A stretch of DNA of 64,000 nucleotides from Flavobacterium ovatum (GTDB lineage: Bacteria > Bacteroidota > Bacteroidia > Flavobacteriales > Flavobacteriaceae): contig NZ_CP160035.1 of the NCBI RefSeq assembly GCF_040703125.1, positions 1,674,001-1,738,000 on the forward strand, written 5' to 3'. Below are positions 1 to 64,000 of this stretch, one piece after another (the first letter of the stretch is position 1; each line of letters begins with the position of its first letter). The position numbers and the translations under genes were made by a program. Below the pieces are notes generated by a model, which was given only the letters and a program-made list of their open reading frames with translations, was not told the DNA's origin and ran no database searches.

Positions 1-173
1 CCTAAATGCAAGGTTTGTGTTTGGTGATTGGCGAAATAAAATCCAACCCAATTGTAATGCACTATATTTGTGTTTAATAATTGGCAGATAGCTAATAGCT
101 TCTCGTCTTTGCTTGAAACGGAATTTGTTAGTATTTCTCGGGTTTTTGATTTTAGCTCTTGAAAACTCATCAT
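1..173 (-). CDS. GAF-domain free methionine-(R)-sulfoxide reductase, N-terminal part
   Basis: Read leftward from the double ATG at 173/170 this stays open to the window edge (57 codons). The peptide starts MMSFQELKSKTREIL and contains HYNWVGFYFANHQTQTL, the N-terminal pattern (NWVGFY) of bacterial GAF proteins of the fRMsr type, which reduce free methionine-R-sulfoxide in the cytoplasm. The catalytic cysteines lie further downstream in the family, outside the window, so activity cannot be judged. It is divergent from xrtF; a perfect -7 element (TACTTTTG read on the minus strand, 191-198) lies just upstream. Too short for an automatic ORF cutoff and cut by the edge; I recognise it from the N-terminal pattern only. 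Confidence 0.72.
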   Translation of the reverse strand, partial: MMSFQELKSKTREILTNSVSSKDEKLLAICQLLNTNIVHYNWVGFYFANHQTQTLHL

Positions 174-190
174 TTTAATTTAGTTTTACA

Positions 191-198
191 CAAAAGTA
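191..198 (-). promoter_or_regulatory. -7 promoter element for the GAF/fRMsr gene
   Basis: The minus strand reads TACTTTTG, an exact match to the Bacteroidetes -7 consensus TAnnTTTG, about 18 bp before the upstream ATG. No clear -33 TTG is seen at the usual distance. Confidence 0.45.
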
Positions 199-243
199 AT
201 CACACTTGTCTTAAATGGATTGATTACTATTTAAAATTTTAAT

Positions 244-795
244 TTGAAAAAATATTTTATTCAATACAAACCATTTTTACTTTTTTTGTCGAAGTTTTTT
301 TTGACCTATTTGCTATTGACTTTCTTGTATCAAGGATATTTAAATAGTTTTGGTTTTAATAAAATGGATTCAATTACCAATTTAGTGGGGCAAAATACGA
401 AACAACTCCTGGGTGTGTTTAATGTAGATTTTGAATTTAAAGAAAATAAAACCGAGTCGTATTTGATGTTATTCTACAATCAAAAATACGTTGCCCGAAT
501 CATAGAAGGTTGTAATGCCATTAGTATAATCATTTTGTTTGTGGCTTTTATAGTGTCCTTTTCTGGGAAACTCAAAACAACTATTTTGTATATAATCGGT
601 GGTTCTGTCGCAATCTATATTTTAAATATTGTCAGGATTGCCGTGCTATGTGTCTTGTTGTATTCTTTTCCAGAACACGAAACCATTTTACACCGCATCC
701 TTTTTCCTTTATTTATTTATGGATTCATGTTTTTATTATGGGTAATATGGGTTAATAAATTTTCTTTATATGCTAAAAAAGATATTCGATCATAA
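244..795 (+). CDS. xrtF: Exosortase family protein XrtF
   Basis: A 183-residue polytopic membrane protein of the exosortase/archaeosortase superfamily, the form restricted to Bacteroidetes. The three expected catalytic residues are visible: Cys90 in EGCNA, Arg131 in NIVRIA and His150 in ILHRILFP, each beside or in a hydrophobic segment. Exosortases cleave a C-terminal sorting tripartite signal and transfer the protein to an envelope acceptor; the XrtF substrate is not established. The start is TTG (MKKYFIQYK follows); no in-frame ATG gives the N-terminal segment. It overlaps the next gene by 26 bp, so the two are translationally linked. Confidence 0.88.
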   Translation: MKKYFIQYKPFLLFLSKFFLTYLLLTFLYQGYLNSFGFNKMDSITNLVGQNTKQLLGVFNVDFEFKENKTESYLMLFYNQKYVARIIEGCNAISIIILFVAFIVSFSGKLKTTILYIIGGSVAIYILNIVRIAVLCVLLYSFPEHETILHRILFPLFIYGFMFLLWVIWVNKFSLYAKKDIRS

Positions 796-1213
796 ACTTA
801 GGTTTTTTATAGGTGGAATTTTAGTGTTCTTATTGGTTTTAATTCGGGCTTTTGAGCGCGTACTTTTTTACGATCCCTTTCTTCAATATTTTGAATTAAA
901 TTTTAACGAATTGCCTTTGCCTGACTATAATTCCTTTCAGTTGTTTATAGGGTTGTTGTTTCGTTATGTTCTCAATGCTGTAATTTCATTGGCACTGATT
1001 TATGTAATTTTCAAAGATAAAGGCATGGTGAAGTTTGCTTCTGTTTTATATGTTTTTTGTTTTGTTTTCTTGATTGTTGGTTTTTTTGGAGCGATCCAAT
1101 TGTATGGGAATCACAATAATTTTATACTGTTTTACATCCGCAGATTTCTAATTCAGCCCCTATTTGTGATGCTGTTTATTCCCGCTTTTTACTACCAACG
1201 TCTTTCTAAGTAA
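770..1213 (+). CDS. Exosortase F system-associated membrane protein
   Basis: A 147-residue protein with four predicted hydrophobic segments, starting inside the last codons of xrtF. In Flavobacteriia a small membrane protein of this kind almost always follows xrtF, and the family is named after that association; its role (partner, chaperone or substrate recruiter) is unknown. No catalytic motif is visible. It is followed by a hairpin terminator at 1225-1289. The assignment rests mainly on position, overlap and membrane topology. Confidence 0.8.
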   Translation: MLKKIFDHKLRFFIGGILVFLLVLIRAFERVLFYDPFLQYFELNFNELPLPDYNSFQLFIGLLFRYVLNAVISLALIYVIFKDKGMVKFASVLYVFCFVFLIVGFFGAIQLYGNHNNFILFYIRRFLIQPLFVMLFIPAFYYQRLSK

Positions 1214-1224
1214 TTTTTTCCATA

Positions 1225-1289
1225 AAAAAATCTGCTACTAATTAAATACGCCTTATTAAGAGGGTTTTTTAAATAGTAGCAGATTTTTA
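1225..1289. terminator. Bidirectional terminator between convergent genes
   Basis: Inverted repeat with arms aaaaaatctgctacta (1225-1240) and tagtagcagattttt (1274-1289), with A and T tracts outside the GC part, so it can work on both strands. It lies between the convergent xrtF pair and the transglutaminase/DUF2126 gene. Confidence 0.75.
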
Positions 1290-1315
1290 TAAATGAATTT
1301 TATTCTCCTAAAAGT

Positions 1316-4300
1316 TTAGTTCTTCGCCGTCCAAAAATGTCTTAAATCCAAAGTGTAAGGGTATTCAGGATTGATTAACTCAATTGGAGTATCGTGTTTT
1401 AAGTCCGATTTTGATTCGACCAAAAATCTAGAAGTAGCTGTACTATTGGCGGGTGTCTCAATTTCTTTGTCTTCCATTGCTGAAGCAGGAGTGTGGCCAA
1501 AATCCCAAAAACGACTCATTTTTCTTGATTCAGCTTCAAAACTATTTACCGGTAAAGTATCAAAACTACGTCCTCCAGGATGCGTTACAAAATAAGTACA
1601 TCCACCAATAACTTTATTGTTCCAAGTATCTACCAAGTCAAAAACTAATGGTACATCAATACCTATATTCGGATGCAATGCGGATGGTGGGTTCCAAGAT
1701 TTATATCGAATTCCGGCAACATATTCTCCTTTTGTTCCTGTGCTTCTTAGTGGGATTCTACAACCTTTGCATAGTAAAATATGTCTTTCGGGTACAATTC
1801 CAGAAACTTTTACTTGTAATCTTTCGAGCGATGAATCCACAAAACGAGAAGTTCCAGTACTTGAAAGTTCTTCTCCTAATACATGCCAAGGTTCTATCCC
1901 AAGTCTGATTTCCAACTGAATATTGTCAATCGTCACCGTTCCATGATGTGGGTATCTAAACTCAAAGAATGGGTCAAACCAAGAAATATCAAAGTTATAT
2001 CCAGAATCTTTTAAATCATTAACTACGTCAATCATATCTAGATAAGCGAAATGTGGCAATAAAAATTTATCATGCAATTCAGTTCCCCAACGGATTAGTT
2101 TTTTCTCGTACGGTTCTTTCCAGAATTTAGCTACCAAGGCGCGAACTAATAAATTTTGAACCAAATTCATGTGTTTGTGTGGTGGCATATCAAAAGCACG
2201 AAGCTCTAATATCCCCAATCGTCCCGTCGAAGAATCAGGAGAATATAATTTGTCGATGCAAAATTCAGTTCTATGCGTGTTTCCTGTAATATCGGTCAAT
2301 AGATTTCTGAAAATTCTATCCACCATCCAAAACGGTACTTCCTTGTCTTTCGGAATTTGATCAAATGCAATTTCCATTTCATATAATTTCTCGTCTCTTC
2401 CTTCATCAATACGAGGTGCTTGGCTCGTTGGTCCAATAAATGGTCCAGCAAATAAGTAACTCAATACTGGGTGATGTTGCCAGTAGGTAATTAAACTTCG
2501 TAGCAAGTCTGGTCTTCTCAATAACGGACTGTCTTCTGGTTTTTCAGCACCAAGAGTTACGTGATTTCCTCCACCGGTTCCTGTGTGGCGACCGTCCACC
2601 ATAAATTTATCCGTTCCTAAACGAGATAAAAAGGCTTCTTCATATAATGCAGTGGTGTTGTCTACAATTTCTTGCCATGTTTTAGCAGGATGTACATTTA
2701 CCTCAATAACACCAGGGTCAGGAGTTACCATCATTTTCTCAACACGGTAATCCGATTTAGGTTGGTACCCTTCAATACGTACCGGCATTTGTAGTTTTTC
2801 AGCCGTATTTTCAATAGACGTAATTATGTCAATATAATCCTCTAAATAATCAGTAGGAGGAAGGAAAATGTATATAATCCCATCGCGTTCTTCTATACAC
2901 ATTGCTGTGATGAAAGTATCCACCTCAAATAATAATGGATTTTTTTCTTTTTCTTTGGTTTCTTTTTTAGTTAAAATTAGTTTGGCTTTTTCAAACATTT
3001 TAACAATAGTCCCATAACGTTTTTTAACTTTTTCGTCATAGTCGCCCAATGGTGATAGGTCTTCAAATGGACTTCTATCAACAACTGATTCTCTTACGTT
3101 TTTGGATGTTTTTGGCAGTGAATCCAAAGGTAAGCGCAAACCAATTGGAGAGTTTCCAGGAATTAGGAAACAGTTACCGCGTCTAAATTCCCATGCACAA
3201 CTTTCCCAATGATCGGCTACATGGTCTTTTCGTAATGGCAATACAAATCCCGAAGGATTGTTTAATCCTTTTTCAAGAGTCTTAGCCAGATTGTGTCGTT
3301 GGATAGAATCTTTTAGGTCTACTTTTAGTGGATCTAAATTGATCGGGAGTTTACCTTCTTCTAATGCCCAGTAAATAGGGTCTTCATAAGTAGGTGTGAT
3401 GTTTTGAGTATCAATACCTAAAAATTTAGTCAGTTCGTTAGCGAATTTTTCAGCATCATGAAAAGTAAATGTGCTTTCGCCTTCTTTGGCTACTAATGCG
3501 TCATTTTTCCATAATGGCAAACCATCTTTTCTCCAGTACAATCCATATTGCCAACGAGGGAATAATTCTCCAGGATACCATTTTCCTTGACCAAAATGCA
3601 ACAAACCGCCATGAGCAAATCGTTTTTTTAATCGTAGCGCTAAATCGTAGGCTAGCCTGCGTTTCATTGGTCCGTCGGCTGTGGTGTTCCATTCGTCCGC
3701 TTCGTAATCATCTATCGAAACAAAGGTTGGTTCTCCGCCCATCGTTAAACGAACATCGCCTTCGATTAAATCTCTTTCAACCACATTTCCAACTTCCATG
3801 ATGTCGTTCCACTGGTTGTCAGAGTAGGGTTTAGTCACGCGTGGATCTTCGTGAATGCGGGTTACTTTGTTTTCAAAATCAAAACTAACTTCACATTTTC
3901 CAGTTGCACCCGTTACAGGGGCAGCACTTTCATAATGTGGTGTACAGCATAATGGGATATGTCCTTCGCTGGCAAAAAGTCCAGAAGTAGGGTCCAGACC
4001 AATCCATCCAGCTCCGGGTAAATATACCTCTACCCAAGCATGTAAATCGGTAAAATCCGTTTCAGGTCCTGATGGGCCATCAAGAGATTTTTGGTCTGGT
4101 GCCAATTGTACAATGTAACCTGATACAAAACGAGCGGCCAACCCAAAATGGCGTAATACGTGAATGAGTAACCATGCAAAATCTCTGCATGAGCCACTCT
4201 TGATGCGTAGGGTTTCTTCAGGGGTTTGTACCCCAACTTCCATTCGTAAATTATAGGTAAGCTCTTTGTAAACGGCTTGATTAATATAGACTAGAAAATC

Positions 4301-4729
4301 ATTAGTTGGTAGTGATTTCGTTAGCTTTAGACCATCCATGAATTTTAAGAAAACAGGGCTTTCTTCGGTTAATGGAAGGTAGGCTGTTAGTTCTTGTTGT
4401 AGTGTTTTGTCATATGTAAATGGGAATTGCTCAGCATATTCTTCTACAAAAAAATCAAATGGATTGATGACTTGCAATTTTGCAATGACCTCTACTTCAA
4501 CTTTTAATTCTTGAACAGGATCTGGAAAAACCACTCGAGCTTGATAGTTTCCAAATGGATCTTGTTGCCAATTAATGAAATGATTTTCAGGACTGATTTT
4601 AAAGGTGTATCCTTCTATTTGAGTCCTAGAGTGTGCCGCTGGTCGAAGCCTAAAAACATGAGGGAATAATTTAACAGATCGGTCAAATGTATAGGTTGTT
4701 TTGTGTGAAATAGCAATTTTAACAGCCAT
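1316..4729 (-). CDS. Transglutaminase-like protein fused to DUF2126 putative amidoligase
   Basis: A 1137-residue cytoplasmic-looking protein without signal peptide. Residues 1-90 match the bacterial transglutaminase N-terminal beta region (HKTTYTFDRSV). The transglutaminase/cysteine-protease core follows with a full triad: Cys181 (GSCRDF), His230 (DLHAW), Asp246 (GLDPTSG). From about residue 320 (RLTMGGEPTFVSIDD) to the end is DUF2126, classed as a putative glutamine-synthetase-like COOH-NH2 ligase. The family is thus predicted to make or break amide/isopeptide bonds; substrate unknown. It lies 147 bp downstream of a second transglutaminase on the same strand and near the divergent ATP-grasp/alpha-E and third transglutaminase genes. 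Length is normal for the fusion. Confidence 0.88.
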   Translation of the reverse strand: MAVKIAISHKTTYTFDRSVKLFPHVFRLRPAAHSRTQIEGYTFKISPENHFINWQQDPFGNYQARVVFPDPVQELKVEVEVIAKLQVINPFDFFVEEYAEQFPFTYDKTLQQELTAYLPLTEESPVFLKFMDGLKLTKSLPTNDFLVYINQAVYKELTYNLRMEVGVQTPEETLRIKSGSCRDFAWLLIHVLRHFGLAARFVSGYIVQLAPDQKSLDGPSGPETDFTDLHAWVEVYLPGAGWIGLDPTSGLFASEGHIPLCCTPHYESAAPVTGATGKCEVSFDFENKVTRIHEDPRVTKPYSDNQWNDIMEVGNVVERDLIEGDVRLTMGGEPTFVSIDDYEADEWNTTADGPMKRRLAYDLALRLKKRFAHGGLLHFGQGKWYPGELFPRWQYGLYWRKDGLPLWKNDALVAKEGESTFTFHDAEKFANELTKFLGIDTQNITPTYEDPIYWALEEGKLPINLDPLKVDLKDSIQRHNLAKTLEKGLNNPSGFVLPLRKDHVADHWESCAWEFRRGNCFLIPGNSPIGLRLPLDSLPKTSKNVRESVVDRSPFEDLSPLGDYDEKVKKRYGTIVKMFEKAKLILTKKETKEKEKNPLLFEVDTFITAMCIEERDGIIYIFLPPTDYLEDYIDIITSIENTAEKLQMPVRIEGYQPKSDYRVEKMMVTPDPGVIEVNVHPAKTWQEIVDNTTALYEEAFLSRLGTDKFMVDGRHTGTGGGNHVTLGAEKPEDSPLLRRPDLLRSLITYWQHHPVLSYLFAGPFIGPTSQAPRIDEGRDEKLYEMEIAFDQIPKDKEVPFWMVDRIFRNLLTDITGNTHRTEFCIDKLYSPDSSTGRLGILELRAFDMPPHKHMNLVQNLLVRALVAKFWKEPYEKKLIRWGTELHDKFLLPHFAYLDMIDVVNDLKDSGYNFDISWFDPFFEFRYPHHGTVTIDNIQLEIRLGIEPWHVLGEELSSTGTSRFVDSSLERLQVKVSGIVPERHILLCKGCRIPLRSTGTKGEYVAGIRYKSWNPPSALHPNIGIDVPLVFDLVDTWNNKVIGGCTYFVTHPGGRSFDTLPVNSFEAESRKMSRFWDFGHTPASAMEDKEIETPANSTATSRFLVESKSDLKHDTPIELINPEYPYTLDLRHFWTAKN

Positions 4730-4876
4730 AAATATCGAGTTTTTAGTTTCTAAAATTTCAATAAAAATACGGTATTAATATTGTTAACCCATAAAAAACA
4801 GGCAGCTATAATAATAAATATCAGAATGATAATTTATAGTGTATAATGTTGTAGATAATGTAAATTTTTTTATTCT

Positions 4877-5719
4877 TTAATAAGATATGAAAAAATCTTC
4901 AGAAGGATAGGTGTTGTCAGATTCTCCGTTTGTTTGCGAACATTCAATATTCATATAAGTACAGAAGGCATTTCCAAAGAGTGTTGCCACTGCAATTTCT
5001 GAGCCGTCTTTACCATCTGCAATTTTGACTAGCTGATTTAAATTGGCCAATCTTGTTGGGTCAAAAACAATCCATGAATTGCCTAGGTATGCTTCGAAAC
5101 AAGCATGAATATCCGGAGGGACAATATTGCTAGCATAGCAGGTAAAATAGCGTGCAGGAATATTTAAGGCTCTACAAAGTGCAATTCCCAGATGAGCAAA
5201 ATCTTTACAAACACCTTCTTTTATATTGAGGGTGTCATAAGCAGTTGTATTTGCATCAGAGGAACCACTTACATACTTGATGTTGTTAAAAATCCATTCG
5301 TTAATTGCTAATGTTTTTTCTAAATCGGTTGTAATATGGCCAAAGAGATTAAAAGCAAATTCCATTAATTTATCCGAAGGACAATTTCGTGTAGGGGTAA
5401 GAAAGGGGATGATTTCATTCTTTAAATTAAATATAGGGGTATTTTTTAAAAGTTTCTTTTTTGCGACCCATTTATAACTTACGTCAATTTGTGCTTGGTA
5501 ATTGATGGTAAATGGAATGAATTCTGTAGCTTGTAATTTTATAAAACGAGTTTTTGAACCTTTTAAGCTGTATTCCTTGTAGGGTAAGAAAGGGGATACT
5601 TCGAGTGTTTCGGATTTTATTTTTTGATTTACAGACTCCTTTAGTACTTGTATATTGAAAACGAATGTAGTGGGAGCGTATACATCGTACTGAATTGTTG
5701 TCTTAAGTGTGAATTCCAT
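4877..5719 (-). CDS. Transglutaminase-like cysteine protease family protein
   Basis: A 280-residue protein with an N-terminal beta region and a transglutaminase core. The triad is Cys171 (GVCKDFAH), His205 (DIHACF) and Asp220 (VFDPTR). There is no signal peptide, so it probably acts in the cytoplasm. It is divergent from the ATP-grasp/alpha-E gene (84 bp between starts) and upstream of the DUF2126 fusion on the same strand. In such clusters these proteins are thought to act as peptidases or amide transferases on a product of the ATP-grasp ligase; that role is inferred from neighbourhood, not shown here. Confidence 0.85.
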   Translation of the reverse strand: MEFTLKTTIQYDVYAPTTFVFNIQVLKESVNQKIKSETLEVSPFLPYKEYSLKGSKTRFIKLQATEFIPFTINYQAQIDVSYKWVAKKKLLKNTPIFNLKNEIIPFLTPTRNCPSDKLMEFAFNLFGHITTDLEKTLAINEWIFNNIKYVSGSSDANTTAYDTLNIKEGVCKDFAHLGIALCRALNIPARYFTCYASNIVPPDIHACFEAYLGNSWIVFDPTRLANLNQLVKIADGKDGSEIAVATLFGNAFCTYMNIECSQTNGESDNTYPSEDFFISY

Positions 5720-5774
5720 AAAGTAAAAGTACTAATATTGAGGATAATCGAACGGCTTTTCTTTAAAAAAAATG

Positions 5775-5782
5775 TAGATTTG
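5775..5782 (+). promoter_or_regulatory. -7 promoter element for the ATP-grasp/alpha-E gene
   Basis: TAGATTTG, an exact match to TAnnTTTG, 22 bp before the ATG at 5804. The 84-bp divergent region also holds a weaker minus-strand match (TACTTTTA, 5724-5731) for the transglutaminase gene, so the cluster is probably expressed from one divergent promoter region. Confidence 0.5.
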
Positions 5783-5803
5783 TTTTTACTTTAAAAACCA
5801 TAA

Positions 5804-8386
5804 ATGAGCACGCCATTATCTTTTATAGATTCATATAAAAAAACGATTAAGTCATACGATGAAGTTATTGATAAAAACGGACAAGTAAAACCCCATTGGG
5901 CAACCCTTTTTGAAGCCTTAGAAGCGGTAGGTATGGAGGAGTTGGCTATTCGAAATAAAGAAATTGTTAATAAACTCAAAGAAAATGGAGTTACCTATAA
6001 TGTATATGATTCTGAAACAGGATTGGTACGCCCTTGGAAATTAGATCCGATTCCTTTTATTATTCATCAATCGGAATGGGCTACTATTGAAAAAGGTCTT
6101 ATTCAACGAGCTAATTTATTGGATTTAATCTATAAAGATATTTATGGAGAGCAGCTTTTAATTAAAAATAATATTATTCCGGCTGAATTAGTTTACGATA
6201 ATACAGGTTTTTTAAGACCTTGTTTTGATGTCAATCAAAAGGATTATCATCAGCTTACTATTTTAGCTTGTGATATCGCTAGAGGTCCAGATGGTAAAAT
6301 GTGGTTGTTGGATAATCGGGTTCAATCGCCTTCAGGTACAGGATATGCACTTGAAAATAGGATTGTAATGGCGAATGTTTTTCCAAAATTAAATAAAAAT
6401 ATTCACCGTAGTAAATTAGGGCCTTATTTTAATGAATTGCAAAAGACCGTTGGGAAATTTGGAACCAATTCAGACAATCCTAATGTAGTATTTTTATCTC
6501 CCGGTGAAGGAAATGAAACGTACTTTGAGCATGTATACCTTTCCTCTTATTTAGGGTATACCTTAGTTGAAGGAAGTGATTTATTGGTTCGAGAAGGCTA
6601 TGTTTGGTTGAAAACCATTGATCAATTAGAGCGTGTAGATGTAATCATCAAGCGTGTAGATGATTTGTGGTGTGACCCTTTAGAATTGAATAGTAATTCG
6701 CTTCTAGGGATACCAGGTTTGTTGCAGGTGATGCGTTTAGGAAATGTGACGGTTATTAATCCTCCAGGAATAGCCGTTTTAGAGAATCATGGATTGATGG
6801 CTTTTATTCAAAATGCGTGTAAATTTTTATTGAAAGAGCCTTTAATTATGAATTCTACCGCTACTTGGTGGTGTGGACAAACTAAAGAATTAAATTATGT
6901 TCTGAATAATTTACCTAAATTAATTATTAAAAAAACGAATAGAAATTTAGGTGTGAAATCGATTTACGGGCGTAAATTAAATGAGGAAGAATTAAAGGAA
7001 CTCAAAATAACCATTTTAAAAAACCCTAAAGAGTTTGTTGCTCAAGAAGAGGTTAGCCTGTCTACAACACCATCTTTAATCGATGGGGAAATTGTTCCTA
7101 GACTAGCTGTAATTAGGGCTTTTTTGATTTCGGATGGGAAGAATTATAAAGTTATGCAAGGGGGGTTAACCCGTAGTTCTGTGATTGAAGATAAATTTCA
7201 GATATCGAATCAATTTGGAGGCATATCTAAAGATACTTGGATTATTACAGATAATTTAAAGGAACAACTCGAAGAGGAGGAACAGAAGGAACAGATAATT
7301 GAGATTAAAAAATCAAATCAAGTTTCTCGTAGTACAGCTCTAACGAGTAGAAACGCTGAGAATTTATTTTGGGTAGGAAGATTGTCTGAGAGAACCATGG
7401 TTTTAACGGGTTTTCTTAAAATTATTTTTAGCAGATTAAACGAAAATGTAAGTAATCACGGAAAAAAACAACCGGAGTTTCTAATAGTTTTATTAAAGGC
7501 TTTGACACATCTGACGCAATCCTATCCTGGGTTTGTAGGTGAGGATGGAGTAGAAGATGAAACTGTTTTTGAAAAACCATTGGCAGAATTAATTTCACTT
7601 ATTAAAGATCCTGAAAAAGAAGGTTCTGTTGCTTATAATGTGCAGTCGTTGTTGTATTCTATCAATCACATCAGTGAAAAATGGAATCATGATACCAAAA
7701 GAATTATCAGCCTTATAGAAGATAGTTTGACGGGGCTAAAAGAGTCGAATGCTAATAATCTTAGTAGAACTACTCATGGTTTAGATAAATTATATATCCG
7801 AATGATGGCGTTTTATGGTAATACCTATGAAACATTACCAAGGGAGAATGGATTTTTTCTATTTGAAGCCGGAAAAAATATTGAACGATTCTTGTCGCTT
7901 ATTTCGGTTATTCAAACCTTATTCTGTTTTAAAAGGAGCGATGAGGTGGAGCAACTTTTATTGGAATCAGTACTTGAAAATCATAATTTGTTGGCTCAGT
8001 ATAGAAGTATTTATAAATCTCAAATTAGTTTGGTGGCTGTAATTAATATGTTGTTCTTAGAGAAAAACTCTCCTTACACGCTGGCGTATATTCTGGATAC
8101 ACTTTCATACAATATTGGTCAATTACCAAAAAAATCAGAATTGAACCAGTTAAGTATTGCTGAAAAGAAAGTGCTAGAAGCCAGTACTATAATAAAATTA
8201 ATTGACCCGGAGGAATTAGTTCAGGCTGATGAAGCAAATTACAGAGAAGTTTTGGATGAGACTATTAATGTCGTTTCTAACCTTCTTTCTTCTGTAACCA
8301 ATGGATTATCTAGTTTGTATTTTAATCACTCGGTGATGCAACTTTCCTTTTTAGACACTGAAAAAATTGATTCTGATGAAGTATAA
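5804..8386 (+). CDS. Circularly permuted ATP-grasp / alpha-E domain fusion protein
   Basis: An 860-residue protein. The first ~490 residues are a circularly permuted type-2 ATP-grasp domain (formerly DUF404/DUF407), a predicted carboxylate-amine ligase that forms amide bonds with ATP. From about residue 506 to the end is the alpha-E (DUF403) domain, recognised by the ENLFWVGRLSER stretch with its conserved ER near 528-529. In many bacteria the two domains are separate adjacent genes; the fusion fits a joint function. It overlaps the following transglutaminase gene by 11 bp, so both are one translational unit. Likely role: ATP-dependent synthesis of a peptide or peptide-like modification with unknown product. 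Confidence 0.88.
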   Translation: MSTPLSFIDSYKKTIKSYDEVIDKNGQVKPHWATLFEALEAVGMEELAIRNKEIVNKLKENGVTYNVYDSETGLVRPWKLDPIPFIIHQSEWATIEKGLIQRANLLDLIYKDIYGEQLLIKNNIIPAELVYDNTGFLRPCFDVNQKDYHQLTILACDIARGPDGKMWLLDNRVQSPSGTGYALENRIVMANVFPKLNKNIHRSKLGPYFNELQKTVGKFGTNSDNPNVVFLSPGEGNETYFEHVYLSSYLGYTLVEGSDLLVREGYVWLKTIDQLERVDVIIKRVDDLWCDPLELNSNSLLGIPGLLQVMRLGNVTVINPPGIAVLENHGLMAFIQNACKFLLKEPLIMNSTATWWCGQTKELNYVLNNLPKLIIKKTNRNLGVKSIYGRKLNEEELKELKITILKNPKEFVAQEEVSLSTTPSLIDGEIVPRLAVIRAFLISDGKNYKVMQGGLTRSSVIEDKFQISNQFGGISKDTWIITDNLKEQLEEEEQKEQIIEIKKSNQVSRSTALTSRNAENLFWVGRLSERTMVLTGFLKIIFSRLNENVSNHGKKQPEFLIVLLKALTHLTQSYPGFVGEDGVEDETVFEKPLAELISLIKDPEKEGSVAYNVQSLLYSINHISEKWNHDTKRIISLIEDSLTGLKESNANNLSRTTHGLDKLYIRMMAFYGNTYETLPRENGFFLFEAGKNIERFLSLISVIQTLFCFKRSDEVEQLLLESVLENHNLLAQYRSIYKSQISLVAVINMLFLEKNSPYTLAYILDTLSYNIGQLPKKSELNQLSIAEKKVLEASTIIKLIDPEELVQADEANYREVLDETINVVSNLLSSVTNGLSSLYFNHSVMQLSFLDTEKIDSDEV

Positions 8387-9245
8387 ATTAGTACATAAAA
8401 CGACCTATACGTACGTAAATGCAGTGCATAATTATCAATGTATCATTTGTTTACATCCTGTAAATTCTGTTTCGCAAGTGTGCGAAGATTATAAGTTAAC
8501 AATTGAGCCCAAGCCTCAGAATTTATATCCAAGAAAAGATTATTTCGATAATACTAAGTACTATTTTTCAATTTTAAAACCCCATAAAGTACTACAGGTA
8601 ACTGCTACTAGTATAGTTGAGGTGTTTCCTTCTAAGTTATTATTTGTTAATTCAATTTCTTGCGAAGCGGTATTGCATTTGTTTAGAACCAAATTGGCTT
8701 TAAAAAATGAATTACTACAATACCAACTTCCAAGTCCATTTATTTTTTGGGATGATGAAATTAAAACTTTTGCGGAAAGTTGTTTGATCGCTGACACACC
8801 TTTTTATGAAGCAATAGCAAAGTTGTCTTCAAAGATCTTTACCGATTTTGAATTCAATTCTGGAGCGACTAACTTAAATACGCCATTAAAAACTGTTTTG
8901 AAAGAACGTAAAGGAGTCTGTCAAGATTTTACTCATTTGATGATTGCTTGCCTGCGAAGTTTAGGTTTTGCTGCTCGTTATGTTAGTGGTTATTTAGAAA
9001 CTTTGCCTCCAAAAGGGAAAGTTAAACTACAAGGTTCTGATGCTTCACACGCTTGGATTTCCGTTTATGTACCAGAAATGGGTTGGTGTGAATTTGACCC
9101 TACTAATAATATCATTCCAGGAGAACGTCATCTTGTTACGGCATATGGTCGTGATTATTCGGACATATCTCCCTTAAAAGGAATAATTTTTAGCTCAGGT
9201 GAACATCGCGTTAAGGTGGAGGTTGATGTGATTCCATTGGGGTAG
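8376..9245 (+). CDS. Transglutaminase-like protein, third copy of the cluster
   Basis: A 289-residue protein with the N-terminal beta region (KLVHKTTYTYVN) and a transglutaminase core with Cys182 (GVCQDF), His225 (DASHAW) and Asp241 (EFDPTN). I chose ATG 8376 instead of the TTG at 8367 because MKYKLVHKTTYTY is the usual start of this family; it then overlaps the ATP-grasp gene by 11 bp. It is closely similar in layout to the N-terminal part of the DUF2126 fusion (same HKTTYT start, same HAW and FDPT contexts), which suggests duplication inside the cluster. Cytoplasmic; exact reaction unknown. Confidence 0.87.
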   Translation: MKYKLVHKTTYTYVNAVHNYQCIICLHPVNSVSQVCEDYKLTIEPKPQNLYPRKDYFDNTKYYFSILKPHKVLQVTATSIVEVFPSKLLFVNSISCEAVLHLFRTKLALKNELLQYQLPSPFIFWDDEIKTFAESCLIADTPFYEAIAKLSSKIFTDFEFNSGATNLNTPLKTVLKERKGVCQDFTHLMIACLRSLGFAARYVSGYLETLPPKGKVKLQGSDASHAWISVYVPEMGWCEFDPTNNIIPGERHLVTAYGRDYSDISPLKGIIFSSGEHRVKVEVDVIPLG

Positions 9246-9364
9246 ATTGCTGAAGTTGCATTTTTTAGTCTCATTTGTATTTTAACTCAGAATTGCAATT
9301 TCCCTTTTTTTTTGCTTATCTTTAAGTGTCGTTTTTTTTTGTTAAGAATCAAAATATTTGAGAT

Positions 9365-10195
9365 ATGAAAGTAAGAAGGCAATCTGGAGATAGTGTCGAT
9401 TATGACCCCGAAAAATTGAAAAGATCTCTTTTGAATTCAGGGGCAAGCGTAATTGTTGTGGATAAAATTTTGCAAAAACTAACTAATGAGGTTTATGATG
9501 GTATCACAACTAAAAATATTTACAAAAAAGCATTTAGTCTACTGAAAAAGAATGCTAATTTTCATGCTGCAAGATATAACGTAAAAACGGCTATACATTT
9601 GCTTGGTCCCGCAGGATTTTACTTTGAACAATATATTGCTCGGATTTTTGAATCTGAAAAATATGAAGCCATAACTAATTTAACGCTACAAGGTAGGTGT
9701 GTTTCGCATGAAGTGGATGTATTGGTAAAAAAGAATGATCGTATTGCAATGATTGAGTGCAAGTTTCACGGTAGTAAAGAAGCAGCCTCAGACGTAAAAG
9801 TTCCCATGTATATTCTTTCTAGGTACAATGATCTGAAGCAAGTAAGCCATAAAATTTTTTCGCAAAAAGATCAAATTTCTGAATGTTGGATTGCTACTAA
9901 TAATAGATTTACTTCTGATGCAAAAGATTTTGCAATATGTAATGATATAAAATTATTGAGTTGGGACTATCCTAAAGATAACAGCATAAAAGTTAAGAAT
10001 TATCGTGACTGTCTTTACCCTGTGACCTGCTTAACTACTATTACTTTAGCTGAAAAAGAAAAATTGTTGTCATTAGGCGTTATTTTGGCTAGAGATTTAA
10101 CGACTAGTCCAGAGAAATTAAGTGAAATTATGATAAGTCCAAGAAGGGAAAAGAATATTTTAAAAGAGGTTACAGAGCTTTGTAGATGTTTTTGA
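9365..10195 (+). CDS. ATP-cone domain protein with restriction-endonuclease-like fold
   Basis: A 276-residue protein. Residues 1-90 resemble an ATP-cone (MKVRRQSGDSVDYDPEKLKRSLL...), the nucleotide-sensing module of ribonucleotide reductases and NrdR. Residues ~100-180 have the Mrr-like nuclease signature: EVDVLVKKNDRIAMIECKF, with the Asp...Glu-x-Lys pattern expected of PD-(D/E)XK enzymes. It precedes a beta-CASP metallohydrolase by 36 bp on the same strand, so the two are probably co-transcribed. No methyltransferase is nearby, so a classical restriction-modification role is unlikely; nucleotide-gated cleavage of nucleic acid is a possible reading. Confidence 0.78.
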   Translation: MKVRRQSGDSVDYDPEKLKRSLLNSGASVIVVDKILQKLTNEVYDGITTKNIYKKAFSLLKKNANFHAARYNVKTAIHLLGPAGFYFEQYIARIFESEKYEAITNLTLQGRCVSHEVDVLVKKNDRIAMIECKFHGSKEAASDVKVPMYILSRYNDLKQVSHKIFSQKDQISECWIATNNRFTSDAKDFAICNDIKLLSWDYPKDNSIKVKNYRDCLYPVTCLTTITLAEKEKLLSLGVILARDLTTSPEKLSEIMISPRREKNILKEVTELCRCF

Positions 10196-10231
10196 GTTAG
10201 CAGTAAATGTTTAATCTTAATATTTAGGGGT

Positions 10232-11587
10232 ATGAAAGTAAAATTTATAGGAGGAGCAGGAACCGTAACAGGTTCTAAAACCTTGATAGAAACTAGCGAA
10301 ATGTCGATTTTGATAGATTGTGGACTTTTTCAAGGGATTAAACCGTTAAGGGAACTCAATTGGGAGCCTTTGCCCGTTTTAGCCTCTTCAATAGACGTGG
10401 TTTTGTTAACTCATGGACATTTAGATCACTGTGGTTGGTTGCCAAGACTTGTGAATCAAGGATTTGAAGGAAAGATTTATTGTACTGGTCCCACAGCAGC
10501 TGTGGCGAAATTAATCATATTAGATAGCGCTAAAATTCAAGAAGAAGAAGCTGAAAAAGCAATTAAAGAGAAATATTCGATACATGAAATACCAGAACCT
10601 TTATATACAGTAGAACAGGCTAAGAAGGTGTTTCCTCTTTTTAGTGTGGTACAACCTGGTGAAAAACTTATTTTGGAAGACGGAAGCGAAGTTATTTTTA
10701 ATCTGGTAGGACATATTATTGGCGCTTGCAGCATCAGTTTATTTGCCGAAGGGAAAACATTGGTATTCTCTGGTGATGTTGGTAGAGATGATGATGTGTT
10801 GCTTTTTCCTCCGACAAAACCCAAAGTGGCTGATTATATTTTTCTTGAAAGTACGTATGGTGACAGATTACATCCTGATACTGATGCCAAATTAGAATTG
10901 GAGTTGTATGTTAATAAGACTGTTAGTAATGGAGGTACGGTTATTATACCCAGTTTTGCAGTGGAACGGGCTCAAAGTGTAATGTTTTTATTGTGGCAAT
11001 TAAAAAATGAAAATAGGATTCCTGACGTGCCTTATATAGTGGATTCACCAATGGGAGCAAGTGCTTTTGAAGTTTTTTTTAATAATACCAAATGGCATAA
11101 GTTAACATTGGCAGATTGTCAATCGATGTCAAAAATGTTTGCTATTAACGCTGATTACCAAGAAACATTGGCGGCTATTAATGATAAAGGACCTAAAGTT
11201 GTGATTGCCGCTAGTGGAATGATAACAGGGGGACGTGTTTTGAGTTATTTAGTAAATTATATTGGTATTCCAGAAACAACGATCATTATAGTTGGATATC
11301 AAGCAGAAGGAACTCGGGGTAAAAAATTAATAGAAGGTGCGAAATCCATAAAAATTTACGGAAATTATTATAATGTAAAAGCTAAGATATTACAAATTCA
11401 AGGCTTGTCAGCTCATGGTGATCAACATGATTTGTTAGGCTGGCTTTCGGACTTAGAAACTAAACCGAAAAAGATTTTTTTAGTTCATGGTGAGAATGAA
11501 CCAGCTGATGCTCTTCGGATAAAAATAAAGGAAATCTATGGTTATGACTGTACAATTCCTTTGATGGGCCAGGAAAGAAAGCTGTAG
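10232..11587 (+). CDS. Beta-CASP metallo-beta-lactamase-fold RNase-like protein
   Basis: A 451-residue cytoplasmic protein of the CPSF73/Ysh1-like group. The metal site motif H61-x-H63-x-D65-H66 (THGHLDHCGW) is intact, followed by FSGDVGRDD, the beta-CASP region and the C-terminal RNA-specificity (RMMBL) segment with ASGMITGGR and LSAHGDQ. The family contains endo- and exonucleases acting on RNA or DNA. It follows the ATP-cone nuclease-fold protein by 36 bp, so a joint nucleic-acid task is possible, but it is not shown. Length is usual for the family. Confidence 0.88.
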   Translation: MKVKFIGGAGTVTGSKTLIETSEMSILIDCGLFQGIKPLRELNWEPLPVLASSIDVVLLTHGHLDHCGWLPRLVNQGFEGKIYCTGPTAAVAKLIILDSAKIQEEEAEKAIKEKYSIHEIPEPLYTVEQAKKVFPLFSVVQPGEKLILEDGSEVIFNLVGHIIGACSISLFAEGKTLVFSGDVGRDDDVLLFPPTKPKVADYIFLESTYGDRLHPDTDAKLELELYVNKTVSNGGTVIIPSFAVERAQSVMFLLWQLKNENRIPDVPYIVDSPMGASAFEVFFNNTKWHKLTLADCQSMSKMFAINADYQETLAAINDKGPKVVIAASGMITGGRVLSYLVNYIGIPETTIIIVGYQAEGTRGKKLIEGAKSIKIYGNYYNVKAKILQIQGLSAHGDQHDLLGWLSDLETKPKKIFLVHGENEPADALRIKIKEIYGYDCTIPLMGQERKL

Positions 11588-11710
11588 TATTTATCAGGTA
11601 AATAAAGTTAAAGGTTGCTATTTCAGTATTTCTATTCCATCAATTTAAACGAATTATTTAAGAAGTTGTTCTTATACGTTAATAAATTTCTAAAAAGCAA
11701 TAATAAATTG

Positions 11711-11737
11711 TTGTTAAACTAAATTATACCTACTTTC
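11711..11737 (+). promoter_or_regulatory. Promoter of the DedA gene
   Basis: TTG at 11711-11713, a 17-bp spacer, then TACTTTC at 11731-11737, close to the Flavobacterium -33/-7 layout (TTG-N17-23-TAnnTTTG). It lies 33 bp before the ATG. Confidence 0.45.
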
Positions 11738-11769
11738 ACGGCAAATTTTGTGTGTAAAAATAATAGACT

Positions 11770-12453
11770 ATGAGTAGCTTTGATTGGAAGAATTTAGTGG
11801 ATCCTCTTTTTTATATTCACTTTGATATAAATGGGATAAAAGTAGGTTTATATATCGTGTTGTTTATAGTATTTGCCGAAACTGGTTTGTTTGCAGGTTT
11901 CTTTTTACCTGGAGACAGTTTGCTTTTTTTGGCGGGAATTTACAACAGAGAATTGATTGAAAACGTATTAGTCTTAGAAAGCGATTTTATCAATGTTTTT
12001 GTGCTATCTACTGTAGTCGGTATTGCAGGTATTCTGGGTAATATTATTGGCTATTGGTTTGGAGCTAAAAGTGGTTATTACTTGTATAATAAAGAAGATA
12101 GTTTTTGGTTCAAAAAGAAATACCTCATTCAGTCTAAAGATTTTTTTGAAAGACATGGTGGTAGAGCAATCATTTTTGCTAGATTTCTTCCTATATTTAG
12201 GACTTTTGCACCTATAGTTGCTGGAATTGTTTCTATGGAAAAGAAAAAGTTTATGTTTTTTAATGTCGTTAGCTCTTTTTTGTGGTCTTTTGCATTAATC
12301 TTCGCAGGCCACTATTTATATGGGTTTTTACTTGAGAATTATCAAATTGATTTAAAAAATCACATCGAAATGATAATTATTGGATTAGTTATTATTACTC
12401 TTTCGCCAGTTATTATTAAATTTGCAAAGAAATCGCCAACTTCAGACGAATAG
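11770..12453 (+). CDS. DedA family membrane protein
   Basis: A 227-residue inner-membrane protein of the DedA/VTT superfamily, whose members act in envelope homeostasis, proton-motive-force maintenance and, in some cases, undecaprenyl-phosphate recycling. Visible family signatures are ETGLFAGFFLPGDSLLF near the N-terminus and FARFLPIFRTFAPIVAG in the second half, the conserved arginine and proline motif, plus four or more hydrophobic segments. It has its own promoter and is followed by a small secreted protein gene. The specific lipid substrate cannot be told from the sequence. Confidence 0.9.
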   Translation: MSSFDWKNLVDPLFYIHFDINGIKVGLYIVLFIVFAETGLFAGFFLPGDSLLFLAGIYNRELIENVLVLESDFINVFVLSTVVGIAGILGNIIGYWFGAKSGYYLYNKEDSFWFKKKYLIQSKDFFERHGGRAIIFARFLPIFRTFAPIVAGIVSMEKKKFMFFNVVSSFLWSFALIFAGHYLYGFLLENYQIDLKNHIEMIIIGLVIITLSPVIIKFAKKSPTSDE

Positions 12454-12494
12454 TTGCATGTTTTTAATTGAAATTTAGTTTTTTGCTATTTTTT

Positions 12495-12878
12495 ATGAAT
12501 AAAAAAAATAAAAGGGGGGATTATTTGTTATCAGCATTGCTGGTAGCATTTTTCTACCTTTTATGTGGAAAAGCACAAACATTTGCAGCGCCAGCAAATT
12601 GTCTTTCTAAGGAGGTTTTTTTATTTTCCAATTCAAATTTCCATAATAACAAAGCAATTTTCGAGACTGTTTACTCTGATCCGGGTATCGATAACGATTT
12701 TTTTGACGATGTAGAGGTTGAATTTAAAAGCCAGCTATTTTGTTCTTATTCCAAAAAAGTTAATTTTAGCTTTCTTGAAAAGGAAAACAAATCTTTTTAC
12801 ACTACTGTTTCTCTTTTAAACAAAGGGAAAATACCTCTTTATTTATTATTTTGTAATTGGAAAATTGATGTACAATAA
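12495..12878 (+). CDS. Small secreted hypothetical protein
   Basis: A 127-residue product starting at ATG 12495 (a TTG nine codons upstream is also in frame but would put a second hydrophobic stretch before the positive charges). MNKKNKR is followed by a hydrophobic segment and AQTFAAPANC, a typical signal peptide with an Ala-x-Ala cleavage area, so export to the periplasm is predicted. The rest has no motif I recognise; it is rich in Phe, Ser and Asn. It lies between dedA (42 bp) and dabA (103 bp). It may be a lineage-specific gene; coding status is moderately supported by the signal peptide. Confidence 0.45.
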   Translation: MNKKNKRGDYLLSALLVAFFYLLCGKAQTFAAPANCLSKEVFLFSNSNFHNNKAIFETVYSDPGIDNDFFDDVEVEFKSQLFCSYSKKVNFSFLEKENKSFYTTVSLLNKGKIPLYLLFCNWKIDVQ

Positions 12879-12981
12879 ATTACGTTTTTAGATATAAAAA
12901 CATTTTTTTAAAATAATTGAAAGGCCTTTTTAGGTTAAATTGTTTTAAAAATATTCATTAATTTATTGATATAAATCAAAA

Positions 12982-15477
12982 ATGAAACATACAAAATTAG
13001 GTTTTGAAGAACAGTCTGTACTTCATCACCTGACGCACTATTTGCCTGCGCAAGCTCCTTTGAAGGATTTTGTGCATCACAATACGCTTCATGCTTTTCA
13101 AGATAGAAAGTTTTTTACTGCACTTCATGAATCAGCCGAGATTTTTGGTTACAAAACTTATATGTCATTGTCTGAGTTTAGAAATAAGTACAGCGAAAAA
13201 GAGATAAGTAGTAGCATACTTCATCAGGTTTTATTTAAAAAAAAATCACTCAATGAACAAAAAATATGGCTGGATAAGCTATTGAACAAAGAGTATGATT
13301 TGTCAAGTAACCCTAGAATAGGAAAGCTGCGTTCCCACTGGAAAGTAGAATATAAAATTAACCTTGATAAATTAGTACACTCTTCTTTGTTTAGAGTGTT
13401 GTGTAGTTATCTTGATCAAGGAATTGCCATTTGGTCTTTGCCATTACATGAAGATGGTTTTTTAGCATCCCTAAGACAATTAGAAAAAACAAGCTATGTA
13501 AGCCTCTTCAAACAGAAGAGGGCCAAAGAATTATTGTTGGATGAAACTTTAACAATGGAGAAACTGCTCCATATTTTAGTTGGTGACGAAAAATATTTTG
13601 AAGAATATTTATTTGACCAACAGTTTGCTCACCCAGGTTGGTCTGGTATGATTGCAGCTATTGAAAATCAACCAGAATCTTTATTGGATAGAAGAAAAAT
13701 TTCTTTAAAAGAGGTGATTCTCTTTGAATTACTTTTGGAAATTGATGCTTTGGATGGCGAATTTGGATTAAACTGGGCGCCTATTAGTCATTTAATTACC
13801 CAGGCGCCTATTAAATTGTTTGCTGAGGTAAAATATGATGAGCTTTATGAAGTGCTTTCGCTATGGCAACAAGCTTTTGAATGGACACTATATGACCAAG
13901 TATTATTAGGCGTTAAAGCAACTGCGAGCACAACAAAACCAATTGAGAATCCTAGTTTTCAAGCTTTGTTTTGTATTGATGATAGAGAATGCTCTATTCG
14001 TCGTCACGTAGAAAAACAAGATGCTCATGCTGAGACTTTTGGTACTCCAGGACATTTTAATGTCGAGTTCTTTTACCAACCTATTGATGGTAAGTTTTAC
14101 ACTAAACTGTGTCCCGCGCCAGTGACTCCTAAGTTTTTAATTAAAGAAATTGGAGTTTCTAAAAAAAGGGAGACTGATATTCAGTATAATAAATATTCTC
14201 ATTCTCTAATTCCTGGTTGGATTATTTCCCAAACTTTAGGTTTTTCGTCTGCATTGCGTTTGTTTCTTAATATTTTTAAGCCAACAATGACTCCTGCGAC
14301 TAGTTCTTCCTTCAGGCATTTGGATAAAAAATCAACTTTGTCCATTGATTTTGATGCTAAGAATCCTTCAGAAAACGATTTGCAAATTGGGTTTAAACCT
14401 GAAGAAATGGCGCAAAGAGTAGAGGGTGTTTTACGTAGTGTTGGCTTGATTGAAGGATTTTCTTCGCTAGTATATTTAGTTGGTCATGGAGCTACAAGTG
14501 CAAATAATACACATTATGCGGGTTATGATTGCGGAGCTTGTTGTGGAAGACCAGGTTCTGTAAATGCCAAAGTGTTTGCTTATATGGCAAATGATAAAAA
14601 GGTAAGAACTATATTAGAAACGAGAGGGATTACAATTCCAGAAACAACTCAGTTTGTTGGTGCGCTGCATGATACCACTCGTGACGATATTACTTTCTTT
14701 GATGAAGAATTGATTTTGGAATCAAATTTAAAAACTCATCAAACGAATATACAAACTTTAAATATTGCTTTAGATAAAAATGCTAAAGAACGTTCTAGAC
14801 GTTTTGAATCTATTGATTCCAACCAATCTTTAGAAGAAGTTCATGAAAAAGTGCGTCGACGTTCAGTTTCTTTATTTGAACCAAGACCAGAATTAAATCA
14901 TGCTACTAATGCATTATGTGTAGTGGGACGTAGAACGCTCTCAAGAGATTTGTTTTTGGACCGTCGTTCTTTTATGAATTCTTTTGATTATAGTTCAGAC
15001 CCAAATGGAGATTATTTAGTTGGAATCCTTAACGCTGTTGCACCGGTATGTGGCGGAATCAATCTCGAATATTATTTCTCCAGAGTCGATAATCAAAAAC
15101 TAGGGGCAGGAACAAAATTACCTCATAATGTTATGGGACTTTTGGGTGTTGCCAATGGTATTGATGGTGATTTACGACCAGGTTTGCCGAGTCAGATGAT
15201 CGAGGTTCATGACCCTGTTCGTTTAATGGTGGTGGTAGAACATTTTCCTGAAATTGTTTTTAATGCTATTTCAAAATCCCCACAAACCTACGAATGGTTT
15301 AAAAACGAATGGGTAAGATTGGTAGCGGTTCATCCTGAGACGAAGGTTTTGTATGTTTTTGAAAATGAAAAGTTTGATGTCTATGAAACGATTCAAGACC
15401 AAATTGCAAAAAGATACGTAGAAAATATGTTTGATGATAATTTCAAAGAGAACCTTCCAATAAGTATTCTTAACTAA
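12982..15477 (+). CDS. dabA: Inorganic carbon transporter subunit DabA (DUF2309)
   Basis: An 831-residue protein of the DUF2309/DabA family, a beta-carbonic-anhydrase-like subunit that hydrates CO2 one-way to bicarbonate at the membrane, driven by the DabB partner. The zinc-ligand pattern is complete: Cys331 and Asp333 in CIDDREC, His502 in VGHGATS and Cys517 in GYDCGACCG. The spacings (2 and 15) agree with the characterised Halothiobacillus neapolitanus protein (C351, D353, H524, C539). Here dabA precedes dabB by 14 bp. No signal peptide is seen, as expected for a cytoplasmic-face subunit. Length is normal. Confidence 0.93.
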   Translation: MKHTKLGFEEQSVLHHLTHYLPAQAPLKDFVHHNTLHAFQDRKFFTALHESAEIFGYKTYMSLSEFRNKYSEKEISSSILHQVLFKKKSLNEQKIWLDKLLNKEYDLSSNPRIGKLRSHWKVEYKINLDKLVHSSLFRVLCSYLDQGIAIWSLPLHEDGFLASLRQLEKTSYVSLFKQKRAKELLLDETLTMEKLLHILVGDEKYFEEYLFDQQFAHPGWSGMIAAIENQPESLLDRRKISLKEVILFELLLEIDALDGEFGLNWAPISHLITQAPIKLFAEVKYDELYEVLSLWQQAFEWTLYDQVLLGVKATASTTKPIENPSFQALFCIDDRECSIRRHVEKQDAHAETFGTPGHFNVEFFYQPIDGKFYTKLCPAPVTPKFLIKEIGVSKKRETDIQYNKYSHSLIPGWIISQTLGFSSALRLFLNIFKPTMTPATSSSFRHLDKKSTLSIDFDAKNPSENDLQIGFKPEEMAQRVEGVLRSVGLIEGFSSLVYLVGHGATSANNTHYAGYDCGACCGRPGSVNAKVFAYMANDKKVRTILETRGITIPETTQFVGALHDTTRDDITFFDEELILESNLKTHQTNIQTLNIALDKNAKERSRRFESIDSNQSLEEVHEKVRRRSVSLFEPRPELNHATNALCVVGRRTLSRDLFLDRRSFMNSFDYSSDPNGDYLVGILNAVAPVCGGINLEYYFSRVDNQKLGAGTKLPHNVMGLLGVANGIDGDLRPGLPSQMIEVHDPVRLMVVVEHFPEIVFNAISKSPQTYEWFKNEWVRLVAVHPETKVLYVFENEKFDVYETIQDQIAKRYVENMFDDNFKENLPISILN

Positions 15478-15491
15478 AAATATATATAAAG

Positions 15492-17360
15492 ATGAATTCA
15501 TTTTTGCAGTTTTTTTTATTACTGCCATTTTTTGGTTTTGTAATAAGTTTGTTCCTACCTTCTACAAAGGAAGTGTATATATCTCGTGTCGCTTTTTATA
15601 CTGTTTTAATACAGTTATTGACCTTAATTGGTTTCACTGTAAAATGGTTGCTTATTGGCGCACCTGATTTAGATTTGAAAGAAATCACTATTTTAAGAAC
15701 AGTAGGCTACGAGTTTTTTATCGAATTTTATTTAGATAAAGTATCTGTAGTATTCTTATTGTTAGGAGCTCTTTTGACGTTTATGATTACCACTTATTCA
15801 CGTTACTATTTGCACCGTGAAGAAGGATATAAGCGATTTTTTTGCACGGTTTTGCTTTTCTTTTTTGGATTTAATCTGGCGATTTTATCTGGGAATTTCG
15901 AAACTTTATTCGTGGGTTGGGAGATTATCGGTATTTCTTCTTTCTTGTTGATTGCGTTCTACAGAGACCGTAATTTGCCTGTGAAAAATGCTTTTAAGGT
16001 TTTCTCAGTCTATCGTATTGGAGATGTTGGAATTATTCTAGCTATGTGGGCGAGTCATCATTTGTGGCACGAAAATATTACGTTCATGAAATTAAATAAT
16101 GCTCAATTGGTTAACGAGCATTTGCAAAATCATACTTTTATTGGGGTTTTTATTTCATTAGGTATCGTTTTGGCTGCTGCCGCAAAATCGGCTCAATTGC
16201 CATTTTCTTCTTGGTTGCCTCGTGCTATGGAAGGACCAACGCCTTCAAGCGCCATTTTTTATGGTTCACTTTCTGTGCATTTAGGCTTGTTCTTGATGTT
16301 ACGTACATTTCCATTTTGGGAAAACCAAACATCGGTTCGTGTGGCTATTGTTTTAATGGGATTCACGACTAGTTTTATGGCTTATTTTATGGCAAGAGTA
16401 CAATCGTCTGTCAAGAGTCAAGTGGCTTATGGGTCCATTGTTCAAATAGGTTTAATTTTTGTTGAAATTGCTTTAGGCTTTGATAATTTAGCTTTGGTTC
16501 ATATAGCGGGAAATGCTTTTTTAAGAACGTACCAATTGTTAGTTTCTCCTTCTGTAGTGAGTTATTTGATAAAGGAGCAGTTTTACACTTTTACTCCAAA
16601 GGCTATTTCTAAAGAAAATGGTTTTTCAAAACGATTAGCAAATACGTTGTATATTTTGAGTTTAAAAGAGTTTAAGCTAGAGCGTTTCATGGATTTAATT
16701 CTTTGGAAGCCATTAAAGGATATTGGTCACAAATTTGATTTTTTAACTTTAGGGTTTCTATATCTGATCTTTATTCCCATTTATCTTTTAGGCTTTTTTG
16801 CTTTTTTGTATAAAGTAGAATTACCTGCTACAATTCGTGAAGTACTTCCAGAAACCTTTGCTTTTATTGGTTTGGTTTTGGTGTTTAAATCCTTTTCAGA
16901 AAGAAGGAGTCCATTTATTGCATGGGTTTTAATCATTATGAATTACTTCTGGATTTCATTGGCAATCTCTTTCAATGATACCGTTACTATAAATGAATTG
17001 GTGATTTATTTATCAGGTTCTTTAATAGCTGGTATTGTGGGTTATATCGCTTTATTGCGTTTAGCAGCTATCGAAAAAACAATTAATTTAAATCAGTATT
17101 TAGGGCATTCTTATGAGCATCCTAAGTTTGCTATATTCTTTTTGATTGCGGTATTAGGTGTAATAGGTTTTCCTATAACGAGTACGTTTGTAGGAGTTGA
17201 TATTATTTTCAGTCATATTGAAAGTGACCAAGTTTTATTAGCATTCCTGATTTCATTAAGTTTTATTATTGCCGGTATTGCAGGAATTCGCATTTATGCA
17301 CGTTTATTTTTAGGACAGCATATTAAAACCTATCACGCTTTATCATACAGATCATCATAA
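15492..17360 (+). CDS. dabB: Membrane subunit DabB (NuoL/Mrp-like)
   Basis: A 622-residue polytopic protein of the proton-translocating NuoL/MrpA family. The core signature is visible (WEIIGISSFLLIAFYRDR, SAQLPFSSWLPRAMEGPTPSSAIFYGS). Next to dabA it is best read as DabB, which couples cation (proton) flux to CO2 hydration by DabA, and not as part of complex I, of which no other subunit is nearby. It is 14 bp after dabA and 32 bp before the SulP gene, so all three are probably one operon. Confidence 0.9.
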   Translation: MNSFLQFFLLLPFFGFVISLFLPSTKEVYISRVAFYTVLIQLLTLIGFTVKWLLIGAPDLDLKEITILRTVGYEFFIEFYLDKVSVVFLLLGALLTFMITTYSRYYLHREEGYKRFFCTVLLFFFGFNLAILSGNFETLFVGWEIIGISSFLLIAFYRDRNLPVKNAFKVFSVYRIGDVGIILAMWASHHLWHENITFMKLNNAQLVNEHLQNHTFIGVFISLGIVLAAAAKSAQLPFSSWLPRAMEGPTPSSAIFYGSLSVHLGLFLMLRTFPFWENQTSVRVAIVLMGFTTSFMAYFMARVQSSVKSQVAYGSIVQIGLIFVEIALGFDNLALVHIAGNAFLRTYQLLVSPSVVSYLIKEQFYTFTPKAISKENGFSKRLANTLYILSLKEFKLERFMDLILWKPLKDIGHKFDFLTLGFLYLIFIPIYLLGFFAFLYKVELPATIREVLPETFAFIGLVLVFKSFSERRSPFIAWVLIIMNYFWISLAISFNDTVTINELVIYLSGSLIAGIVGYIALLRLAAIEKTINLNQYLGHSYEHPKFAIFFLIAVLGVIGFPITSTFVGVDIIFSHIESDQVLLAFLISLSFIIAGIAGIRIYARLFLGQHIKTYHALSYRSS

Positions 17361-17392
17361 TTTTCATAAAAAATTAATTTAAAAATATACAT

Positions 17393-18994
17393 ATGTCAAC
17401 ACATAAAAAATTTATTCCAGCTGATGGATTAGCGGGATTAAAAGAGAATTTTAAATCGGATGTAATTTCTGGTTTTATCGTTTTTTTATTGGCTTTGCCT
17501 TTGAGTTTAGGGATTGCTAAGGCATCTGAATTCCCTCCTATAATGGGGTTGATAACTGCCATGATTGGTGGTTTGTTAGTGAGTTTTATCATGGGTTCTC
17601 GATTGACCATCAAAGGTCCTGCTGCAGGATTGATTGTTATTGTTGCAGGAGCAGTAGGGGAATTTGGTAACGGAAACCCTGAGTTAGGATGGCATTTAGC
17701 CTTAGGTGCTATGGTCGTAGCTGGATTTGTCCAGGTATTATTTGGAGTTTTTAAACTGGGTAAACTGGCTGATTTTTTTCCACTTTCTGCCATTCACGGA
17801 ATGTTGGCTGCTATTGGAATTATGATCATCGCAAAGCAAATTCCAATTTTGTTGAATGATAATCCAGCATTGGCAAAAGGAAAAGGGCCACTAGAATTAT
17901 TGGCTAATATTCCTAATTTTATTGCTAATTTTGATCCTAAAGCGTCGATCATTGGTGTCGTTAGTTTAACCATTATGTTAGGTTGGCCTAGAATTAAAAA
18001 TAGTACGATAAAAATGATTCCTGCTCCATTGGTTGTACTGTTGTTTGCTATACCATGTGAACTGTATATGCACTTTAAAGAAACAGAACCTGCTTATGCC
18101 TTGGTTAAGATTGGTAGTTTAGCCGATAGTATTAATTTCAATGCTAGTTTTGCAGGTTTTTCACAAACAGGATTGTTTATTAAATATGTAATTATGTTTG
18201 CCTTAGTAGGGTCTTTAGAGTCATTGTTGACTGTAAAAGCAATTGATTTGTTAGATCCTTTCAAACGTAAATCAAATATGAACAAAGATTTAATTGCAGT
18301 TGGTTTTGGTAATGTTTTGGCTGCTTTCATGGGAGGTTTACCAATGATTTCAGAAGTTGCTCGTTCTTCTTCTAATGTCAATAACGGTGGGGTTACTCGC
18401 TGGGCTAACTTCTTTCATGGTTTGTTTATTTTCTTATTTGTTTTATTGGCAGCTCCAATTTTGGAGTTAATTCCAAATGCTGCATTGGCTGCAATGTTGA
18501 TTGCTGTAGGGGTCAAATTAGCGCACCCAAAAGAGTTTATCCATACTTTTAACATCGGAAAAGAGCAATTAGCAATATTCTTGGTTACAATTTTCTTTAC
18601 TTTATTTGAAGATCTGTTAGTTGGTATTGCTGCTGGTATTGTCTTAAAAATGGTCATTCATGTTATCAATGGTACTCCAATTTCTTCTTTCTTTAAAGCA
18701 CCCACATTAGTGTCATTTGAAGGAGATAATTATTTGGTTGAAATTGATAAAGCCGCTATCTTCACAAACTTTTTGGGGATTAAAAGAAAATTAGATGCAA
18801 TTCCTTCTGGATTTAATGTGGTGATTGATTTGAAAAACACCAAATTGGTAGATCATTCTGTAATGGAAAATTTAGAACATTTTAAACATGATTATGAATC
18901 TAATGGAGGTACCGTTAAAATTATAGGTCTTGAGAAGCATAAACCACTTTCAGACCATGATTTAGCTGGTCGTAAGTTGATATCTGCAATATAA
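17393..18994 (+). CDS. SulP family anion transporter, probable bicarbonate/anion uptake
   Basis: A 533-residue SulP (SLC26-like) transporter. It begins with a cytoplasmic stretch (DGLAGLKENFKSDVISGFIVFLLALPLSLGIA), carries 12-14 hydrophobic segments, including GSRLTIKGPAAGLIV, and ends in a shortened STAS-like domain (about residue 440 on, VVIDLKNTKLVDHSVMENL). Substrates in the family are sulfate, bicarbonate or other anions. The position directly after dabAB favours bicarbonate, but no residue here proves it. No carbonic anhydrase gene accompanies it, unlike many SulP clusters. Confidence 0.87.
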   Translation: MSTHKKFIPADGLAGLKENFKSDVISGFIVFLLALPLSLGIAKASEFPPIMGLITAMIGGLLVSFIMGSRLTIKGPAAGLIVIVAGAVGEFGNGNPELGWHLALGAMVVAGFVQVLFGVFKLGKLADFFPLSAIHGMLAAIGIMIIAKQIPILLNDNPALAKGKGPLELLANIPNFIANFDPKASIIGVVSLTIMLGWPRIKNSTIKMIPAPLVVLLFAIPCELYMHFKETEPAYALVKIGSLADSINFNASFAGFSQTGLFIKYVIMFALVGSLESLLTVKAIDLLDPFKRKSNMNKDLIAVGFGNVLAAFMGGLPMISEVARSSSNVNNGGVTRWANFFHGLFIFLFVLLAAPILELIPNAALAAMLIAVGVKLAHPKEFIHTFNIGKEQLAIFLVTIFFTLFEDLLVGIAAGIVLKMVIHVINGTPISSFFKAPTLVSFEGDNYLVEIDKAAIFTNFLGIKRKLDAIPSGFNVVIDLKNTKLVDHSVMENLEHFKHDYESNGGTVKIIGLEKHKPLSDHDLAGRKLISAI

Positions 18995-19032
18995 TAACCA
19001 AAGGTTACCAGAATAACTGATGAAATTTATTT

Positions 19033-19094
19033 CCAGTCACAAATTACACCGTTTTAATTGAAAAATTATAGAAATTTGTGTGATTTGTGGCTGG
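19033..19094. repeat. 17-bp inverted repeat between sulP and the DUF2490 gene
   Basis: Arms ccagtcacaaattacac (19033-19049) and gtgtgatttgtggctgg (19078-19094) pair over 17 bp with two G-U pairs and enclose a 28-nt AT-rich loop. There is no T tract, so it is not a normal terminator; it looks like the palindromic repeats containing AATTTGTG found between genes in Flavobacteria, or an mRNA stabilising hairpin. Confidence 0.5.
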
Positions 19095-19155
19095 TAAATA
19101 TTTTGGTATTAGCACAGATGGATAAATAGTAACAATAATATTTTAAATTATTAAA

Positions 19156-19911
19156 ATGAAAAAATCGATTCTTCTTTTTTTATTAATTAGTCTAAGTGCT
19201 GTACAGGTTTCTTTTGCACAAGTAAAAACAGAAAACAATAATGTCTGGTTGCATTATGTAGGCAAAAATATGCTTACCAAAAAGCTGTCTTTTACCCTTG
19301 AAGCCACCATGAGGTATACGGATGGTTTGAATCAAAAACAACAGTGGTTTGTTCGACCAAGTTTGGATTATCAATTTTGTAAAAAATTTGTTGGGAGCAT
19401 AGGGTACTCGCATTACAATACGTATGTTTATGGTGAGACACCGATAAATAAGATGGATATTCCTGAGGATCACGTTTGGATTCAGGGAACTTATACGCAT
19501 ACAAGCGGTGATTTTAAATTCATCCACAGATTGCGTGATGAAAATAGGTTTGTTGGGGTAGCGGTCAGAGATCCTATTTCTAATGATTATGGTATTGATC
19601 ATTATGACTATAGAAACAGAATGCGTTATATGTTCTTGGCAAATTATACGATTACTAAAGAAAATGATAAAACTAAACTATTTGGAATTGTAGGTGATGA
19701 AGCTTTTGTGAATATTGGAACTAATGCGGGTAAAACTTTTTTCAATCAAAATAGAGTTATTGCAGGTCTTGGGTACAACATTAATGCTCATAATCAAGTA
19801 CAATTAAATTATATTCATCAACAGATTTGGAATTTTGGGAATACCATTCAAGAATCTAATCCTACTGTGAGATTAACTTATGTTACTAATTTAGATTTCT
19901 CTAAGAAATAG
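19156..19911 (+). CDS. DUF2490 outer-membrane beta-barrel protein
   Basis: A 251-residue protein with a clean signal peptide (MKKSILLFLLISLSAVQVSFAQ). The mature part shows alternating polar/hydrophobic strands, many aromatic residues and an aromatic strand-rich end (VQLNYIHQQIWNF ... LTYVTNLDF), typical of DUF2490 proteins predicted to be outer-membrane barrels. Its place after dabAB-sulP suggests a porin for the same anion, but this is inferred from position. A strong terminator follows at 19925-19973. Confidence 0.8.
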   Translation: MKKSILLFLLISLSAVQVSFAQVKTENNNVWLHYVGKNMLTKKLSFTLEATMRYTDGLNQKQQWFVRPSLDYQFCKKFVGSIGYSHYNTYVYGETPINKMDIPEDHVWIQGTYTHTSGDFKFIHRLRDENRFVGVAVRDPISNDYGIDHYDYRNRMRYMFLANYTITKENDKTKLFGIVGDEAFVNIGTNAGKTFFNQNRVIAGLGYNINAHNQVQLNYIHQQIWNFGNTIQESNPTVRLTYVTNLDFSKK

Positions 19912-19924
19912 AATTTTAGTGAAT

Positions 19925-19973
19925 ACAAACAAAAAACCCGATTAAATCTAGTTTAATCGGGTTTTTTGTTTGT
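19925..19973. terminator. Bidirectional rho-independent terminator
   Basis: Perfect 22-bp stem (19925-19946 with 19952-19973), 5-nt loop tctag, core acccgattaaa/tttaatcgggt flanked by A and T tracts. It serves both the DUF2490 gene and the convergent large envelope gene. Confidence 0.9.
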
Positions 19974-19997
19974 GTAATAATAGGCGATTCTAGTATT

Positions 19998-22352
19998 TTA
20001 TTGCACTGGAACCGTTTGGTATTCAGAGATTAATTGTCCATCAGCAGCTATACCTTCTATTAGAACCTTGATTTCCTTTTGTCCTGCTTTAGGGAATTTT
20101 AGTTCGTAGTTTGGGTTGTCTTTTATAGCAATATTCGATGTCCAATTGAGTGTCCCAAAATAGAAATATTCTTTTTGAGATTCAAAACTAGCATTTTTAA
20201 ATTCAATATTTTTAGTGAATCCTGTCGTTACTATTAACGATGTGTATTTTGCTCTAAAATAGTCATTTTTATTCCCTCCCTGTTTAAGGAATATTTTAAT
20301 GGTTCCAGAGCTACTTGCAGATGTATCTGAAGCTCCTGTTTTATCAATATAAATTTCATCAACTTCAGTAAGGTCAAGACTGTACAATAAATTATAGTCA
20401 AACACAATTGCGTTATCTAAATAAACTGCTGGAGGGTTATCTGAAAAGGCATCTCTAGTATTGCGTATATAGGCGGTGTTTTCTTCAGGGTCTATACCTG
20501 TTCGGAATCCATTTCGGCCAATAAAATCAAGAACGTTGCCAAATTCGTTGTCTTCAATTTTGAAGGCTGTGGCATTCATACTCATGTCATCTTTGTGTTT
20601 GAATACTTCTTTCTTAAAAGTATTTTGAATCGTAACACCTGTTAAGTCAATGGCTCCTCCTTCAAATGGAGATTTAGAAAACAAAAAGTTGTTCTCTGGT
20701 TTTTTTTCTATAGGACATAGATTTTTTTCAAATCGTAAAGGCAAAGTGAATTTGGATTCATTTGGTGTTACTCTAGCTTCTATATTAGTGAATTTGACTA
20801 CGCTTTTTTCATTAATCATTTGCAATAGAAAAACCGTCGAATCTTGTGCATAGAAATTTTCGAACTTGAAATTACTATTTTGGTCTATAGCTGTTTCTTC
20901 AAATACATTGTTTTTTAAGGAAATAAGTGAAATACGGTATTTGGAATTACCAGTTGTATTCTTTTCTACTTTTCCGCTGATGGTTACTCCTTTGTTGAAG
21001 TTATAATTTACTTTAGGTGGTTTGTTTTTAATATTTTCCCAAATATACTTGCTTCTCGTTTGATTAAGCATTAAAAGTTCCATGTCTTGTTTTTGAGACT
21101 TGTTTTCACTGTCGTAATAAGTATAGTTATTGTTGTCAGGAGAGTCTAAATACGCATTGAGATAGAAACTTCCTAATATAGAAGTTTTTTGGTTGTTATT
21201 GATGTTCTCTTGAGGTAATACGCTGATACTTATGTTGGCTTGTTTTATGTCTGTTTTACCTAATAATATGATGCTATCATTTGCAATAGTTTTTGCTTCA
21301 ATGGTGGTTTTTACCTTTTCTGTACCATATTGATAGACCAATCGTTCTGTGATTTCATTTAGGTTTTCGTCGATTAAACGAATGATATTTACACCATTTG
21401 ATAAATATTTTTTATCAAAAAGTAAAACCTCTTCCGTGTCTTCTCCTTTAAACGTAAATTCTTTTTGAATAGAGTTTCCGTCTTGATGAATTATTATAGT
21501 AAACTTTTTTCCTTTATATAATTCCAGACCTTTCTCATTTGTTTTTGCGGCTACTGCAATGATGTTTTTAGGAAGATTGTTATTGTAGCTTAATGCAATT
21601 CCTGTTTCGGAAATATTTGGTAATAACTGTGTAATATTTAGTTTATCTGTTTTTATCTTCAAAGAGTATGTTTCGTTGCGGTCAGGAATAAAGTAGAAGC
21701 TTCCATTTCCCATTTTATTGGTGTTGAAACGGGTGATTTCATTAGACTTTGAATCCACGATTATAGCTTCATTAACTTCAATTCCTTTTTGATTACAATC
21801 TGCTATTTTTACACCTACAGTATTGTTTATCGCATTTATGATAATACCGCTTTCAGGAAAAAATGTTGCTTGAGCAGTTTTCCAGTTAGGTTCGGAAGAT
21901 TTTAAATTATAAGGTTCGTTTTTGTCAATAATTTCAATCGTTTGTGTGAAGGAATCATCTTCATTGAAATTATTCATCCAGTTGGTGTAAAAATGGAAGT
22001 GATAGATTCCAGATTTAAATTTGTCTGTCAAATGCAAGCCACCTGCAAAATTACCCTTTGTAGTATAAAGTAATTGTTTTAGAACAATTTGCTCTTGGTC
22101 GTCATAAATAACCAATTGCACATTGGTAGTACTAGCATTTGGTTTGCCATTGTTTTTGCTTAACACATATCCTTTATAACCGATATCTTCATTGTTTACA
22201 TAAGTATCCTTGTTGAATTGAACGTGAATATTTTCTCTATCTAGTCGAAAATAGTTTTCAATGACTGAATTTATTTTTTCGGTGTTATTGATTGTTTGCG
22301 AATAAGAGTGTGCGAAAAACAATAAGCTAATGATGGCAAGTTTTAATCTCAT
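19998..22352 (-). CDS. Large secreted envelope protein (MG2-like / TonB-plug-like)
   Basis: A 784-residue protein. I chose the ATG at 22352 because MRLKLAIISLLFFAHSYSQ is a good signal peptide; an upstream start 24 codons earlier would hide it. The N-terminal half (HVQFNKDTYVNNEDIGYKGYV) resembles the MG2-type beta domains of Bacteroidetes surface proteins. The C-terminal part contains NPPAVYLDNAIVFDYNLLYSLDLTEVDEI, followed by a SSGTIKIFLKQGG strand, resembling a TonB-receptor plug domain without barrel. Such proteins are common in Flavobacteria; function unknown. It is a single-gene unit. Confidence 0.72.
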   Translation of the reverse strand: MRLKLAIISLLFFAHSYSQTINNTEKINSVIENYFRLDRENIHVQFNKDTYVNNEDIGYKGYVLSKNNGKPNASTTNVQLVIYDDQEQIVLKQLLYTTKGNFAGGLHLTDKFKSGIYHFHFYTNWMNNFNEDDSFTQTIEIIDKNEPYNLKSSEPNWKTAQATFFPESGIIINAINNTVGVKIADCNQKGIEVNEAIIVDSKSNEITRFNTNKMGNGSFYFIPDRNETYSLKIKTDKLNITQLLPNISETGIALSYNNNLPKNIIAVAAKTNEKGLELYKGKKFTIIIHQDGNSIQKEFTFKGEDTEEVLLFDKKYLSNGVNIIRLIDENLNEITERLVYQYGTEKVKTTIEAKTIANDSIILLGKTDIKQANISISVLPQENINNNQKTSILGSFYLNAYLDSPDNNNYTYYDSENKSQKQDMELLMLNQTRSKYIWENIKNKPPKVNYNFNKGVTISGKVEKNTTGNSKYRISLISLKNNVFEETAIDQNSNFKFENFYAQDSTVFLLQMINEKSVVKFTNIEARVTPNESKFTLPLRFEKNLCPIEKKPENNFLFSKSPFEGGAIDLTGVTIQNTFKKEVFKHKDDMSMNATAFKIEDNEFGNVLDFIGRNGFRTGIDPEENTAYIRNTRDAFSDNPPAVYLDNAIVFDYNLLYSLDLTEVDEIYIDKTGASDTSASSSGTIKIFLKQGGNKNDYFRAKYTSLIVTTGFTKNIEFKNASFESQKEYFYFGTLNWTSNIAIKDNPNYELKFPKAGQKEIKVLIEGIAADGQLISEYQTVPVQ

Positions 22353-22480
22353 TTTGAGAAAAATGTTAGGTTGGTTAAAAATAATGTAATTGGTTATTGT
22401 GGGTAAATTTAAGTACAAATGCAATGTCTTTTTGTTAATAAAATACTAATAACGTCTATTCTGTTTGATAAATATTTTTT

Positions 22481-22595
22481 TTGGCGTGCCCCGCCGAAAA
22501 AAGCGGGTCAGGCTATTCATTGCAAGTCCTCAACAAGTTCCACTAGCGCTGCACTTGTTGGTGGGCTTTTCATTTCTATCCTTCACGCAAATTGG
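22481..22595. repeat. REP-like intergenic element, GGCGTGCCCC type
   Basis: A 115-bp GC-richer island in a 417-bp gap. It has the layout ggcgtgccccgc, a CCCGC/GCGGG mini-hairpin, gggtcaggctattc, a CAACAAGT/ACTTGTTG stem, then tccttcacgcaaattg. I know this layout from dispersed intergenic elements in Flavobacterium genomes. A short ORF over it has no protein features. The rest of 22353-22769 is AT-rich, without recognisable content except the groL terminator. Confidence 0.55.
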
Positions 22596-22716
22596 ACTAA
22601 ACTAATTTATATTTTACTCCAAAGTTTTTTTAGAAAATTCAAAAATTTGATTTGCATCTTTTCGTCGTAAAATTAGACTACTTTATTTTGAAATAGTTTA
22701 ATGTGGAGCAAAAAAA

Positions 22717-22746
22717 AAAATCCGTTCAAATAAATGAACGGATTTT
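22717..22746. terminator. Terminator of groS-groL
   Basis: Arms aaaatccgttca (22717-22728) and tgaacggatttt (22735-22746), loop aataaa, T tract on the minus strand from the adjacent A run. It is 24 bp after the groL stop. Confidence 0.85.
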
Positions 22747-22769
22747 AAAGTTTTATAATGAAGTAAGAA

Positions 22770-24431
<1,662 letters not shown>

Positions 24432-24441
24432 TTAAAATTTC

Positions 24442-24485
24442 GTGTCAGGTTCACAACTTGAAACCTGAAACTTGAAACTTGAAAC
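24442..24485. repeat. Short tandem repeat between groS and groL
   Basis: The spacer reads as iterated copies of cttgaaac(ct) (for example aacttgaaacctgaaac followed by further cttgaaac units). It is outside coding sequence and could form weak hairpins on the transcript; similar iterated AT-rich units are found at 27989-28059. Confidence 0.4.
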
Positions 24486-24491
24486 AAATTT

Positions 24492-24767
24492 TTAAATTAT
24501 TGCAAGAATGTCATCTTCTCTCATAATCAAATAGTCAGTACCTTCTAATTTTAATTCAGTACCAGCATATTTTCCGTAAAGAACGGTGTCTCCAATTTTT
24601 ACAGTCATTACATGATCTTTTGTGCCATTTCCTACAGCTACAACAGTTCCTTTTTGGGGCTTTTCTTTGGCAGTATCTGGAATAAAAATTCCTGACGCAG
24701 TTTTGGTTTCAGCGGCAACTGGCTCAATAAGAACTCTGTCTGAAAGTGGTTTGATGTTTAATGCCAT
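24492..24767 (-). CDS. groS: Co-chaperonin GroES
   Basis: 91 residues, the normal length. The start [25 protein letters not shown], the mobile-loop region and the [10 protein letters not shown] segment are typical. It caps GroEL and is the first gene of the groS-groL unit. The operon is separated from the upstream secG gene by a strong terminator at 24861-24896, so it must have its own promoter in 24768-24860. A 10-bp palindrome tgagcgctca lies at 24812-24821. Confidence 0.97.
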
Positions 24768-24860
24768 GATTTTTATTTATTTTAAAAGATTAAAAATTAG
24801 TATGATGCTTTTGAGCGCTCAGAAACTGTGCCAGTCCCTTGCTCCTGACAATTTTTCCTA

Positions 24861-24896
24861 AAAAAAATGCCAGCTTTGACAGGCTGGCATTTTTTT
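24861..24896. terminator. Terminator of the miaB-secG operon
   Basis: Arms aaaaaaatgccagc (24861-24874) and gctggcattttttt (24883-24896) with an 8-nt loop. It lies downstream of secG on the minus strand and upstream of groS, separating two transcription units. Confidence 0.88.
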
Positions 24897-24919
24897 TAAT
24901 TTTATGAAGTGCAAAATAA

Positions 24920-25243
24920 TTATTTTGCTGGACTTACTGGAGCATTTTGAACTGGAGCAGGAGCAGCAGTTTGAGTAGTATTGTCAATGATTTTAGAATC
25001 AGTATCACTTAAGCCTCCTGTGAAGCTTAAAGTTGATAATAAAATTAATGCAATTAAGATAGTTGCTAGCGTCCAAGTACTTTTGTCTAAAAAGTCAGTC
25101 GTTTTTTGTACACCACCCATTTGTGTAGATCCACCTAATGTAGATGATAATCCACCTCCTTTAGGGTTTTGAACCATGATTACTACAATTAATAGAAAGC
25201 AAACTATTGTGATTAAAACTAAAAAAATTGAAAATGTGCTCAT
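24920..25243 (-). CDS. secG: Preprotein translocase subunit SecG
   Basis: 107 residues from ATG 25243 (MSTFSIFLVLITIVCFLLIVVIMVQNPKGGG); the longer reading frame upstream has no support. Two membrane segments flank the conserved cytoplasmic loop QNPKGGGLSSTLGGS; a low-complexity Pro/Ala tail follows. SecG is an accessory subunit of SecYEG in the inner membrane. It sits 7 bp after the TPR protein stop and is the last gene of the miaB-to-secG operon. Confidence 0.95.
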   Translation of the reverse strand: MSTFSIFLVLITIVCFLLIVVIMVQNPKGGGLSSTLGGSTQMGGVQKTTDFLDKSTWTLATILIALILLSTLSFTGGLSDTDSKIIDNTTQTAAPAPVQNAPVSPAK

Positions 25244-25250
25244 TGTATGT

Positions 25251-26093
25251 TTAATTATTTTGTTGTAAAAGTTTAATATCTGAGATACGGTCTGCAAAGA
25301 AACTACTTTTTTCTGGATATTTCAAAATTAATATCTCATATGCTTGTATCGCTTTTTGATATTTTTTTTGTTCCAAATAGACTCTAGCTAATGTCTCTGT
25401 CATCAAGTAAGTATGGTCTTCTTTATTGATGTCAATTTGTATAGTGGGACTACTTCCTTGTTTAACCGGGGAAATCTTAGGACTTGACTGTATGAATTTA
25501 TCAATTAACTGCGATTTTTTCTTCTTTTCAGCTGTAAGTTCAGGAGTTTGAGGAACGCTAATAGTTTCTTTTTCTCTATCAATAGGTTGTATTCTTGATA
25601 ATTGAAGCCATTCTTGAAAAGAGTGTTTTTCTGTTTTTGAAAAATCTAAAGGTGCTCCGAGAGAAAGTTTGTCTTCTACATCTTGAATTTCATTTGTGTT
25701 TTCAGTTGAAGAAGCTTCTTTGATTGATGTTAAAATAGAATCTTCAATGGTATTTGTTGTGACCTTTTTATCTGCTAAAACGGCTTGGCTTTCAATAACA
25801 GTAATGTTTAATAATTCTGCAGCTTTTTTGTCAAATAGCTCTCGTTGAATCGAGGTAAAGGAGTCTGAACTAATAAAATCAAACAAAATAGCTCTATCGG
25901 TCGTATGCGCCGCTGTTACTTTTAGAGCATAGTTATACTTAAAGCTGTTTTGATTGTATAGTCCTTTTAGTCGAAGCGCACGTGCACTTTGAAAATAAGG
26001 AAATTCATCTAAAACATTTTCCAAAGCTGAAGTGTGATTTTCAGTGATGGAATTCGGTTTGTTTATTAAATAAGTATATTCAGTGACATTCAT
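25251..26093 (-). CDS. TPR-containing protein of the lptE-secG operon
   Basis: 280 residues, no signal peptide. A helical N-terminal part (YFQSARALRLKGLYNQNSFKYNYALK) is followed by a polar, low-complexity middle and a C-terminal TPR-like pair of helices (TLARVYLEQKKYQKAIQAYEILILKYPEKSSFFADRI). TPRs mediate protein contacts. The same gene is found between lptE and secG in many Flavobacteria; its partner is unknown. It is 43 bp from lptE and 7 bp from secG. Confidence 0.8.
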   Translation of the reverse strand: MNVTEYTYLINKPNSITENHTSALENVLDEFPYFQSARALRLKGLYNQNSFKYNYALKVTAAHTTDRAILFDFISSDSFTSIQRELFDKKAAELLNITVIESQAVLADKKVTTNTIEDSILTSIKEASSTENTNEIQDVEDKLSLGAPLDFSKTEKHSFQEWLQLSRIQPIDREKETISVPQTPELTAEKKKKSQLIDKFIQSSPKISPVKQGSSPTIQIDINKEDHTYLMTETLARVYLEQKKYQKAIQAYEILILKYPEKSSFFADRISDIKLLQQNN

Positions 26094-26136
26094 AATTGTA
26101 TTATTCTTGCATTATAAGTTTAACGAATTTGTAATT

Positions 26137-26640
26137 TTACCATTTGGCTAATGACTCGTTAAAAATATCTTGTGTAATTCGGGTAAATATATCGGACAAA
26201 GCAGTGTCCCGTGTACTACCTGTTAATTGAGTTGTCGCTGGGTAATCATAGAAAAATTCAAAAGTTTTTTCGAAGTTATCCTTTTCTTTCTTTTTGTTAA
26301 AAAAGCGAACGTTTATTATAATTTTTAGTCGGTTTTGGGAAGCTTGTTGATCTGCAGTAGCGGTCATTGGGCTAATTCTATAGTCCACAATCTCGCCTTC
26401 ATAGGTTAGGTCAGCTCCATTTTTCACTAAGTTTAGATTAGTTTGATTCATTATAAGGTCCTGCAAAGCAAGTGTGAAAGTACGATCAATACCAGGGTCG
26501 ATTAAGTCAGCGTTATTTTGGAAAAAATTGACTTGAAAAGTTTTTGCGTCAATTTTTCCTGTTCCAGTAAAGTTATAGACAGAACAACTCGTTAAGTTGA
26601 TTAGAATAAATAGGACAAATATAAGATGTGTTTTTTTCAT
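26137..26640 (-). CDS. lptE: LPS assembly lipoprotein LptE
   Basis: 167 residues with a lipoprotein signal peptide: MKKTHLIFVLFILINLTSC with the acylated Cys19. The following YNFTGTGKIDAKTFQVNFFQNNA and the basic/strand-rich body fit Bacteroidetes LptE, the outer-membrane partner of LptD that inserts lipopolysaccharide. lptE between a sigma-54 activator and secG is a conserved arrangement in Flavobacteria. It starts 78 bp after the activator's stop. Confidence 0.88.
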   Translation of the reverse strand: MKKTHLIFVLFILINLTSCSVYNFTGTGKIDAKTFQVNFFQNNADLIDPGIDRTFTLALQDLIMNQTNLNLVKNGADLTYEGEIVDYRISPMTATADQQASQNRLKIIINVRFFNKKKEKDNFEKTFEFFYDYPATTQLTGSTRDTALSDIFTRITQDIFNESLAKW

Positions 26641-26718
26641 AGGTTTAATAAAAATTTGAGTTTCCTATTTGGGTTTCAAATATATGTAATTTCGAATTTT
26701 AAAAACGTAATTAGTTTT

Positions 26719-27975
26719 TTAAAGATCGAATTGTTTTATTTTTCGGTATAAAGTCCGTTCTGAAATCCCTAATTCGTCTGCCGCAGCTTTCCGTTTTCCT
26801 TTGTTCTTTTCTAATGATTTTTTAATCATTTCAATTTCCTTTTGTTCTAATTTCAGAACTTCCTCTTCTTCAATGGTTTCTGCAAAGAGATAGCTGTCTT
26901 CTTGTTCGTCGTATTCATTGTCATCGTTTTGGTTTGCAATTAAAGCGGTGTTAGGGCGTTCTTCAAAGTCAATCTCACTTTCATCTTCTTGAGAGCCATA
27001 TATTTTTTGAATTAAATTAGGATTAATGTCTTGAGCTTTGGCTGTGCCATTTTTCATTAATTCTAACGTAAGTTTTTTCAAATCATTCAAGTCACTTTTC
27101 ATGTCAAAAAGGACTTTGTATAAAATATCTCTTTCGGTACTGAAATCGCTTTCTGCTTTTTGATCACTAATAACCGAGGGTAAGTTAGAACCTTCTGCAG
27201 GCAAATACGATTGTAAAATTATCGCGTTGATGTCGCGGTTTGTTTCCAAAACTGAAATCTGTTCCGCTACATTTCGTAATTGACGAATGTTTCCACTCCA
27301 ACGAAATTTTTGTAAAAGCTGCACAGCTCCATCATCTAATTTTAAGGATGGCATCTTGTATTTATGAGCAAAATCAGCTGCGAATTTTCTAAAAAGTAAG
27401 TGGATATCATCTTTCCTTTCTCTCAAAGGTGGAAGGACAATATCAACAGTACTTAGACGATAATACAAATCTTCACGGAATTTTCCTTTCTGTATAGCAT
27501 CAAATAAATTCACATTCGTGGCGGCAACTATACGAACATCTGTTTTTTGAACTTGAGATGAACCTACTTTTAGAAATTCTCCATTTTCAAGGATTCTTAG
27601 CAAACGTACTTGTGTTGTAAGCGGTAATTCACCCACTTCGTCAAGGAAAATAGTTCCGCCATTCGCAACTTCAAAATACCCTTCACGAGTACTTGTAGCT
27701 CCTGTAAAAGCACCTTTCTCATGACCGAAAAGCTCACTGTCAATCGTTCCTTCGGGTATAGCACCACAGTTTACGGCAATGTATTTGCCGTGTTTACGAT
27801 GTGACAAGGAGTGAATTATTTTTGGAATACTTTCTTTTCCTACACCACTTTCTCCTACTACCAAAACAGAGATGTCAGTGGGTGCAACCTGTATTGCTTT
27901 TTCTATTGCACGATTAAGTTTTGGCTCGTTGCCAATAATCTCAAATCGTTGTTTTATATTTTGTACTGACTCCAT
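26719..27975 (-). CDS. Sigma-54 interaction-domain transcription activator without receiver domain
   Basis: 418 residues. The AAA+ domain starts at the N-terminus: Walker A GESGVGKES, the sigma-54 contact motif GAFTGA (ESELF/HEKGAFTGAT), Walker B region GTIFLDEVGEL, and arginine finger area. There is no receiver or GAF domain in front; an acidic linker of about 110 residues leads to a Fis-type helix-turn-helix at the end (AADELGISERTLYRKIKQFDL). It should activate RpoN-dependent promoters, constitutively or through an unknown input. It is 88 bp downstream of miaB in the same operon. Confidence 0.92.
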   Translation of the reverse strand: MESVQNIKQRFEIIGNEPKLNRAIEKAIQVAPTDISVLVVGESGVGKESIPKIIHSLSHRKHGKYIAVNCGAIPEGTIDSELFGHEKGAFTGATSTREGYFEVANGGTIFLDEVGELPLTTQVRLLRILENGEFLKVGSSQVQKTDVRIVAATNVNLFDAIQKGKFREDLYYRLSTVDIVLPPLRERKDDIHLLFRKFAADFAHKYKMPSLKLDDGAVQLLQKFRWSGNIRQLRNVAEQISVLETNRDINAIILQSYLPAEGSNLPSVISDQKAESDFSTERDILYKVLFDMKSDLNDLKKLTLELMKNGTAKAQDINPNLIQKIYGSQEDESEIDFEERPNTALIANQNDDNEYDEQEDSYLFAETIEEEEVLKLEQKEIEMIKKSLEKNKGKRKAAADELGISERTLYRKIKQFDL

Positions 27976-27988
27976 TAAATATTTGTTT

Positions 27989-28059
27989 AAAGTTTTTTTA
28001 GTTTAAAGTTTAAAGGTTCTCGCGATAACGTGAAACTTTAAACCTTAAACTTTAAACTT
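27989..28059. repeat. Iterated AGTTTAAAG units between miaB and the sigma-54 activator
   Basis: The spacer consists of AGTTTAAAG-like units, then ggttctcgcgataacgtg, then the inverted units aaactttaaacc/aaactttaaac and a T8 tract. It can fold into an imperfect hairpin and may act as an intra-operon attenuator or processing site; similar short iterations are found between groS and groL. Confidence 0.45.
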
Positions 28060-28063
28060 TTTT

Positions 28064-29509
28064 TTAATTCATCTCCGAATACCCAACCGCTTCACCTTTC
28101 AATGTTCCGCTAGTACAACTAGTTATTTTTACATTTACAAAGTCACCAATCTTGTAATCTTCCTTCGGAAAAACGACCGTGATACTTTGGGAATTTCTTC
28201 CTGAGAATTCTTCTTTTGATTTTTTTGAAATCTTTTCGATTAAAACTTCGACTGTTTTGCCGATGAATTCTTCAGAGCGAAACCAAGCGTGTTTTTGTTG
28301 TAAATCCACGATTTCTTGTAAACGTCTGGCTTTTGTTTCTTCGGCTACGTCGTCTTTCATTTTACGTCCGGCTAGTGTTCCTGGGCGCTCAGAGTAGGAG
28401 TACATGTATCCAAAGTTGTATTTTACATATTCCATCAAGCTCATGGTGTCTTGATGATCGGCTTCAGTTTCTGTTGGGAAACCTGCAATCATATCTTGCG
28501 AAATGGCGCAATCCGGAATAATTGTTCTGATTCTGTTTATCAAAGTCATATATTCTTCTCTTGTATGCAATCGATTCATTTCTTTCAAAATTCGGTCGCT
28601 TCCAGATTGAACTGGCAAGTGAATGTGTTTGCAAATATTTGGATGTTTCGCTATTACATGCAAAACACTTTCGTGCATATCTTGTGGATTAGATGTTGAA
28701 AAACGAATGCGTATTTTGGGGAAACCTACCGCCACCATTTCTAACAATTGATCAAAATCAACGGCAGTAGCTTTTTGCATTTCGGTTGCGTTTTCGAAAT
28801 CTTTTTTTAAACCTCCCCCGTACCATAAATAACTATCTACATTTTGTCCAAGAAGGGTGATTTCTTTAAAACCTTTGTCCCGCAAATCTTGAATTTCCTT
28901 CATGATACTTTGCGGTTCACGACTACGTTCTCTTCCTCGTGTGAAAGGAACCACGCAAAAGGTGCACATATTGTCACAGCCACGTGTGATAGAAACCAAA
29001 GCGGTAATTCCGTTGCTCATCAAACGAACAGGTGAAATATCTCCGTATGTTTCATCCTTAGACAAGATAACGTTGATAGCGTCACGGCCTTCTTCGACTT
29101 CGGCCAATAAATTGGGTAAATCTTTGTAAGCATCAGGTCCAACAACAAGATCAACGATTTTTTCTTCTTCTAGGAATTTATCTTTCAATCGTTCTGCCAT
29201 ACAGCCCAAAACGCCCACTTTCATTTTTGGGTTAATACGCTTTACAGCATTGTATTTCTCCAAACGCTTGCGAATCGTTTGTTCTGCTTTGTCTCTAATC
29301 GAACAGGTATTTACTAGAACAAGGTCAGCTTCCTCTAAGGTTTGCGTAGTGTTGTATCCGTTAATGGCCAAAATTGAAGCCACAATTTCACTATCCGAAA
29401 AGTTCATGGCGCAACCATAACTTTCGATAAATAATTTTTTTGTGTTTTCGGGTTTATTTTGCAAAACAAGACTTTCACCTTGTTTATTTTCATCAATAAT
29501 CTTTTCCAT
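28064..29509 (-). CDS. miaB: tRNA-2-methylthio-N6-dimethylallyladenosine synthase MiaB
   Basis: 481 residues, normal size. The N-terminal UPF0004 domain has ESYGCAMNFSDSE with its cluster cysteines. The radical-SAM CxxxCxxC motif is RGCDNMCTFCVVPFTRGRERSR, and the C-terminal TRAM domain ends the protein. MiaB methylthiolates i6A37 of tRNAs in the cytoplasm. It is the first gene of the miaB - activator - lptE - TPR - secG run and has a well-formed promoter (29544-29575) overlapping a 21-bp palindrome. Confidence 0.96.
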   Translation of the reverse strand: MEKIIDENKQGESLVLQNKPENTKKLFIESYGCAMNFSDSEIVASILAINGYNTTQTLEEADLVLVNTCSIRDKAEQTIRKRLEKYNAVKRINPKMKVGVLGCMAERLKDKFLEEEKIVDLVVGPDAYKDLPNLLAEVEEGRDAINVILSKDETYGDISPVRLMSNGITALVSITRGCDNMCTFCVVPFTRGRERSREPQSIMKEIQDLRDKGFKEITLLGQNVDSYLWYGGGLKKDFENATEMQKATAVDFDQLLEMVAVGFPKIRIRFSTSNPQDMHESVLHVIAKHPNICKHIHLPVQSGSDRILKEMNRLHTREEYMTLINRIRTIIPDCAISQDMIAGFPTETEADHQDTMSLMEYVKYNFGYMYSYSERPGTLAGRKMKDDVAEETKARRLQEIVDLQQKHAWFRSEEFIGKTVEVLIEKISKKSKEEFSGRNSQSITVVFPKEDYKIGDFVNVKITSCTSGTLKGEAVGYSEMN

Positions 29510-29543
29510 AAGTCACTTTCAAAAGTGTGTTTTAATAAGAACG

Positions 29544-29575
29544 CAAATGTACAATTATTTGAGGGAATATGACAA
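29544..29575 (-). promoter_or_regulatory. Promoter of the miaB operon
   Basis: On the minus strand: TTG (29575-29573), 21-bp spacer, then the exact -7 box TACATTTG (29551-29544). It is 35 bp before the start codon. Confidence 0.6.
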
Positions 29576-29586
29576 GTTGTCATATT
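29566..29586. promoter_or_regulatory. 21-bp perfect palindrome over the miaB -33 region
   Basis: Arms AATATGACAA (29566-29575) and TTGTCATATT (29577-29586) around a single central G. It overlaps the -33 TTG of the miaB promoter, the usual place of an operator for a dimeric repressor. No T tract follows, so it is not a terminator. The regulator is not known. Confidence 0.5.
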
Positions 29587-29666
29587 AAGAATTAACAGTA
29601 TTTTAATTTATTTGAGTGGTTTTGGCTTATGTTCTGTTATTAGGTATTTAAAAGTTGTTCATAAAA

Positions 29667-29696
29667 AAAAACTCTCTTAATTAAAAGAGAGTTTTT
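29667..29696. terminator. Terminator of the glycerol operon side
   Basis: Arms aaaaactctctt (29667-29678) and aagagagttttt (29685-29696), loop aattaa. It is 25 bp after the stop of the outer-membrane protein gene at the end of the glpD-glpK-glpF run and functions on the minus strand. Confidence 0.82.
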
Positions 29697-29720
29697 AGCT
29701 GACAAATTAAAATTCAAAAC

Positions 29721-30512
29721 TTAGAATAAATTGACATCTAATTGAATTCTTGCAATTTTATTAGCGGGATTCCACATTGCAGTTGCCGAAACAGGTAATT
29801 TATAATCAAATATTTCAATGTTTTTAGTGATTGTCATACCTGTATTTACGATGTCGAAATCACTTTGTGCTTTTTTGGTATATAAGTGCTTACTTCCATT
29901 AATAGGAAAAGCAGCTCCCATAAATACATTTAGGTTTACTTTTTGATCTCTAATCAACGGATAACTTAATTCTACATAGGTAGAGTTTTTACTACGATAG
30001 TCATTGCTGCTATTAAGTTCACGATCGTTTAAGCCACTATATAATAATACATCAGCTTCAAGGCGTAAAGGAAAGCTTTCTGGGAAGCGATACGAGGTTC
30101 TTAAATCAATGATATGTGTAGTAGTAAGTTTGTCATAATTAAATACTCTTGGGGTGGTAATGCCTGTTGTGTTAAATAGATCCCATAAACCGATGGACAA
30201 ATTATTTTTTTTGTATTGAACGAAATAATTTATTTCAGTGTATTTTCCATCAAATCCTGCTCCTCCCCATAGTCCAACTGTAAAGTTTTGTTCTTTGTCT
30301 AAGGCATAATGAATGTATCCAGTAGCGGTCATCCCGTCATTGATAACAAGTCCTCTCCATAAATGACTAGTCCTAAGATTAACATTGAAATCTAAACGTG
30401 ATGGTTTTGTTTCTTTGACAGCAGTATTTACGGTGTCTGAAATAGTTACTTTTTGGGCGTATCCAGTTAACCCCGTAAGTAAAATTACAGCGGAAATTAT
30501 AAAATTCTTCAT
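29721..30512 (-). CDS. Putative outer-membrane protein of the glycerol cluster
   Basis: 263 residues with a signal peptide (MKNFIISAVILLTGLTGYAQ). The mature part is strand-rich with aromatic girdles (RLDFNVNLRTSHLWRGLVIND, YTEINYFVQYKKNNLSIGLWDLF), resembling TorF-like porin barrels. It lies 24 bp after glpF and is the last gene of the glycerol operon, so a role in glycerol or glycerol-3-phosphate passage across the outer membrane is plausible but unproven. Confidence 0.7.
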   Translation of the reverse strand: MKNFIISAVILLTGLTGYAQKVTISDTVNTAVKETKPSRLDFNVNLRTSHLWRGLVINDGMTATGYIHYALDKEQNFTVGLWGGAGFDGKYTEINYFVQYKKNNLSIGLWDLFNTTGITTPRVFNYDKLTTTHIIDLRTSYRFPESFPLRLEADVLLYSGLNDRELNSSNDYRSKNSTYVELSYPLIRDQKVNLNVFMGAAFPINGSKHLYTKKAQSDFDIVNTGMTITKNIEIFDYKLPVSATAMWNPANKIARIQLDVNLF

Positions 30513-30536
30513 TTTTTGGTTTATTTTGGTTGGTTG

Positions 30537-31265
30537 TTAACTCAGCATTAGGTAACAGAAAGCTGCAAGGGTAGATCCAATTATAGGGCCTACAATAGGA
30601 ACCCATGCATAGCTCCAGTCGCTACTGCCTTTTAGAAGTAAAGAATGTACAATTCTAGGGCCTAGGTCCCTTGCTGGGTTGATGGCGTAACCTGTAGTTC
30701 CTCCTAGACTTAAACCTATTACCCATACCAATATAGCAACTGGTAGTGCGCCTATAGAGCCTAATCCAATTTTGGCATCAGCTGCTACTGCAATACTTAA
30801 ATCTGGTCCTGCGAGATAAAATATCACAAATATAAGTACGAAAGTTCCAATGATTTCGCTAATTAAATTGGAAGAGTAATTTCTAATGGCTGGACCTGTA
30901 CTAAAACAAGCTAATTTTCCACCTTCGTCTTCAGTGGCTGCAAAATGATCTTTGTGAGATAGCCAAACTAGGAATGCTCCTATCATAGCTCCAATTAACT
31001 GGGCGATGACATAAGAGGCTACTTGGCTCCAGGCGAATTTGCCTGCAATTGCTAGTCCTAGTGTTACAATAGGATTTAGATGTGCGCCACTTACTGGGCC
31101 TGCAACTACTACACCAATAAAAACGGCAAATGCCCATGCAGTAGTAATTACTATCCATCCTGAATTGTTTCCTTTAGTTCCTGTGAGTACTACATTGGCA
31201 ACTACTCCGTTACCTAATAATATCAATAACATTGTGCCGATGATTTCAGCTATAAATGGTGTCAT
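30537..31265 (-). CDS. glpF: Glycerol facilitator (MIP/aquaporin family) with a variant first NPA box
   Basis: 242 residues with six membrane segments. The second half-helix box is standard, NPARDLGPR, with the Asp typical of glycerol channels. The first box is HLNPIVTLG: Ile replaces Ala (residues 64-66, codon ATT), an unusual change at the pore centre. The rest fits GlpF, and the order glpD-glpK-glpF supports glycerol uptake. It is 29 bp after glpK. Confidence 0.92.
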   Translation of the reverse strand: MTPFIAEIIGTMLLILLGNGVVANVVLTGTKGNNSGWIVITTAWAFAVFIGVVVAGPVSGAHLNPIVTLGLAIAGKFAWSQVASYVIAQLIGAMIGAFLVWLSHKDHFAATEDEGGKLACFSTGPAIRNYSSNLISEIIGTFVLIFVIFYLAGPDLSIAVAADAKIGLGSIGALPVAILVWVIGLSLGGTTGYAINPARDLGPRIVHSLLLKGSSDWSYAWVPIVGPIIGSTLAAFCYLMLS

Positions 31266-31294
31266 TTTTTTGGTTTTTTAGTTGAGTTCAATAG

Positions 31295-32803
<1,509 letters not shown>

Positions 32804-32813
32804 TTATAGTTAA

Positions 32814-34397
32814 TTAATTTTTTTTAAATTCAGTTAATAGAAAGCCGTTAGCAAGTGTATTGAATTCTTGTATTTGTTTTTTTATCCAAGTTTCGTCGTG
32901 TCCAAGCTCTTTGGCAAGCAATTGTGCTACTTTTTCTGAAGCTTCAAGTGCTGCACGTGAGTCTAAGAATAAAAGTCGGACTCTTCTAGATAGTACATCG
33001 TCAATTGTTCTGGCCATTTCGTAACGAATAGCCCAAACAACTTCGGCTAATGTATAGTCGTAATTAGGATGCAATTTTTGTTTTAATTCTGGTTCTTGGT
33101 TTTGTAGTTCCAGTAATTTAGGTATGTCAGTTCCGTATATGTATAAATGATTTTCACGGTCCGCAGTAGTTGTCTTTAGATTTCCGTGTATTGAGATGTG
33201 TTCTGTTTTACATTCTCTCTTTGGTAAATTACGAGTGACGATTGCTTTGTCGATAATGTCTTCCGCAATTTTTCTATAAGTAGTCCATTTACCTCCGGTG
33301 ATTGTAATTAGTCCAGTTTCGGAAACAATTATTTTGTGACTTCTAGAGACTTCTTTGGTGCTTTTGCCTTCTTTTTCTGGAGCTGCGAGTGGTCTAAGTC
33401 CTGCGAAAACAGATAGTACGTCTGCTCGAGTAGGTTTTTTGGACAAGAATCTTTGAGCGGTTTCTAGAACAAATTCTATTTCTTTTTCTAAAGCTATAGG
33501 CTCTAAACTGTGAGTTTTAATCAATGTATCCGTTGTTCCGACTACAATTTTATCATGCCATGGCACAGCAAATAGGACTCTTCCATCACTCGTTTTTGGG
33601 ATCATCAGAGCATGATCACTAGGTAAGAATGATTTGTCGAAAACAAGATGGATTCCTTGACTTGGAACAATGTATTTTTTGTAGACTTTATCGTTCAGTT
33701 TCATTATTGAATTAGTGAAGACACCTGTCGCGTTAATGACCGCTTTTCCTTTTAATTCAAATAATTCACCAGTTTCTTGATTTTTTACTTGTACTCCTGT
33801 TACTTGGTTGTTATTGTCTTTCAATAGATTAACAACTTTAGTGTAGTTCAAAAGACAAGCACCTTTTTCAACAGCGGTCTGAGCTATGTTGATTGCTAAA
33901 CGGGAATCGTCAAACTGTCCGTCTTGGTAGATTACTCCGCTTACTAGGCCTTTTTGCTCAATAGTAGGAAGTAGTTCAATTGTTTTTTTCTTCGAAATAT
34001 ATTGTGATTTTCCTAAACTCAATTTCCCAGCCAACATATCATAAATGGTAAGTCCTATCGTGTAAAAATAACCTCCCCACCAATTATAGTTAGGAATAAC
34101 GAAAGATTGGTTTTTTACTAGATGTCCAGCATTTTGTGCCATCAAACCTCTTTCTTTAAGTGCTTCTCTAACAAGAGATATGTCTCCTTGTTCTAGGTAG
34201 CGTACACCACCGTGAACTAGTTTCGTGCTTCTGCTTGATGTCCCTTTTGCGAAATCTACTGCTTCTACTAAAATGGTTTTGTATCCTCTGCTGGCAGCAT
34301 CAAGTGCAGTGCCGAGACCACTAGCTCCTCCACCAATGATGATTACGTCCCATTCTGGAGTTTGCTTTAGTTTTTGTAATTGTTCTGAATGTTTCAT
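32814..34397 (-). CDS. glpD: Glycerol-3-phosphate dehydrogenase/oxidase
   Basis: 527 residues. The FAD-binding GxGxxG motif lies near the N-terminus (IIGGGASGLGTALDAASRG), with RSTKLVHGGVRYLEQGD and the C-terminal GlpD-type helical domain (TLAEVVWAIRYEMARTIDDVLSRRVR). It oxidises glycerol-3-phosphate to dihydroxyacetone phosphate at the inner membrane, feeding glycolysis. It is the first gene of the glycerol operon; TTTCG repeats and an inverted repeat around its -7 box (34413-34447) suggest repression by the divergent DeoR-family regulator. Confidence 0.96.
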   Translation of the reverse strand: MKHSEQLQKLKQTPEWDVIIIGGGASGLGTALDAASRGYKTILVEAVDFAKGTSSRSTKLVHGGVRYLEQGDISLVREALKERGLMAQNAGHLVKNQSFVIPNYNWWGGYFYTIGLTIYDMLAGKLSLGKSQYISKKKTIELLPTIEQKGLVSGVIYQDGQFDDSRLAINIAQTAVEKGACLLNYTKVVNLLKDNNNQVTGVQVKNQETGELFELKGKAVINATGVFTNSIMKLNDKVYKKYIVPSQGIHLVFDKSFLPSDHALMIPKTSDGRVLFAVPWHDKIVVGTTDTLIKTHSLEPIALEKEIEFVLETAQRFLSKKPTRADVLSVFAGLRPLAAPEKEGKSTKEVSRSHKIIVSETGLITITGGKWTTYRKIAEDIIDKAIVTRNLPKRECKTEHISIHGNLKTTTADRENHLYIYGTDIPKLLELQNQEPELKQKLHPNYDYTLAEVVWAIRYEMARTIDDVLSRRVRLLFLDSRAALEASEKVAQLLAKELGHDETWIKKQIQEFNTLANGFLLTEFKKN

Positions 34398-34412
34398 TGT
34401 TGTTATCTTTTA

Positions 34413-34447
34413 GTTTCGTTAGTTTCGATATGCAAATATAACGAAAC
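34413..34447 (-). promoter_or_regulatory. glpD promoter with DeoR-type operator
   Basis: The exact -7 box TATATTTG of glpD (minus strand, 34440-34433) lies between the arms of a perfect 9-bp inverted repeat, gtttcgtta (34413-34421) and taacgaaac (34439-34447). TTTCG also repeats in tandem (34414 and 34423). Tandem TTTCG units are typical of DeoR-family operators, and a DeoR-family gene is transcribed away from this site. Confidence 0.55.
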
Positions 34448-34467
34448 AAAATGAAACTTTTGATTTT

Positions 34468-34501
34468 TTGTCAAAAATTTTGTTTTAAAATTGTATTTTT
34501 G
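34468..34501 (+). promoter_or_regulatory. Promoter of the DeoR-family regulator
   Basis: TTG (34468-34470), 23-bp spacer, then the exact -7 box TATTTTTG (34494-34501). It is 42 bp before the ATG and next to the operator described for glpD, so the regulator may also control itself. Confidence 0.5.
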
Positions 34502-34542
34502 AAAAAAAAATAGGTTCAATTGTTTAATTATAATTAATAATA

Positions 34543-35316
34543 ATGGTATTGATTAATAGGAGGCAGGAAGAGATACTTAATGAATTAGAACAAAAAGGGT
34601 ATGTGAATGTGGTCGATTTATGTGAAACCCATAACGTTTCAACCGTAACTATTCGAAAGGATTTGAATTTTTTAGAAAATGAAAAGTTATTGCATCGAAC
34701 TCATGGAGGGGCTAGCAAAAAACCTTTATATGCTTTTGAGCGTAATGTAGCTGATAAGGAAGAATTGCAAGTGGAGCAAAAGAAACAAATAGCTAAAGAA
34801 GCACTCAAATATATTAGTAACAACGATTATATTATTTTGGGCTCAGGAACTAATATTCACTATTTATCTCGAATCATAAGTGGTTTTAATAAATTGACTG
34901 TTCTTACCTCTTCGTTAAAAGTTTCTTTAGAACTTTGTAAAGAGTCTAATGTAAATACAATTCAGTTGGGCGGAGATATTCGTAATAGTTCTACTTCTGT
35001 TGTTGGCCCAATTGCCGAAGCGACTTTGGGATATTTTTCATGTAATAAATTGTTTTTGGGTACAGATGGAATTCATCTTGATTTTGGGATGAGTACTTCA
35101 AATGCTTTAGAAGCTCATTTGAATCAAGCTATGATTGATGTTGCTGAAAAGGTTATCGTGTTGGCTGATTCGACCAAAATGAACGTTCGTGGATTTGGTA
35201 AAATTTGTAATTTGAATAAGATTGATATTTTAATTACAGATGAAGGTATTGATAATGAAACTAAAGCAAAGTTGGAAGAAGTTGGTATTGATGTAGTTGT
35301 TGCTGGAAAGTTGTAG
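34543..35316 (+). CDS. DeoR/GlpR family transcriptional regulator
   Basis: 257 residues. The N-terminal DeoR helix-turn-helix is clear (RRQEEILNELEQKGYVNVVDLCETHNVSTVTIRKDLNFLE), followed by HRTHGGA and the DeoR C-terminal sensor domain (IILGSGTNIHYLSR, NTIQLGGDIRNSS, LFLGTDGI, VLADSTK). It is divergent from glpD, 146 bp between start codons, and is most likely the glycerol-3-phosphate-responsive repressor of the glp operon. The effector is inferred from position. Confidence 0.9.
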   Translation: MVLINRRQEEILNELEQKGYVNVVDLCETHNVSTVTIRKDLNFLENEKLLHRTHGGASKKPLYAFERNVADKEELQVEQKKQIAKEALKYISNNDYIILGSGTNIHYLSRIISGFNKLTVLTSSLKVSLELCKESNVNTIQLGGDIRNSSTSVVGPIAEATLGYFSCNKLFLGTDGIHLDFGMSTSNALEAHLNQAMIDVAEKVIVLADSTKMNVRGFGKICNLNKIDILITDEGIDNETKAKLEEVGIDVVVAGKL

Positions 35317-35433
35317 TATTTTTGTTTTAGAAATGGATTTAAATAGGGCGATTTCCAGGAAGAAATTAGGTTTTTCGTCAAATTATAAAGTGTTTTTAGT
35401 GAGGGAATCTTTTTTTAAAAATCACCAAAAGCG

Positions 35434-35461
35434 TTATATTTAAAAAAAACTTCTACTTTTG
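35434..35461 (+). promoter_or_regulatory. Promoter of topA
   Basis: TTA (35434-35436), 17-bp spacer, exact -7 box TACTTTTG (35454-35461), 18 bp before the ATG. This also argues against translation starting at the TTG at 35459, which lies inside the promoter. Confidence 0.55.
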
Positions 35462-35479
35462 TCTCAGAAAAATAGAGCA

Positions 35480-37996
35480 ATGGCAAAGAATTTAGTAATA
35501 GTGGAGTCCCCTGCAAAGGCGAAAACAATCGAGAAATTTCTAGGAAGTGATTATCAAGTAGAATCAAGTTATGGGCATATTGCCGACTTGCCTTCCAAGG
35601 AAATTGGGGTAGATGTAGAGAATGGTTTTAAACCTAAATACGAAGTTTCGTCAGATAAAAAAGCCTTAGTTACTAAGTTAAAAGGGCTGGCCAAAAAAGC
35701 CGATATGGTTTGGTTAGCAAGTGATGAGGATCGCGAGGGAGAAGCTATTTCTTGGCATCTTGCCGAAGAATTAAAATTAGATAAAGCAAAAACAAAACGT
35801 ATTGTTTTTCATGAGATTACAAAAAATGCGATTCTAAAAGCAATTGATAATCCACGTGAAATAGATTATAATTTAGTAAATGCACAACAAGCGCGTCGTG
35901 TATTAGATAGATTGGTAGGATATGAATTGTCTCCGGTTCTTTGGAGAAAAATAAAAGGCGGACTATCTGCGGGTCGTGTGCAATCTGTTTCTGTTCGTTT
36001 GATTGTAGAACGAGAACGAGATATTCAAAATTTTAATGCAGTAGCAAGTTATTCTGTTGTAGCTGAATTTACCAATGAAGCAGGAAAGACTTTTAAAGCC
36101 AAATTGCCTAAAAATTTCAATACAAAAAAAGAAGCCGAAGATTTTTTAAATAAAAATATTGGTTCTACTTATAAAGTTTCTGATTTAGAAACAAAACCAA
36201 CAAAGAAAACACCAACCGCTCCGTTTACGACTTCGACTTTACAACAAGAAGCAGCTCGTAAATTGTATTTACCGGTTGGTATCACCATGCAATTGGCGCA
36301 ACGTTTGTACGAGGCGGGATTGATTACTTATATGAGAACGGATAGTGTAAATTTATCCAAAGACGCGATGGATGCTGCTCAAGCTGAAATTATCACATCT
36401 TATGGTAAGGAATTCTCGTTTCCTCGAACATTTGTTAATAAAAGTAAAGGAGCTCAAGAAGCTCACGAGGCGATTCGTCCTACGGATATGTCCCGTCATA
36501 CGGTGAATATTGATAGAGACCAAGCGCGTTTGTATGATTTGATATGGAAGCGAACTTTAGCGTCTCAAATGAGTGATGCTAAATTGGAACGTACCAATGT
36601 AAAAATTCAAGCTAATAATCATTCGGAAACATTTACAGCTTCTGGTGAGGTTTTGCTTTTTGAAGGATTCTTGAAAGTGTACCTTGAAGGACATGATGAC
36701 GATGAAGAAGAACAAGAGGGGATGTTGCCGGCATTGAAAGTAAACGAAAAGTTAGTCAATAACTTTATTACTGCAACCGAGCGCTATTCAAGACCGCCAG
36801 CACGATATACAGAAGCTTCTTTGGTGAAGAAATTAGAAGAATTAGGAATTGGTCGCCCATCTACTTATGCACCAACTATTTCAACTATTATTAATAGAAA
36901 TTATGTTGAAAAAGGGAATTTAGAAGGAAATGAACGTAATTATACGCAGTTAACTTTACAAGCAGGGAAACTTGTTGAAAAAGGACTAAAAGAGAATACA
37001 GGATCAGATAAAGGGAAATTAGTACCTACAGATATTGGTACGATTGTTACTGACTTCTTAGTTAAGAATTTTGGAAATATTTTAGATTACAATTTTACAG
37101 CCAAAGTAGAACAAGATTTTGATGAAATTGCGGAAGGAAATGTGGATTGGGCAGTAATGATGAAGGAGTTCTACGATCAATTTCATCCTACTGTAAAAGA
37201 TGTTGAGGCGAATGCAGAGCGAGAAAGTGGTGAACGTATTTTAGGGACAGACCCAAAATCAGGGAAGCCAGTTTCTGTTCGTTTGGGTAAATTTGGTCCA
37301 ATGGCTCAAATTGGAGACGCTGAAGACGAAGAGAAAAAGTTTGCAAGCTTAATGAAAGAGCAAAATATTGGGAATATTACGTTGGAAGATGCCTTAAATT
37401 TGTTTTTGTTGCCAAAAGCTTTAGGAACGTACTTGGATGAAGAAGTGGAAGTAAGTAATGGTCGTTTTGGTCCATATGTACGTCACGGAAGTGTTTTTAT
37501 CTCTTTGCCAAAGGGAGAAGATCCATTAGGGGTTTCTAAAGAAAGAGCAGAGGAGTTAATTGATGAAAAAATCAAAGCCGATGCACCAATCGCTACTTAT
37601 AAAGATGAAGGTGTGCAAAAAGGAGTGGGGCGTTTTGGTCCATTCATCAAATGGAATGGTTTGTTTATCAATGTGAGTAAGAAATATGATTTTGATAATT
37701 TATCTCAAGCAGATATTGAAGCTTTAATTGATGATAAAATTCAAAAAAACATAGATAAAGTACTTCATAATTGGGAAGAGGAAGGTATTTTGGTTGAAAA
37801 AGCAAGATGGGGTCGTTCTGTGATTTTGAAAGGAAAAATAAAAATTGAATTAGGAAAAGAGGTAGATGCTACAAAATTGACCTTGGAAGAAGTTAAAGAA
37901 ATGATCGCTCTTAAAACACCGGCTAAGAAAACACCAGTAAAAAAAGCAGCTGCAAAAAAAGCACCTGTGAAGAAAGTAGCTCCTAAAAAGAAATAA
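35480..37996 (+). CDS. topA: DNA topoisomerase I
   Basis: 838 residues from ATG 35480 (MAKNLVIVESPAKAKTIEKFLG); the TTG seven codons upstream falls in the -7 box. The TOPRIM domain is first (VESPAKAKT, WLASDEDREGEA), then the type IA core with the catalytic Tyr284 in LITYMRTDSVNLS, then C-terminal topoisomerase repeats (GRFGPYV/GRFGPFI). The tail is a Lys/Ala/Pro repeat (TPAKKTPVKKAAAKK) that probably binds DNA without sequence specificity. It relaxes negative supercoils. It is followed at 6 bp by the arginase-fold gene. Confidence 0.97.
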   Translation: MAKNLVIVESPAKAKTIEKFLGSDYQVESSYGHIADLPSKEIGVDVENGFKPKYEVSSDKKALVTKLKGLAKKADMVWLASDEDREGEAISWHLAEELKLDKAKTKRIVFHEITKNAILKAIDNPREIDYNLVNAQQARRVLDRLVGYELSPVLWRKIKGGLSAGRVQSVSVRLIVERERDIQNFNAVASYSVVAEFTNEAGKTFKAKLPKNFNTKKEAEDFLNKNIGSTYKVSDLETKPTKKTPTAPFTTSTLQQEAARKLYLPVGITMQLAQRLYEAGLITYMRTDSVNLSKDAMDAAQAEIITSYGKEFSFPRTFVNKSKGAQEAHEAIRPTDMSRHTVNIDRDQARLYDLIWKRTLASQMSDAKLERTNVKIQANNHSETFTASGEVLLFEGFLKVYLEGHDDDEEEQEGMLPALKVNEKLVNNFITATERYSRPPARYTEASLVKKLEELGIGRPSTYAPTISTIINRNYVEKGNLEGNERNYTQLTLQAGKLVEKGLKENTGSDKGKLVPTDIGTIVTDFLVKNFGNILDYNFTAKVEQDFDEIAEGNVDWAVMMKEFYDQFHPTVKDVEANAERESGERILGTDPKSGKPVSVRLGKFGPMAQIGDAEDEEKKFASLMKEQNIGNITLEDALNLFLLPKALGTYLDEEVEVSNGRFGPYVRHGSVFISLPKGEDPLGVSKERAEELIDEKIKADAPIATYKDEGVQKGVGRFGPFIKWNGLFINVSKKYDFDNLSQADIEALIDDKIQKNIDKVLHNWEEEGILVEKARWGRSVILKGKIKIELGKEVDATKLTLEEVKEMIALKTPAKKTPVKKAAAKKAPVKKVAPKKK

Positions 37997-38002
37997 TAAA
38001 CT

Positions 38003-39154
38003 ATGGAATTTGAGTTTTTAACCCCTTTGAGTGAAAGTTTTATTGCTCATATAAATGAATTTTCGGTTCAAGAATTAGGAAGTAAAGTAGTTTTTCATAC
38101 TAAAGATCAATTTCCGGAGATTGAAAAAATTAATATTGCAATAATTGGGGTGTTAGATAATAGGGGAGACAAAAGTGCAGTTCTGGATGTTAATTTGGAT
38201 CCTATTAGGAAACAGTTGTACGCCATGTTTCCGGGTAATTGGGACGCTTCAATAGCTGATTTAGGAGATATCATCGCAGGGGATAGTATTGAAGATACTT
38301 ATTTTGCATTGCGAAAAGTTGCGGCAACTTTGATAAAAAACAAGGTGATTCCAATTGTAATTGGGGGTTCGCAAGATTTGACTTATGCATTATACCGTGC
38401 TTACGACGATTTAGAGCAAATGGTGAATTTGGTTTCAATTGATAGTAAATTTGATTTTGGTAAAGAAAATGAATCGGTTTTGGCTTCTTCTTTTTTGACT
38501 AAAATAATTATTGATGAGCCTAATAACCTATTTAATTATTGTAATATTGGTTATCAAACATACTATAATTCTCAAGAAGAGATAGATTTAATTGAAAAGC
38601 TTTTTTTTGATGGATATCGATTAGGTCAAATTTCAAATAATATTTCATTAGCGGAACCTGTTTTTAGGGATGCTGATATAGTGAGTTTGGATTTGAATTC
38701 CGTAAAGTCTTCAGATTCAGGAAATTTTATTTCCTTTGAGCCCAATGGTTTTAATGGTAAAGAAATTTGTTCTTTGTCAAGATATGCGGGTATAAGTGAT
38801 AAGGTTTCTATGTTTGGGCTTTTTAATCATAATAATTCTCTGCAAGAATCAGTTCTTATTGCTCAAATAATCTGGTATTTTATAGAAGGATATCATTATC
38901 GTTCTAATGAATATCCATTTGGAAGTAGAGAAAGTTATATTAAGTTTATTGTTCCAATTGAAGAGGAAACTTTGGTTTTTTATAAAAGTGATAAAACCGA
39001 TAGATGGTGGATAGAAATACCATTTGTAACAAATGGAAACAATAAATTAAAAAGAAATACGTTATTACCTTGTTCCTATGAGGAGTACATAGGGGCGTGC
39101 AATCAAGAATTACCTGAAAGATGGTGGAAAGCGCAACGAAAAAATATCGTTTAA
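38003..39154 (+). CDS. Formimidoylglutamase-like (arginase-fold) protein with degenerate metal site
   Basis: 383 residues. The ureohydrolase fold is recognisable, but the Mn ligands are altered. The GGDHS motif reads GGSQD (Gln124 where His is expected); DAHxD reads D147-S-K149-F-D151 (His replaced by Lys); the last DxDxxDP reads D230-L-N232-S-V-K. Several ligands for two Mn ions are therefore missing, and hydrolase activity is doubtful. Genes of this family sit between topA and gldK in many Flavobacteria, annotated as formimidoylglutamase; the conserved position suggests a role tied to gliding/secretion or a structural function. Confidence 0.75.
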   Translation: MEFEFLTPLSESFIAHINEFSVQELGSKVVFHTKDQFPEIEKINIAIIGVLDNRGDKSAVLDVNLDPIRKQLYAMFPGNWDASIADLGDIIAGDSIEDTYFALRKVAATLIKNKVIPIVIGGSQDLTYALYRAYDDLEQMVNLVSIDSKFDFGKENESVLASSFLTKIIIDEPNNLFNYCNIGYQTYYNSQEEIDLIEKLFFDGYRLGQISNNISLAEPVFRDADIVSLDLNSVKSSDSGNFISFEPNGFNGKEICSLSRYAGISDKVSMFGLFNHNNSLQESVLIAQIIWYFIEGYHYRSNEYPFGSRESYIKFIVPIEEETLVFYKSDKTDRWWIEIPFVTNGNNKLKRNTLLPCSYEEYIGACNQELPERWWKAQRKNIV

Positions 39155-39213
39155 TCTTAGTTTTGGTAATTTGATTTCTGTATTTTTAAAAAAAAAAATG
39201 TTTAGTTAAATAA

Positions 39214-39244
39214 TTGTTTTTTAAAAAAATAATAAATACGTTTA
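39214..39244 (+). promoter_or_regulatory. Promoter of the gldK operon
   Basis: TTG (39214-39216), 20-bp spacer, TACGTTTA (39237-39244), one mismatch to the -7 consensus, 37 bp before the gldK ATG. Confidence 0.45.
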
Positions 39245-39281
39245 CACATTGAAAAATAATGAATATATATCCCGATTTTAT

Positions 39282-40685
39282 ATGAAGAATTTCATTGCAT
39301 TTATGGCAATTTTGACGCTGTTAATTGGCTGTGGTAAATCAAGCGATAAAGGAGAATTGGTTGGTGTTAAAGGGGCGAAGTGGCATCCTGAGAAACCTTA
39401 TGGAATGACTTTGGTTCCAGGAGGTGCTTTTATCATGGGTAAATCTGATGAAGATGTAGCTGCGGTTCAAGATGCTCCAACTAAAACAGTAACCGTTAGG
39501 TCGTTTTATATGGATGAAACTGAGATTACAAATAGTGAGTATCGTCAATTTGTAGAATGGGTAAAAGATTCTACAATGAGAGTTCGATTGGCTATTCTTG
39601 CTGATGAATTGGGAATTAAACCTGGTGATGGAAAGAATAGTAAGGCAGGAAGTATAGGTGATTTTGCGTTTAATGATACAGATCCGGCTAAAATGACAGC
39701 TTACGATAAGTACATGTATGATAACTATTACAGTATAGGAACAGATGATGATCCTTATGCAGGTAGAAGACTTAATCGAAAAGTTAAACTGATAAAAGAT
39801 CCAAAAAAATATCCAGATGAATATTACGTTGAGGTGATGGATTCTATGTATTTGCCAATTGAAGCTTCATACAACGGATTGAGAACCATTGATGTAGACA
39901 AATTAAAGTTTCGTTATTCTTGGATGGATATTCAAGCTGCAGCTAAAGCTAAAGTTGGAAAAAGAAAAGATTTCATTAAAACTGAAGAGGTTAAGGTGTA
40001 TCCAGATACAACAGTTTGGATAAAAGATTTTTCATATTCTTATAATGAACCAATGCATAATGATTATTTTTGGCATAAAGCATATGGTGATTACCCTGTA
40101 GTTGGTGTTAAGTGGACGCAAGCAAAAGCATTTTGTGCATGGAGAACTCTAAATAAAAATTCCTATATAAAATCTAAAGCTAAAGGTCGTGATTTGATTA
40201 ACTCATTTCGTTTGCCAACTGAGGCAGAATGGGAATATTCAGCTAGAGGTGGTTTACAATCAGCGACATATCCGTGGGGAGGTCCTTATACTAAAAATGA
40301 TAGAGGCTGTTTCTTAGCTAATTTTAAGCCAAGTAGAGGTGATTATGCTGCAGATCAGGCATTATATACTGTAGAAGCAAAATCATATGATCCAAATGCC
40401 TATAATTTATATAATATGGCAGGGAATGTTTCAGAATGGACTGATACATCTTACGATCCAAATGCTTATGAATATGTTTCTTCAATGAATCCAAATGTAT
40501 TAGATTTATCTAATAAGCGTAAAGTAGTGCGTGGAGGATCCTGGAAAGACGTGTCTTATTTCTTACAAGTCGCTACTAGGGATTATGAATATGCTGATTC
40601 AGCTAGAAGTTATATAGGGTTCCGTACAGTTCAAGACTATATGGGATTGCAAACTACTGGAAATTCCTCTAGTAGAAAAAGATAA
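39282..40685 (+). CDS. gldK: Gliding motility lipoprotein GldK
   Basis: 467 residues from ATG 39282; an upstream TTG would hide the signal peptide. MKNFIAFMAILTLLIGC is a lipoprotein signal with acylated Cys17. The body is a formylglycine-generating-enzyme-like (SUMF1) domain: GMTLVPGGAFIMGKSDED, MDETEITNSEYRQFV, FRLPTEAEWEYSARGG, NMAGNVSEWTD and KVVRGGSW. In the type IX secretion system GldK forms outer-membrane-linked rings with GldN in the periplasm. It starts the gldKLMN operon. Confidence 0.97.
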   Translation: MKNFIAFMAILTLLIGCGKSSDKGELVGVKGAKWHPEKPYGMTLVPGGAFIMGKSDEDVAAVQDAPTKTVTVRSFYMDETEITNSEYRQFVEWVKDSTMRVRLAILADELGIKPGDGKNSKAGSIGDFAFNDTDPAKMTAYDKYMYDNYYSIGTDDDPYAGRRLNRKVKLIKDPKKYPDEYYVEVMDSMYLPIEASYNGLRTIDVDKLKFRYSWMDIQAAAKAKVGKRKDFIKTEEVKVYPDTTVWIKDFSYSYNEPMHNDYFWHKAYGDYPVVGVKWTQAKAFCAWRTLNKNSYIKSKAKGRDLINSFRLPTEAEWEYSARGGLQSATYPWGGPYTKNDRGCFLANFKPSRGDYAADQALYTVEAKSYDPNAYNLYNMAGNVSEWTDTSYDPNAYEYVSSMNPNVLDLSNKRKVVRGGSWKDVSYFLQVATRDYEYADSARSYIGFRTVQDYMGLQTTGNSSSRKR

Positions 40686-40722
40686 AAAACCAAATCTACT
40701 AAATAAATAAAAATCACAAATT

Positions 40723-41376
40723 ATGGCATTACTAAGTAAAAAAGCAATGAATTTTGCATACGGAATGGGAGCTGCGGTAGTAATCGTAGGGGCATTGTTT
40801 AAAATTACTCATATCGAGTTAGGACCTTTAACAGGTAACTTGATGTTGACAATTGGATTATTGGTAGAAGCGTTAATTTTTGCATTGTCTGCTTTTGAAC
40901 CCGTAGATGATGAGCTAGATTGGACTTTAGTATATCCGGAATTAGCTAACGGTAAAGCTCAAAAAAGAGAAGTTAAAATTAAACAAGAGTCTCCAGCTGA
41001 AGCACAAGGGTTATTGTCACAGAAATTAGATGCAATGCTTAAAGATGCTAAAATTGATGGTGAGTTAATGTCAAGTTTAGGGAATAGTATTAAAAATTTC
41101 GAATCTGCAGCTAAAGGTATTGCTCCGACAGTTGACTCAATGGCTTCAACAAAAAAATATAGTGAAGAACTATCTTTGGCTGCTGCGCAAATGGAATCAT
41201 TGAACAGTTTGTATAAAATTCAATTACAAAGTGCTTCTAGAAATGCTCAAATAAATGAAGAAGTTCTTGAAAACAATGTAAAATTAAAAGAACAAATGCA
41301 ATCCTTAACTACAAACTTGTCTTCATTGAACAATGTTTATGGAGGAATGCTTACAGCAATGAATAATAAGGGATAA
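40723..41376 (+). CDS. gldL: Gliding/T9SS motor protein GldL
   Basis: 217 residues with two adjacent membrane helices at the N-terminus (NFAYGMGAAVVIVGALFKI and GNLMLTIGLLVEALIFALSAFEP), the second with the conserved Glu that is thought to take part in proton-driven torque generation. A long helical cytoplasmic tail follows. With GldM it forms the inner-membrane motor that energises the type IX secretion system and gliding. It is 37 bp after gldK. Confidence 0.97.
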   Translation: MALLSKKAMNFAYGMGAAVVIVGALFKITHIELGPLTGNLMLTIGLLVEALIFALSAFEPVDDELDWTLVYPELANGKAQKREVKIKQESPAEAQGLLSQKLDAMLKDAKIDGELMSSLGNSIKNFESAAKGIAPTVDSMASTKKYSEELSLAAAQMESLNSLYKIQLQSASRNAQINEEVLENNVKLKEQMQSLTTNLSSLNNVYGGMLTAMNNKG

Positions 41377-41428
41377 TTAGTTTCGAACGACTACAAAAAT
41401 AATTTTAAACTAATTAGAAAAAATAATT

Positions 41429-42976
41429 ATGGCAGGAGGAAAACTAACCCCTAGACAGAAAATGATTAACCTAATGTATTTGGTTTTCATTGCAATGTTA
41501 GCATTAAACATGTCCAAAGAAGTATTATCAGCTTTTGGGATTTTAAATTTAAAAATTGTAGAATCAAACCTAATTTCGGATAATCGTAATGAGTCATCTT
41601 TTCAACAGCTAGCACAAAAAGCAGTTGATCAACCGGGTCAATTTGGAGAAAAAAAGGCAAAAGTCGAAAAAATTAGAGCTGTATCTAGAGAACTTAATGA
41701 TTACATAGAAAGCATTAAAACTTCTGTTACTAAAAATTTCGAAAGAGATGAAGAAGGTAATTTGCCTTACGAGCAAATGGATAAAGGAGATTTGATTGAT
41801 AATATGTTCTTTACAGGTGATAAACTTTCGGCTAAAGGAAAAGAGTTTTTAGATAAAATTAATAGTTATCCTTCTCAAATAAAAAAAATTGGCGGAAGCT
41901 CAATAGCTGAATCAGAAGTAAAGAAAATTGAAAATAGATTTGCTACAATACCTGTTTTTTCAAAAAAAGCTGGAGCAAATTTACCTTGGTTAGAATATAA
42001 TTATAAGGGATTCCCGATCATTGCAACAATAACTAAGTTGTCTCAGATTCAGGCAGACATTAAAACTACTGAAAGTGATGTAATGACTGGTATGTTTCAA
42101 TCTGATCTAGTTGCAGCAGCTTCACTTACAGCATATCAGCCAATAGTAGTTTTGGATAAATCTGTTTTCTTTCAAGGAGAAGCAGTTTCGGGTAAAATTA
42201 TCTTAGGAAAATTTGATCCATCATTAAAAGCCAAATCGGTTGTTGTTAATGGTTCAAGTATTCAAGCAATGGCTGGTCAAGCTAAGTTTTCATTTGGAGC
42301 GGGTAATATTGGAGAACATGCAATTGCAGGTTCATTTAATTTTGACGAAAATGGGAAAGTAGTTAGTTTGCCTATTAAAGATAAATATGTAGTTGTTGCT
42401 AGGCCTAAATCGGCTACTATATCAGCTGATAAGATGAACGTAGTGTATAGAGGTGTTGTAAATCCAATGACTATATCATTTGCAGGTATTCCTGCTGATA
42501 AAGTTTCGGCTTCAGCTCCTGGATTAAGTTCAGCTGGAGGAGGGAAATTTAACATGAGTCCTTCTTCAGGTAGTCAAGTTGTTATTAATGTTACTGGAAC
42601 TTTACCAGATGGTTCTAAAGTTTCAGATAGTAAGACTTTTAGAATTAAAGGGATTCCTGGTCCAACAGGTACTATTAGAGGAGAAACAGGAGTTGTGAAA
42701 GGGCCTAAATCTAATCTTGAAATAGCTACTATTGGTGCTAAATTAGAAGATTTTGATTTTGAAGTTGGTTTAGATGTAGTAGGGTTTAATTTGAAATTAA
42801 CTGGACAACCAACTGTGGTGGTTCAAGGTGATAAATTAAATTCACAGTGTAAGTCAGTTCTTTCTAAGGCAGTGAGAGGTGATCAGGTAACTATTTCTGA
42901 AATTAAAACAAGATTAGTTGGAGCAGGTAGTTATTTATTACCAAGAACTTCTCCAGTAATTTTTGAAATTCAATAG
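41429..42976 (+). CDS. gldM: Gliding/T9SS motor protein GldM
   Basis: 515 residues. A single N-terminal membrane helix (KMINLMYLVFIAMLALNMSKEVLSAF) anchors a large periplasmic part with four domains. The Pro/Gly-rich stretch around IKGIPGPTGTIRG lies before the C-terminal domain. GldM dimers span the periplasm and connect the GldL motor to the GldK/GldN ring. It is 52 bp after gldL. Confidence 0.97.
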   Translation: MAGGKLTPRQKMINLMYLVFIAMLALNMSKEVLSAFGILNLKIVESNLISDNRNESSFQQLAQKAVDQPGQFGEKKAKVEKIRAVSRELNDYIESIKTSVTKNFERDEEGNLPYEQMDKGDLIDNMFFTGDKLSAKGKEFLDKINSYPSQIKKIGGSSIAESEVKKIENRFATIPVFSKKAGANLPWLEYNYKGFPIIATITKLSQIQADIKTTESDVMTGMFQSDLVAAASLTAYQPIVVLDKSVFFQGEAVSGKIILGKFDPSLKAKSVVVNGSSIQAMAGQAKFSFGAGNIGEHAIAGSFNFDENGKVVSLPIKDKYVVVARPKSATISADKMNVVYRGVVNPMTISFAGIPADKVSASAPGLSSAGGGKFNMSPSSGSQVVINVTGTLPDGSKVSDSKTFRIKGIPGPTGTIRGETGVVKGPKSNLEIATIGAKLEDFDFEVGLDVVGFNLKLTGQPTVVVQGDKLNSQCKSVLSKAVRGDQVTISEIKTRLVGAGSYLLPRTSPVIFEIQ

Positions 42977-43020
42977 TAGTTATTAATAAAAGGAGTTCAT
43001 TAAAATTATATAATGGCATC

Positions 43021-43914
43021 ATGAAGAATATAAAAAACGGTTTATTGGTAATGTTTTCTGTAATATGGAGTGTGTCATCTTATGCGCAATCTAATTTACT
43101 TAACGCAAAAACACCTTCGCAAATAGGTCTTAAAACACCTGCTCAACTAATCTCGGATAATGATAAGCCATTGGCGTATGGTTATGTTCATGATAGAGAT
43201 ATTTTGATGGGTAAAACTGTGTGGGAAATTATTGATTTAAGTGAAAGAATTAATTTTCCTTTGTATTTTCCAATCGATGAAAACATTGGATCAGATAGAC
43301 GTTCATTATATTCAGTTTTGACTACTGCTATTAAAAACGGAAAAATCACGGAAGTGTATTCAGATAGTTATTTTAATACTAAGAAATCTTTTAGAGATAT
43401 CGAAGCTTCTTTGTCTAGAGTTGATACTACTGATGCGGGTCGGGAACAAATAAATGCAGGTAGAAAAGCTGTTTCTGCAGAATATATTTTACGTTCTGAT
43501 TTAACGGCTCAAGATGTAACACAATACAAAATCAAAGGGTTTTGGTATTTTGATAAACGTCAAAGTGAATTAAAATATCGTTTGCTAGGTATTTGTCCTG
43601 TTACTCCAGATGTTTATACAATGAATAGTGATGAAAAAGATTATATAGAGTTATTTTGGATTTTCTTTCCTTCAGCTAGAAATGTGTTACATGAGGCGAA
43701 AGCTTTTAATGATAAAAACTCTTCTATGCCAATTTCTTTTGATCAAATCTTGAATTCTAGACGATTCAATAGTGTTATATATAAAGAAGAAAATGTATAT
43801 GGCGATAGGGAGATTAAGGAATATATGAAAGACAATGCTCAAAATCAATTACTAGAGTCTGAAAGAATAAAAGAAAAGATACGTAATTTTGAGTCTGATA
43901 TGTGGAATTACTAA
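43021..43914 (+). CDS. gldN: Gliding motility protein GldN
   Basis: 297 residues with a signal peptide (NGLLVMFSVIWSVSSYAQSN). The typical core includes DRDILMGKTVWEIIDLSERINFPLYFP and the RLLGICPV region. It is the periplasmic ring partner of GldK in the type IX secretion system. It lies 44 bp after gldM and is followed by a strong terminator, so gldKLMN is one operon. Confidence 0.96.
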   Translation: MKNIKNGLLVMFSVIWSVSSYAQSNLLNAKTPSQIGLKTPAQLISDNDKPLAYGYVHDRDILMGKTVWEIIDLSERINFPLYFPIDENIGSDRRSLYSVLTTAIKNGKITEVYSDSYFNTKKSFRDIEASLSRVDTTDAGREQINAGRKAVSAEYILRSDLTAQDVTQYKIKGFWYFDKRQSELKYRLLGICPVTPDVYTMNSDEKDYIELFWIFFPSARNVLHEAKAFNDKNSSMPISFDQILNSRRFNSVIYKEENVYGDREIKEYMKDNAQNQLLESERIKEKIRNFESDMWNY

Positions 43915-43940
43915 GACATTAAAACTTAATAATATTAAAC

Positions 43941-43970
43941 AAAAACTCTTACTTTTTAGTAAGAGTTTTT
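43941..43970. terminator. Terminator of gldKLMN
   Basis: Perfect 13-bp stem aaaaactcttact (43941-43953) / agtaagagttttt (43958-43970) with a 4-nt loop, 26 bp after the gldN stop, followed by T residues. Confidence 0.92.
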
Positions 43971-44004
43971 TATTGGGACTTGGTTTAGCTTTAAAAAAAA
44001 TAGA

Positions 44005-45057
44005 ATGATAGATTATTTAATTGTTGGTTCAGGATTAGCGGGTATTTCTTTTTCAGAAACTGCATTGGCACAGCATAAGACTATTTTAGTAATTGATGAT
44101 GATTCTCAAAATTCATCTAAAATAGCTGGAGGGCTTTATAATCCAGTTATTCTAAAACGTTTTAGTGAAGTTTGGCATGCGAAAGAACAATTAGATTTGA
44201 TGAAGTCATTTTATAGTAGTATTGAAACTAAATTGGATTCTAAATTTGATTTTAAAAAGCCTATATTGAGAAAGTTCTTTTCTATTGAAGAACAAAATAA
44301 TTGGTTTTCTGCATCTGATAAACCTAGTCTAGCTCCTTTTTTATCACTTAATTTAATTACAAAAAAATATTCGGGAATTAATTCGCCATTTAATTATGGG
44401 GAAGTTTTACATACTGGATTTGTTGATACGGCTAGTTTATTGTCTTCTTATAGAGTGTACCTGAAGGTTAATCAATGGTTCCTTAATGAAACTTTTGATT
44501 ACAATAAATTAATAATTAGTGATGGTTATGTTGAATATAAAGAGGTTCAAGCTAGGAATATCATTTTTGCGGAGGGTTTTGGAATACGTGCTAATCCTTA
44601 TTTTAAACATTTGCCTCTAGATGGCACCAAAGGGGAGTTATTTATTATTAAAGCACCCATGTTAGGTCTAGACGTAATTGTCAATACTAATGTGTTTATT
44701 TTGCCTCTAGGTGATGGATTATTTAAAGTAGGGGCTACTTATAATTGGAAAGACAAATCTGCTGAACCCACAGTAGATGGTAGAGCTGAATTAATAGATA
44801 GAATTCAAGAGATTATTGATTGTGATTTTGAGATAGTTGAACATTTTGCAGGAATTCGACCTACTGTTCGTGATAGGCGCCCTTTGGTAGGTACCCATCC
44901 TCAATATACGAGAGTGCATGTTCTTAATGGATTAGGGACACGTGGCGTTATGATTGGCCCTGAAATGGCTAAAGCATTATATGATTCTATTGAAAACGGA
45001 ATTCCTTTAGATGATGAAATTAATATTAACCGTATAAAACCTAAAAATTATATTTAA
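44005..45057 (+). CDS. FAD-dependent oxidoreductase of the DAO family
   Basis: 350 residues. The FAD dinucleotide motif is at the N-terminus (YLIVGSGLAGISFSETAL), IAGGLYNPVILKRF follows, and the C-terminal FAD-contact motif is seen near RPTVRDRRPLVGTHP and LNGLGTRGVMIGPEMA. The family oxidises amines or amino acids (D-amino acid oxidase, glycine oxidase, MnmC-type). The substrate cannot be told. It is a single-gene unit convergent with the DUF983 gene (10 bp between stops). Confidence 0.85.
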   Translation: MIDYLIVGSGLAGISFSETALAQHKTILVIDDDSQNSSKIAGGLYNPVILKRFSEVWHAKEQLDLMKSFYSSIETKLDSKFDFKKPILRKFFSIEEQNNWFSASDKPSLAPFLSLNLITKKYSGINSPFNYGEVLHTGFVDTASLLSSYRVYLKVNQWFLNETFDYNKLIISDGYVEYKEVQARNIIFAEGFGIRANPYFKHLPLDGTKGELFIIKAPMLGLDVIVNTNVFILPLGDGLFKVGATYNWKDKSAEPTVDGRAELIDRIQEIIDCDFEIVEHFAGIRPTVRDRRPLVGTHPQYTRVHVLNGLGTRGVMIGPEMAKALYDSIENGIPLDDEININRIKPKNYI

Positions 45058-45067
45058 TTATTGTAGA

Positions 45068-45475
45068 TTAGATTTTAGGTATAGTATTTTTTTTCTTTTT
45101 GTTGAATGTAGGGTCGTACGAAACAAACATGTTTATGTAAATATTTCTTGACCATCTCAATACTAAAGGGGCCGTAATAATTAAGGCAACAATTATAGAT
45201 ATGAAAGAAGTTTTTAGACTACTATTAAATAATAACTTAGATATGATAAAGGTAGCAATACCAACTGCAACATTCAGTCCGTAGCTTACATACATAGCTC
45301 CATAAAAAAACGATGGTTCTATTTGGTAATGTAATCCACAATGGCTACAATCTTCATTCATTTTTAATACTGAGCCTAAATGAAGTGGGTTTTTATCCAC
45401 ATACATGCTTTCATTTTGGCATTTAGGACAACTTCCTGTTAAAATACTATTTAGTTTGGATCCTTTTTTTAACAT
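45068..45475 (-). CDS. DUF983 zinc-ribbon membrane protein
   Basis: 135 residues from ATG 45475. It has an N-terminal zinc ribbon (two Cys-x2-Cys pairs, CPKC and CSHC, ahead of GLHYQIEPSFFYGAMYVSYGLNV), then two or three membrane segments. Flavobacterial DUF983 proteins are of unknown function. It is divergent from the ABC-F gene (66 bp between the starts) and has an exact -7 box (TATCTTTG, minus strand 45501-45494). Confidence 0.85.
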   Translation of the reverse strand: MLKKGSKLNSILTGSCPKCQNESMYVDKNPLHLGSVLKMNEDCSHCGLHYQIEPSFFYGAMYVSYGLNVAVGIATFIISKLLFNSSLKTSFISIIVALIITAPLVLRWSRNIYINMFVSYDPTFNKKKKNTIPKI

Positions 45476-45493
45476 TTGCAAAAAATTTTAAAC

Positions 45494-45501
45494 AAAGATA
45501 C
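45494..45501 (-). promoter_or_regulatory. -7 promoter element for the DUF983 gene
   Basis: Minus strand reads TATCTTTG, exact match to TAnnTTTG, 18 bp before the ATG. Confidence 0.45.
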
Positions 45502-45541
45502 GGTTTTAGGATTGTAGCCTTTGTAACTTTAGTCACAATAT

Positions 45542-47449
45542 ATGCTTAATATACACAATTTATCCGTTTCATTCGGAGGTACTTATTTGTTCGAAGAAGT
45601 AACATTCCGATTAGGAGCTGGAGATCGAGTTGGTCTCGTTGGTAAAAATGGAGCTGGTAAATCTACTATGCTCAAAATGTTAGCGGGAGATTTTAAACCA
45701 GATTCGGGTGTTATTTCACAAGAGAAGGATGTTCGCATGGGGTTTCTACGTCAAGATATCGATTTTGAACAAGGAAGAACAGTATTAGAAGAGGCCTACG
45801 AAGCTTTTGTAGAGATTAAAATTGTAGAAAAAAAATTAGAAGAAATAAACCATCAATTAGTCACCCGTACTGATTATGAAAGTGAAGAATATTCTAAAAT
45901 AATTGAAGACCTTTCTGATTATACGCACCGATTTGATTTATTGGGTGGATATAATTATGTTGGTGATACAGAGAAAATTCTTTTAGGTTTAGGTTTCAAA
46001 AGAGATGTTTTTAATAATCAAACTGAGACTTTCTCTGGAGGTTGGAGAATGCGTATTGAATTAGCCAAGTTGTTATTACAAGCCAATGATGTTTTGCTAC
46101 TGGATGAGCCTACAAATCACTTAGATATAGAAAGTATCATTTGGTTAGAAAGTTTTTTACGTAATTATCCTGGAGTCGTGGTAATTGTTTCGCATGATAG
46201 AATGTTCTTGGATAACGTAACCAATAGAACTATCGAGATATCATTAGGAAAAGCTTATGATTTCAATAAGCCTTATACACAATACCTAGAATTGCGTCAC
46301 GAAATTCGTGAAAAACAATTGGCTACTCAAAAAAATCAAGCCAAGAAAATTGAAGAAACTGAAAAGCTAATTGAAAAATTCCGTGCCAAAGCTTCTAAAG
46401 CCTCCATGGCACAGTCTTTAATAAAAAAATTAGATAAAGTAGAACGTATCGAGGTAGATGAAGATGATAATTCAGTCATGAATATTTCCTTCCCAGTTTC
46501 CAAAGAACCGGGTAGAGTAGTGGTAGAGGCCGAAAATGTAACCAAAAGTTACGGGGATAAAACCATATTGAAAGACATTAATTTATTGGTAGAAAGAGGA
46601 AGTAAAATCGCCTTTGTTGGTCAAAATGGTCAAGGAAAATCAACTTTCATCAAAGCTATTGTTGATGAATTTGAATACCAAGGAAATATAAAATTGGGGC
46701 ACAATGTACAATTGGGTTATTTTGCTCAAAACCAAGCGGAGTATCTTGATGGTGAAATCACATTGTTGCAAACAATGGAGGACGCTGCAATGGATACCAA
46801 TCGTAGTAAAGTTCGTGATATGTTGGGGTCTTTCTTATTCCGTGGGGATGATGTTGATAAAAAAGTAAAAGTACTTTCGGGAGGGGAACGTAACCGTTTA
46901 GCACTTTGTAAATTGTTATTGCAACCCATCAACGTTTTATTGATGGATGAACCTACCAATCACTTGGATATAAAATCTAAGAATGTATTGAAAGCTGCAT
47001 TGCAAAAATTTGGTGGGACTTTACTTCTTGTTTCTCACGATAGGGATTTCTTGCAAGGGATGTCAAACCTCGTTTATGAATTCAAAGACCAAAAAATAAA
47101 GGAATATTTGGGCGATATCAACTACTTCCTAGAGCAACGCAACCTTGAAAACATGCGTGAAGTCGAGAAGAAAGATGCTCAAAAAGCAGCAGCTCCAAAA
47201 GAAAGTAACAAAGCGTCCTATGAAGATCAAAAGAAAGGGAAGTCTCTAAATAACAAATTGAGTAAAATTGAAAGTCAAATCAAGCAATTAGAAAAAGACA
47301 TTCAACATGATGATAAAATGTTGGCTTCTAGTTATGATAAGCATATTGAAGATGCTGCTTTTTTTAAGGCGTACAATAAGAAAAAAGCAGATTTAGACCA
47401 GTTTTTACTAGACTGGGAAGTTGTGCAAGGAGATATAGATAAATTGTAG
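45542..47449 (+). CDS. ABC-F family ATPase
   Basis: 635 residues with two ABC cassettes in one chain: Walker A GLVGKNGAGKST and GQNGQGKST, ABC signatures FSGGWRMR and LSGGERNRL, and Walker B LLLDEPTNHLD/LLMDEPTNHLD. A linker of helices separates them and a basic coiled-coil tail follows (KKGKSLNNKLSKIESQIKQLEKD). There are no membrane segments, so it is a soluble ribosome-associated translation factor or resistance-type factor of the Uup/EttA group. The coiled-coil tail fits Uup best. Confidence 0.93.
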   Translation: MLNIHNLSVSFGGTYLFEEVTFRLGAGDRVGLVGKNGAGKSTMLKMLAGDFKPDSGVISQEKDVRMGFLRQDIDFEQGRTVLEEAYEAFVEIKIVEKKLEEINHQLVTRTDYESEEYSKIIEDLSDYTHRFDLLGGYNYVGDTEKILLGLGFKRDVFNNQTETFSGGWRMRIELAKLLLQANDVLLLDEPTNHLDIESIIWLESFLRNYPGVVVIVSHDRMFLDNVTNRTIEISLGKAYDFNKPYTQYLELRHEIREKQLATQKNQAKKIEETEKLIEKFRAKASKASMAQSLIKKLDKVERIEVDEDDNSVMNISFPVSKEPGRVVVEAENVTKSYGDKTILKDINLLVERGSKIAFVGQNGQGKSTFIKAIVDEFEYQGNIKLGHNVQLGYFAQNQAEYLDGEITLLQTMEDAAMDTNRSKVRDMLGSFLFRGDDVDKKVKVLSGGERNRLALCKLLLQPINVLLMDEPTNHLDIKSKNVLKAALQKFGGTLLLVSHDRDFLQGMSNLVYEFKDQKIKEYLGDINYFLEQRNLENMREVEKKDAQKAAAPKESNKASYEDQKKGKSLNNKLSKIESQIKQLEKDIQHDDKMLASSYDKHIEDAAFFKAYNKKKADLDQFLLDWEVVQGDIDKL

Positions 47450-47469
47450 CTAATCCAGCTGACCATTAC

Positions 47470-47620
47470 AATTTTGTACTTACAAAACTTTTTTTGCTAG
47501 CCAGTTACAGGAACTTGTCTCGAAGCATAGAGATTCGTTCTGCAACTGGCGCAAAAAAAAATCATAAAAGGATTTTCTTCCGACGCTTAGGAACCATCTA
47601 GGCTACTTAGTGTTGTAAGG
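47470..47620. repeat. Possible REP-like intergenic element after the ABC-F gene
   Basis: A gap of 176 bp holds an imperfect inverted repeat, gccagttacaggaac ... gttctgcaactggc, followed by A tract, aaggattttcttccgacgc and more. The layout resembles dispersed Flavobacterium intergenic elements (hairpin, then aaggat-ttccg-acgc). It may also serve as terminator between the convergent ABC-F and App1 genes. Less certain than 22481-22595. Confidence 0.4.
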
Positions 47621-47625
47621 ATATA

Positions 47626-48594
47626 TTAGGAAATAATTCCAATTGATTTAGAATGTTCAATTGCTTGAGCACTATGTTCAAAATAATAAACAGACACATT
47701 CAATGTTTTTATATTATCCATAACAGCGATAATTCTGTTTTTTTTTGAATTTCCAGTTTGCCTAATGTAAACTGCTTTGACGCTTAAAGGAAATATTTTG
47801 CAAATTGCTTCATATAAAAAGACATCTTCCTGAGAGTCGTCACCCAATAAAACATATTGTAAGTGTGGATAAAATTCTAAAATGTGTTTTATTTTTTCAA
47901 ACTTATGGTTGTGACGTTCGGGTTTTAAAGACCAGAAAATCTGACGCAAGTTCGTTTTAATATCTTTTAGTAGTAAAACGGCTTTGGGTAATTGATGGAT
48001 TTCAGTAAATTTAATGATAAATCGATATAAGTTCCATTCACTACTAGATACATAAAAGAATGTATTTCGTTCTTTTTTATTTTCTCTTCCTGCCAAGCTA
48101 AGTGCTTGATAATGAAAGACAACGTCTTCAAATACCTTTCTTTTAGTTACATTTTTAAATAAAAGATGGTATATTTTTTTAAGTGGATTTTTAGTGTAAG
48201 ACACTAGGAAAGTATCATCAATATCAGATATGATTCCTAGATCACCTTCCATTGGACGGTTGTAACTTTCTTGACTTTCGATTTTTTGATCTTTATAAAT
48301 AATACTTACTTTATAATCTACCCAGCCATATTCATTTTGCTGTAAAGGAATGCAGAATTTAAAATAACCATCATTTAGCGTCTTGGTGTGTATTTTTTCA
48401 TTATTATGCTCTAGATATACATCCGCATTCGTTTGTGTTTTTATTCGGAACATATTAATTGTTGCGGAAGCATTTTTAAACTTCTTAGATAGAAAATCAT
48501 AATCTTTCTTATTGGTAGGTTTAAAAACATGCCCCATGACAATCAGCTCTTGTTCATTGGCATAACCTCGATATAATTTTAAAATAGGCTTCAT
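47626..48594 (-). CDS. App1-like phosphatidate phosphatase (DUF2183)
   Basis: 322 residues without signal peptide. A beta-rich N-terminal domain is followed by the HAD-type motif D124-I-D126-D127-T128 (ISDIDDTFL), the DxDxT phosphatase signature of the App1 family, and a second HAD-like motif, LLGDDSQEDVFLYEAI. Yeast App1 dephosphorylates phosphatidate to diacylglycerol. It is divergent from a diacylglycerol-kinase-family gene, which would do the reverse reaction; this suggests control of the PA/DAG ratio, as an inference from position. Confidence 0.87.
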   Translation of the reverse strand: MKPILKLYRGYANEQELIVMGHVFKPTNKKDYDFLSKKFKNASATINMFRIKTQTNADVYLEHNNEKIHTKTLNDGYFKFCIPLQQNEYGWVDYKVSIIYKDQKIESQESYNRPMEGDLGIISDIDDTFLVSYTKNPLKKIYHLLFKNVTKRKVFEDVVFHYQALSLAGRENKKERNTFFYVSSSEWNLYRFIIKFTEIHQLPKAVLLLKDIKTNLRQIFWSLKPERHNHKFEKIKHILEFYPHLQYVLLGDDSQEDVFLYEAICKIFPLSVKAVYIRQTGNSKKNRIIAVMDNIKTLNVSVYYFEHSAQAIEHSKSIGIIS

Positions 48595-48659
48595 AACAGT
48601 GATATCTTTTGGAGTACAACTAAATTTAGTTAAATTTAAGCAATTAAAGGAATGAAATT

Positions 48660-49529
48660 TTGAAAAAGAATGTATTGCTCATAGTGAATCCAGTTTCAGG
48701 AGGTGTCAATAAATACCAGTTTATTAAGGCTACTAGAGATTTTGTATCCGGTAATAATTGGAACCTTGTAATATATAAAACTACAGGTATTAATGATATT
48801 GATGTGATACGAGATTTATATGTTGCTAGTCATCCAGAAAGGATTTTAATTGCTGGAGGGGATGGAACGATAAAGATGGTAGGGGAAGCCATGGCAAAAG
48901 AAGATGTTGTATTTGGGATATTACCAGTAGGTTCTTCTAATGGTTTGGCAGTCGAACTGGATTTGATGAAAACATTGGAGGAAAATTTAGAAATTGCGCT
49001 TCATCACGATTTTATAGAAATTGATATGGTCGTCATTAATGAAATAAGAAGTTTGCATTTGAGTGATATTGGTTTAAATGCCGAACTGATTAAGAATTAT
49101 AAAAAAAGTAAAATACATGGAAAGTGGGGTTATGCGCTACAGATATTTCACACGTTACTACACGCTAAAAAGCCTTTTATAGCTCATATAACAACTGCTA
49201 ATGAATCGATAGAATGTGAAGCTCGTATGATTGTGATGGCTAATGCTAAAAAATATGGAACTGGAGTTGTTATTAATCCTTTAGGTGTTCTAAATGATGG
49301 TAAATTTGAATTGGTGATTATAAAAAAAATGAGCTTACTTATTTTTTGTAAAATAATAATGGGAATAAAAGTAATAAATCTAAAAGAAGTCGAAATTATA
49401 TCGACTGACTCAGCCGTAATCAAAACTAATTTTCCAGTCAATTTTCAAATTGATGGCGAATATTTAGGAACTGAAGATGAATTACATATTTCTATTTCGA
49501 CAGAGAAAATCAAAGTAGCAATTGCTTAG
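48660..49529 (+). CDS. Diacylglycerol kinase family lipid kinase (YegS/DgkB-like)
   Basis: 289 residues starting at TTG (MKKNVLLIVNPVSGG); an ATG a few bases upstream is in another frame and stops at once. The nucleotide-binding motif VNPVSGG and the GGDGT motif (IAGGDGTIKMVGEAM), then LPVGSSNGLAVEL, are typical. It phosphorylates a lipid such as diacylglycerol with ATP at the membrane. Divergent from the App1 phosphatase gene, with a 14-bp palindrome (48618-48631) between them. Confidence 0.87.
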   Translation: MKKNVLLIVNPVSGGVNKYQFIKATRDFVSGNNWNLVIYKTTGINDIDVIRDLYVASHPERILIAGGDGTIKMVGEAMAKEDVVFGILPVGSSNGLAVELDLMKTLEENLEIALHHDFIEIDMVVINEIRSLHLSDIGLNAELIKNYKKSKIHGKWGYALQIFHTLLHAKKPFIAHITTANESIECEARMIVMANAKKYGTGVVINPLGVLNDGKFELVIIKKMSLLIFCKIIMGIKVINLKEVEIISTDSAVIKTNFPVNFQIDGEYLGTEDELHISISTEKIKVAIA

Positions 49530-49540
49530 TCTTTTAGTGA

Positions 49541-50689
49541 TTATTTAAATGGATTGCGCTCTTTCCACTCTGTTTTTGGTTCAAAATAAGCGAAACTCTT
49601 AGCCATTAATAAATTAATAAAATAATTTTTATGTTTAATCAGCCCAATCATTTCGACAGGAATAGCGCCTACGGAACTTTTTATTTCCAAAGCTGTTCGA
49701 GCAAAAATAATACGCTTGTATTTTTTATTAATAGAATAACCAATCATGTCATATAACATATTGAGGTATAACATTTTTTCTCTTTGGCAACTTTCATCAT
49801 AACCTAAGAAGTAAGTATCTATATCTTCTCCGTTTTTAATCAAAGTATTGAACCCTATCAGTTTTTCATCTATAAAGTAGCCATAGAATAAAAAGTTGTC
49901 ATGGAGTTTCTTTTTGAATACTTCAAAATGATTTTCAGATAAATAGAATGTATTAAAGGGAGCATTTTGCGCTACATTTAAATATAGCTCGTTGATTCGG
50001 TAATGAGATTTTTTTATTTCATCTAGAGATAGTTTTCTCTTATCGATTCCTATTGCTTTTTTTCTTGCACGCTTGTATTGGTCTCGGTATTTTTTATTTA
50101 AATCTCCAATATAATCATCAATGGAATTCCATGATTCTTTAATGTTGAAAACCATATTCGGTTGCGTATTAAAATGATAATACGATTTGAATTTCGAGGT
50201 TTTAAATAATTGAGTATTGGTAGTTAAGAAGTCTTTGTAAACCGTAAGATGTATTTTCTTCTTTTGGCTTTTTAATTGGTCAGTAAGCGCATGTGTGGCT
50301 TCGTGTAATGCAGTAATTCCATCTTCTAAATTGATTTGGTCACTAAAACAAAAACAATTTTGGCCCGTGAGCATATTGTTTCCAATGACTAAAACGTTAG
50401 AAATGAATTTTTTAAATAGGAAATTCTTGATCATTGTTTTGAAACAATGATCTCTTTCTCCTAATGAGTTTACTTTACTTAAATTGATTTTTTGTGCTAA
50501 TGAAATCCCAACCAATTCATTTTCTTTGAAAATTCCAATAAAGTAACAGACCATATTGGTGGGGGCCGATTTTTCCAGAATACTCAAATAGTCTTTACTC
50601 AGAAAAATATTCTTAGGCGTTAAGCTATCCCAGTTGGTTGGAAGATTTTGAGTAGAATAATAAATTTGAAAGGATAAATTTGGTTTCAA
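49541..50689 (-). CDS. GNAT-fold acyltransferase, FemAB/peptidogalycan-like
   Basis: 382 residues, cytoplasmic. The C-terminal half has the acyltransferase pattern NFLFYGYFIDEKLIGFNTLIKNGEDIDTYFLGYDESCQREKMLYLNMLYDMI, as in double-GNAT enzymes related to FemAB/DUF482. An N-terminal domain of the same fold is likely (YFIGIFKENELVGISLAQKI). It may transfer an amino acyl or acyl group in envelope synthesis. It is convergent with the lipid kinase gene; specificity unknown. Confidence 0.65.
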   Translation of the reverse strand: MKPNLSFQIYYSTQNLPTNWDSLTPKNIFLSKDYLSILEKSAPTNMVCYFIGIFKENELVGISLAQKINLSKVNSLGERDHCFKTMIKNFLFKKFISNVLVIGNNMLTGQNCFCFSDQINLEDGITALHEATHALTDQLKSQKKKIHLTVYKDFLTTNTQLFKTSKFKSYYHFNTQPNMVFNIKESWNSIDDYIGDLNKKYRDQYKRARKKAIGIDKRKLSLDEIKKSHYRINELYLNVAQNAPFNTFYLSENHFEVFKKKLHDNFLFYGYFIDEKLIGFNTLIKNGEDIDTYFLGYDESCQREKMLYLNMLYDMIGYSINKKYKRIIFARTALEIKSSVGAIPVEMIGLIKHKNYFINLLMAKSFAYFEPKTEWKERNPFK

Positions 50690-50793
50690 TGTGAAGTTGC
50701 CATTTTAAAAGGTCTAAATTACTATTTAAAGTTAAAATAGAAAGCCAATGGATAAATTTTAACTAATTTTATGATTACTAAATTATAATACTT

Positions 50794-51069
50794 ATGGAAA
50801 TCTATACAGAGACAACAGCACAACCTTTACTGAAAACCTTAAATGATTGGGAATTCAATAATAATGGTATCGAGAAGAAATTTGTTTTTAAAAATTTTAA
50901 TCAAGCGCTTGGATTTATTGTGCAAATTGGTGTTTTGGCCGAAAAAGCGAATCATCATCCAGAATTGTTTAATGTGTATAATAAGGTGAATGTTCGTTTG
51001 TCAACTCATGATGCTGGGGGATTGACGGATAAAGATTTTTTATTAGCGAATGCAATTGAGAAATTATAA
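50794..51069 (+). CDS. 4a-hydroxytetrahydrobiopterin dehydratase (PCD/DCoH)
   Basis: 91 residues, the normal size. The conserved block KFVFKNFNQALGFIVQIGVLAEKANHHPELFNVYNKVNV contains the His-His-Pro-Glu catalytic motif and the LSTHDAGGLTDKDFLLANAI end. It dehydrates the 4a-carbinolamine of tetrahydropterin after aromatic amino-acid hydroxylation. No phenylalanine hydroxylase is in this window. A short hairpin (actcgt/acgagt) follows. Confidence 0.93.
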   Translation: MEIYTETTAQPLLKTLNDWEFNNNGIEKKFVFKNFNQALGFIVQIGVLAEKANHHPELFNVYNKVNVRLSTHDAGGLTDKDFLLANAIEKL

Positions 51070-51124
51070 AAAAAAACTCGTCCCACTATTTTGAAACGAG
51101 TCTGTCGTATGTGTTTTTATTAAT

Positions 51125-51607
51125 TTAAGACCAAGCGCAGATAATTCCACCCATTATCATAAAACTAACAATCCAATATCCAGCTGTGACTAAAGTGTAT
51201 TTCCAACTTCTTCTTTCGTAGAGTGCATTTGTTCCTATAATAGGTAGTGCCATAAAAACTCCTGTCAGAATACCATGAAAAGCACCATGTTTAAATGTGC
51301 GGAAAGTAGTTCCGTAATCAGCCATAAAGGCGTAATAAGAAGGTTTAACAATACTTGGATCTCCACCGATCATGCTTACCGCTCCCCATTGATGAATAGT
51401 GATCATTTGTAAGGACATCGAAATTAGGAAAGCATAAACTAATGACATTCCAAATATAAGTACCATATTAGCACCTTTCATCTTTTCTTCTGTCATTCCT
51501 GATTCTGTCATCCAAATTGTTCCAAAAACCTTTGGATTGTACCAAATAAATCCAATAACCATAGTTGATGATGCAGCAACTAACAAAACAATAAAATTAA
51601 TTTCCAT
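51125..51607 (-). CDS. DUF1761 membrane protein
   Basis: 160 residues with four membrane segments; the first (INFIVLLVAASSTMVIGFIWYNPKVFGTIWM) with the IWYNPKVFG motif is the DUF1761 signature. Function unknown. An exact -7 box (TATATTTG, minus strand 51640-51633) lies 26 bp upstream. It is divergent from the LRR gene. Confidence 0.87.
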   Translation of the reverse strand: MEINFIVLLVAASSTMVIGFIWYNPKVFGTIWMTESGMTEEKMKGANMVLIFGMSLVYAFLISMSLQMITIHQWGAVSMIGGDPSIVKPSYYAFMADYGTTFRTFKHGAFHGILTGVFMALPIIGTNALYERRSWKYTLVTAGYWIVSFMIMGGIICAWS

Positions 51608-51632
51608 GTGATTAGTTTTTAGGTTAGTATAT

Positions 51633-51640
51633 CAAATATA
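51633..51640 (-). promoter_or_regulatory. -7 promoter element for the DUF1761 gene
   Basis: Minus strand reads TATATTTG, exact match to the Bacteroidetes -7 consensus. Confidence 0.45.
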
Positions 51641-51749
51641 GTTTTTTTATTTAGTTCCTGTAGATCTATTTTATGTAGGTTATGGATTACTATCGAGTAA
51701 AAAATACGTAGTTTATCGATTATTTTTACCTTTTTGTGTTGTTTGTGCC

Positions 51750-51757
51750 TATATTTG
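51750..51757 (+). promoter_or_regulatory. -7 promoter element for the LRR gene
   Basis: TATATTTG, exact match to TAnnTTTG, 29 bp before the ATG at 51787. Confidence 0.45.
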
Positions 51758-51786
51758 AGTGTAAATAAAAAGTAAATCCTACTGTT

Positions 51787-52641
51787 ATGAAAAACTTATT
51801 CACATTTATTTTGACTGCTTTAACTTCTTTTTTGATGGTTGCAGAAGTTACTCCGTCAGATAAAGCAACTTTAGTAAAATTATATAATTCAACTAATGGT
51901 GTTAATTGGAATACGAAGTGGGACTTAACTTCTCCAGTAACTACATGGTATGGAGTGAAATTAGTTAATGACAAGATTGTTTCAATTAATTTAAGAAATA
52001 ATAATTTAGTAGGTGAGATTCCAACTGAAATCCTTAGTCTTATTGATTTACAAGAATTAAATTTATATAAAAATAAACTTTCAGGAGTAATTCCTGCAGG
52101 TTTAGGGAATTTGAAAAAATTAGAGGTTCTAGATTTATCTTTTAATAGTCTTACAGGTTCTCTACCAGCTTCAATAGGAGATATGGTTAATTTGAAAAGC
52201 ATTAGTTTGTTTATGAATAGATTGTCTGGTGAATTGCCGTCTCAAATTGGTAATTTGAAAAATCTTGAAACATTATCACTTTTCAACAATGAAATAGAAG
52301 GTCAAATTCCAACATCATTATATAATCTTGCTTCTTTGAAAGTAATGCTTTTAAATAGTAATAAATTATCGGGTGAATTAAGTCATCACATTTCAGAAAT
52401 GAAGTCTTTAGAAAACTTAAGTTTATTTGAAAATAATTTTGTGGGTCAGATACCTTTGGAGTTAGAAAAGTTAAATAAATTGAAAGAAATGAATGTTTCT
52501 TATAATAAATTCAGCGGATTAACCTCTAGAAGATTAGCTGTGTTGGATACTTTAAATATGACTATGTTTAATGATAAGGGAGTTGCAGTACTATTAAATA
52601 TAAAAATGGATAGGAGTACAGCTATTGTTTCGGAGGATTAA
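51787..52641 (+). CDS. Secreted leucine-rich-repeat protein, plant-type repeats
   Basis: 284 residues. A short N-terminal hydrophobic segment (NLFTFILTALTSFLMVAEV) suggests export. Then comes DKATLVKLYNSTNGVNWNTKWDL, the cap seen before bacterial LRRs, and about seven repeats of LxxLxxLxLxxNxLxGxIPxxL type (for example LQELNLYKNKLSGVIPAGLGNLKKL), the plant-type repeat. These form a curved binding surface, often for surface proteins. No type IX C-terminal sorting domain is seen. Its terminator, 40 bp downstream, is broken by an IS1182-like element (52703-54454). Confidence 0.87.
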   Translation: MKNLFTFILTALTSFLMVAEVTPSDKATLVKLYNSTNGVNWNTKWDLTSPVTTWYGVKLVNDKIVSINLRNNNLVGEIPTEILSLIDLQELNLYKNKLSGVIPAGLGNLKKLEVLDLSFNSLTGSLPASIGDMVNLKSISLFMNRLSGELPSQIGNLKNLETLSLFNNEIEGQIPTSLYNLASLKVMLLNSNKLSGELSHHISEMKSLENLSLFENNFVGQIPLELEKLNKLKEMNVSYNKFSGLTSRRLAVLDTLNMTMFNDKGVAVLLNIKMDRSTAIVSED

Positions 52642-52685
52642 TTAAATATGTTTTTTCATAATGTTAGTAAATAAATTTAGTTGAA

Positions 52686-52694
52686 AAGGCTGTC
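52686..52694 (+). terminator. Left arm of the LRR terminator, split by an IS
   Basis: Left arm ggctgtctt begins at 52688 and its partner aagacagcc (54460-54468), with T8 behind it, lies 1.76 kb away beyond the insertion. Joined at the 8-bp duplication they form a 9-bp stem with loop gat and T tract, a normal rho-independent terminator for the + strand. Confidence 0.7.
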
Positions 52695-52702
52695 TTGATA
52701 AG
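52695..52702. repeat. Left target-site duplication of the IS
   Basis: TTGATAAG, repeated exactly at 54455-54462 on the other side of the element. One more base (C) also matches, so 8 or 9 bp. Confidence 0.85.
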
Positions 52703-52757
52703 GAGGGCACTGAAAAACCTCGCTTATTTCGATTTGTGTTATTTTTCAAAGATTAAA

Positions 52758-52801
52758 AAAACGCTTATAACAGGATTTCAAACATCCGTTATAAGCGTTT
52801 T
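52758..52801. terminator. Terminator-like hairpin inside the IS left end
   Basis: Arms aaaacgcttataac (52758-52771) and gttataagcgtttt (52788-52801), inner stem ggat/atcc, one bulged base. It lies after the transposase stop on the minus strand, and facing the LRR gene on the plus strand. Confidence 0.75.
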
Positions 52802-52895
52802 AAATTTTACAACTGTTTTTATTTTAGATTTTAGGAGTCTATTTTTTGGCTTAAAATGAGTGTATTTTAGACAATACGCAAGTAGAACGCATTTC

Positions 52896-54344
52896 CTACA
52901 TTAGTTTTATGATTCTTTTTAAATTTACTGTAAAAATAGCCATTGCTCCTTGCATTTGCATATTGTTTATGCCATAAGATATCGCTCTGTCAAAACCATG
53001 TGCATTTTTTAACTCACTATTCTTCGCTTCTATTTTGTATCGGTGCTTTGCTTTTTCTTTGTAATAGTCTGTTTCTTGAAAGGATATTTGCTCTTGATGT
53101 AAATCTGATTTTATGGATACCGAATATGTTTTTGTTTTTGCTCCCTCTTTATAACAGCCTTCTGTTAAAGGACATGATTTACATTTTTCAACATCAAAAT
53201 AGTAAGTGTCGACTTGATTTTCCCCGATATCTTTGGTTCCACCTCGTGCTTTTCGTATTGCCATATGACCCGCAGGACATACAAACCTATCGGCATCTTT
53301 ATTGTAATCAAATTTATCCTCGTCTTTTCTAAATCCTTGTGTTATGGATGGGTTTAGTCTGGCCACTACTTTAATATTTTGCTCACTTGTGATTTTAAGA
53401 TTTTCTTTCCCCGAATAGGCACCATCGCCAATAATAGTATCTACCTCAATTCCATTTTCTTGACTAATTTCTAAGAGTTTTGGCAACTCCGGTCCATCTC
53501 CTTTTTCTCCCGATGTTACTACGGCTGCTGTTATGATGCGCTCTTCGGTCATAGCTAAATGAGTCTTGTAGCCAAAGAAAGAACTCTCGGCAGATTTATG
53601 CCCAGTTTTGGCATCGGTATCTTTTGATAAAATTAAATTTTCTTGTGTATCTTCGATGGTTTCTTTTAGCAAGTTGAGTTTTTCTTTTACGGCCGGTATC
53701 AAACTCACCGAAGGATCTTCTTCTAGTCTTTTCTCTAACTCTTTGCTATAAGCCAACTCCTTTTCTAAATCATTCTCGTTGTTCTTCTCTGGCATACGTT
53801 CTTTCCATTGTTCATCAAATGAATAAACCACTTTACGAAGTTGTTTGGAATGTTCTCTCAGTACGTCTATAGCTAAAAATGGATTTGACCTTGATAAAGT
53901 ATGTGTGGCATCAACTATTATAGATTTAGAACGAATAACACCTTTTTCAATGGCTAAGGCTACCGTTTTGTTAATCAATAAATTCAATAAATCGGTGTCT
54001 TTTAAGCGGAGTTTTCTAAATTTTGTCAATGAACTTGGGTTGATAACATCGGCTTCGGGTGTCATATCCAAAAAATATTTAAAGGACATGTCAAAACGAG
54101 AGCGATCAACAACATCAACATCCGAGACCGTATAAATCGTTTTCAAAAGTAGATACTTGAACATACGAATAGGACTTTCTGCCATACGACCATTATTTAC
54201 ACAATAGGTATGTATAAGTTCATCGGTGATAAATGAAAAATCAATTAATTCATTGATTTTTCGAAGAAGATTATCTTTAGGAATGATTAAATCATATAAC
54301 GAGGAATGCTCGCTGAACTGAATTTGTTGTTGCTGAACTAACAT
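52896..54344 (-). CDS. IS1182 family transposase
   Basis: 482 residues, full length and uninterrupted. N-terminal DUF772-type domain (NNGRMAESPIRMFKYLLLKTIYTVSDVDVVDRSRFDMSFKYFLDM) followed by the DDE domain (IVDATHTLSRSNPF as the first Asp region; TIIGDGAYSGKENL for the second; KAKHRYKIEAKNSELKNAHGFDRA for the Glu region) and a CxxC...C metal-binding patch (CKSCPLTEGCYKEG). It catalyses DDE transposition of its own element. Typical of IS1182-like elements of Bacteroidetes. Confidence 0.93.
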   Translation of the reverse strand: MLVQQQQIQFSEHSSLYDLIIPKDNLLRKINELIDFSFITDELIHTYCVNNGRMAESPIRMFKYLLLKTIYTVSDVDVVDRSRFDMSFKYFLDMTPEADVINPSSLTKFRKLRLKDTDLLNLLINKTVALAIEKGVIRSKSIIVDATHTLSRSNPFLAIDVLREHSKQLRKVVYSFDEQWKERMPEKNNENDLEKELAYSKELEKRLEEDPSVSLIPAVKEKLNLLKETIEDTQENLILSKDTDAKTGHKSAESSFFGYKTHLAMTEERIITAAVVTSGEKGDGPELPKLLEISQENGIEVDTIIGDGAYSGKENLKITSEQNIKVVARLNPSITQGFRKDEDKFDYNKDADRFVCPAGHMAIRKARGGTKDIGENQVDTYYFDVEKCKSCPLTEGCYKEGAKTKTYSVSIKSDLHQEQISFQETDYYKEKAKHRYKIEAKNSELKNAHGFDRAISYGINNMQMQGAMAIFTVNLKRIIKLM

Positions 54345-54454
54345 CTAAAAAGCCTTATAATTACAGTTAAATATAACCAAAAAGAAGCAGTAAATAAAAT
54401 TTTACTGCTCCTTTTTTATGCTGATTTTTTGTAAATGACTTTTTCAGTGCCCTC

Positions 54455-54462
54455 TTGATAAG
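54455..54462. repeat. Right target-site duplication of the IS
   Basis: TTGATAAG, copy of 52695-52702. It continues directly into acagcc and T8, the right arm of the split terminator. Confidence 0.85.
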
Positions 54463-54541
54463 ACAGCCTTTTTTTTGGTTTTTACCGTTAAAAACACAGT
54501 AAGAGCTTTAAGTTTTTATAAGCTTTTACTTTTCTAAATGT

Positions 54542-54778
54542 TTAAAGATTCAAATCTATGAAACCTGCAACTTCTGTAGAAGCTTCTCCTGTTGAGCTGT
54601 TTTCTGCGCGATTAGAATTGTAAACTTTTACAAAATCAACCCCTTTTAACTGTACTGCTTTCCCATCTTTATTTACTGCCCAACTAATATCAATTTGCGC
54701 TTTCGCATCTTTATTAGGCCAGTTGTCTACATAGCCCCATTCATAAGCGGGAGTTATCCAATAACTTACTTTTGCCAT
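54542..54778 (-). CDS. Small protein resembling the C-terminal domain of Bacteroidetes surface proteins
   Basis: 78 residues from ATG 54778, no signal peptide. The pattern GYVDNWPN ... IDISWAVNKDGKAVQLKGVDFVKVYNSNRAENSSTGEASTEVAGFIDLNL recalls the C-terminal domain of larger Bacteroidetes surface/PKD-like proteins, where a similar DISWAV...GIDFVKVY...STEV...DL block is seen. Here it stands alone, without the upstream part, so it is likely a gene remnant or a minimal domain. It lies 104 bp after the Gfo/Idh/MocA gene; the IS is on its other side. Homology is from memory of the pattern, not searched. Confidence 0.5.
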   Translation of the reverse strand: MAKVSYWITPAYEWGYVDNWPNKDAKAQIDISWAVNKDGKAVQLKGVDFVKVYNSNRAENSSTGEASTEVAGFIDLNL

Positions 54779-54882
54779 ATTTGATTTTAATAAAGCTTAG
54801 ATTCAAGTAATAAATGCAATACTTAGGTGTTTATTAAATAAAGCCTACTGATAAGTCTTTAAATTTAGTGCTATTTTCTTTA

Positions 54883-56067
54883 TTAATAAAATGCAGGACT
54901 ACTCACTATTTTGTTGTTATACATAGCATCTAGTCCCATCTGAATACAAATAGCAGTATTGGCGCCAGTAATTACATCGGATATAGTTTTTTTATTAAGT
55001 ACAATACTATCTTTGAAGTCAATTAAAGCTTGTTCACTAGGTTCAAGATGTTCTACAGTAATCGGGATTCCAAGTCCTTTTTCCCAGATTACGGTTGCAC
55101 CCGAAACACCGTCAACCGTACCGTACTCTTTTTTATCTTTACCCTCAGGATAGAACCAAGCTTTGGTATAGTCTAAAATAATGGTGCCTTTATCTCCCAT
55201 GACTTTAATTTGGTAATCATCTTTGGCATTGCTAGTCAGGCAAGTAAATTTTGCTTTTACGCCCGATGGATAATTGTAAATTAAATGAATATTATCATAG
55301 GTTTCTCGACCATCTTTATAATAATCAACACCACCAGTTCCCATGACTTGGTTTGGTTTTTCGCCCAATACCCAGTTGGCAAAATCAATTTGATGCGAAC
55401 ACAATTCGGCAACCAATCCACCTGAAAATTCGTGATACATACGCCAGTTAATTTGTTTTTCTAATTCTGGACTCGGTACTGGTCTTCTCCAGTTTCCATG
55501 ACGATTCCACTGACAGTCAAAGGCTGTTATTTGGCCTATTTTACCCTCTTTTATAAGGTCCACCACATGAGTATACAATCGAGAACTATGGTACTGATGA
55601 CCAGTTTGAAATACGTTTTTTGATTGATTCACTTTGGAAACCAAATTATGAATACCATCGTAGCCCTTAGCCATTGTTTTTTCGCAATATACGTGCTTAC
55701 CAGCGTCCAATGCATCCATTGCAATTTGGGAATGCATGCTAAAAGGTACCGAAACTAATATGGCATCAATATCCTTATTGTCTAATAATTTACGGTAATC
55801 GGTATATCCTTTGGCTTTTCCATGGGTGGATTTTAGGCCCTTTTCTAATCGAAAAGGTAAAACATCACACACACCAATTGCATTAAAATTTTTAATCTTA
55901 TTGATGTTCGCTATCATTCCTGTTCCTCTATTTCCCGTACCAATAATCCCAATATTGACAGAATCATTGGCTTGGCTAAAATTAAGAATATTTCCAAAAC
56001 CCACTGCAGTAGTAGTTAATGCTGCAGTGGCCATGGAACTTTTTAAAATAAAATCTCTTCTTTTCAT
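54883..56067 (-). CDS. Tat-exported Gfo/Idh/MocA family oxidoreductase
   Basis: 394 residues. The N-terminus MKRRDFILKSSMATAALTTTAVG is a twin-arginine signal (RRDF), so export in folded form with cofactor is likely. NAD(P)-binding GIIGTGNRG and the motif HVYCEKTMAKG (EKP is usual; here EKT) follow, then the C-terminal Gfo/Idh domain. Such enzymes oxidise or epimerise sugars, in some glycan pathways to 3-keto sugars. It is 51 bp after the second family member. Confidence 0.9.
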   Translation of the reverse strand: MKRRDFILKSSMATAALTTTAVGFGNILNFSQANDSVNIGIIGTGNRGTGMIANINKIKNFNAIGVCDVLPFRLEKGLKSTHGKAKGYTDYRKLLDNKDIDAILVSVPFSMHSQIAMDALDAGKHVYCEKTMAKGYDGIHNLVSKVNQSKNVFQTGHQYHSSRLYTHVVDLIKEGKIGQITAFDCQWNRHGNWRRPVPSPELEKQINWRMYHEFSGGLVAELCSHQIDFANWVLGEKPNQVMGTGGVDYYKDGRETYDNIHLIYNYPSGVKAKFTCLTSNAKDDYQIKVMGDKGTIILDYTKAWFYPEGKDKKEYGTVDGVSGATVIWEKGLGIPITVEHLEPSEQALIDFKDSIVLNKKTISDVITGANTAICIQMGLDAMYNNKIVSSPAFY

Positions 56068-56118
56068 TCAATTTTTTTATGCTTGTGAATTAATTAAGAT
56101 ACAATGAATATCTTAATT

Positions 56119-57477
56119 TTAAACTGGTTTAATTTCCCAACCTGGTTCGTATGTTCTTGACCATAATTTCATGGCTTCTCTATTAAAAATGCGTCCTGTT
56201 GTTTCATCCACTTCAAAGGAATCCTCTATTCTAGAAGCTATGTTGGCGTAATGTGTCAACATTTGGCTAATAGCCCCTTCATCAATAGGAGAAGTAAGTG
56301 CAGCTTTCCCTCTGATAGCTTCGAAAAAGTTGACCGTATGTGCTGCAGAAAGTTGTCCTCCACCACCTAGCGCATTTCCATCTTCGATACCGGGAACCAT
56401 GTTTTCTTTGATGACTTCGCCTTTAAGATTAAATAATTTATAACCATCCCTACCAATCATCGTCGAACCTTTCGAACCATAAATAAGGGTTCCTCTACCC
56501 ATACCATATTTATCGTATCCATTTCTACTTTGTCCGTCCCACTGAATGATTTTATTCCCTGCAAAACGGAAAGTGGCTTCCATGGTATCGTACATTTCCC
56601 AACCGTCTTCTTTGAATTGAAATTTCCCTGCATTTACACTTACATGCTCTGGATATTTAACATCTAAAGCCCAGCGTGCAATGTCAAGTTCGTGCGTGGC
56701 ATTGTTTCCCATTTCGGCAGTACCATAATCCCAACCGTACCAGTGCCAATTGTAATTCCAAGTATTATCGGTATAGGCTCTTCTAGGGGCAGGTCCTTGA
56801 AAAAGATCCCAATCCAAGCCTTCTGGTGGAGCCGCGTTTTTTTGATTCGGTACTTCACCACGTTTACTTGTGTAAAATGCTGTAGCTCTATAAACATCGC
56901 CAATCAAACCTTCATGAATGGCTTTTATGATTTCTTGCGATTGCAATGAAGAACGTTGTTGATTCCCCATTTGCACCACTTTGTTGTATTTTTTTTGATA
57001 AGCAACCAGCAATTCTCCCTCCTGCGGGTTATGACTACATGGTTTTTCAAGAAACACATGCTTTCCTGCTTGCATCGCCATACAAGCTCCAGGAGCATGC
57101 CAGTGGTCAGGAGTAGCCATAAAAATAGCATCTACATTTTTATCATTTATTATTTTTCTAATATCGTTTTCTAGCTTTGGTTTAGAGCTCAGCTTATCGG
57201 AATATTTAGCTGCGGCTTTATCACGCTGACTCTTCATAACGTCGCATAAATAATGCAATTCCACATTGTTATTCTTATCTAAAATCGCTGGCATATACGC
57301 TCCGTAACGACGTCCTAATCCTTGAATGGCGATATGCAGTCTGTCATTGGCTCCTATTATTTTTGAATAACTTTTGGCAGACATTGTATTTGCATTCGTG
57401 CTAACCGATGCTGTTCCTAATGCCACTCCTACGGTACCAATTGCTGCTTTTTTTAAAAAATCTCTTCTATTTGACAT
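56119..57477 (-). CDS. Second Tat-exported Gfo/Idh/MocA oxidoreductase
   Basis: 452 residues. MSNRRDFLKKAAIGTVGVALGTASVSTNA is a Tat signal (RRDF). The nucleotide-binding stretch is HIAIQGLGRRYGAY, a slightly altered GxGxxG, and HVFLEKPCSH is the conserved EKP catalytic-lysine motif. The C-terminal part is the typical beta-sheet domain. Long form (about 450) common in Bacteroidetes sugar clusters. It starts 19 bp after the DUF1080 gene; a role in 3-keto sugar formation fits. Confidence 0.9.
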   Translation of the reverse strand: MSNRRDFLKKAAIGTVGVALGTASVSTNANTMSAKSYSKIIGANDRLHIAIQGLGRRYGAYMPAILDKNNNVELHYLCDVMKSQRDKAAAKYSDKLSSKPKLENDIRKIINDKNVDAIFMATPDHWHAPGACMAMQAGKHVFLEKPCSHNPQEGELLVAYQKKYNKVVQMGNQQRSSLQSQEIIKAIHEGLIGDVYRATAFYTSKRGEVPNQKNAAPPEGLDWDLFQGPAPRRAYTDNTWNYNWHWYGWDYGTAEMGNNATHELDIARWALDVKYPEHVSVNAGKFQFKEDGWEMYDTMEATFRFAGNKIIQWDGQSRNGYDKYGMGRGTLIYGSKGSTMIGRDGYKLFNLKGEVIKENMVPGIEDGNALGGGGQLSAAHTVNFFEAIRGKAALTSPIDEGAISQMLTHYANIASRIEDSFEVDETTGRIFNREAMKLWSRTYEPGWEIKPV

Positions 57478-57495
57478 GATCTTGTTTACTGTTAG

Positions 57496-58863
57496 TTATT
57501 TAATAGGACGTATTTTTACATTTTTGAAAGAAACCAAATCCCCATGGTCTTGCAATAAAATTTGGCCTTTGTCTAATTCTCCAAAATTTGGCCATTTGGC
57601 ATATTTACTTTCAGAAACTAATTTCCTATAAGCAGGACTCTTTCTTTCGTATTCTAATACTTTTACTCCATTTAACCAATGTTCTACATGATTGTTTTTG
57701 GAAATAATATAAGCAGTATTCCATTCCCCAATTGCGTTGATTGGTTTGTTGACATCCGCTTTAATCAAGTCGTATAAAGAACTAACGGTTCTACTTCCTT
57801 CCTTGTTTCCTAATTTCGCATCAGGATGTAAAGCATCATCTAAAACTTGATATTCTAGTCCAATAGATGACCCTTCTCCTTTATTGATGTTTGTATCTAC
57901 ATAATATTTAATTCCGCTATTCGCACCAGGTGTTAACTTGAAATCAACTGACAATTCAAAATCACCATAATCTTTAGTAGTTACAATATCTCCGCCTGCG
58001 TTAGATTCAGCTCCTCCAGAAGACAAAACACTTAATACACCATTTTCAATTTTCCATCCTTTGTTTGGAAATATTTCTAATTTAGCACCTCGCCAACCAT
58101 TAGTCGTTTCACCATCCCATAAAAGATGCCATTCATTTTTATTCTCATCAATCGTCAATTGATTTTTAGTGATGATTGGTTTTACAGATGATTTTTGAGA
58201 ATATTTAGTTACATTGTTAGAAATGATTTTAATGTTTTTCCAAATAATTTCTGTTCCTTCTTTTTTACTGCTATGTACTTGTAAACAAATAAAACCTTTA
58301 GCTGTTTTTTCATCTACCAAATGTGCTGCTGCAACACCATTCACCCAAGTTTTTATCGTATCACCAATGGCTTCAATGCGATAATGGTTCCAATCATTTT
58401 GCTTAAAAGCATTTTGTGCAGTTGGGTTTTTATCCATACTATTCAACCAGCCACGTCTCGCCTCATCATAAATACCACCACTAAATGCACGTGCAGAAGG
58501 ATCAATTTCTACTTGATAGCCATGTACTCGGCCATCTCTATAATTTGGAAAGCTATTGCTACGTATTTGAATTCCCGAATTCATACTAGGGTCAACTTTA
58601 AAATCTAGTTCTAAAATAAAATCGCCATACATTTTATCAGTCGTTAAGAAGGAATTTGGTGAATTAAGAACTGTGCTACCTACTATAGTTCCACTTCTTG
58701 CCGAATACTTTGCTTCCCCTCCTAATTGGTGCCATCCCTTTAATGTTTTACCATCAAATAAATTAGTCCATGGGGTTTTGTCTTTTTATGCTATGGCACA
58801 ATTTCCGAAGCTAATTGTTATTAAAAGTGTAACTACCTTTAACATTGCGGTCTTTTTAATCAT
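57496..58863 (-). pseudogene. Double DUF1080 (3-keto-disaccharide hydrolase-like) gene with in-frame stop
   Basis: Read from ATG 58863 the frame gives MIKKTAMLKVVTLLITISFGNCAIA, a signal peptide, then TAA at 58788-58786, then KDKTPWTNLFDGKTLKGW without change of frame to 57496. One C-to-T change (CAA to TAA; Gln after the Ala-x-Ala site is usual) explains it. Downstream are two DUF1080 domains, beginning at TNLFDGKTLKGW and HLLWDGETTNGW. The longest open stretch starts at Met 58632, inside domain 1 and without export signal. DUF1080 members act on 3-keto disaccharides; next to the two Gfo/Idh enzymes this fits a 3-keto sugar pathway. Confidence 0.87.
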
Positions 58864-59620
58864 AAAAATTAGTTTTAGTTATATTTTTTTAAATTAGTAT
58901 TTTTATTAGCGATTTCTATAGATTAATTATTCAAAATTATAGAGAGAAGTGGCAGACTATTCGCTTTACAGCAATCTGAGACTTATGCTAACTATTTTAA
59001 AAAAATTTCAACTAATATACCATACTATTTTGATTATTTTTTACTGTAAGAAATTTTTGTTTTGTTTTGAAGCAGTTTTTATCGTGTTTAAAATTGAAAA
59101 CTTTTTTCGTTTGGCCTGTTGTGCAGATAAGAGACCTATTAATTTTGGCTTCTGTATTTCTTGCTAATGGAGATAAACGAAGATGTCGGTTTTGGATGGA
59201 GACAGATTATATGTTTTGATGATTATAATAGGTCTAGGTCTTGGAGTTTTTTTTTTCGAGCCAATTTTATATTATCCCCCATTTGCTCTAAAGGGCGTTG
59301 GTGAATGGGGAATAAGATTTGTTTTTTTGCGCTCATTTCTATTGTTGTTCATTAATATGAACAATAATAGCGAATATGTAAATAATAATAAACATTCTAT
59401 CTTGGTTGCTTTAATTGCTGTTTAAGCTCTCCTGTACTAAATGCTGTTATTAATTTTGTTTTGTAACTTATTCTAGATTGCATTTTGAAGAATATGCGCT
59501 GGGAAAAAGTAGTTAGAAAAAGAGATACTCTCAAAAGGAAACAGCAACAGGTCAATAAATAACCTCAGATTGTAAAACTTACACAGTTTATGAGATAGTG
59601 CTTGTCTTTTTAATAAAATA
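58864..59620. other. 757-bp gap without a recognisable gene
   Basis: An AT-rich stretch between the DUF1080 gene and the Crp-family regulator. The only notable site is a -7-like box, TAATTTTG on the minus strand (58939-58932), which may serve the DUF1080 gene. A short open frame at 59183-59425 (80 residues, one hydrophobic run) has no family features. I see no repeats or tRNA here; a decayed gene is possible. Confidence 0.5.
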
Positions 59621-60202
59621 TTATTTCAAAACTTTAGATTTTACTCTGCTCAATGTTTCTTGAGAAATATTTAAATAGGAAGCAACAATTTTATTTGGTA
59701 GTCTTCTAACAATATTTGGATTTATCTGGAATAATTGGCTGTATCTCTCTTTTGCATCAAGTGCTGTAAAGGACATTAATCGCTTTAGATTGTTTACATA
59801 TGCTTTTTCTAAATAAATGTTGTAAAAATCCTTCCATTTTGGGACCTCTAATAAAAGTTGTCTAAAATCCTCGTGACTGATGCTTAAAAGTTCACAATTT
59901 TCGATGGCTTGAATGTTTTCTTCTGCGGGTTCCTTTGTTATAAAACTGACCAGAGCAGTAGCAAATTGATTTTCAAAAGCAATGTATCTTGTAATGTCTT
60001 TTTCTTCACCATTTATAAAAAAAATTCTTAGGCAGCCTTTGTTGACAAAATAACTGTATTTGCTTATTTGTCCTTGAGAAAGTAGAATTTCTTTCTTTTT
60101 TGTTTCAATAATTTTAAAATAGGGAAGTATGATTTGTAAATCTTCTTCTGTAAAATCAACTTGTTTTTTGAGAAAAGTAGTAAGGCTGTGGGTATCGTTC
60201 AT
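59621..60202 (-). CDS. Crp/Fnr family transcriptional regulator
   Basis: 193 residues, the normal length. An N-terminal cyclic-nucleotide-binding-like barrel (KKKEILLSQGQISKYSYFVNKGCLRIFFINGEEKDITRYI) leads to a C-terminal helix-turn-helix (LPNKIVASYLNISQETLSRVKSKVLK). No FNR cysteines are seen. Its ATG directly abuts the ribB stop codon, so it is translated with ribB. A perfect TTTGAC-N4-GTCAAA site lies before ribB and probably allows autoregulation. Confidence 0.9.
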   Translation of the reverse strand: MNDTHSLTTFLKKQVDFTEEDLQIILPYFKIIETKKKEILLSQGQISKYSYFVNKGCLRIFFINGEEKDITRYIAFENQFATALVSFITKEPAEENIQAIENCELLSISHEDFRQLLLEVPKWKDFYNIYLEKAYVNNLKRLMSFTALDAKERYSQLFQINPNIVRRLPNKIVASYLNISQETLSRVKSKVLK

Positions 60203-60865
60203 TTATTTATAATCTCTGACAAATTTACGATATTGAACGATATCTTCTATGGTTAATACAATCAAATCATGTTCTTCGGCAAATTCTATAATAGTATTAA
60301 TTTGAGCCATGGTTCCGTCGGGATTCATCAATTCACAAAGTACCGCTTCTGGGTGTAAATCGGCTAATTTCATTAAATCGATACTACCTTCAGTATGTCC
60401 TTTTCGCTCAAGTACTCCATTATCTTTACCTCTTAATGGAAAAATATGTCCTGGCCTTGATATATCAGTACTCACTGCGTTTATATTGCAAGCCGTTTGA
60501 ATCGTTTTTAATCTATCAGAAGCTGAAACACCAGTAGTTATTCCTTCTTTTGCCTCTATTGAAATGGTGAAGGGTGTTTGAAAAGTACTCGTATTTTCCT
60601 TTACCATATAAGGCAGTTGAAGTATGTCCGCTTTTTCGTTACTTAAACAAAGACAAACAATACCACTACACTCTCTAATCATCAATGCCATATTGGCTAC
60701 TGACATAGTATGCGCTGAAAAAATTAAATCTCCTTCATTCTCTCTGTCTTTATCGTCTAGTAAGATAATTCCTTTTCCGTTTTGAAGATGCTTTAATGCT
60801 TTATTTACACGTTCTATACTTGTGTAATTTAAACTGGCCAATGGTCTTGTCGCTATAGCTGTCAT
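60203..60865 (-). CDS. ribB: 3,4-dihydroxy-2-butanone 4-phosphate synthase
   Basis: 220 residues with only the DHBP synthase domain, no GTP cyclohydrolase II part. Motifs: [18 protein letters not shown] near the N-terminus and the [31 protein letters not shown] block with catalytic residues. It converts ribulose 5-phosphate to the four-carbon riboflavin precursor. The stop codon touches the start of the Crp-family gene. No FMN riboswitch is visible upstream; control is more likely through the Crp-type site. Confidence 0.95.
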
Positions 60866-60880
60866 TTTTTATTTTTTTTA

Positions 60881-60888
60881 CAAATCTA
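60881..60888 (-). promoter_or_regulatory. -7 promoter element of ribB-crp
   Basis: Minus strand reads TAGATTTG, exact match to TAnnTTTG, 15 bp before the ribB ATG. A -33 TTG at normal spacing is missing, as is usual for activator-dependent promoters. Confidence 0.55.
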
Positions 60889-60909
60889 GAATAGTTACGT
60901 ATCAAATTG

Positions 60910-60925
60910 TTTGACCTAAGTCAAA
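60910..60925. promoter_or_regulatory. Crp/Fnr-type operator upstream of ribB
   Basis: TTTGAC-ctaa-GTCAAA, a perfect 6+6 inverted repeat with a 4-bp spacer, the geometry of FNR-like sites. Its centre is about 29.5 bp from the -7 box, which would put it near -41 relative to the start of transcription, the class II activator position. The adjacent gene encodes a Crp/Fnr-family protein. Confidence 0.6.
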
Positions 60926-61301
60926 GAATAAAACTTTTTTTATTTCAAAAACAGGAGAATATTTTGTCTGGGATTCAGGTGTTGTTTTAACTTTTGGTTC
61001 TTACTGCTTAGCTATCAATAAGGAAATAGCTTAGTGTGTTTTGTCGATTTTGTAAGGAGTTGTTTTTGTCGATTTCAAGTATATAGAGATTTTAACAACT
61101 TATCATTATTTTTATCAACTAGTAGTAAGATGTGGATCTATTCTACTGTTTGTTTTAAGATTTAGTTTAATAGCTTTAAAAGTTTAGAAGTATATTAAAT
61201 TTTTTTTACTATTTGTAAAACATCCTATTTTGAAGCGAGGAGTATTAAAATGATCTTAAAAGTTATCGAGGGTTAATCAGTGGTGATTTTAGAGCATAAA
61301 A
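60926..61301. other. Intergenic gap between ribB operator and tRNA terminator
   Basis: About 375 bp of AT-rich DNA without an open frame of interest. The sequence ttttgtcgattt occurs twice at short distance (around 61038 and 61066). I see no gene, repeat family or riboswitch. Confidence 0.4.
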
Positions 61302-61327
61302 AAAGCTTCATATTTCTATGAAGCTTT
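61302..61327. terminator. Terminator of the tandem tRNA genes
   Basis: Arms aaagcttcata (61302-61312) and tatgaagcttt (61317-61327), loop tttc, with an A run on the left that gives a T tract on the minus strand. It is 5 bp downstream of the second tRNA on that strand. Confidence 0.85.
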
Positions 61328-61332
61328 CTTAG

Positions 61333-61405
61333 TAGCGGGAACTGGACTCGAACCAGTGACCTTCGGGTTATGAGCCCGACGAGCTGCCTACTGCTCTATC
61401 CCGCG
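61333..61405 (-). tRNA. Initiator tRNA-fMet (CAT), downstream copy
   Basis: A 73-nt cloverleaf read on the minus strand: acceptor cgcggga/tcccgct, anticodon CAT in the stem ggg-ctcataa-ccc, T arm actgg-ttcgagt-ccagt. The three G-C pairs in the anticodon stem and the unpaired position 1-72 (C opposite U) mark an initiator tRNA. CCA is not encoded. Identical to the copy at 61432-61504. Confidence 0.88.
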
Positions 61406-61431
61406 ATATACGGTAAATTTAATAAACTTAG

Positions 61432-61504
61432 TAGCGGGAACTGGACTCGAACCAGTGACCTTCGGGTTATGAGCCCGACGAGCTGCCTACTGCTCTATCC
61501 CGCG
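61432..61504 (-). tRNA. Initiator tRNA-fMet (CAT), upstream copy
   Basis: Same 73-nt sequence as 61333-61405, 26 bp upstream on the minus strand. The two were probably made by tandem duplication and are transcribed together from the promoter at 61648-61677, ending at the hairpin 61302-61327. Confidence 0.88.
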
Positions 61505-61647
61505 ATATATTATAAACTTGTGTTTTTTAAAACAGTGCTAGGCTAGCTTTGTTTATTAGTATTGCACAAAATGTTTTCAGAACTTATTTCCTCTTAAGGG
61601 ATGTGAATCAGTGAGGTTGCTAATGTATTTCCTCGTTGTTTCGGGTG

Positions 61648-61677
61648 CAAAGATACATATAAATTCTAGATTTACAA
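61648..61677 (-). promoter_or_regulatory. Strong promoter of the tRNA operon
   Basis: Minus strand: TTG (61677-61675), 19-bp spacer, exact -7 box TATCTTTG (61655-61648). It is the best-formed promoter in the window. The expected transcript has a leader of about 135 nt before the first tRNA. Confidence 0.6.
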
Positions 61678-61725
61678 CACAGAATTTTAAAAAATGTTTT
61701 ATTTTATCTATTGACTTGATATGAC

Positions 61726-61733
61726 TACCTTTG
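61726..61733 (+). promoter_or_regulatory. -7 promoter element of era
   Basis: TACCTTTG, exact match to TAnnTTTG, 21 bp before the era ATG. The era and tRNA promoters point away from each other in the same region. Confidence 0.5.
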
Positions 61734-61754
61734 CAGCATTAAAAAAATAAGGAA

Positions 61755-62636
61755 ATGGCACACAAGGCAGGTTTTGTAAATATTATAGGGAATCCTAATG
61801 TAGGGAAGTCAACGCTAATGAATGCGTTTGTTGGGGAAAGATTGTCTATTATTACCTCAAAAGCACAAACAACACGACATAGAATTCTAGGAATTGTAAA
61901 CGGAGAAGACTTTCAATTAATACTTTCGGATACTCCTGGGATTATCAAACCCGCTTACGAAATGCAGGCATCGATGATGAATTTTGTGAAATCGGCTTTT
62001 GAAGATGCTGATATCTTGATTTATATGGTTGAGATTGGAGAGCAAGATTTGAAAGATGAAGCTTTTTTTAATAAAATTATCCATTCAAAAATTCCTGTAT
62101 TGTTGTTGTTGAATAAAATTGACAATTCAAACCAAGAGCAATTAGAAGGACAAGTAGCTTTTTGGACGGAGAAAGTACCAAATGCCGAAATTTATCCAAT
62201 TTCTGCTTTGAAGAATTTTAATGTTCCTGAGGTTTTTGGACGTATTTTGGAATTATTGCCGGAATCACCAGCGTATTATCCAAAAGATCAATTGACAGAT
62301 AAGCCGGAACGTTTCTTTGTAAATGAAACCATTCGTGAGAAAATCTTATTGAACTACAGTAAAGAGATTCCGTATGCAGTAGAAATTGTTACAGAGGAAT
62401 TTGTAGAAACAGAAAACATTATCAAAATCCGTTCGCTGATTATGGTGGAGCGTGATACACAAAAAGGTATCATCATTGGTCATAAAGGTGCTGCTTTGAA
62501 AAAAGTAGGAGTGGAGTCTCGTGAGGATTTGGAGAAATTCTTTGGAAAACAAATTCACATCGAATTGTATGTGAAGGTAAATAAAAACTGGAGAAGCAAC
62601 GCTAATATGTTGAAGCGTTTCGGATATAATCAATAA
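61755..62636 (+). CDS. era: GTPase Era
   Basis: 293 residues, normal size. GTPase motifs: G1 GNPNVGKST, G2/G3 region with ILSDTPGI, G4 NKID; the C-terminal KH domain includes the GxxG-like IIGHKGAALKKVG. Era binds 16S rRNA and supports 30S maturation at the membrane/cytoplasm. It is the upstream gene of an era - hypothetical - der region; its terminator lies at 62697-62732. Confidence 0.97.
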   Translation: MAHKAGFVNIIGNPNVGKSTLMNAFVGERLSIITSKAQTTRHRILGIVNGEDFQLILSDTPGIIKPAYEMQASMMNFVKSAFEDADILIYMVEIGEQDLKDEAFFNKIIHSKIPVLLLLNKIDNSNQEQLEGQVAFWTEKVPNAEIYPISALKNFNVPEVFGRILELLPESPAYYPKDQLTDKPERFFVNETIREKILLNYSKEIPYAVEIVTEEFVETENIIKIRSLIMVERDTQKGIIIGHKGAALKKVGVESREDLEKFFGKQIHIELYVKVNKNWRSNANMLKRFGYNQ

Positions 62637-62696
62637 TAAAAGAATGTATAGGCGTAGGGACACGACCCGTTCGTATCTTGATTAAATAAAAATTTA

Positions 62697-62732
62697 AAAT
62701 CAGTATTGGAATTTATTTCGAATGCTGATTTT
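62697..62732 (+). terminator. Terminator of era
   Basis: Arms aaaatcagtatt (62697-62708) and aatgctgatttt (62721-62732), with G-U pairing allowed, followed by a T run to 62738. Confidence 0.75.
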
Positions 62733-62738
62733 TTTTTT

Positions 62739-62880
62739 AGCCCAGATCGAAATGGAAGCCCCGCAGTGAAAAAAGGTTGTTGTTGCTGGGGTTGCAGAGC
62801 GACCGGAGGAAGCTCCTGCAAGCGCATTGCAACAACTCCTTTTTGAGCGAGGAGTTGTAATGGAGAGCTGGATTGGCTTC
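62739..62880. repeat. REP-like intergenic element, AGCCCAGAT type
   Basis: A GC-rich 142-bp block beginning agcccagatcgaaatggaag, with nested stems (gttgttgc/gcaacaac; acaactcc 62832-62839 with ggagttgt 62851-62858) and ending ctggattggcttc. The start-to-end layout (agccc-aga...gaag ... ggagagc-gga) resembles another dispersed element type of Flavobacterium intergenic regions. It separates the convergent era and membrane-protein genes. Confidence 0.55.
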
Positions 62881-62886
62881 TAATTA

Positions 62887-63384
62887 TTAAGATGCAATAA
62901 TGTCTTGGTATAATTTTTCGAGTTCTTTCATTTGGTCGTTGCCGTTATGTCTGATTTGGCGAGCGATGAAATACAGTAGAAACCAGCAAAACACCATAAG
63001 TCCTAAAACGATAAAGTCTAAGGTTAGGGAGTTTTTTAAGATATAATTGGAATACAGTATGCCACAGAAAACGAGAAAAACCCCCGCAATCATAAAGTGA
63101 AGGAACATAAAGAAAGTCCACAGCATTTGGTCGGGGCCATAAAGACCGCGAATATGGGTTTCGTTTTCGGATGTGCTTTCGAATTCGAGATGTAAATGTG
63201 GGGAGTAATACCTTTTTTTAGGTCCGATGATGTGTAGCCAAGCATGGTTTTTACTCGTTTTTACAAAGTAGTTTTCGTTTTTGATTTTACCGAAATCTTT
63301 GAACTTTTGTTCTAAGTCCGTTGCTTTTTGTGGTAGGTCGTTGTAAAAACGTAACAAGAGTCTAACTTCCTTATCGACTTCCAT
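62887..63384 (-). CDS. Small membrane protein between era and der
   Basis: 165 residues: a polar N-terminal part (VDKEVRLLLRFYNDLPQKATDLEQKFKDFGKI) and two adjacent membrane segments near 95-150 (MLWTFFMFLHFMIAGVFLVFCGILY and LDFIVLGLMVFCWFLLYFIA). No catalytic motif is seen. Despite its position between two GTPase genes it has no G motifs. Divergent from der. Function unknown. Confidence 0.7.
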   Translation of the reverse strand: MEVDKEVRLLLRFYNDLPQKATDLEQKFKDFGKIKNENYFVKTSKNHAWLHIIGPKKRYYSPHLHLEFESTSENETHIRGLYGPDQMLWTFFMFLHFMIAGVFLVFCGILYSNYILKNSLTLDFIVLGLMVFCWFLLYFIARQIRHNGNDQMKELEKLYQDIIAS

Positions 63385-63451
63385 ATATTGGTTGGGTTTT
63401 GGTTGAAAATGCTAATATATCAAAAAAAATGAAACTCAAGGTTTTAAACAC

Positions 63452-63459
63452 TACCTTTG
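63452..63459 (+). promoter_or_regulatory. -7 promoter element of der
   Basis: TACCTTTG, exact match to TAnnTTTG, 22 bp before the der ATG and identical to the era -7 box. Confidence 0.5.
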
Positions 63460-63481
63460 CCGAATAATTGAAAAATAGATT

Positions 63482-64000
63482 ATGAATAACATTGTTGCGA
63501 TAGTAGGAAGACCTAATGTAGGGAAATCAACCCTTTTTAATAGGCTGATACAAAGAAGAGAAGCTATTGTAGATTCAGTTTCGGGGGTTACCCGTGATAG
63601 AAACTATGGTAAAAGCGAGTGGAACGGAAAAGAGTTTTCTGTGATTGATACAGGTGGATATGTGCGTGGATCTGATGACGTGTTTGAAGGAGAGATTCGC
63701 AAGCAAGTAGAATTAGCTATTGACGAAGCAGATGTGATCATCTTTGTAGTTGATGTTGAGGAAGGAATTACGCCGATGGATGATACTGTGGCGAAGTTGT
63801 TGCGTAAGGTGAAAAAACCTGTAATTTTGGCCGTTAATAAGGTTGATAATGCCATGCGTGAGAAAGATGCGATTGAGTTTTATAACCTTGGATTGGGTGA
63901 ATATTACACATTTGCAAGTATCTCAGGTAGTGGAACAGGAGATTTATTGGATGCTTTGATTAAAGCTTTTCCGGAGAAACCAGAGGTTGAAGAAACTTCT
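63482..64000 (+). CDS. der: GTPase Der, N-terminal part
   Basis: 173 codons to the window edge. The first G domain is complete: G1 [10 protein letters not shown], switch region [12 protein letters not shown]3 DTGG, G4 NKVD. Der has two G domains and a KH-like domain and assists 50S ribosome assembly; the second domain lies beyond the window. The start ATG follows a clear -7 box. Confidence 0.96.

Follow-up and report, generated by a model that had tools for sequence, protein, structure and literature searches.

Judged from sequence, the four adjacent genes at positions 1316–9245 of the window (the whole stretch of Flavobacterium ovatum DNA analysed, 64,000 nucleotides) very probably, at roughly 0.9, belong to the DUF2126-type amidoligase kind and represent a rearranged Flavobacterium variant of it. 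Iyer et al. (2009) reportedly predicted such a system, which is said to combine a circularly permuted (CP) ATP-grasp, alpha-E, a transglutaminase fold and the glutamine synthetase (GS)-like DUF2126, often with the Ntn-hydrolase Anbu. ATP-grasp, alpha-E, transglutaminase and DUF2126 are all present here and linked. Relative to that system, however, the window is without detected Anbu, its ATP-grasp is fused to alpha-E, the two halves diverge and a Bact_transglu_N_2 protein is added. The features are as follows.

1316–4729, minus strand: DUF2126 fusion gene, a transglutaminase (Bact_transglu_N plus core) joined to the putative amidoligase DUF2126, 1137 aa (Pfam PF08379, PF01841 and PF09899 (1294 bits))
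3899–4729, minus strand: transglutaminase-fold part of the DUF2126 fusion, residues 1–277, with C181, H230 and D246 (Pfam and alignment)
1340–3898, minus strand: DUF2126 domain, residues 278–1130 (Pfam and alignment)
4730–4876: gap of 147 bp between T2 and the DUF2126 fusion, flanking genes co-stranded and possibly an operon (ORF coordinates)
4877–5719, minus strand: T2, Bact_transglu_N_2 plus transglutaminase core, 280 aa, with C171/H205/D220 (Pfam PF21295 and PF01841)
5720–5803: divergent intergenic region, 84 bp (ORF coordinates)
5804–8386, plus strand: circularly permuted ATP-grasp (type 2)/alpha-E fusion, 860 aa (Pfam PF14403/PF04174 and PF04168)
6053–7177, plus strand: ATP-grasp domain, residues 84–458 (Pfam)
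7340–8323, plus strand: alpha-E domain, residues 513–840, ER motif R526/E529/R530 (Pfam and alignment)
8376–9245, plus strand: T1, Bact_transglu_N plus transglutaminase core, 289 aa counted from ATG (the ORF list begins at an upstream TTG, 8367), with C182/H225/D241 (Pfam PF08379 and PF01841)

The initial annotation had described four adjacent genes, an 11-bp overlap (8376–8386, between the ATP-grasp gene and T1) and an 84-bp divergent gap, and the ORF coordinates bear this out. The three Cys-His-Asp triads that it listed are likewise present, and each is invariant among the relatives aligned: 51/51 DUF2126-fusion proteins (P0001 from the window, 43 of 53 non-redundant relatives and 7 from plasmid records), 27/27 for T1 (P0004 from the window and 26 of 45 listed transglutaminases) and 7/7 for T2. 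The DUF2126 part carries the invariant motifs GGEP (331–334), GKWYPGE (382–388), PG..EVN (672–678), GGG-x-H (719–723) and E842-x-R844, in an alignment with a gap in this part where a Halomonas protein (L162) ends after 283 aa. For the ATP-grasp/alpha-E fusion (PF14403, 453 bits; PF04168, 136 bits), the ATP-grasp residues R172, E184, E242, R284, D286 and D287 were invariant in 37/37 aligned proteins (P0003 from the window and 36 of 47 non-redundant fusions), as were R526 and R530 of alpha-E, with E529 retained in 35/37. The catalytic motifs are thus invariant in the sets aligned, and the loss of ligase active sites that would have spoken against the assignment is not seen.

Kyte-Doolittle profiles of the four proteins (19-residue windows) reached at most 1.45 overall and at most 0.66 N-terminally, in agreement with the earlier view, which we share on hydropathy, that export signals are missing and that the system is probably cytoplasmic. 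The same absence of a hydrophobic signal or membrane segment argues against a role in cell-surface or capsule modification, for which a precedent exists in HvyA, a Caulobacter transglutaminase homologue reported to prevent capsulation (PMC10274813). Polysaccharide families were also absent from the nine window proteins scanned with Pfam, and we regard such a role as highly improbable.

An undescribed system, as had been proposed, is not what we found, since the architecture is of the Iyer et al. 2009 kind and members have been studied already; the broader reading of an amide-chemistry cluster predicted by comparative genomics, with a product that is not known, is supported. The architecture is described in PMC5666114 and PMC6376114, and an ATP-grasp gene of this kind is mentioned in lists or tables of PMC13207237 and PMC8407117. 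The Anbu operons of P. putida and Y. bercovieri share CP-ATP-grasp, alpha-E and transglutaminase with the window, but as described they contain Anbu and lack DUF2126. B. cenocepacia I35_5080-83 likewise comprises ATP-grasp, alpha-E, transglutaminase and a large transglutaminase protein (PMC5491218), and a second B. cenocepacia record (L132) has a matching gene order whose DUF2126 fusion shares 51% identity with that of the window. There, ATP-grasp and alpha-E are encoded by separate genes ahead of the DUF2126 fusion, a fused pair and T1 follow it, and no separate T2-type gene was among the matches. The canonical Flavobacterium/Emticicia/Dyadobacter locus encodes homologous proteins, with a DUF2126 fusion 72–89% identical to the window's, but consists of three co-directional genes without T2.

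The order of the core, DUF2126 > ATP-grasp/alpha-E > transglutaminase, is shared by loci of Bacteroidota, Pseudomonadota and Acidobacteriota, in the last of which Granulicella has the canonical order. Of the DUF2126 loci, 63 had 4 kb or more on either side (22/85 were left out, the window included); an ATP-grasp/alpha-E fusion lay nearby in 58 of these 63 and T1 nearby in 58. Trees and identities were drawn from a hand-picked subset of the 69 loci having all three genes. The divergent split order occurred in 6/85 loci, all from Flavobacterium (the window, L010, L011, L013, L014 and L017), and the four-gene order was also seen in G154, G407 and G328, the last with T2 and the ATP-grasp part on one contig and DUF2126 on another. 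G154 and L010 have identical T2 proteins, so these are probably one strain. The core genes do co-occur in relatives; conservation of the four-gene order is rejected, as this order is confined to one Flavobacterium clade and those three additional cases. Across Bacteroidota, alpha-E was present in 12/12 DUF2126, 21/21 Anbu and 5/5 over-cut-off PF21295 genomes, compared with 118/296 overall (hypergeometric 1e-5, 1e-9 and 0.01, respectively, with genomes treated as independent of kinship), the co-occurring alpha-E in DUF2126 clusters often being the cluster's own.

For the working of the system, we tentatively favor, at somewhat less than even odds, a cycle of ATP-driven amide ligation and thiol hydrolysis in nitrogen economy. 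CP-ATP-grasp, with alpha-E as its fused partner, and DUF2126 would each use ATP to activate a carboxylate for coupling to an amine, so that an amide or isopeptide is made in the cytoplasm. The three transglutaminase-fold domains with their Cys-His-Asp triads would act on the same bonds in reverse, by hydrolysis, deamidation or transfer. By analogy with relatives induced when nitrogen is short, the cycle may serve nitrogen economy, and in the window's variant T2 would fill a protein-glutaminase-like slot and Anbu would be dispensable. We infer the chemistry, substrate, direction and physiological role throughout; the observed basis consists of the domains, motif conservation, linkage, a gene-content swap and no detected Anbu.

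Phosphate release from ATP by one homologous ATP-grasp is the only activity reported for such systems in the literature surveyed (PMC6376114); no paper on DUF2126 function was found in a limited literature collection. The DUF2126 profile gave an hhalign probability of <1% against glutamine synthetases, while the positive control, GS III against GS I/II, gave 98.1%. GshA of E. coli, which is accepted as a GS relative, alone gave only 2.1% and 1.0%. The best local DUF2126/GS alignment, from a profile comparison that is not significant, placed PGVIEVN on AGQNEV and GGGNHVT on GSGMHCH. An HMM search of PDB sequences returned no GS match for DUF2126; its top hits were two transglutaminases, followed by two lincosamide resistance proteins at E 0.075.

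The ATP-grasp/alpha-E fusion protein matched PDB 3n6x at E 8e-82 (residues 15–483), the sole solved ATP-grasp relative found at E up to 0.1 and one named putative glutathionylspermidine synthase. This match would suit a small-molecule pathway, in which the product of the ligases is a free amide (gamma-glutamyl, polyamine or citrate amide) cleaved by the transglutaminase folds as amidases, as would a citrate synthase gene found at 8/85 loci, all of them Methylobacter or Methylococcaceae. Yet no non-core neighbor was widely common in ORF clusters around the loci, where most neighbors carry no annotation, and characterized Gln_deamidase_2 enzymes act on proteins; we consider such a pathway doubtful.

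Nine Flavobacterium/Flavobacteriaceae members of the canonical locus add a Gln_deamidase_2 gene, which comes after the cluster and adjoins T1. Its product, protein-glutaminase-like (PF18626), is a Cys-His-Asp thiol enzyme too, but T2 falls outside that family (no Pfam match at E 0.01). Across the 15 readable loci of these taxa (17 in all, 2 incomplete), T2 occurred in 6 and Gln_deamidase_2 in 9, never both, with Pfam run on one of the nine Gln_deamidase_2 proteins. No Gln_deamidase_2 was found in the window's genome, and control genomes were likewise empty. The intact triads would suit Gln-to-Lys acyl transfer (protein cross-linking), but proteases, amidases and deamidases share the transglutaminase fold as well. 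The distribution over these loci suggests that T2 may replace the protein-glutaminase-like enzyme of sister loci, a step that we hold as tentatively as the mechanism of which it is part. The further hydrolase would then be replaceable and the conserved core would be DUF2126, ATP-grasp/alpha-E and T1, which narrows the question. The resolution of the T2 tree was too poor to date the swap.

A C-terminal DFFISY is common to T2 of the Flavobacterium cluster clade, and elsewhere the T2 family adjoins Anbu or stands alone. In the phylum draw, 4/6 over-cut-off T2 places lay beside Anbu and 2/6 inside DUF2126 clusters; in the genus draw, 3/8 had the divergent layout with T2 next to the ATP-grasp/alpha-E fusion, and 5/8 were stand-alone (within ~1.5 kb). 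By these counts, a fixed association of T2 with Anbu is rejected, and the stand-alone places indicate that T2 need not work at the cluster. Where the neighbors of stand-alone copies were listed (two of five), they had nothing obvious in common. All seven Flavobacterium genus-draw genomes with over-cut-off T2 carry CP-ATP-grasp, including 4/4 with stand-alone T2 only, against a background available only by proxy (alpha-E in 4/18 Flavobacterium genomes of the phylum draw).

Anbu was not detected in the window's genome with either of two Anbu queries, nor among the cluster genes, and we therefore did not file the set as an Anbu operon. The first query was positive in 21/296 Bacteroidota genomes; the second, run on seven genomes, was positive in none and found no Anbu in the genomes of genus-draw T2. 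This result bears on a protein-tagging scheme, the idea for which reportedly comes from Iyer et al., whereby the two ligases tag proteins with a peptide or amino acid that the transglutaminase domains (and, elsewhere, Anbu) remove or degrade. Ligases and hydrolases are indeed inherited together, and a PF15887-kind zinc metallopeptidase lies at 6/85 loci and in a Caballeronia cluster. Systems of the Iyer type span several phyla with patchy inheritance and are linked to Anbu, whose kinship to the proteasome (PMC5666114) also fits tagging. However, no tag gene was recognized among locus ORFs of at least 80 aa, Anbu is undetected in this genome, and for the Y. bercovieri operon Anbu was reported to show no peptidase activity in vitro, with no operon complex found (PMC6376114). 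Tagging is, in our assessment, unlikely.

The proposed link of the amide cycle to nitrogen draws on data that all come from Pseudomonadota, none from Flavobacterium. When nitrogen was limiting, an ntrC mutant of B. cenocepacia showed I35_5080-83 at log2 −6.0 to −9.4 (PMC5491218). Under nitrogen limitation, the rise of P. putida PP_2686-2688 was 11- to 15-fold in the wild type and reached 37-fold in a mutant, with only 1.12- and 1.45-fold change of PP_2685 (Anbu) in two of three strains (PMC7801951). As PP_2686-2688 still rose in an rpoN mutant (PMC7801951), sigma-54 dependence is not uniform. On nitrate versus ammonium, PP_2685 and PP_2688 were up by log2 4.4 and 4.0, respectively (PMC8050072), and on an A. 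caldus plasmid we found ntrC/glnL adjoining Anbu and DUF2126. In the window's divergent region, sigma-70-type promoter-like matches, the only type scanned, were no better than in shuffled sequence, and no terminator-like site was found in 4600–6000.

Release of ammonia by transglutaminase during nitrogen starvation has been raised before (PMC6376114). An extension that we judge improbable is a reversible amide-nitrogen store, in which the ligases would spend ATP to build amide or isopeptide bonds on cell proteins or peptides, and a thiol-hydrolase slot, exchangeable by lineage (Anbu-linked transglutaminase, T2, protein-glutaminase or metallopeptidase), would free amines or ammonia when nitrogen is short. 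If this were true, the Flavobacterium T2-for-glutaminase swap would mark the slot as a deamidase. Taken with the NtrC evidence from homologous operons, the variant in which Anbu is undetected points to a single growth condition and a few candidate reactions for Flavobacterium.

The GC content of the cluster was 0.355, against a mean of 0.337 (sd 0.013) for windows of equal size. The same genome carries a second ATP-grasp/alpha-E/transglutaminase locus, which the initial annotation had missed.

The 4.25-Mb, single-contig genome around the window, closest among named genomes to Flavobacterium, holds two systems, the window cluster and a separate ATP-grasp/alpha-E/transglutaminase locus:

1316–9245 (two genes on the minus strand, then two on the plus strand): four-gene cluster of a transglutaminase–DUF2126 fusion, the small transglutaminase T2 (4877–5719, minus strand), an ATP-grasp fused to alpha-E, and T1 (8376–9245, plus strand), also a small transglutaminase
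L126:6248–9637 (about 676.2–679.6 kb of the contig): second ATP-grasp/alpha-E/transglutaminase locus

Neither Anbu, an Ntn-hydrolase related to the proteasome, nor DUF2126 was found beside the second locus. The initial annotation presented the cluster as the window's best candidate for an undescribed system; the set belongs, rather, to a kind of amidoligase system already predicted by Iyer et al. (2009), whose proposal is described in passages of citing papers (PMC5666114, PMC6376114, PMC3597751) as peptide synthesis or tagging. New in this cluster are the divergent layout, T2 in the position of a glutaminase, and that no Anbu was detected.

Re-checking of ORFs and sequence bore out the Cys-His-Asp triads originally read in the three transglutaminases, the gene overlap and the divergent gap. 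All three triads are invariant in the aligned relatives. The ligase motifs are also kept: GGEP, GKWYPGE, PG-x-x-EVN, GGG-x-H and E-x-R of DUF2126 are invariant in every protein long enough to cover the region (50 of the 51 aligned), and the charged residues of the ATP-grasp in all 37 aligned. No hydrophobic signal was visible in the cluster proteins, in agreement with the absence of export signals noted before. Profile comparison of DUF2126 with glutamine synthetase (GS) gave <1%, versus 98% for a positive control of two GS groups. GshA alone, an accepted GS relative, reached 2.1% and 1.0% in the same comparison, so the low DUF2126 score counts neither for nor against a GS relation. The best local alignment with E. 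coli GS, a lead rather than a test, places PGVIEVN on AGQNEV and GGGNHVT on GSGMHCH.

Scanning genome contigs at the protein level yielded 430 confirmed relatives; the best 80 of these, the window and four further genome loci formed a set of 85 loci, of which 63 are flanked by 4 kb or more on each side (full-flank). The genes do co-occur: the ATP-grasp/alpha-E fusion and T1 each lie nearby in 58 of the 63 full-flank DUF2126 loci of this set (best 80 of 430 plus five). Two of the five fusion-less loci, L009 and L059, carry separate ATP-grasp and alpha-E genes instead, an arrangement seen in 13/85 loci (best 80 of 430 plus five) and 10/63 full-flank ones. The canonical order, DUF2126 then ATP-grasp/alpha-E then T1, is co-directional; Granulicella and two Marinobacterium loci (L080, L082) share it. 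In L065 (3874–5184) and seven other Methylobacter/Methylococcaceae loci, DUF2126 is succeeded by a citrate synthase gene, with the ATP-grasp fusion next in 7/8 and a contig end in L077. A family without a Pfam match (L063:8443–9807) lies near the cluster in 5/85 loci (L061, L063, L066, L077, L078; best 80 of 430 plus five). On an Enterobacter roggenkampii IncFII plasmid, separate ATP-grasp and alpha-E genes, the DUF2126 fusion, a fused ATP-grasp gene and T1 stand consecutively near arsC (L134:5603–14794), making the DUF2126 system plasmid-borne in an enterobacterium. L079, from a record titled Helicobacter pylori MAG, a title that may be wrong, encodes a DUF2126 protein 57–58% identical to the window's.

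Within the 85-locus set (best 80 of 430 plus five), the canonical order is split into divergent halves with T2 in between in the window and in L010, L011, L013, L014 and L017. Nine other Flavobacterium/Flavobacteriaceae loci have a co-directional operon followed by a protein of one cluster in place of T2; its L055 member, the one scanned against Pfam, is a Gln_deamidase_2 (E = 1e-18). Among the ORFs reaching each site, this cluster keeps Cys in 7/7, His in 8/8 and Asp in 9/9, and no locus of the same 85 (best 80 of 430 plus five) has T2 and the L055-type protein together. In the divergent clade, the DUF2126 fusion shares a mean 86% identity with its counterparts in eight co-directional Flavobacterium loci, which share 86% among themselves; the corresponding values are 67% and 83% for the ATP-grasp/alpha-E fusion and 64.5% and 83% for T1. 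Because these gene-wise identities disagree, the right half of the divergent cluster seems to have its own history, through replacement or faster change. Adjoining the cluster, 9365–10195 encodes an ATP-cone-like N-terminus (below cut-off) and an Mrr-type nuclease domain, and a homologue adjoins T1 in L013 and L014 as well. The beta-CASP nuclease at 10232–11587 reaches 370 bits against the Cas14 model of type VII CRISPR, far under its cut-off of 800, and is thus probably an ordinary beta-CASP RNase.

T2 (280 aa, Bact_transglu_N_2) matches PDB 3isr over residues 1–264 (E = 3e-88). Its family exceeded the cut-off at six places in 296 Bacteroidota genomes, of which four immediately adjoin Anbu and two belong to the divergent DUF2126 cluster. 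In 209 Flavobacterium genomes it did so at eight places: three have the divergent layout, with the ATP-grasp/alpha-E fusion as neighbour, and five are stand-alone. These eight places lie in seven genomes; circularly permuted ATP-grasp occurs in 7/7, including four whose sole T2 stands alone, and Anbu was detected in 0/7, in a search that included no Anbu-positive genome. T2-type enzymes thus seem to be tied to the ATP-grasp system rather more than to Anbu. At its C-terminus T2 has a linker of variable sequence and then DFFISY (4880–4897). This ending, which may be a tail for docking or modification, is identical in the six Flavobacterium cluster copies compared and missing from four Anbu-linked Bacteroidota relatives. 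DUF2126 itself is patchy (12/296 Bacteroidota and 11/209 Flavobacterium genomes). Alpha-E occurs in 12/12 DUF2126 genomes of the Bacteroidota draw and 118/296 overall, and Anbu in 6/12 and 21/296. The hypergeometric value for DUF2126 with alpha-E is 1e-5, uncorrected for relatedness among the genomes, and the alpha-E counted is often the cluster's own.

A link to nitrogen starvation, taken from relatives outside Flavobacterium, is useful for experiments. I35_5080–83 of a B. cenocepacia ntrC mutant stand at log2 −8.2, −9.4, −9.4 and −6.0 under nitrogen limitation (PMC5491218). Another B. cenocepacia record has the same order of ATP-grasp, alpha-E, transglutaminase and DUF2126 fusion, so the "large protein" of I35_5080–83 is most likely the DUF2126 fusion. 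Nitrogen limitation raised PP_2686–2688 11- to 15-fold in wild-type P. putida; these genes rose in an rpoN mutant as well, and PP_2685 (Anbu) was almost unchanged in two of three strains (PMC7801951). Nitrate raises PP_2685 and PP_2688 (PMC8050072), and marine metagenomes show an association between the domains of this kind of system and those of urea metabolism (PMC3597751). On an Acidithiobacillus caldus plasmid, ntrC and glnL adjoin a pair of Anbu genes and a DUF2126 cluster that is interrupted. There (L135:843–15435), the DUF2126 gene lies in two pieces ~1.4 kb apart with a 422-codon ORF between them, and IS transposases occur within the stretch. In the B. cenocepacia cluster of L132 (~7400), the stand-alone transglutaminase reads GTSRD versus G-x-C-x-D in relatives, an apparent Cys-to-Ser change.
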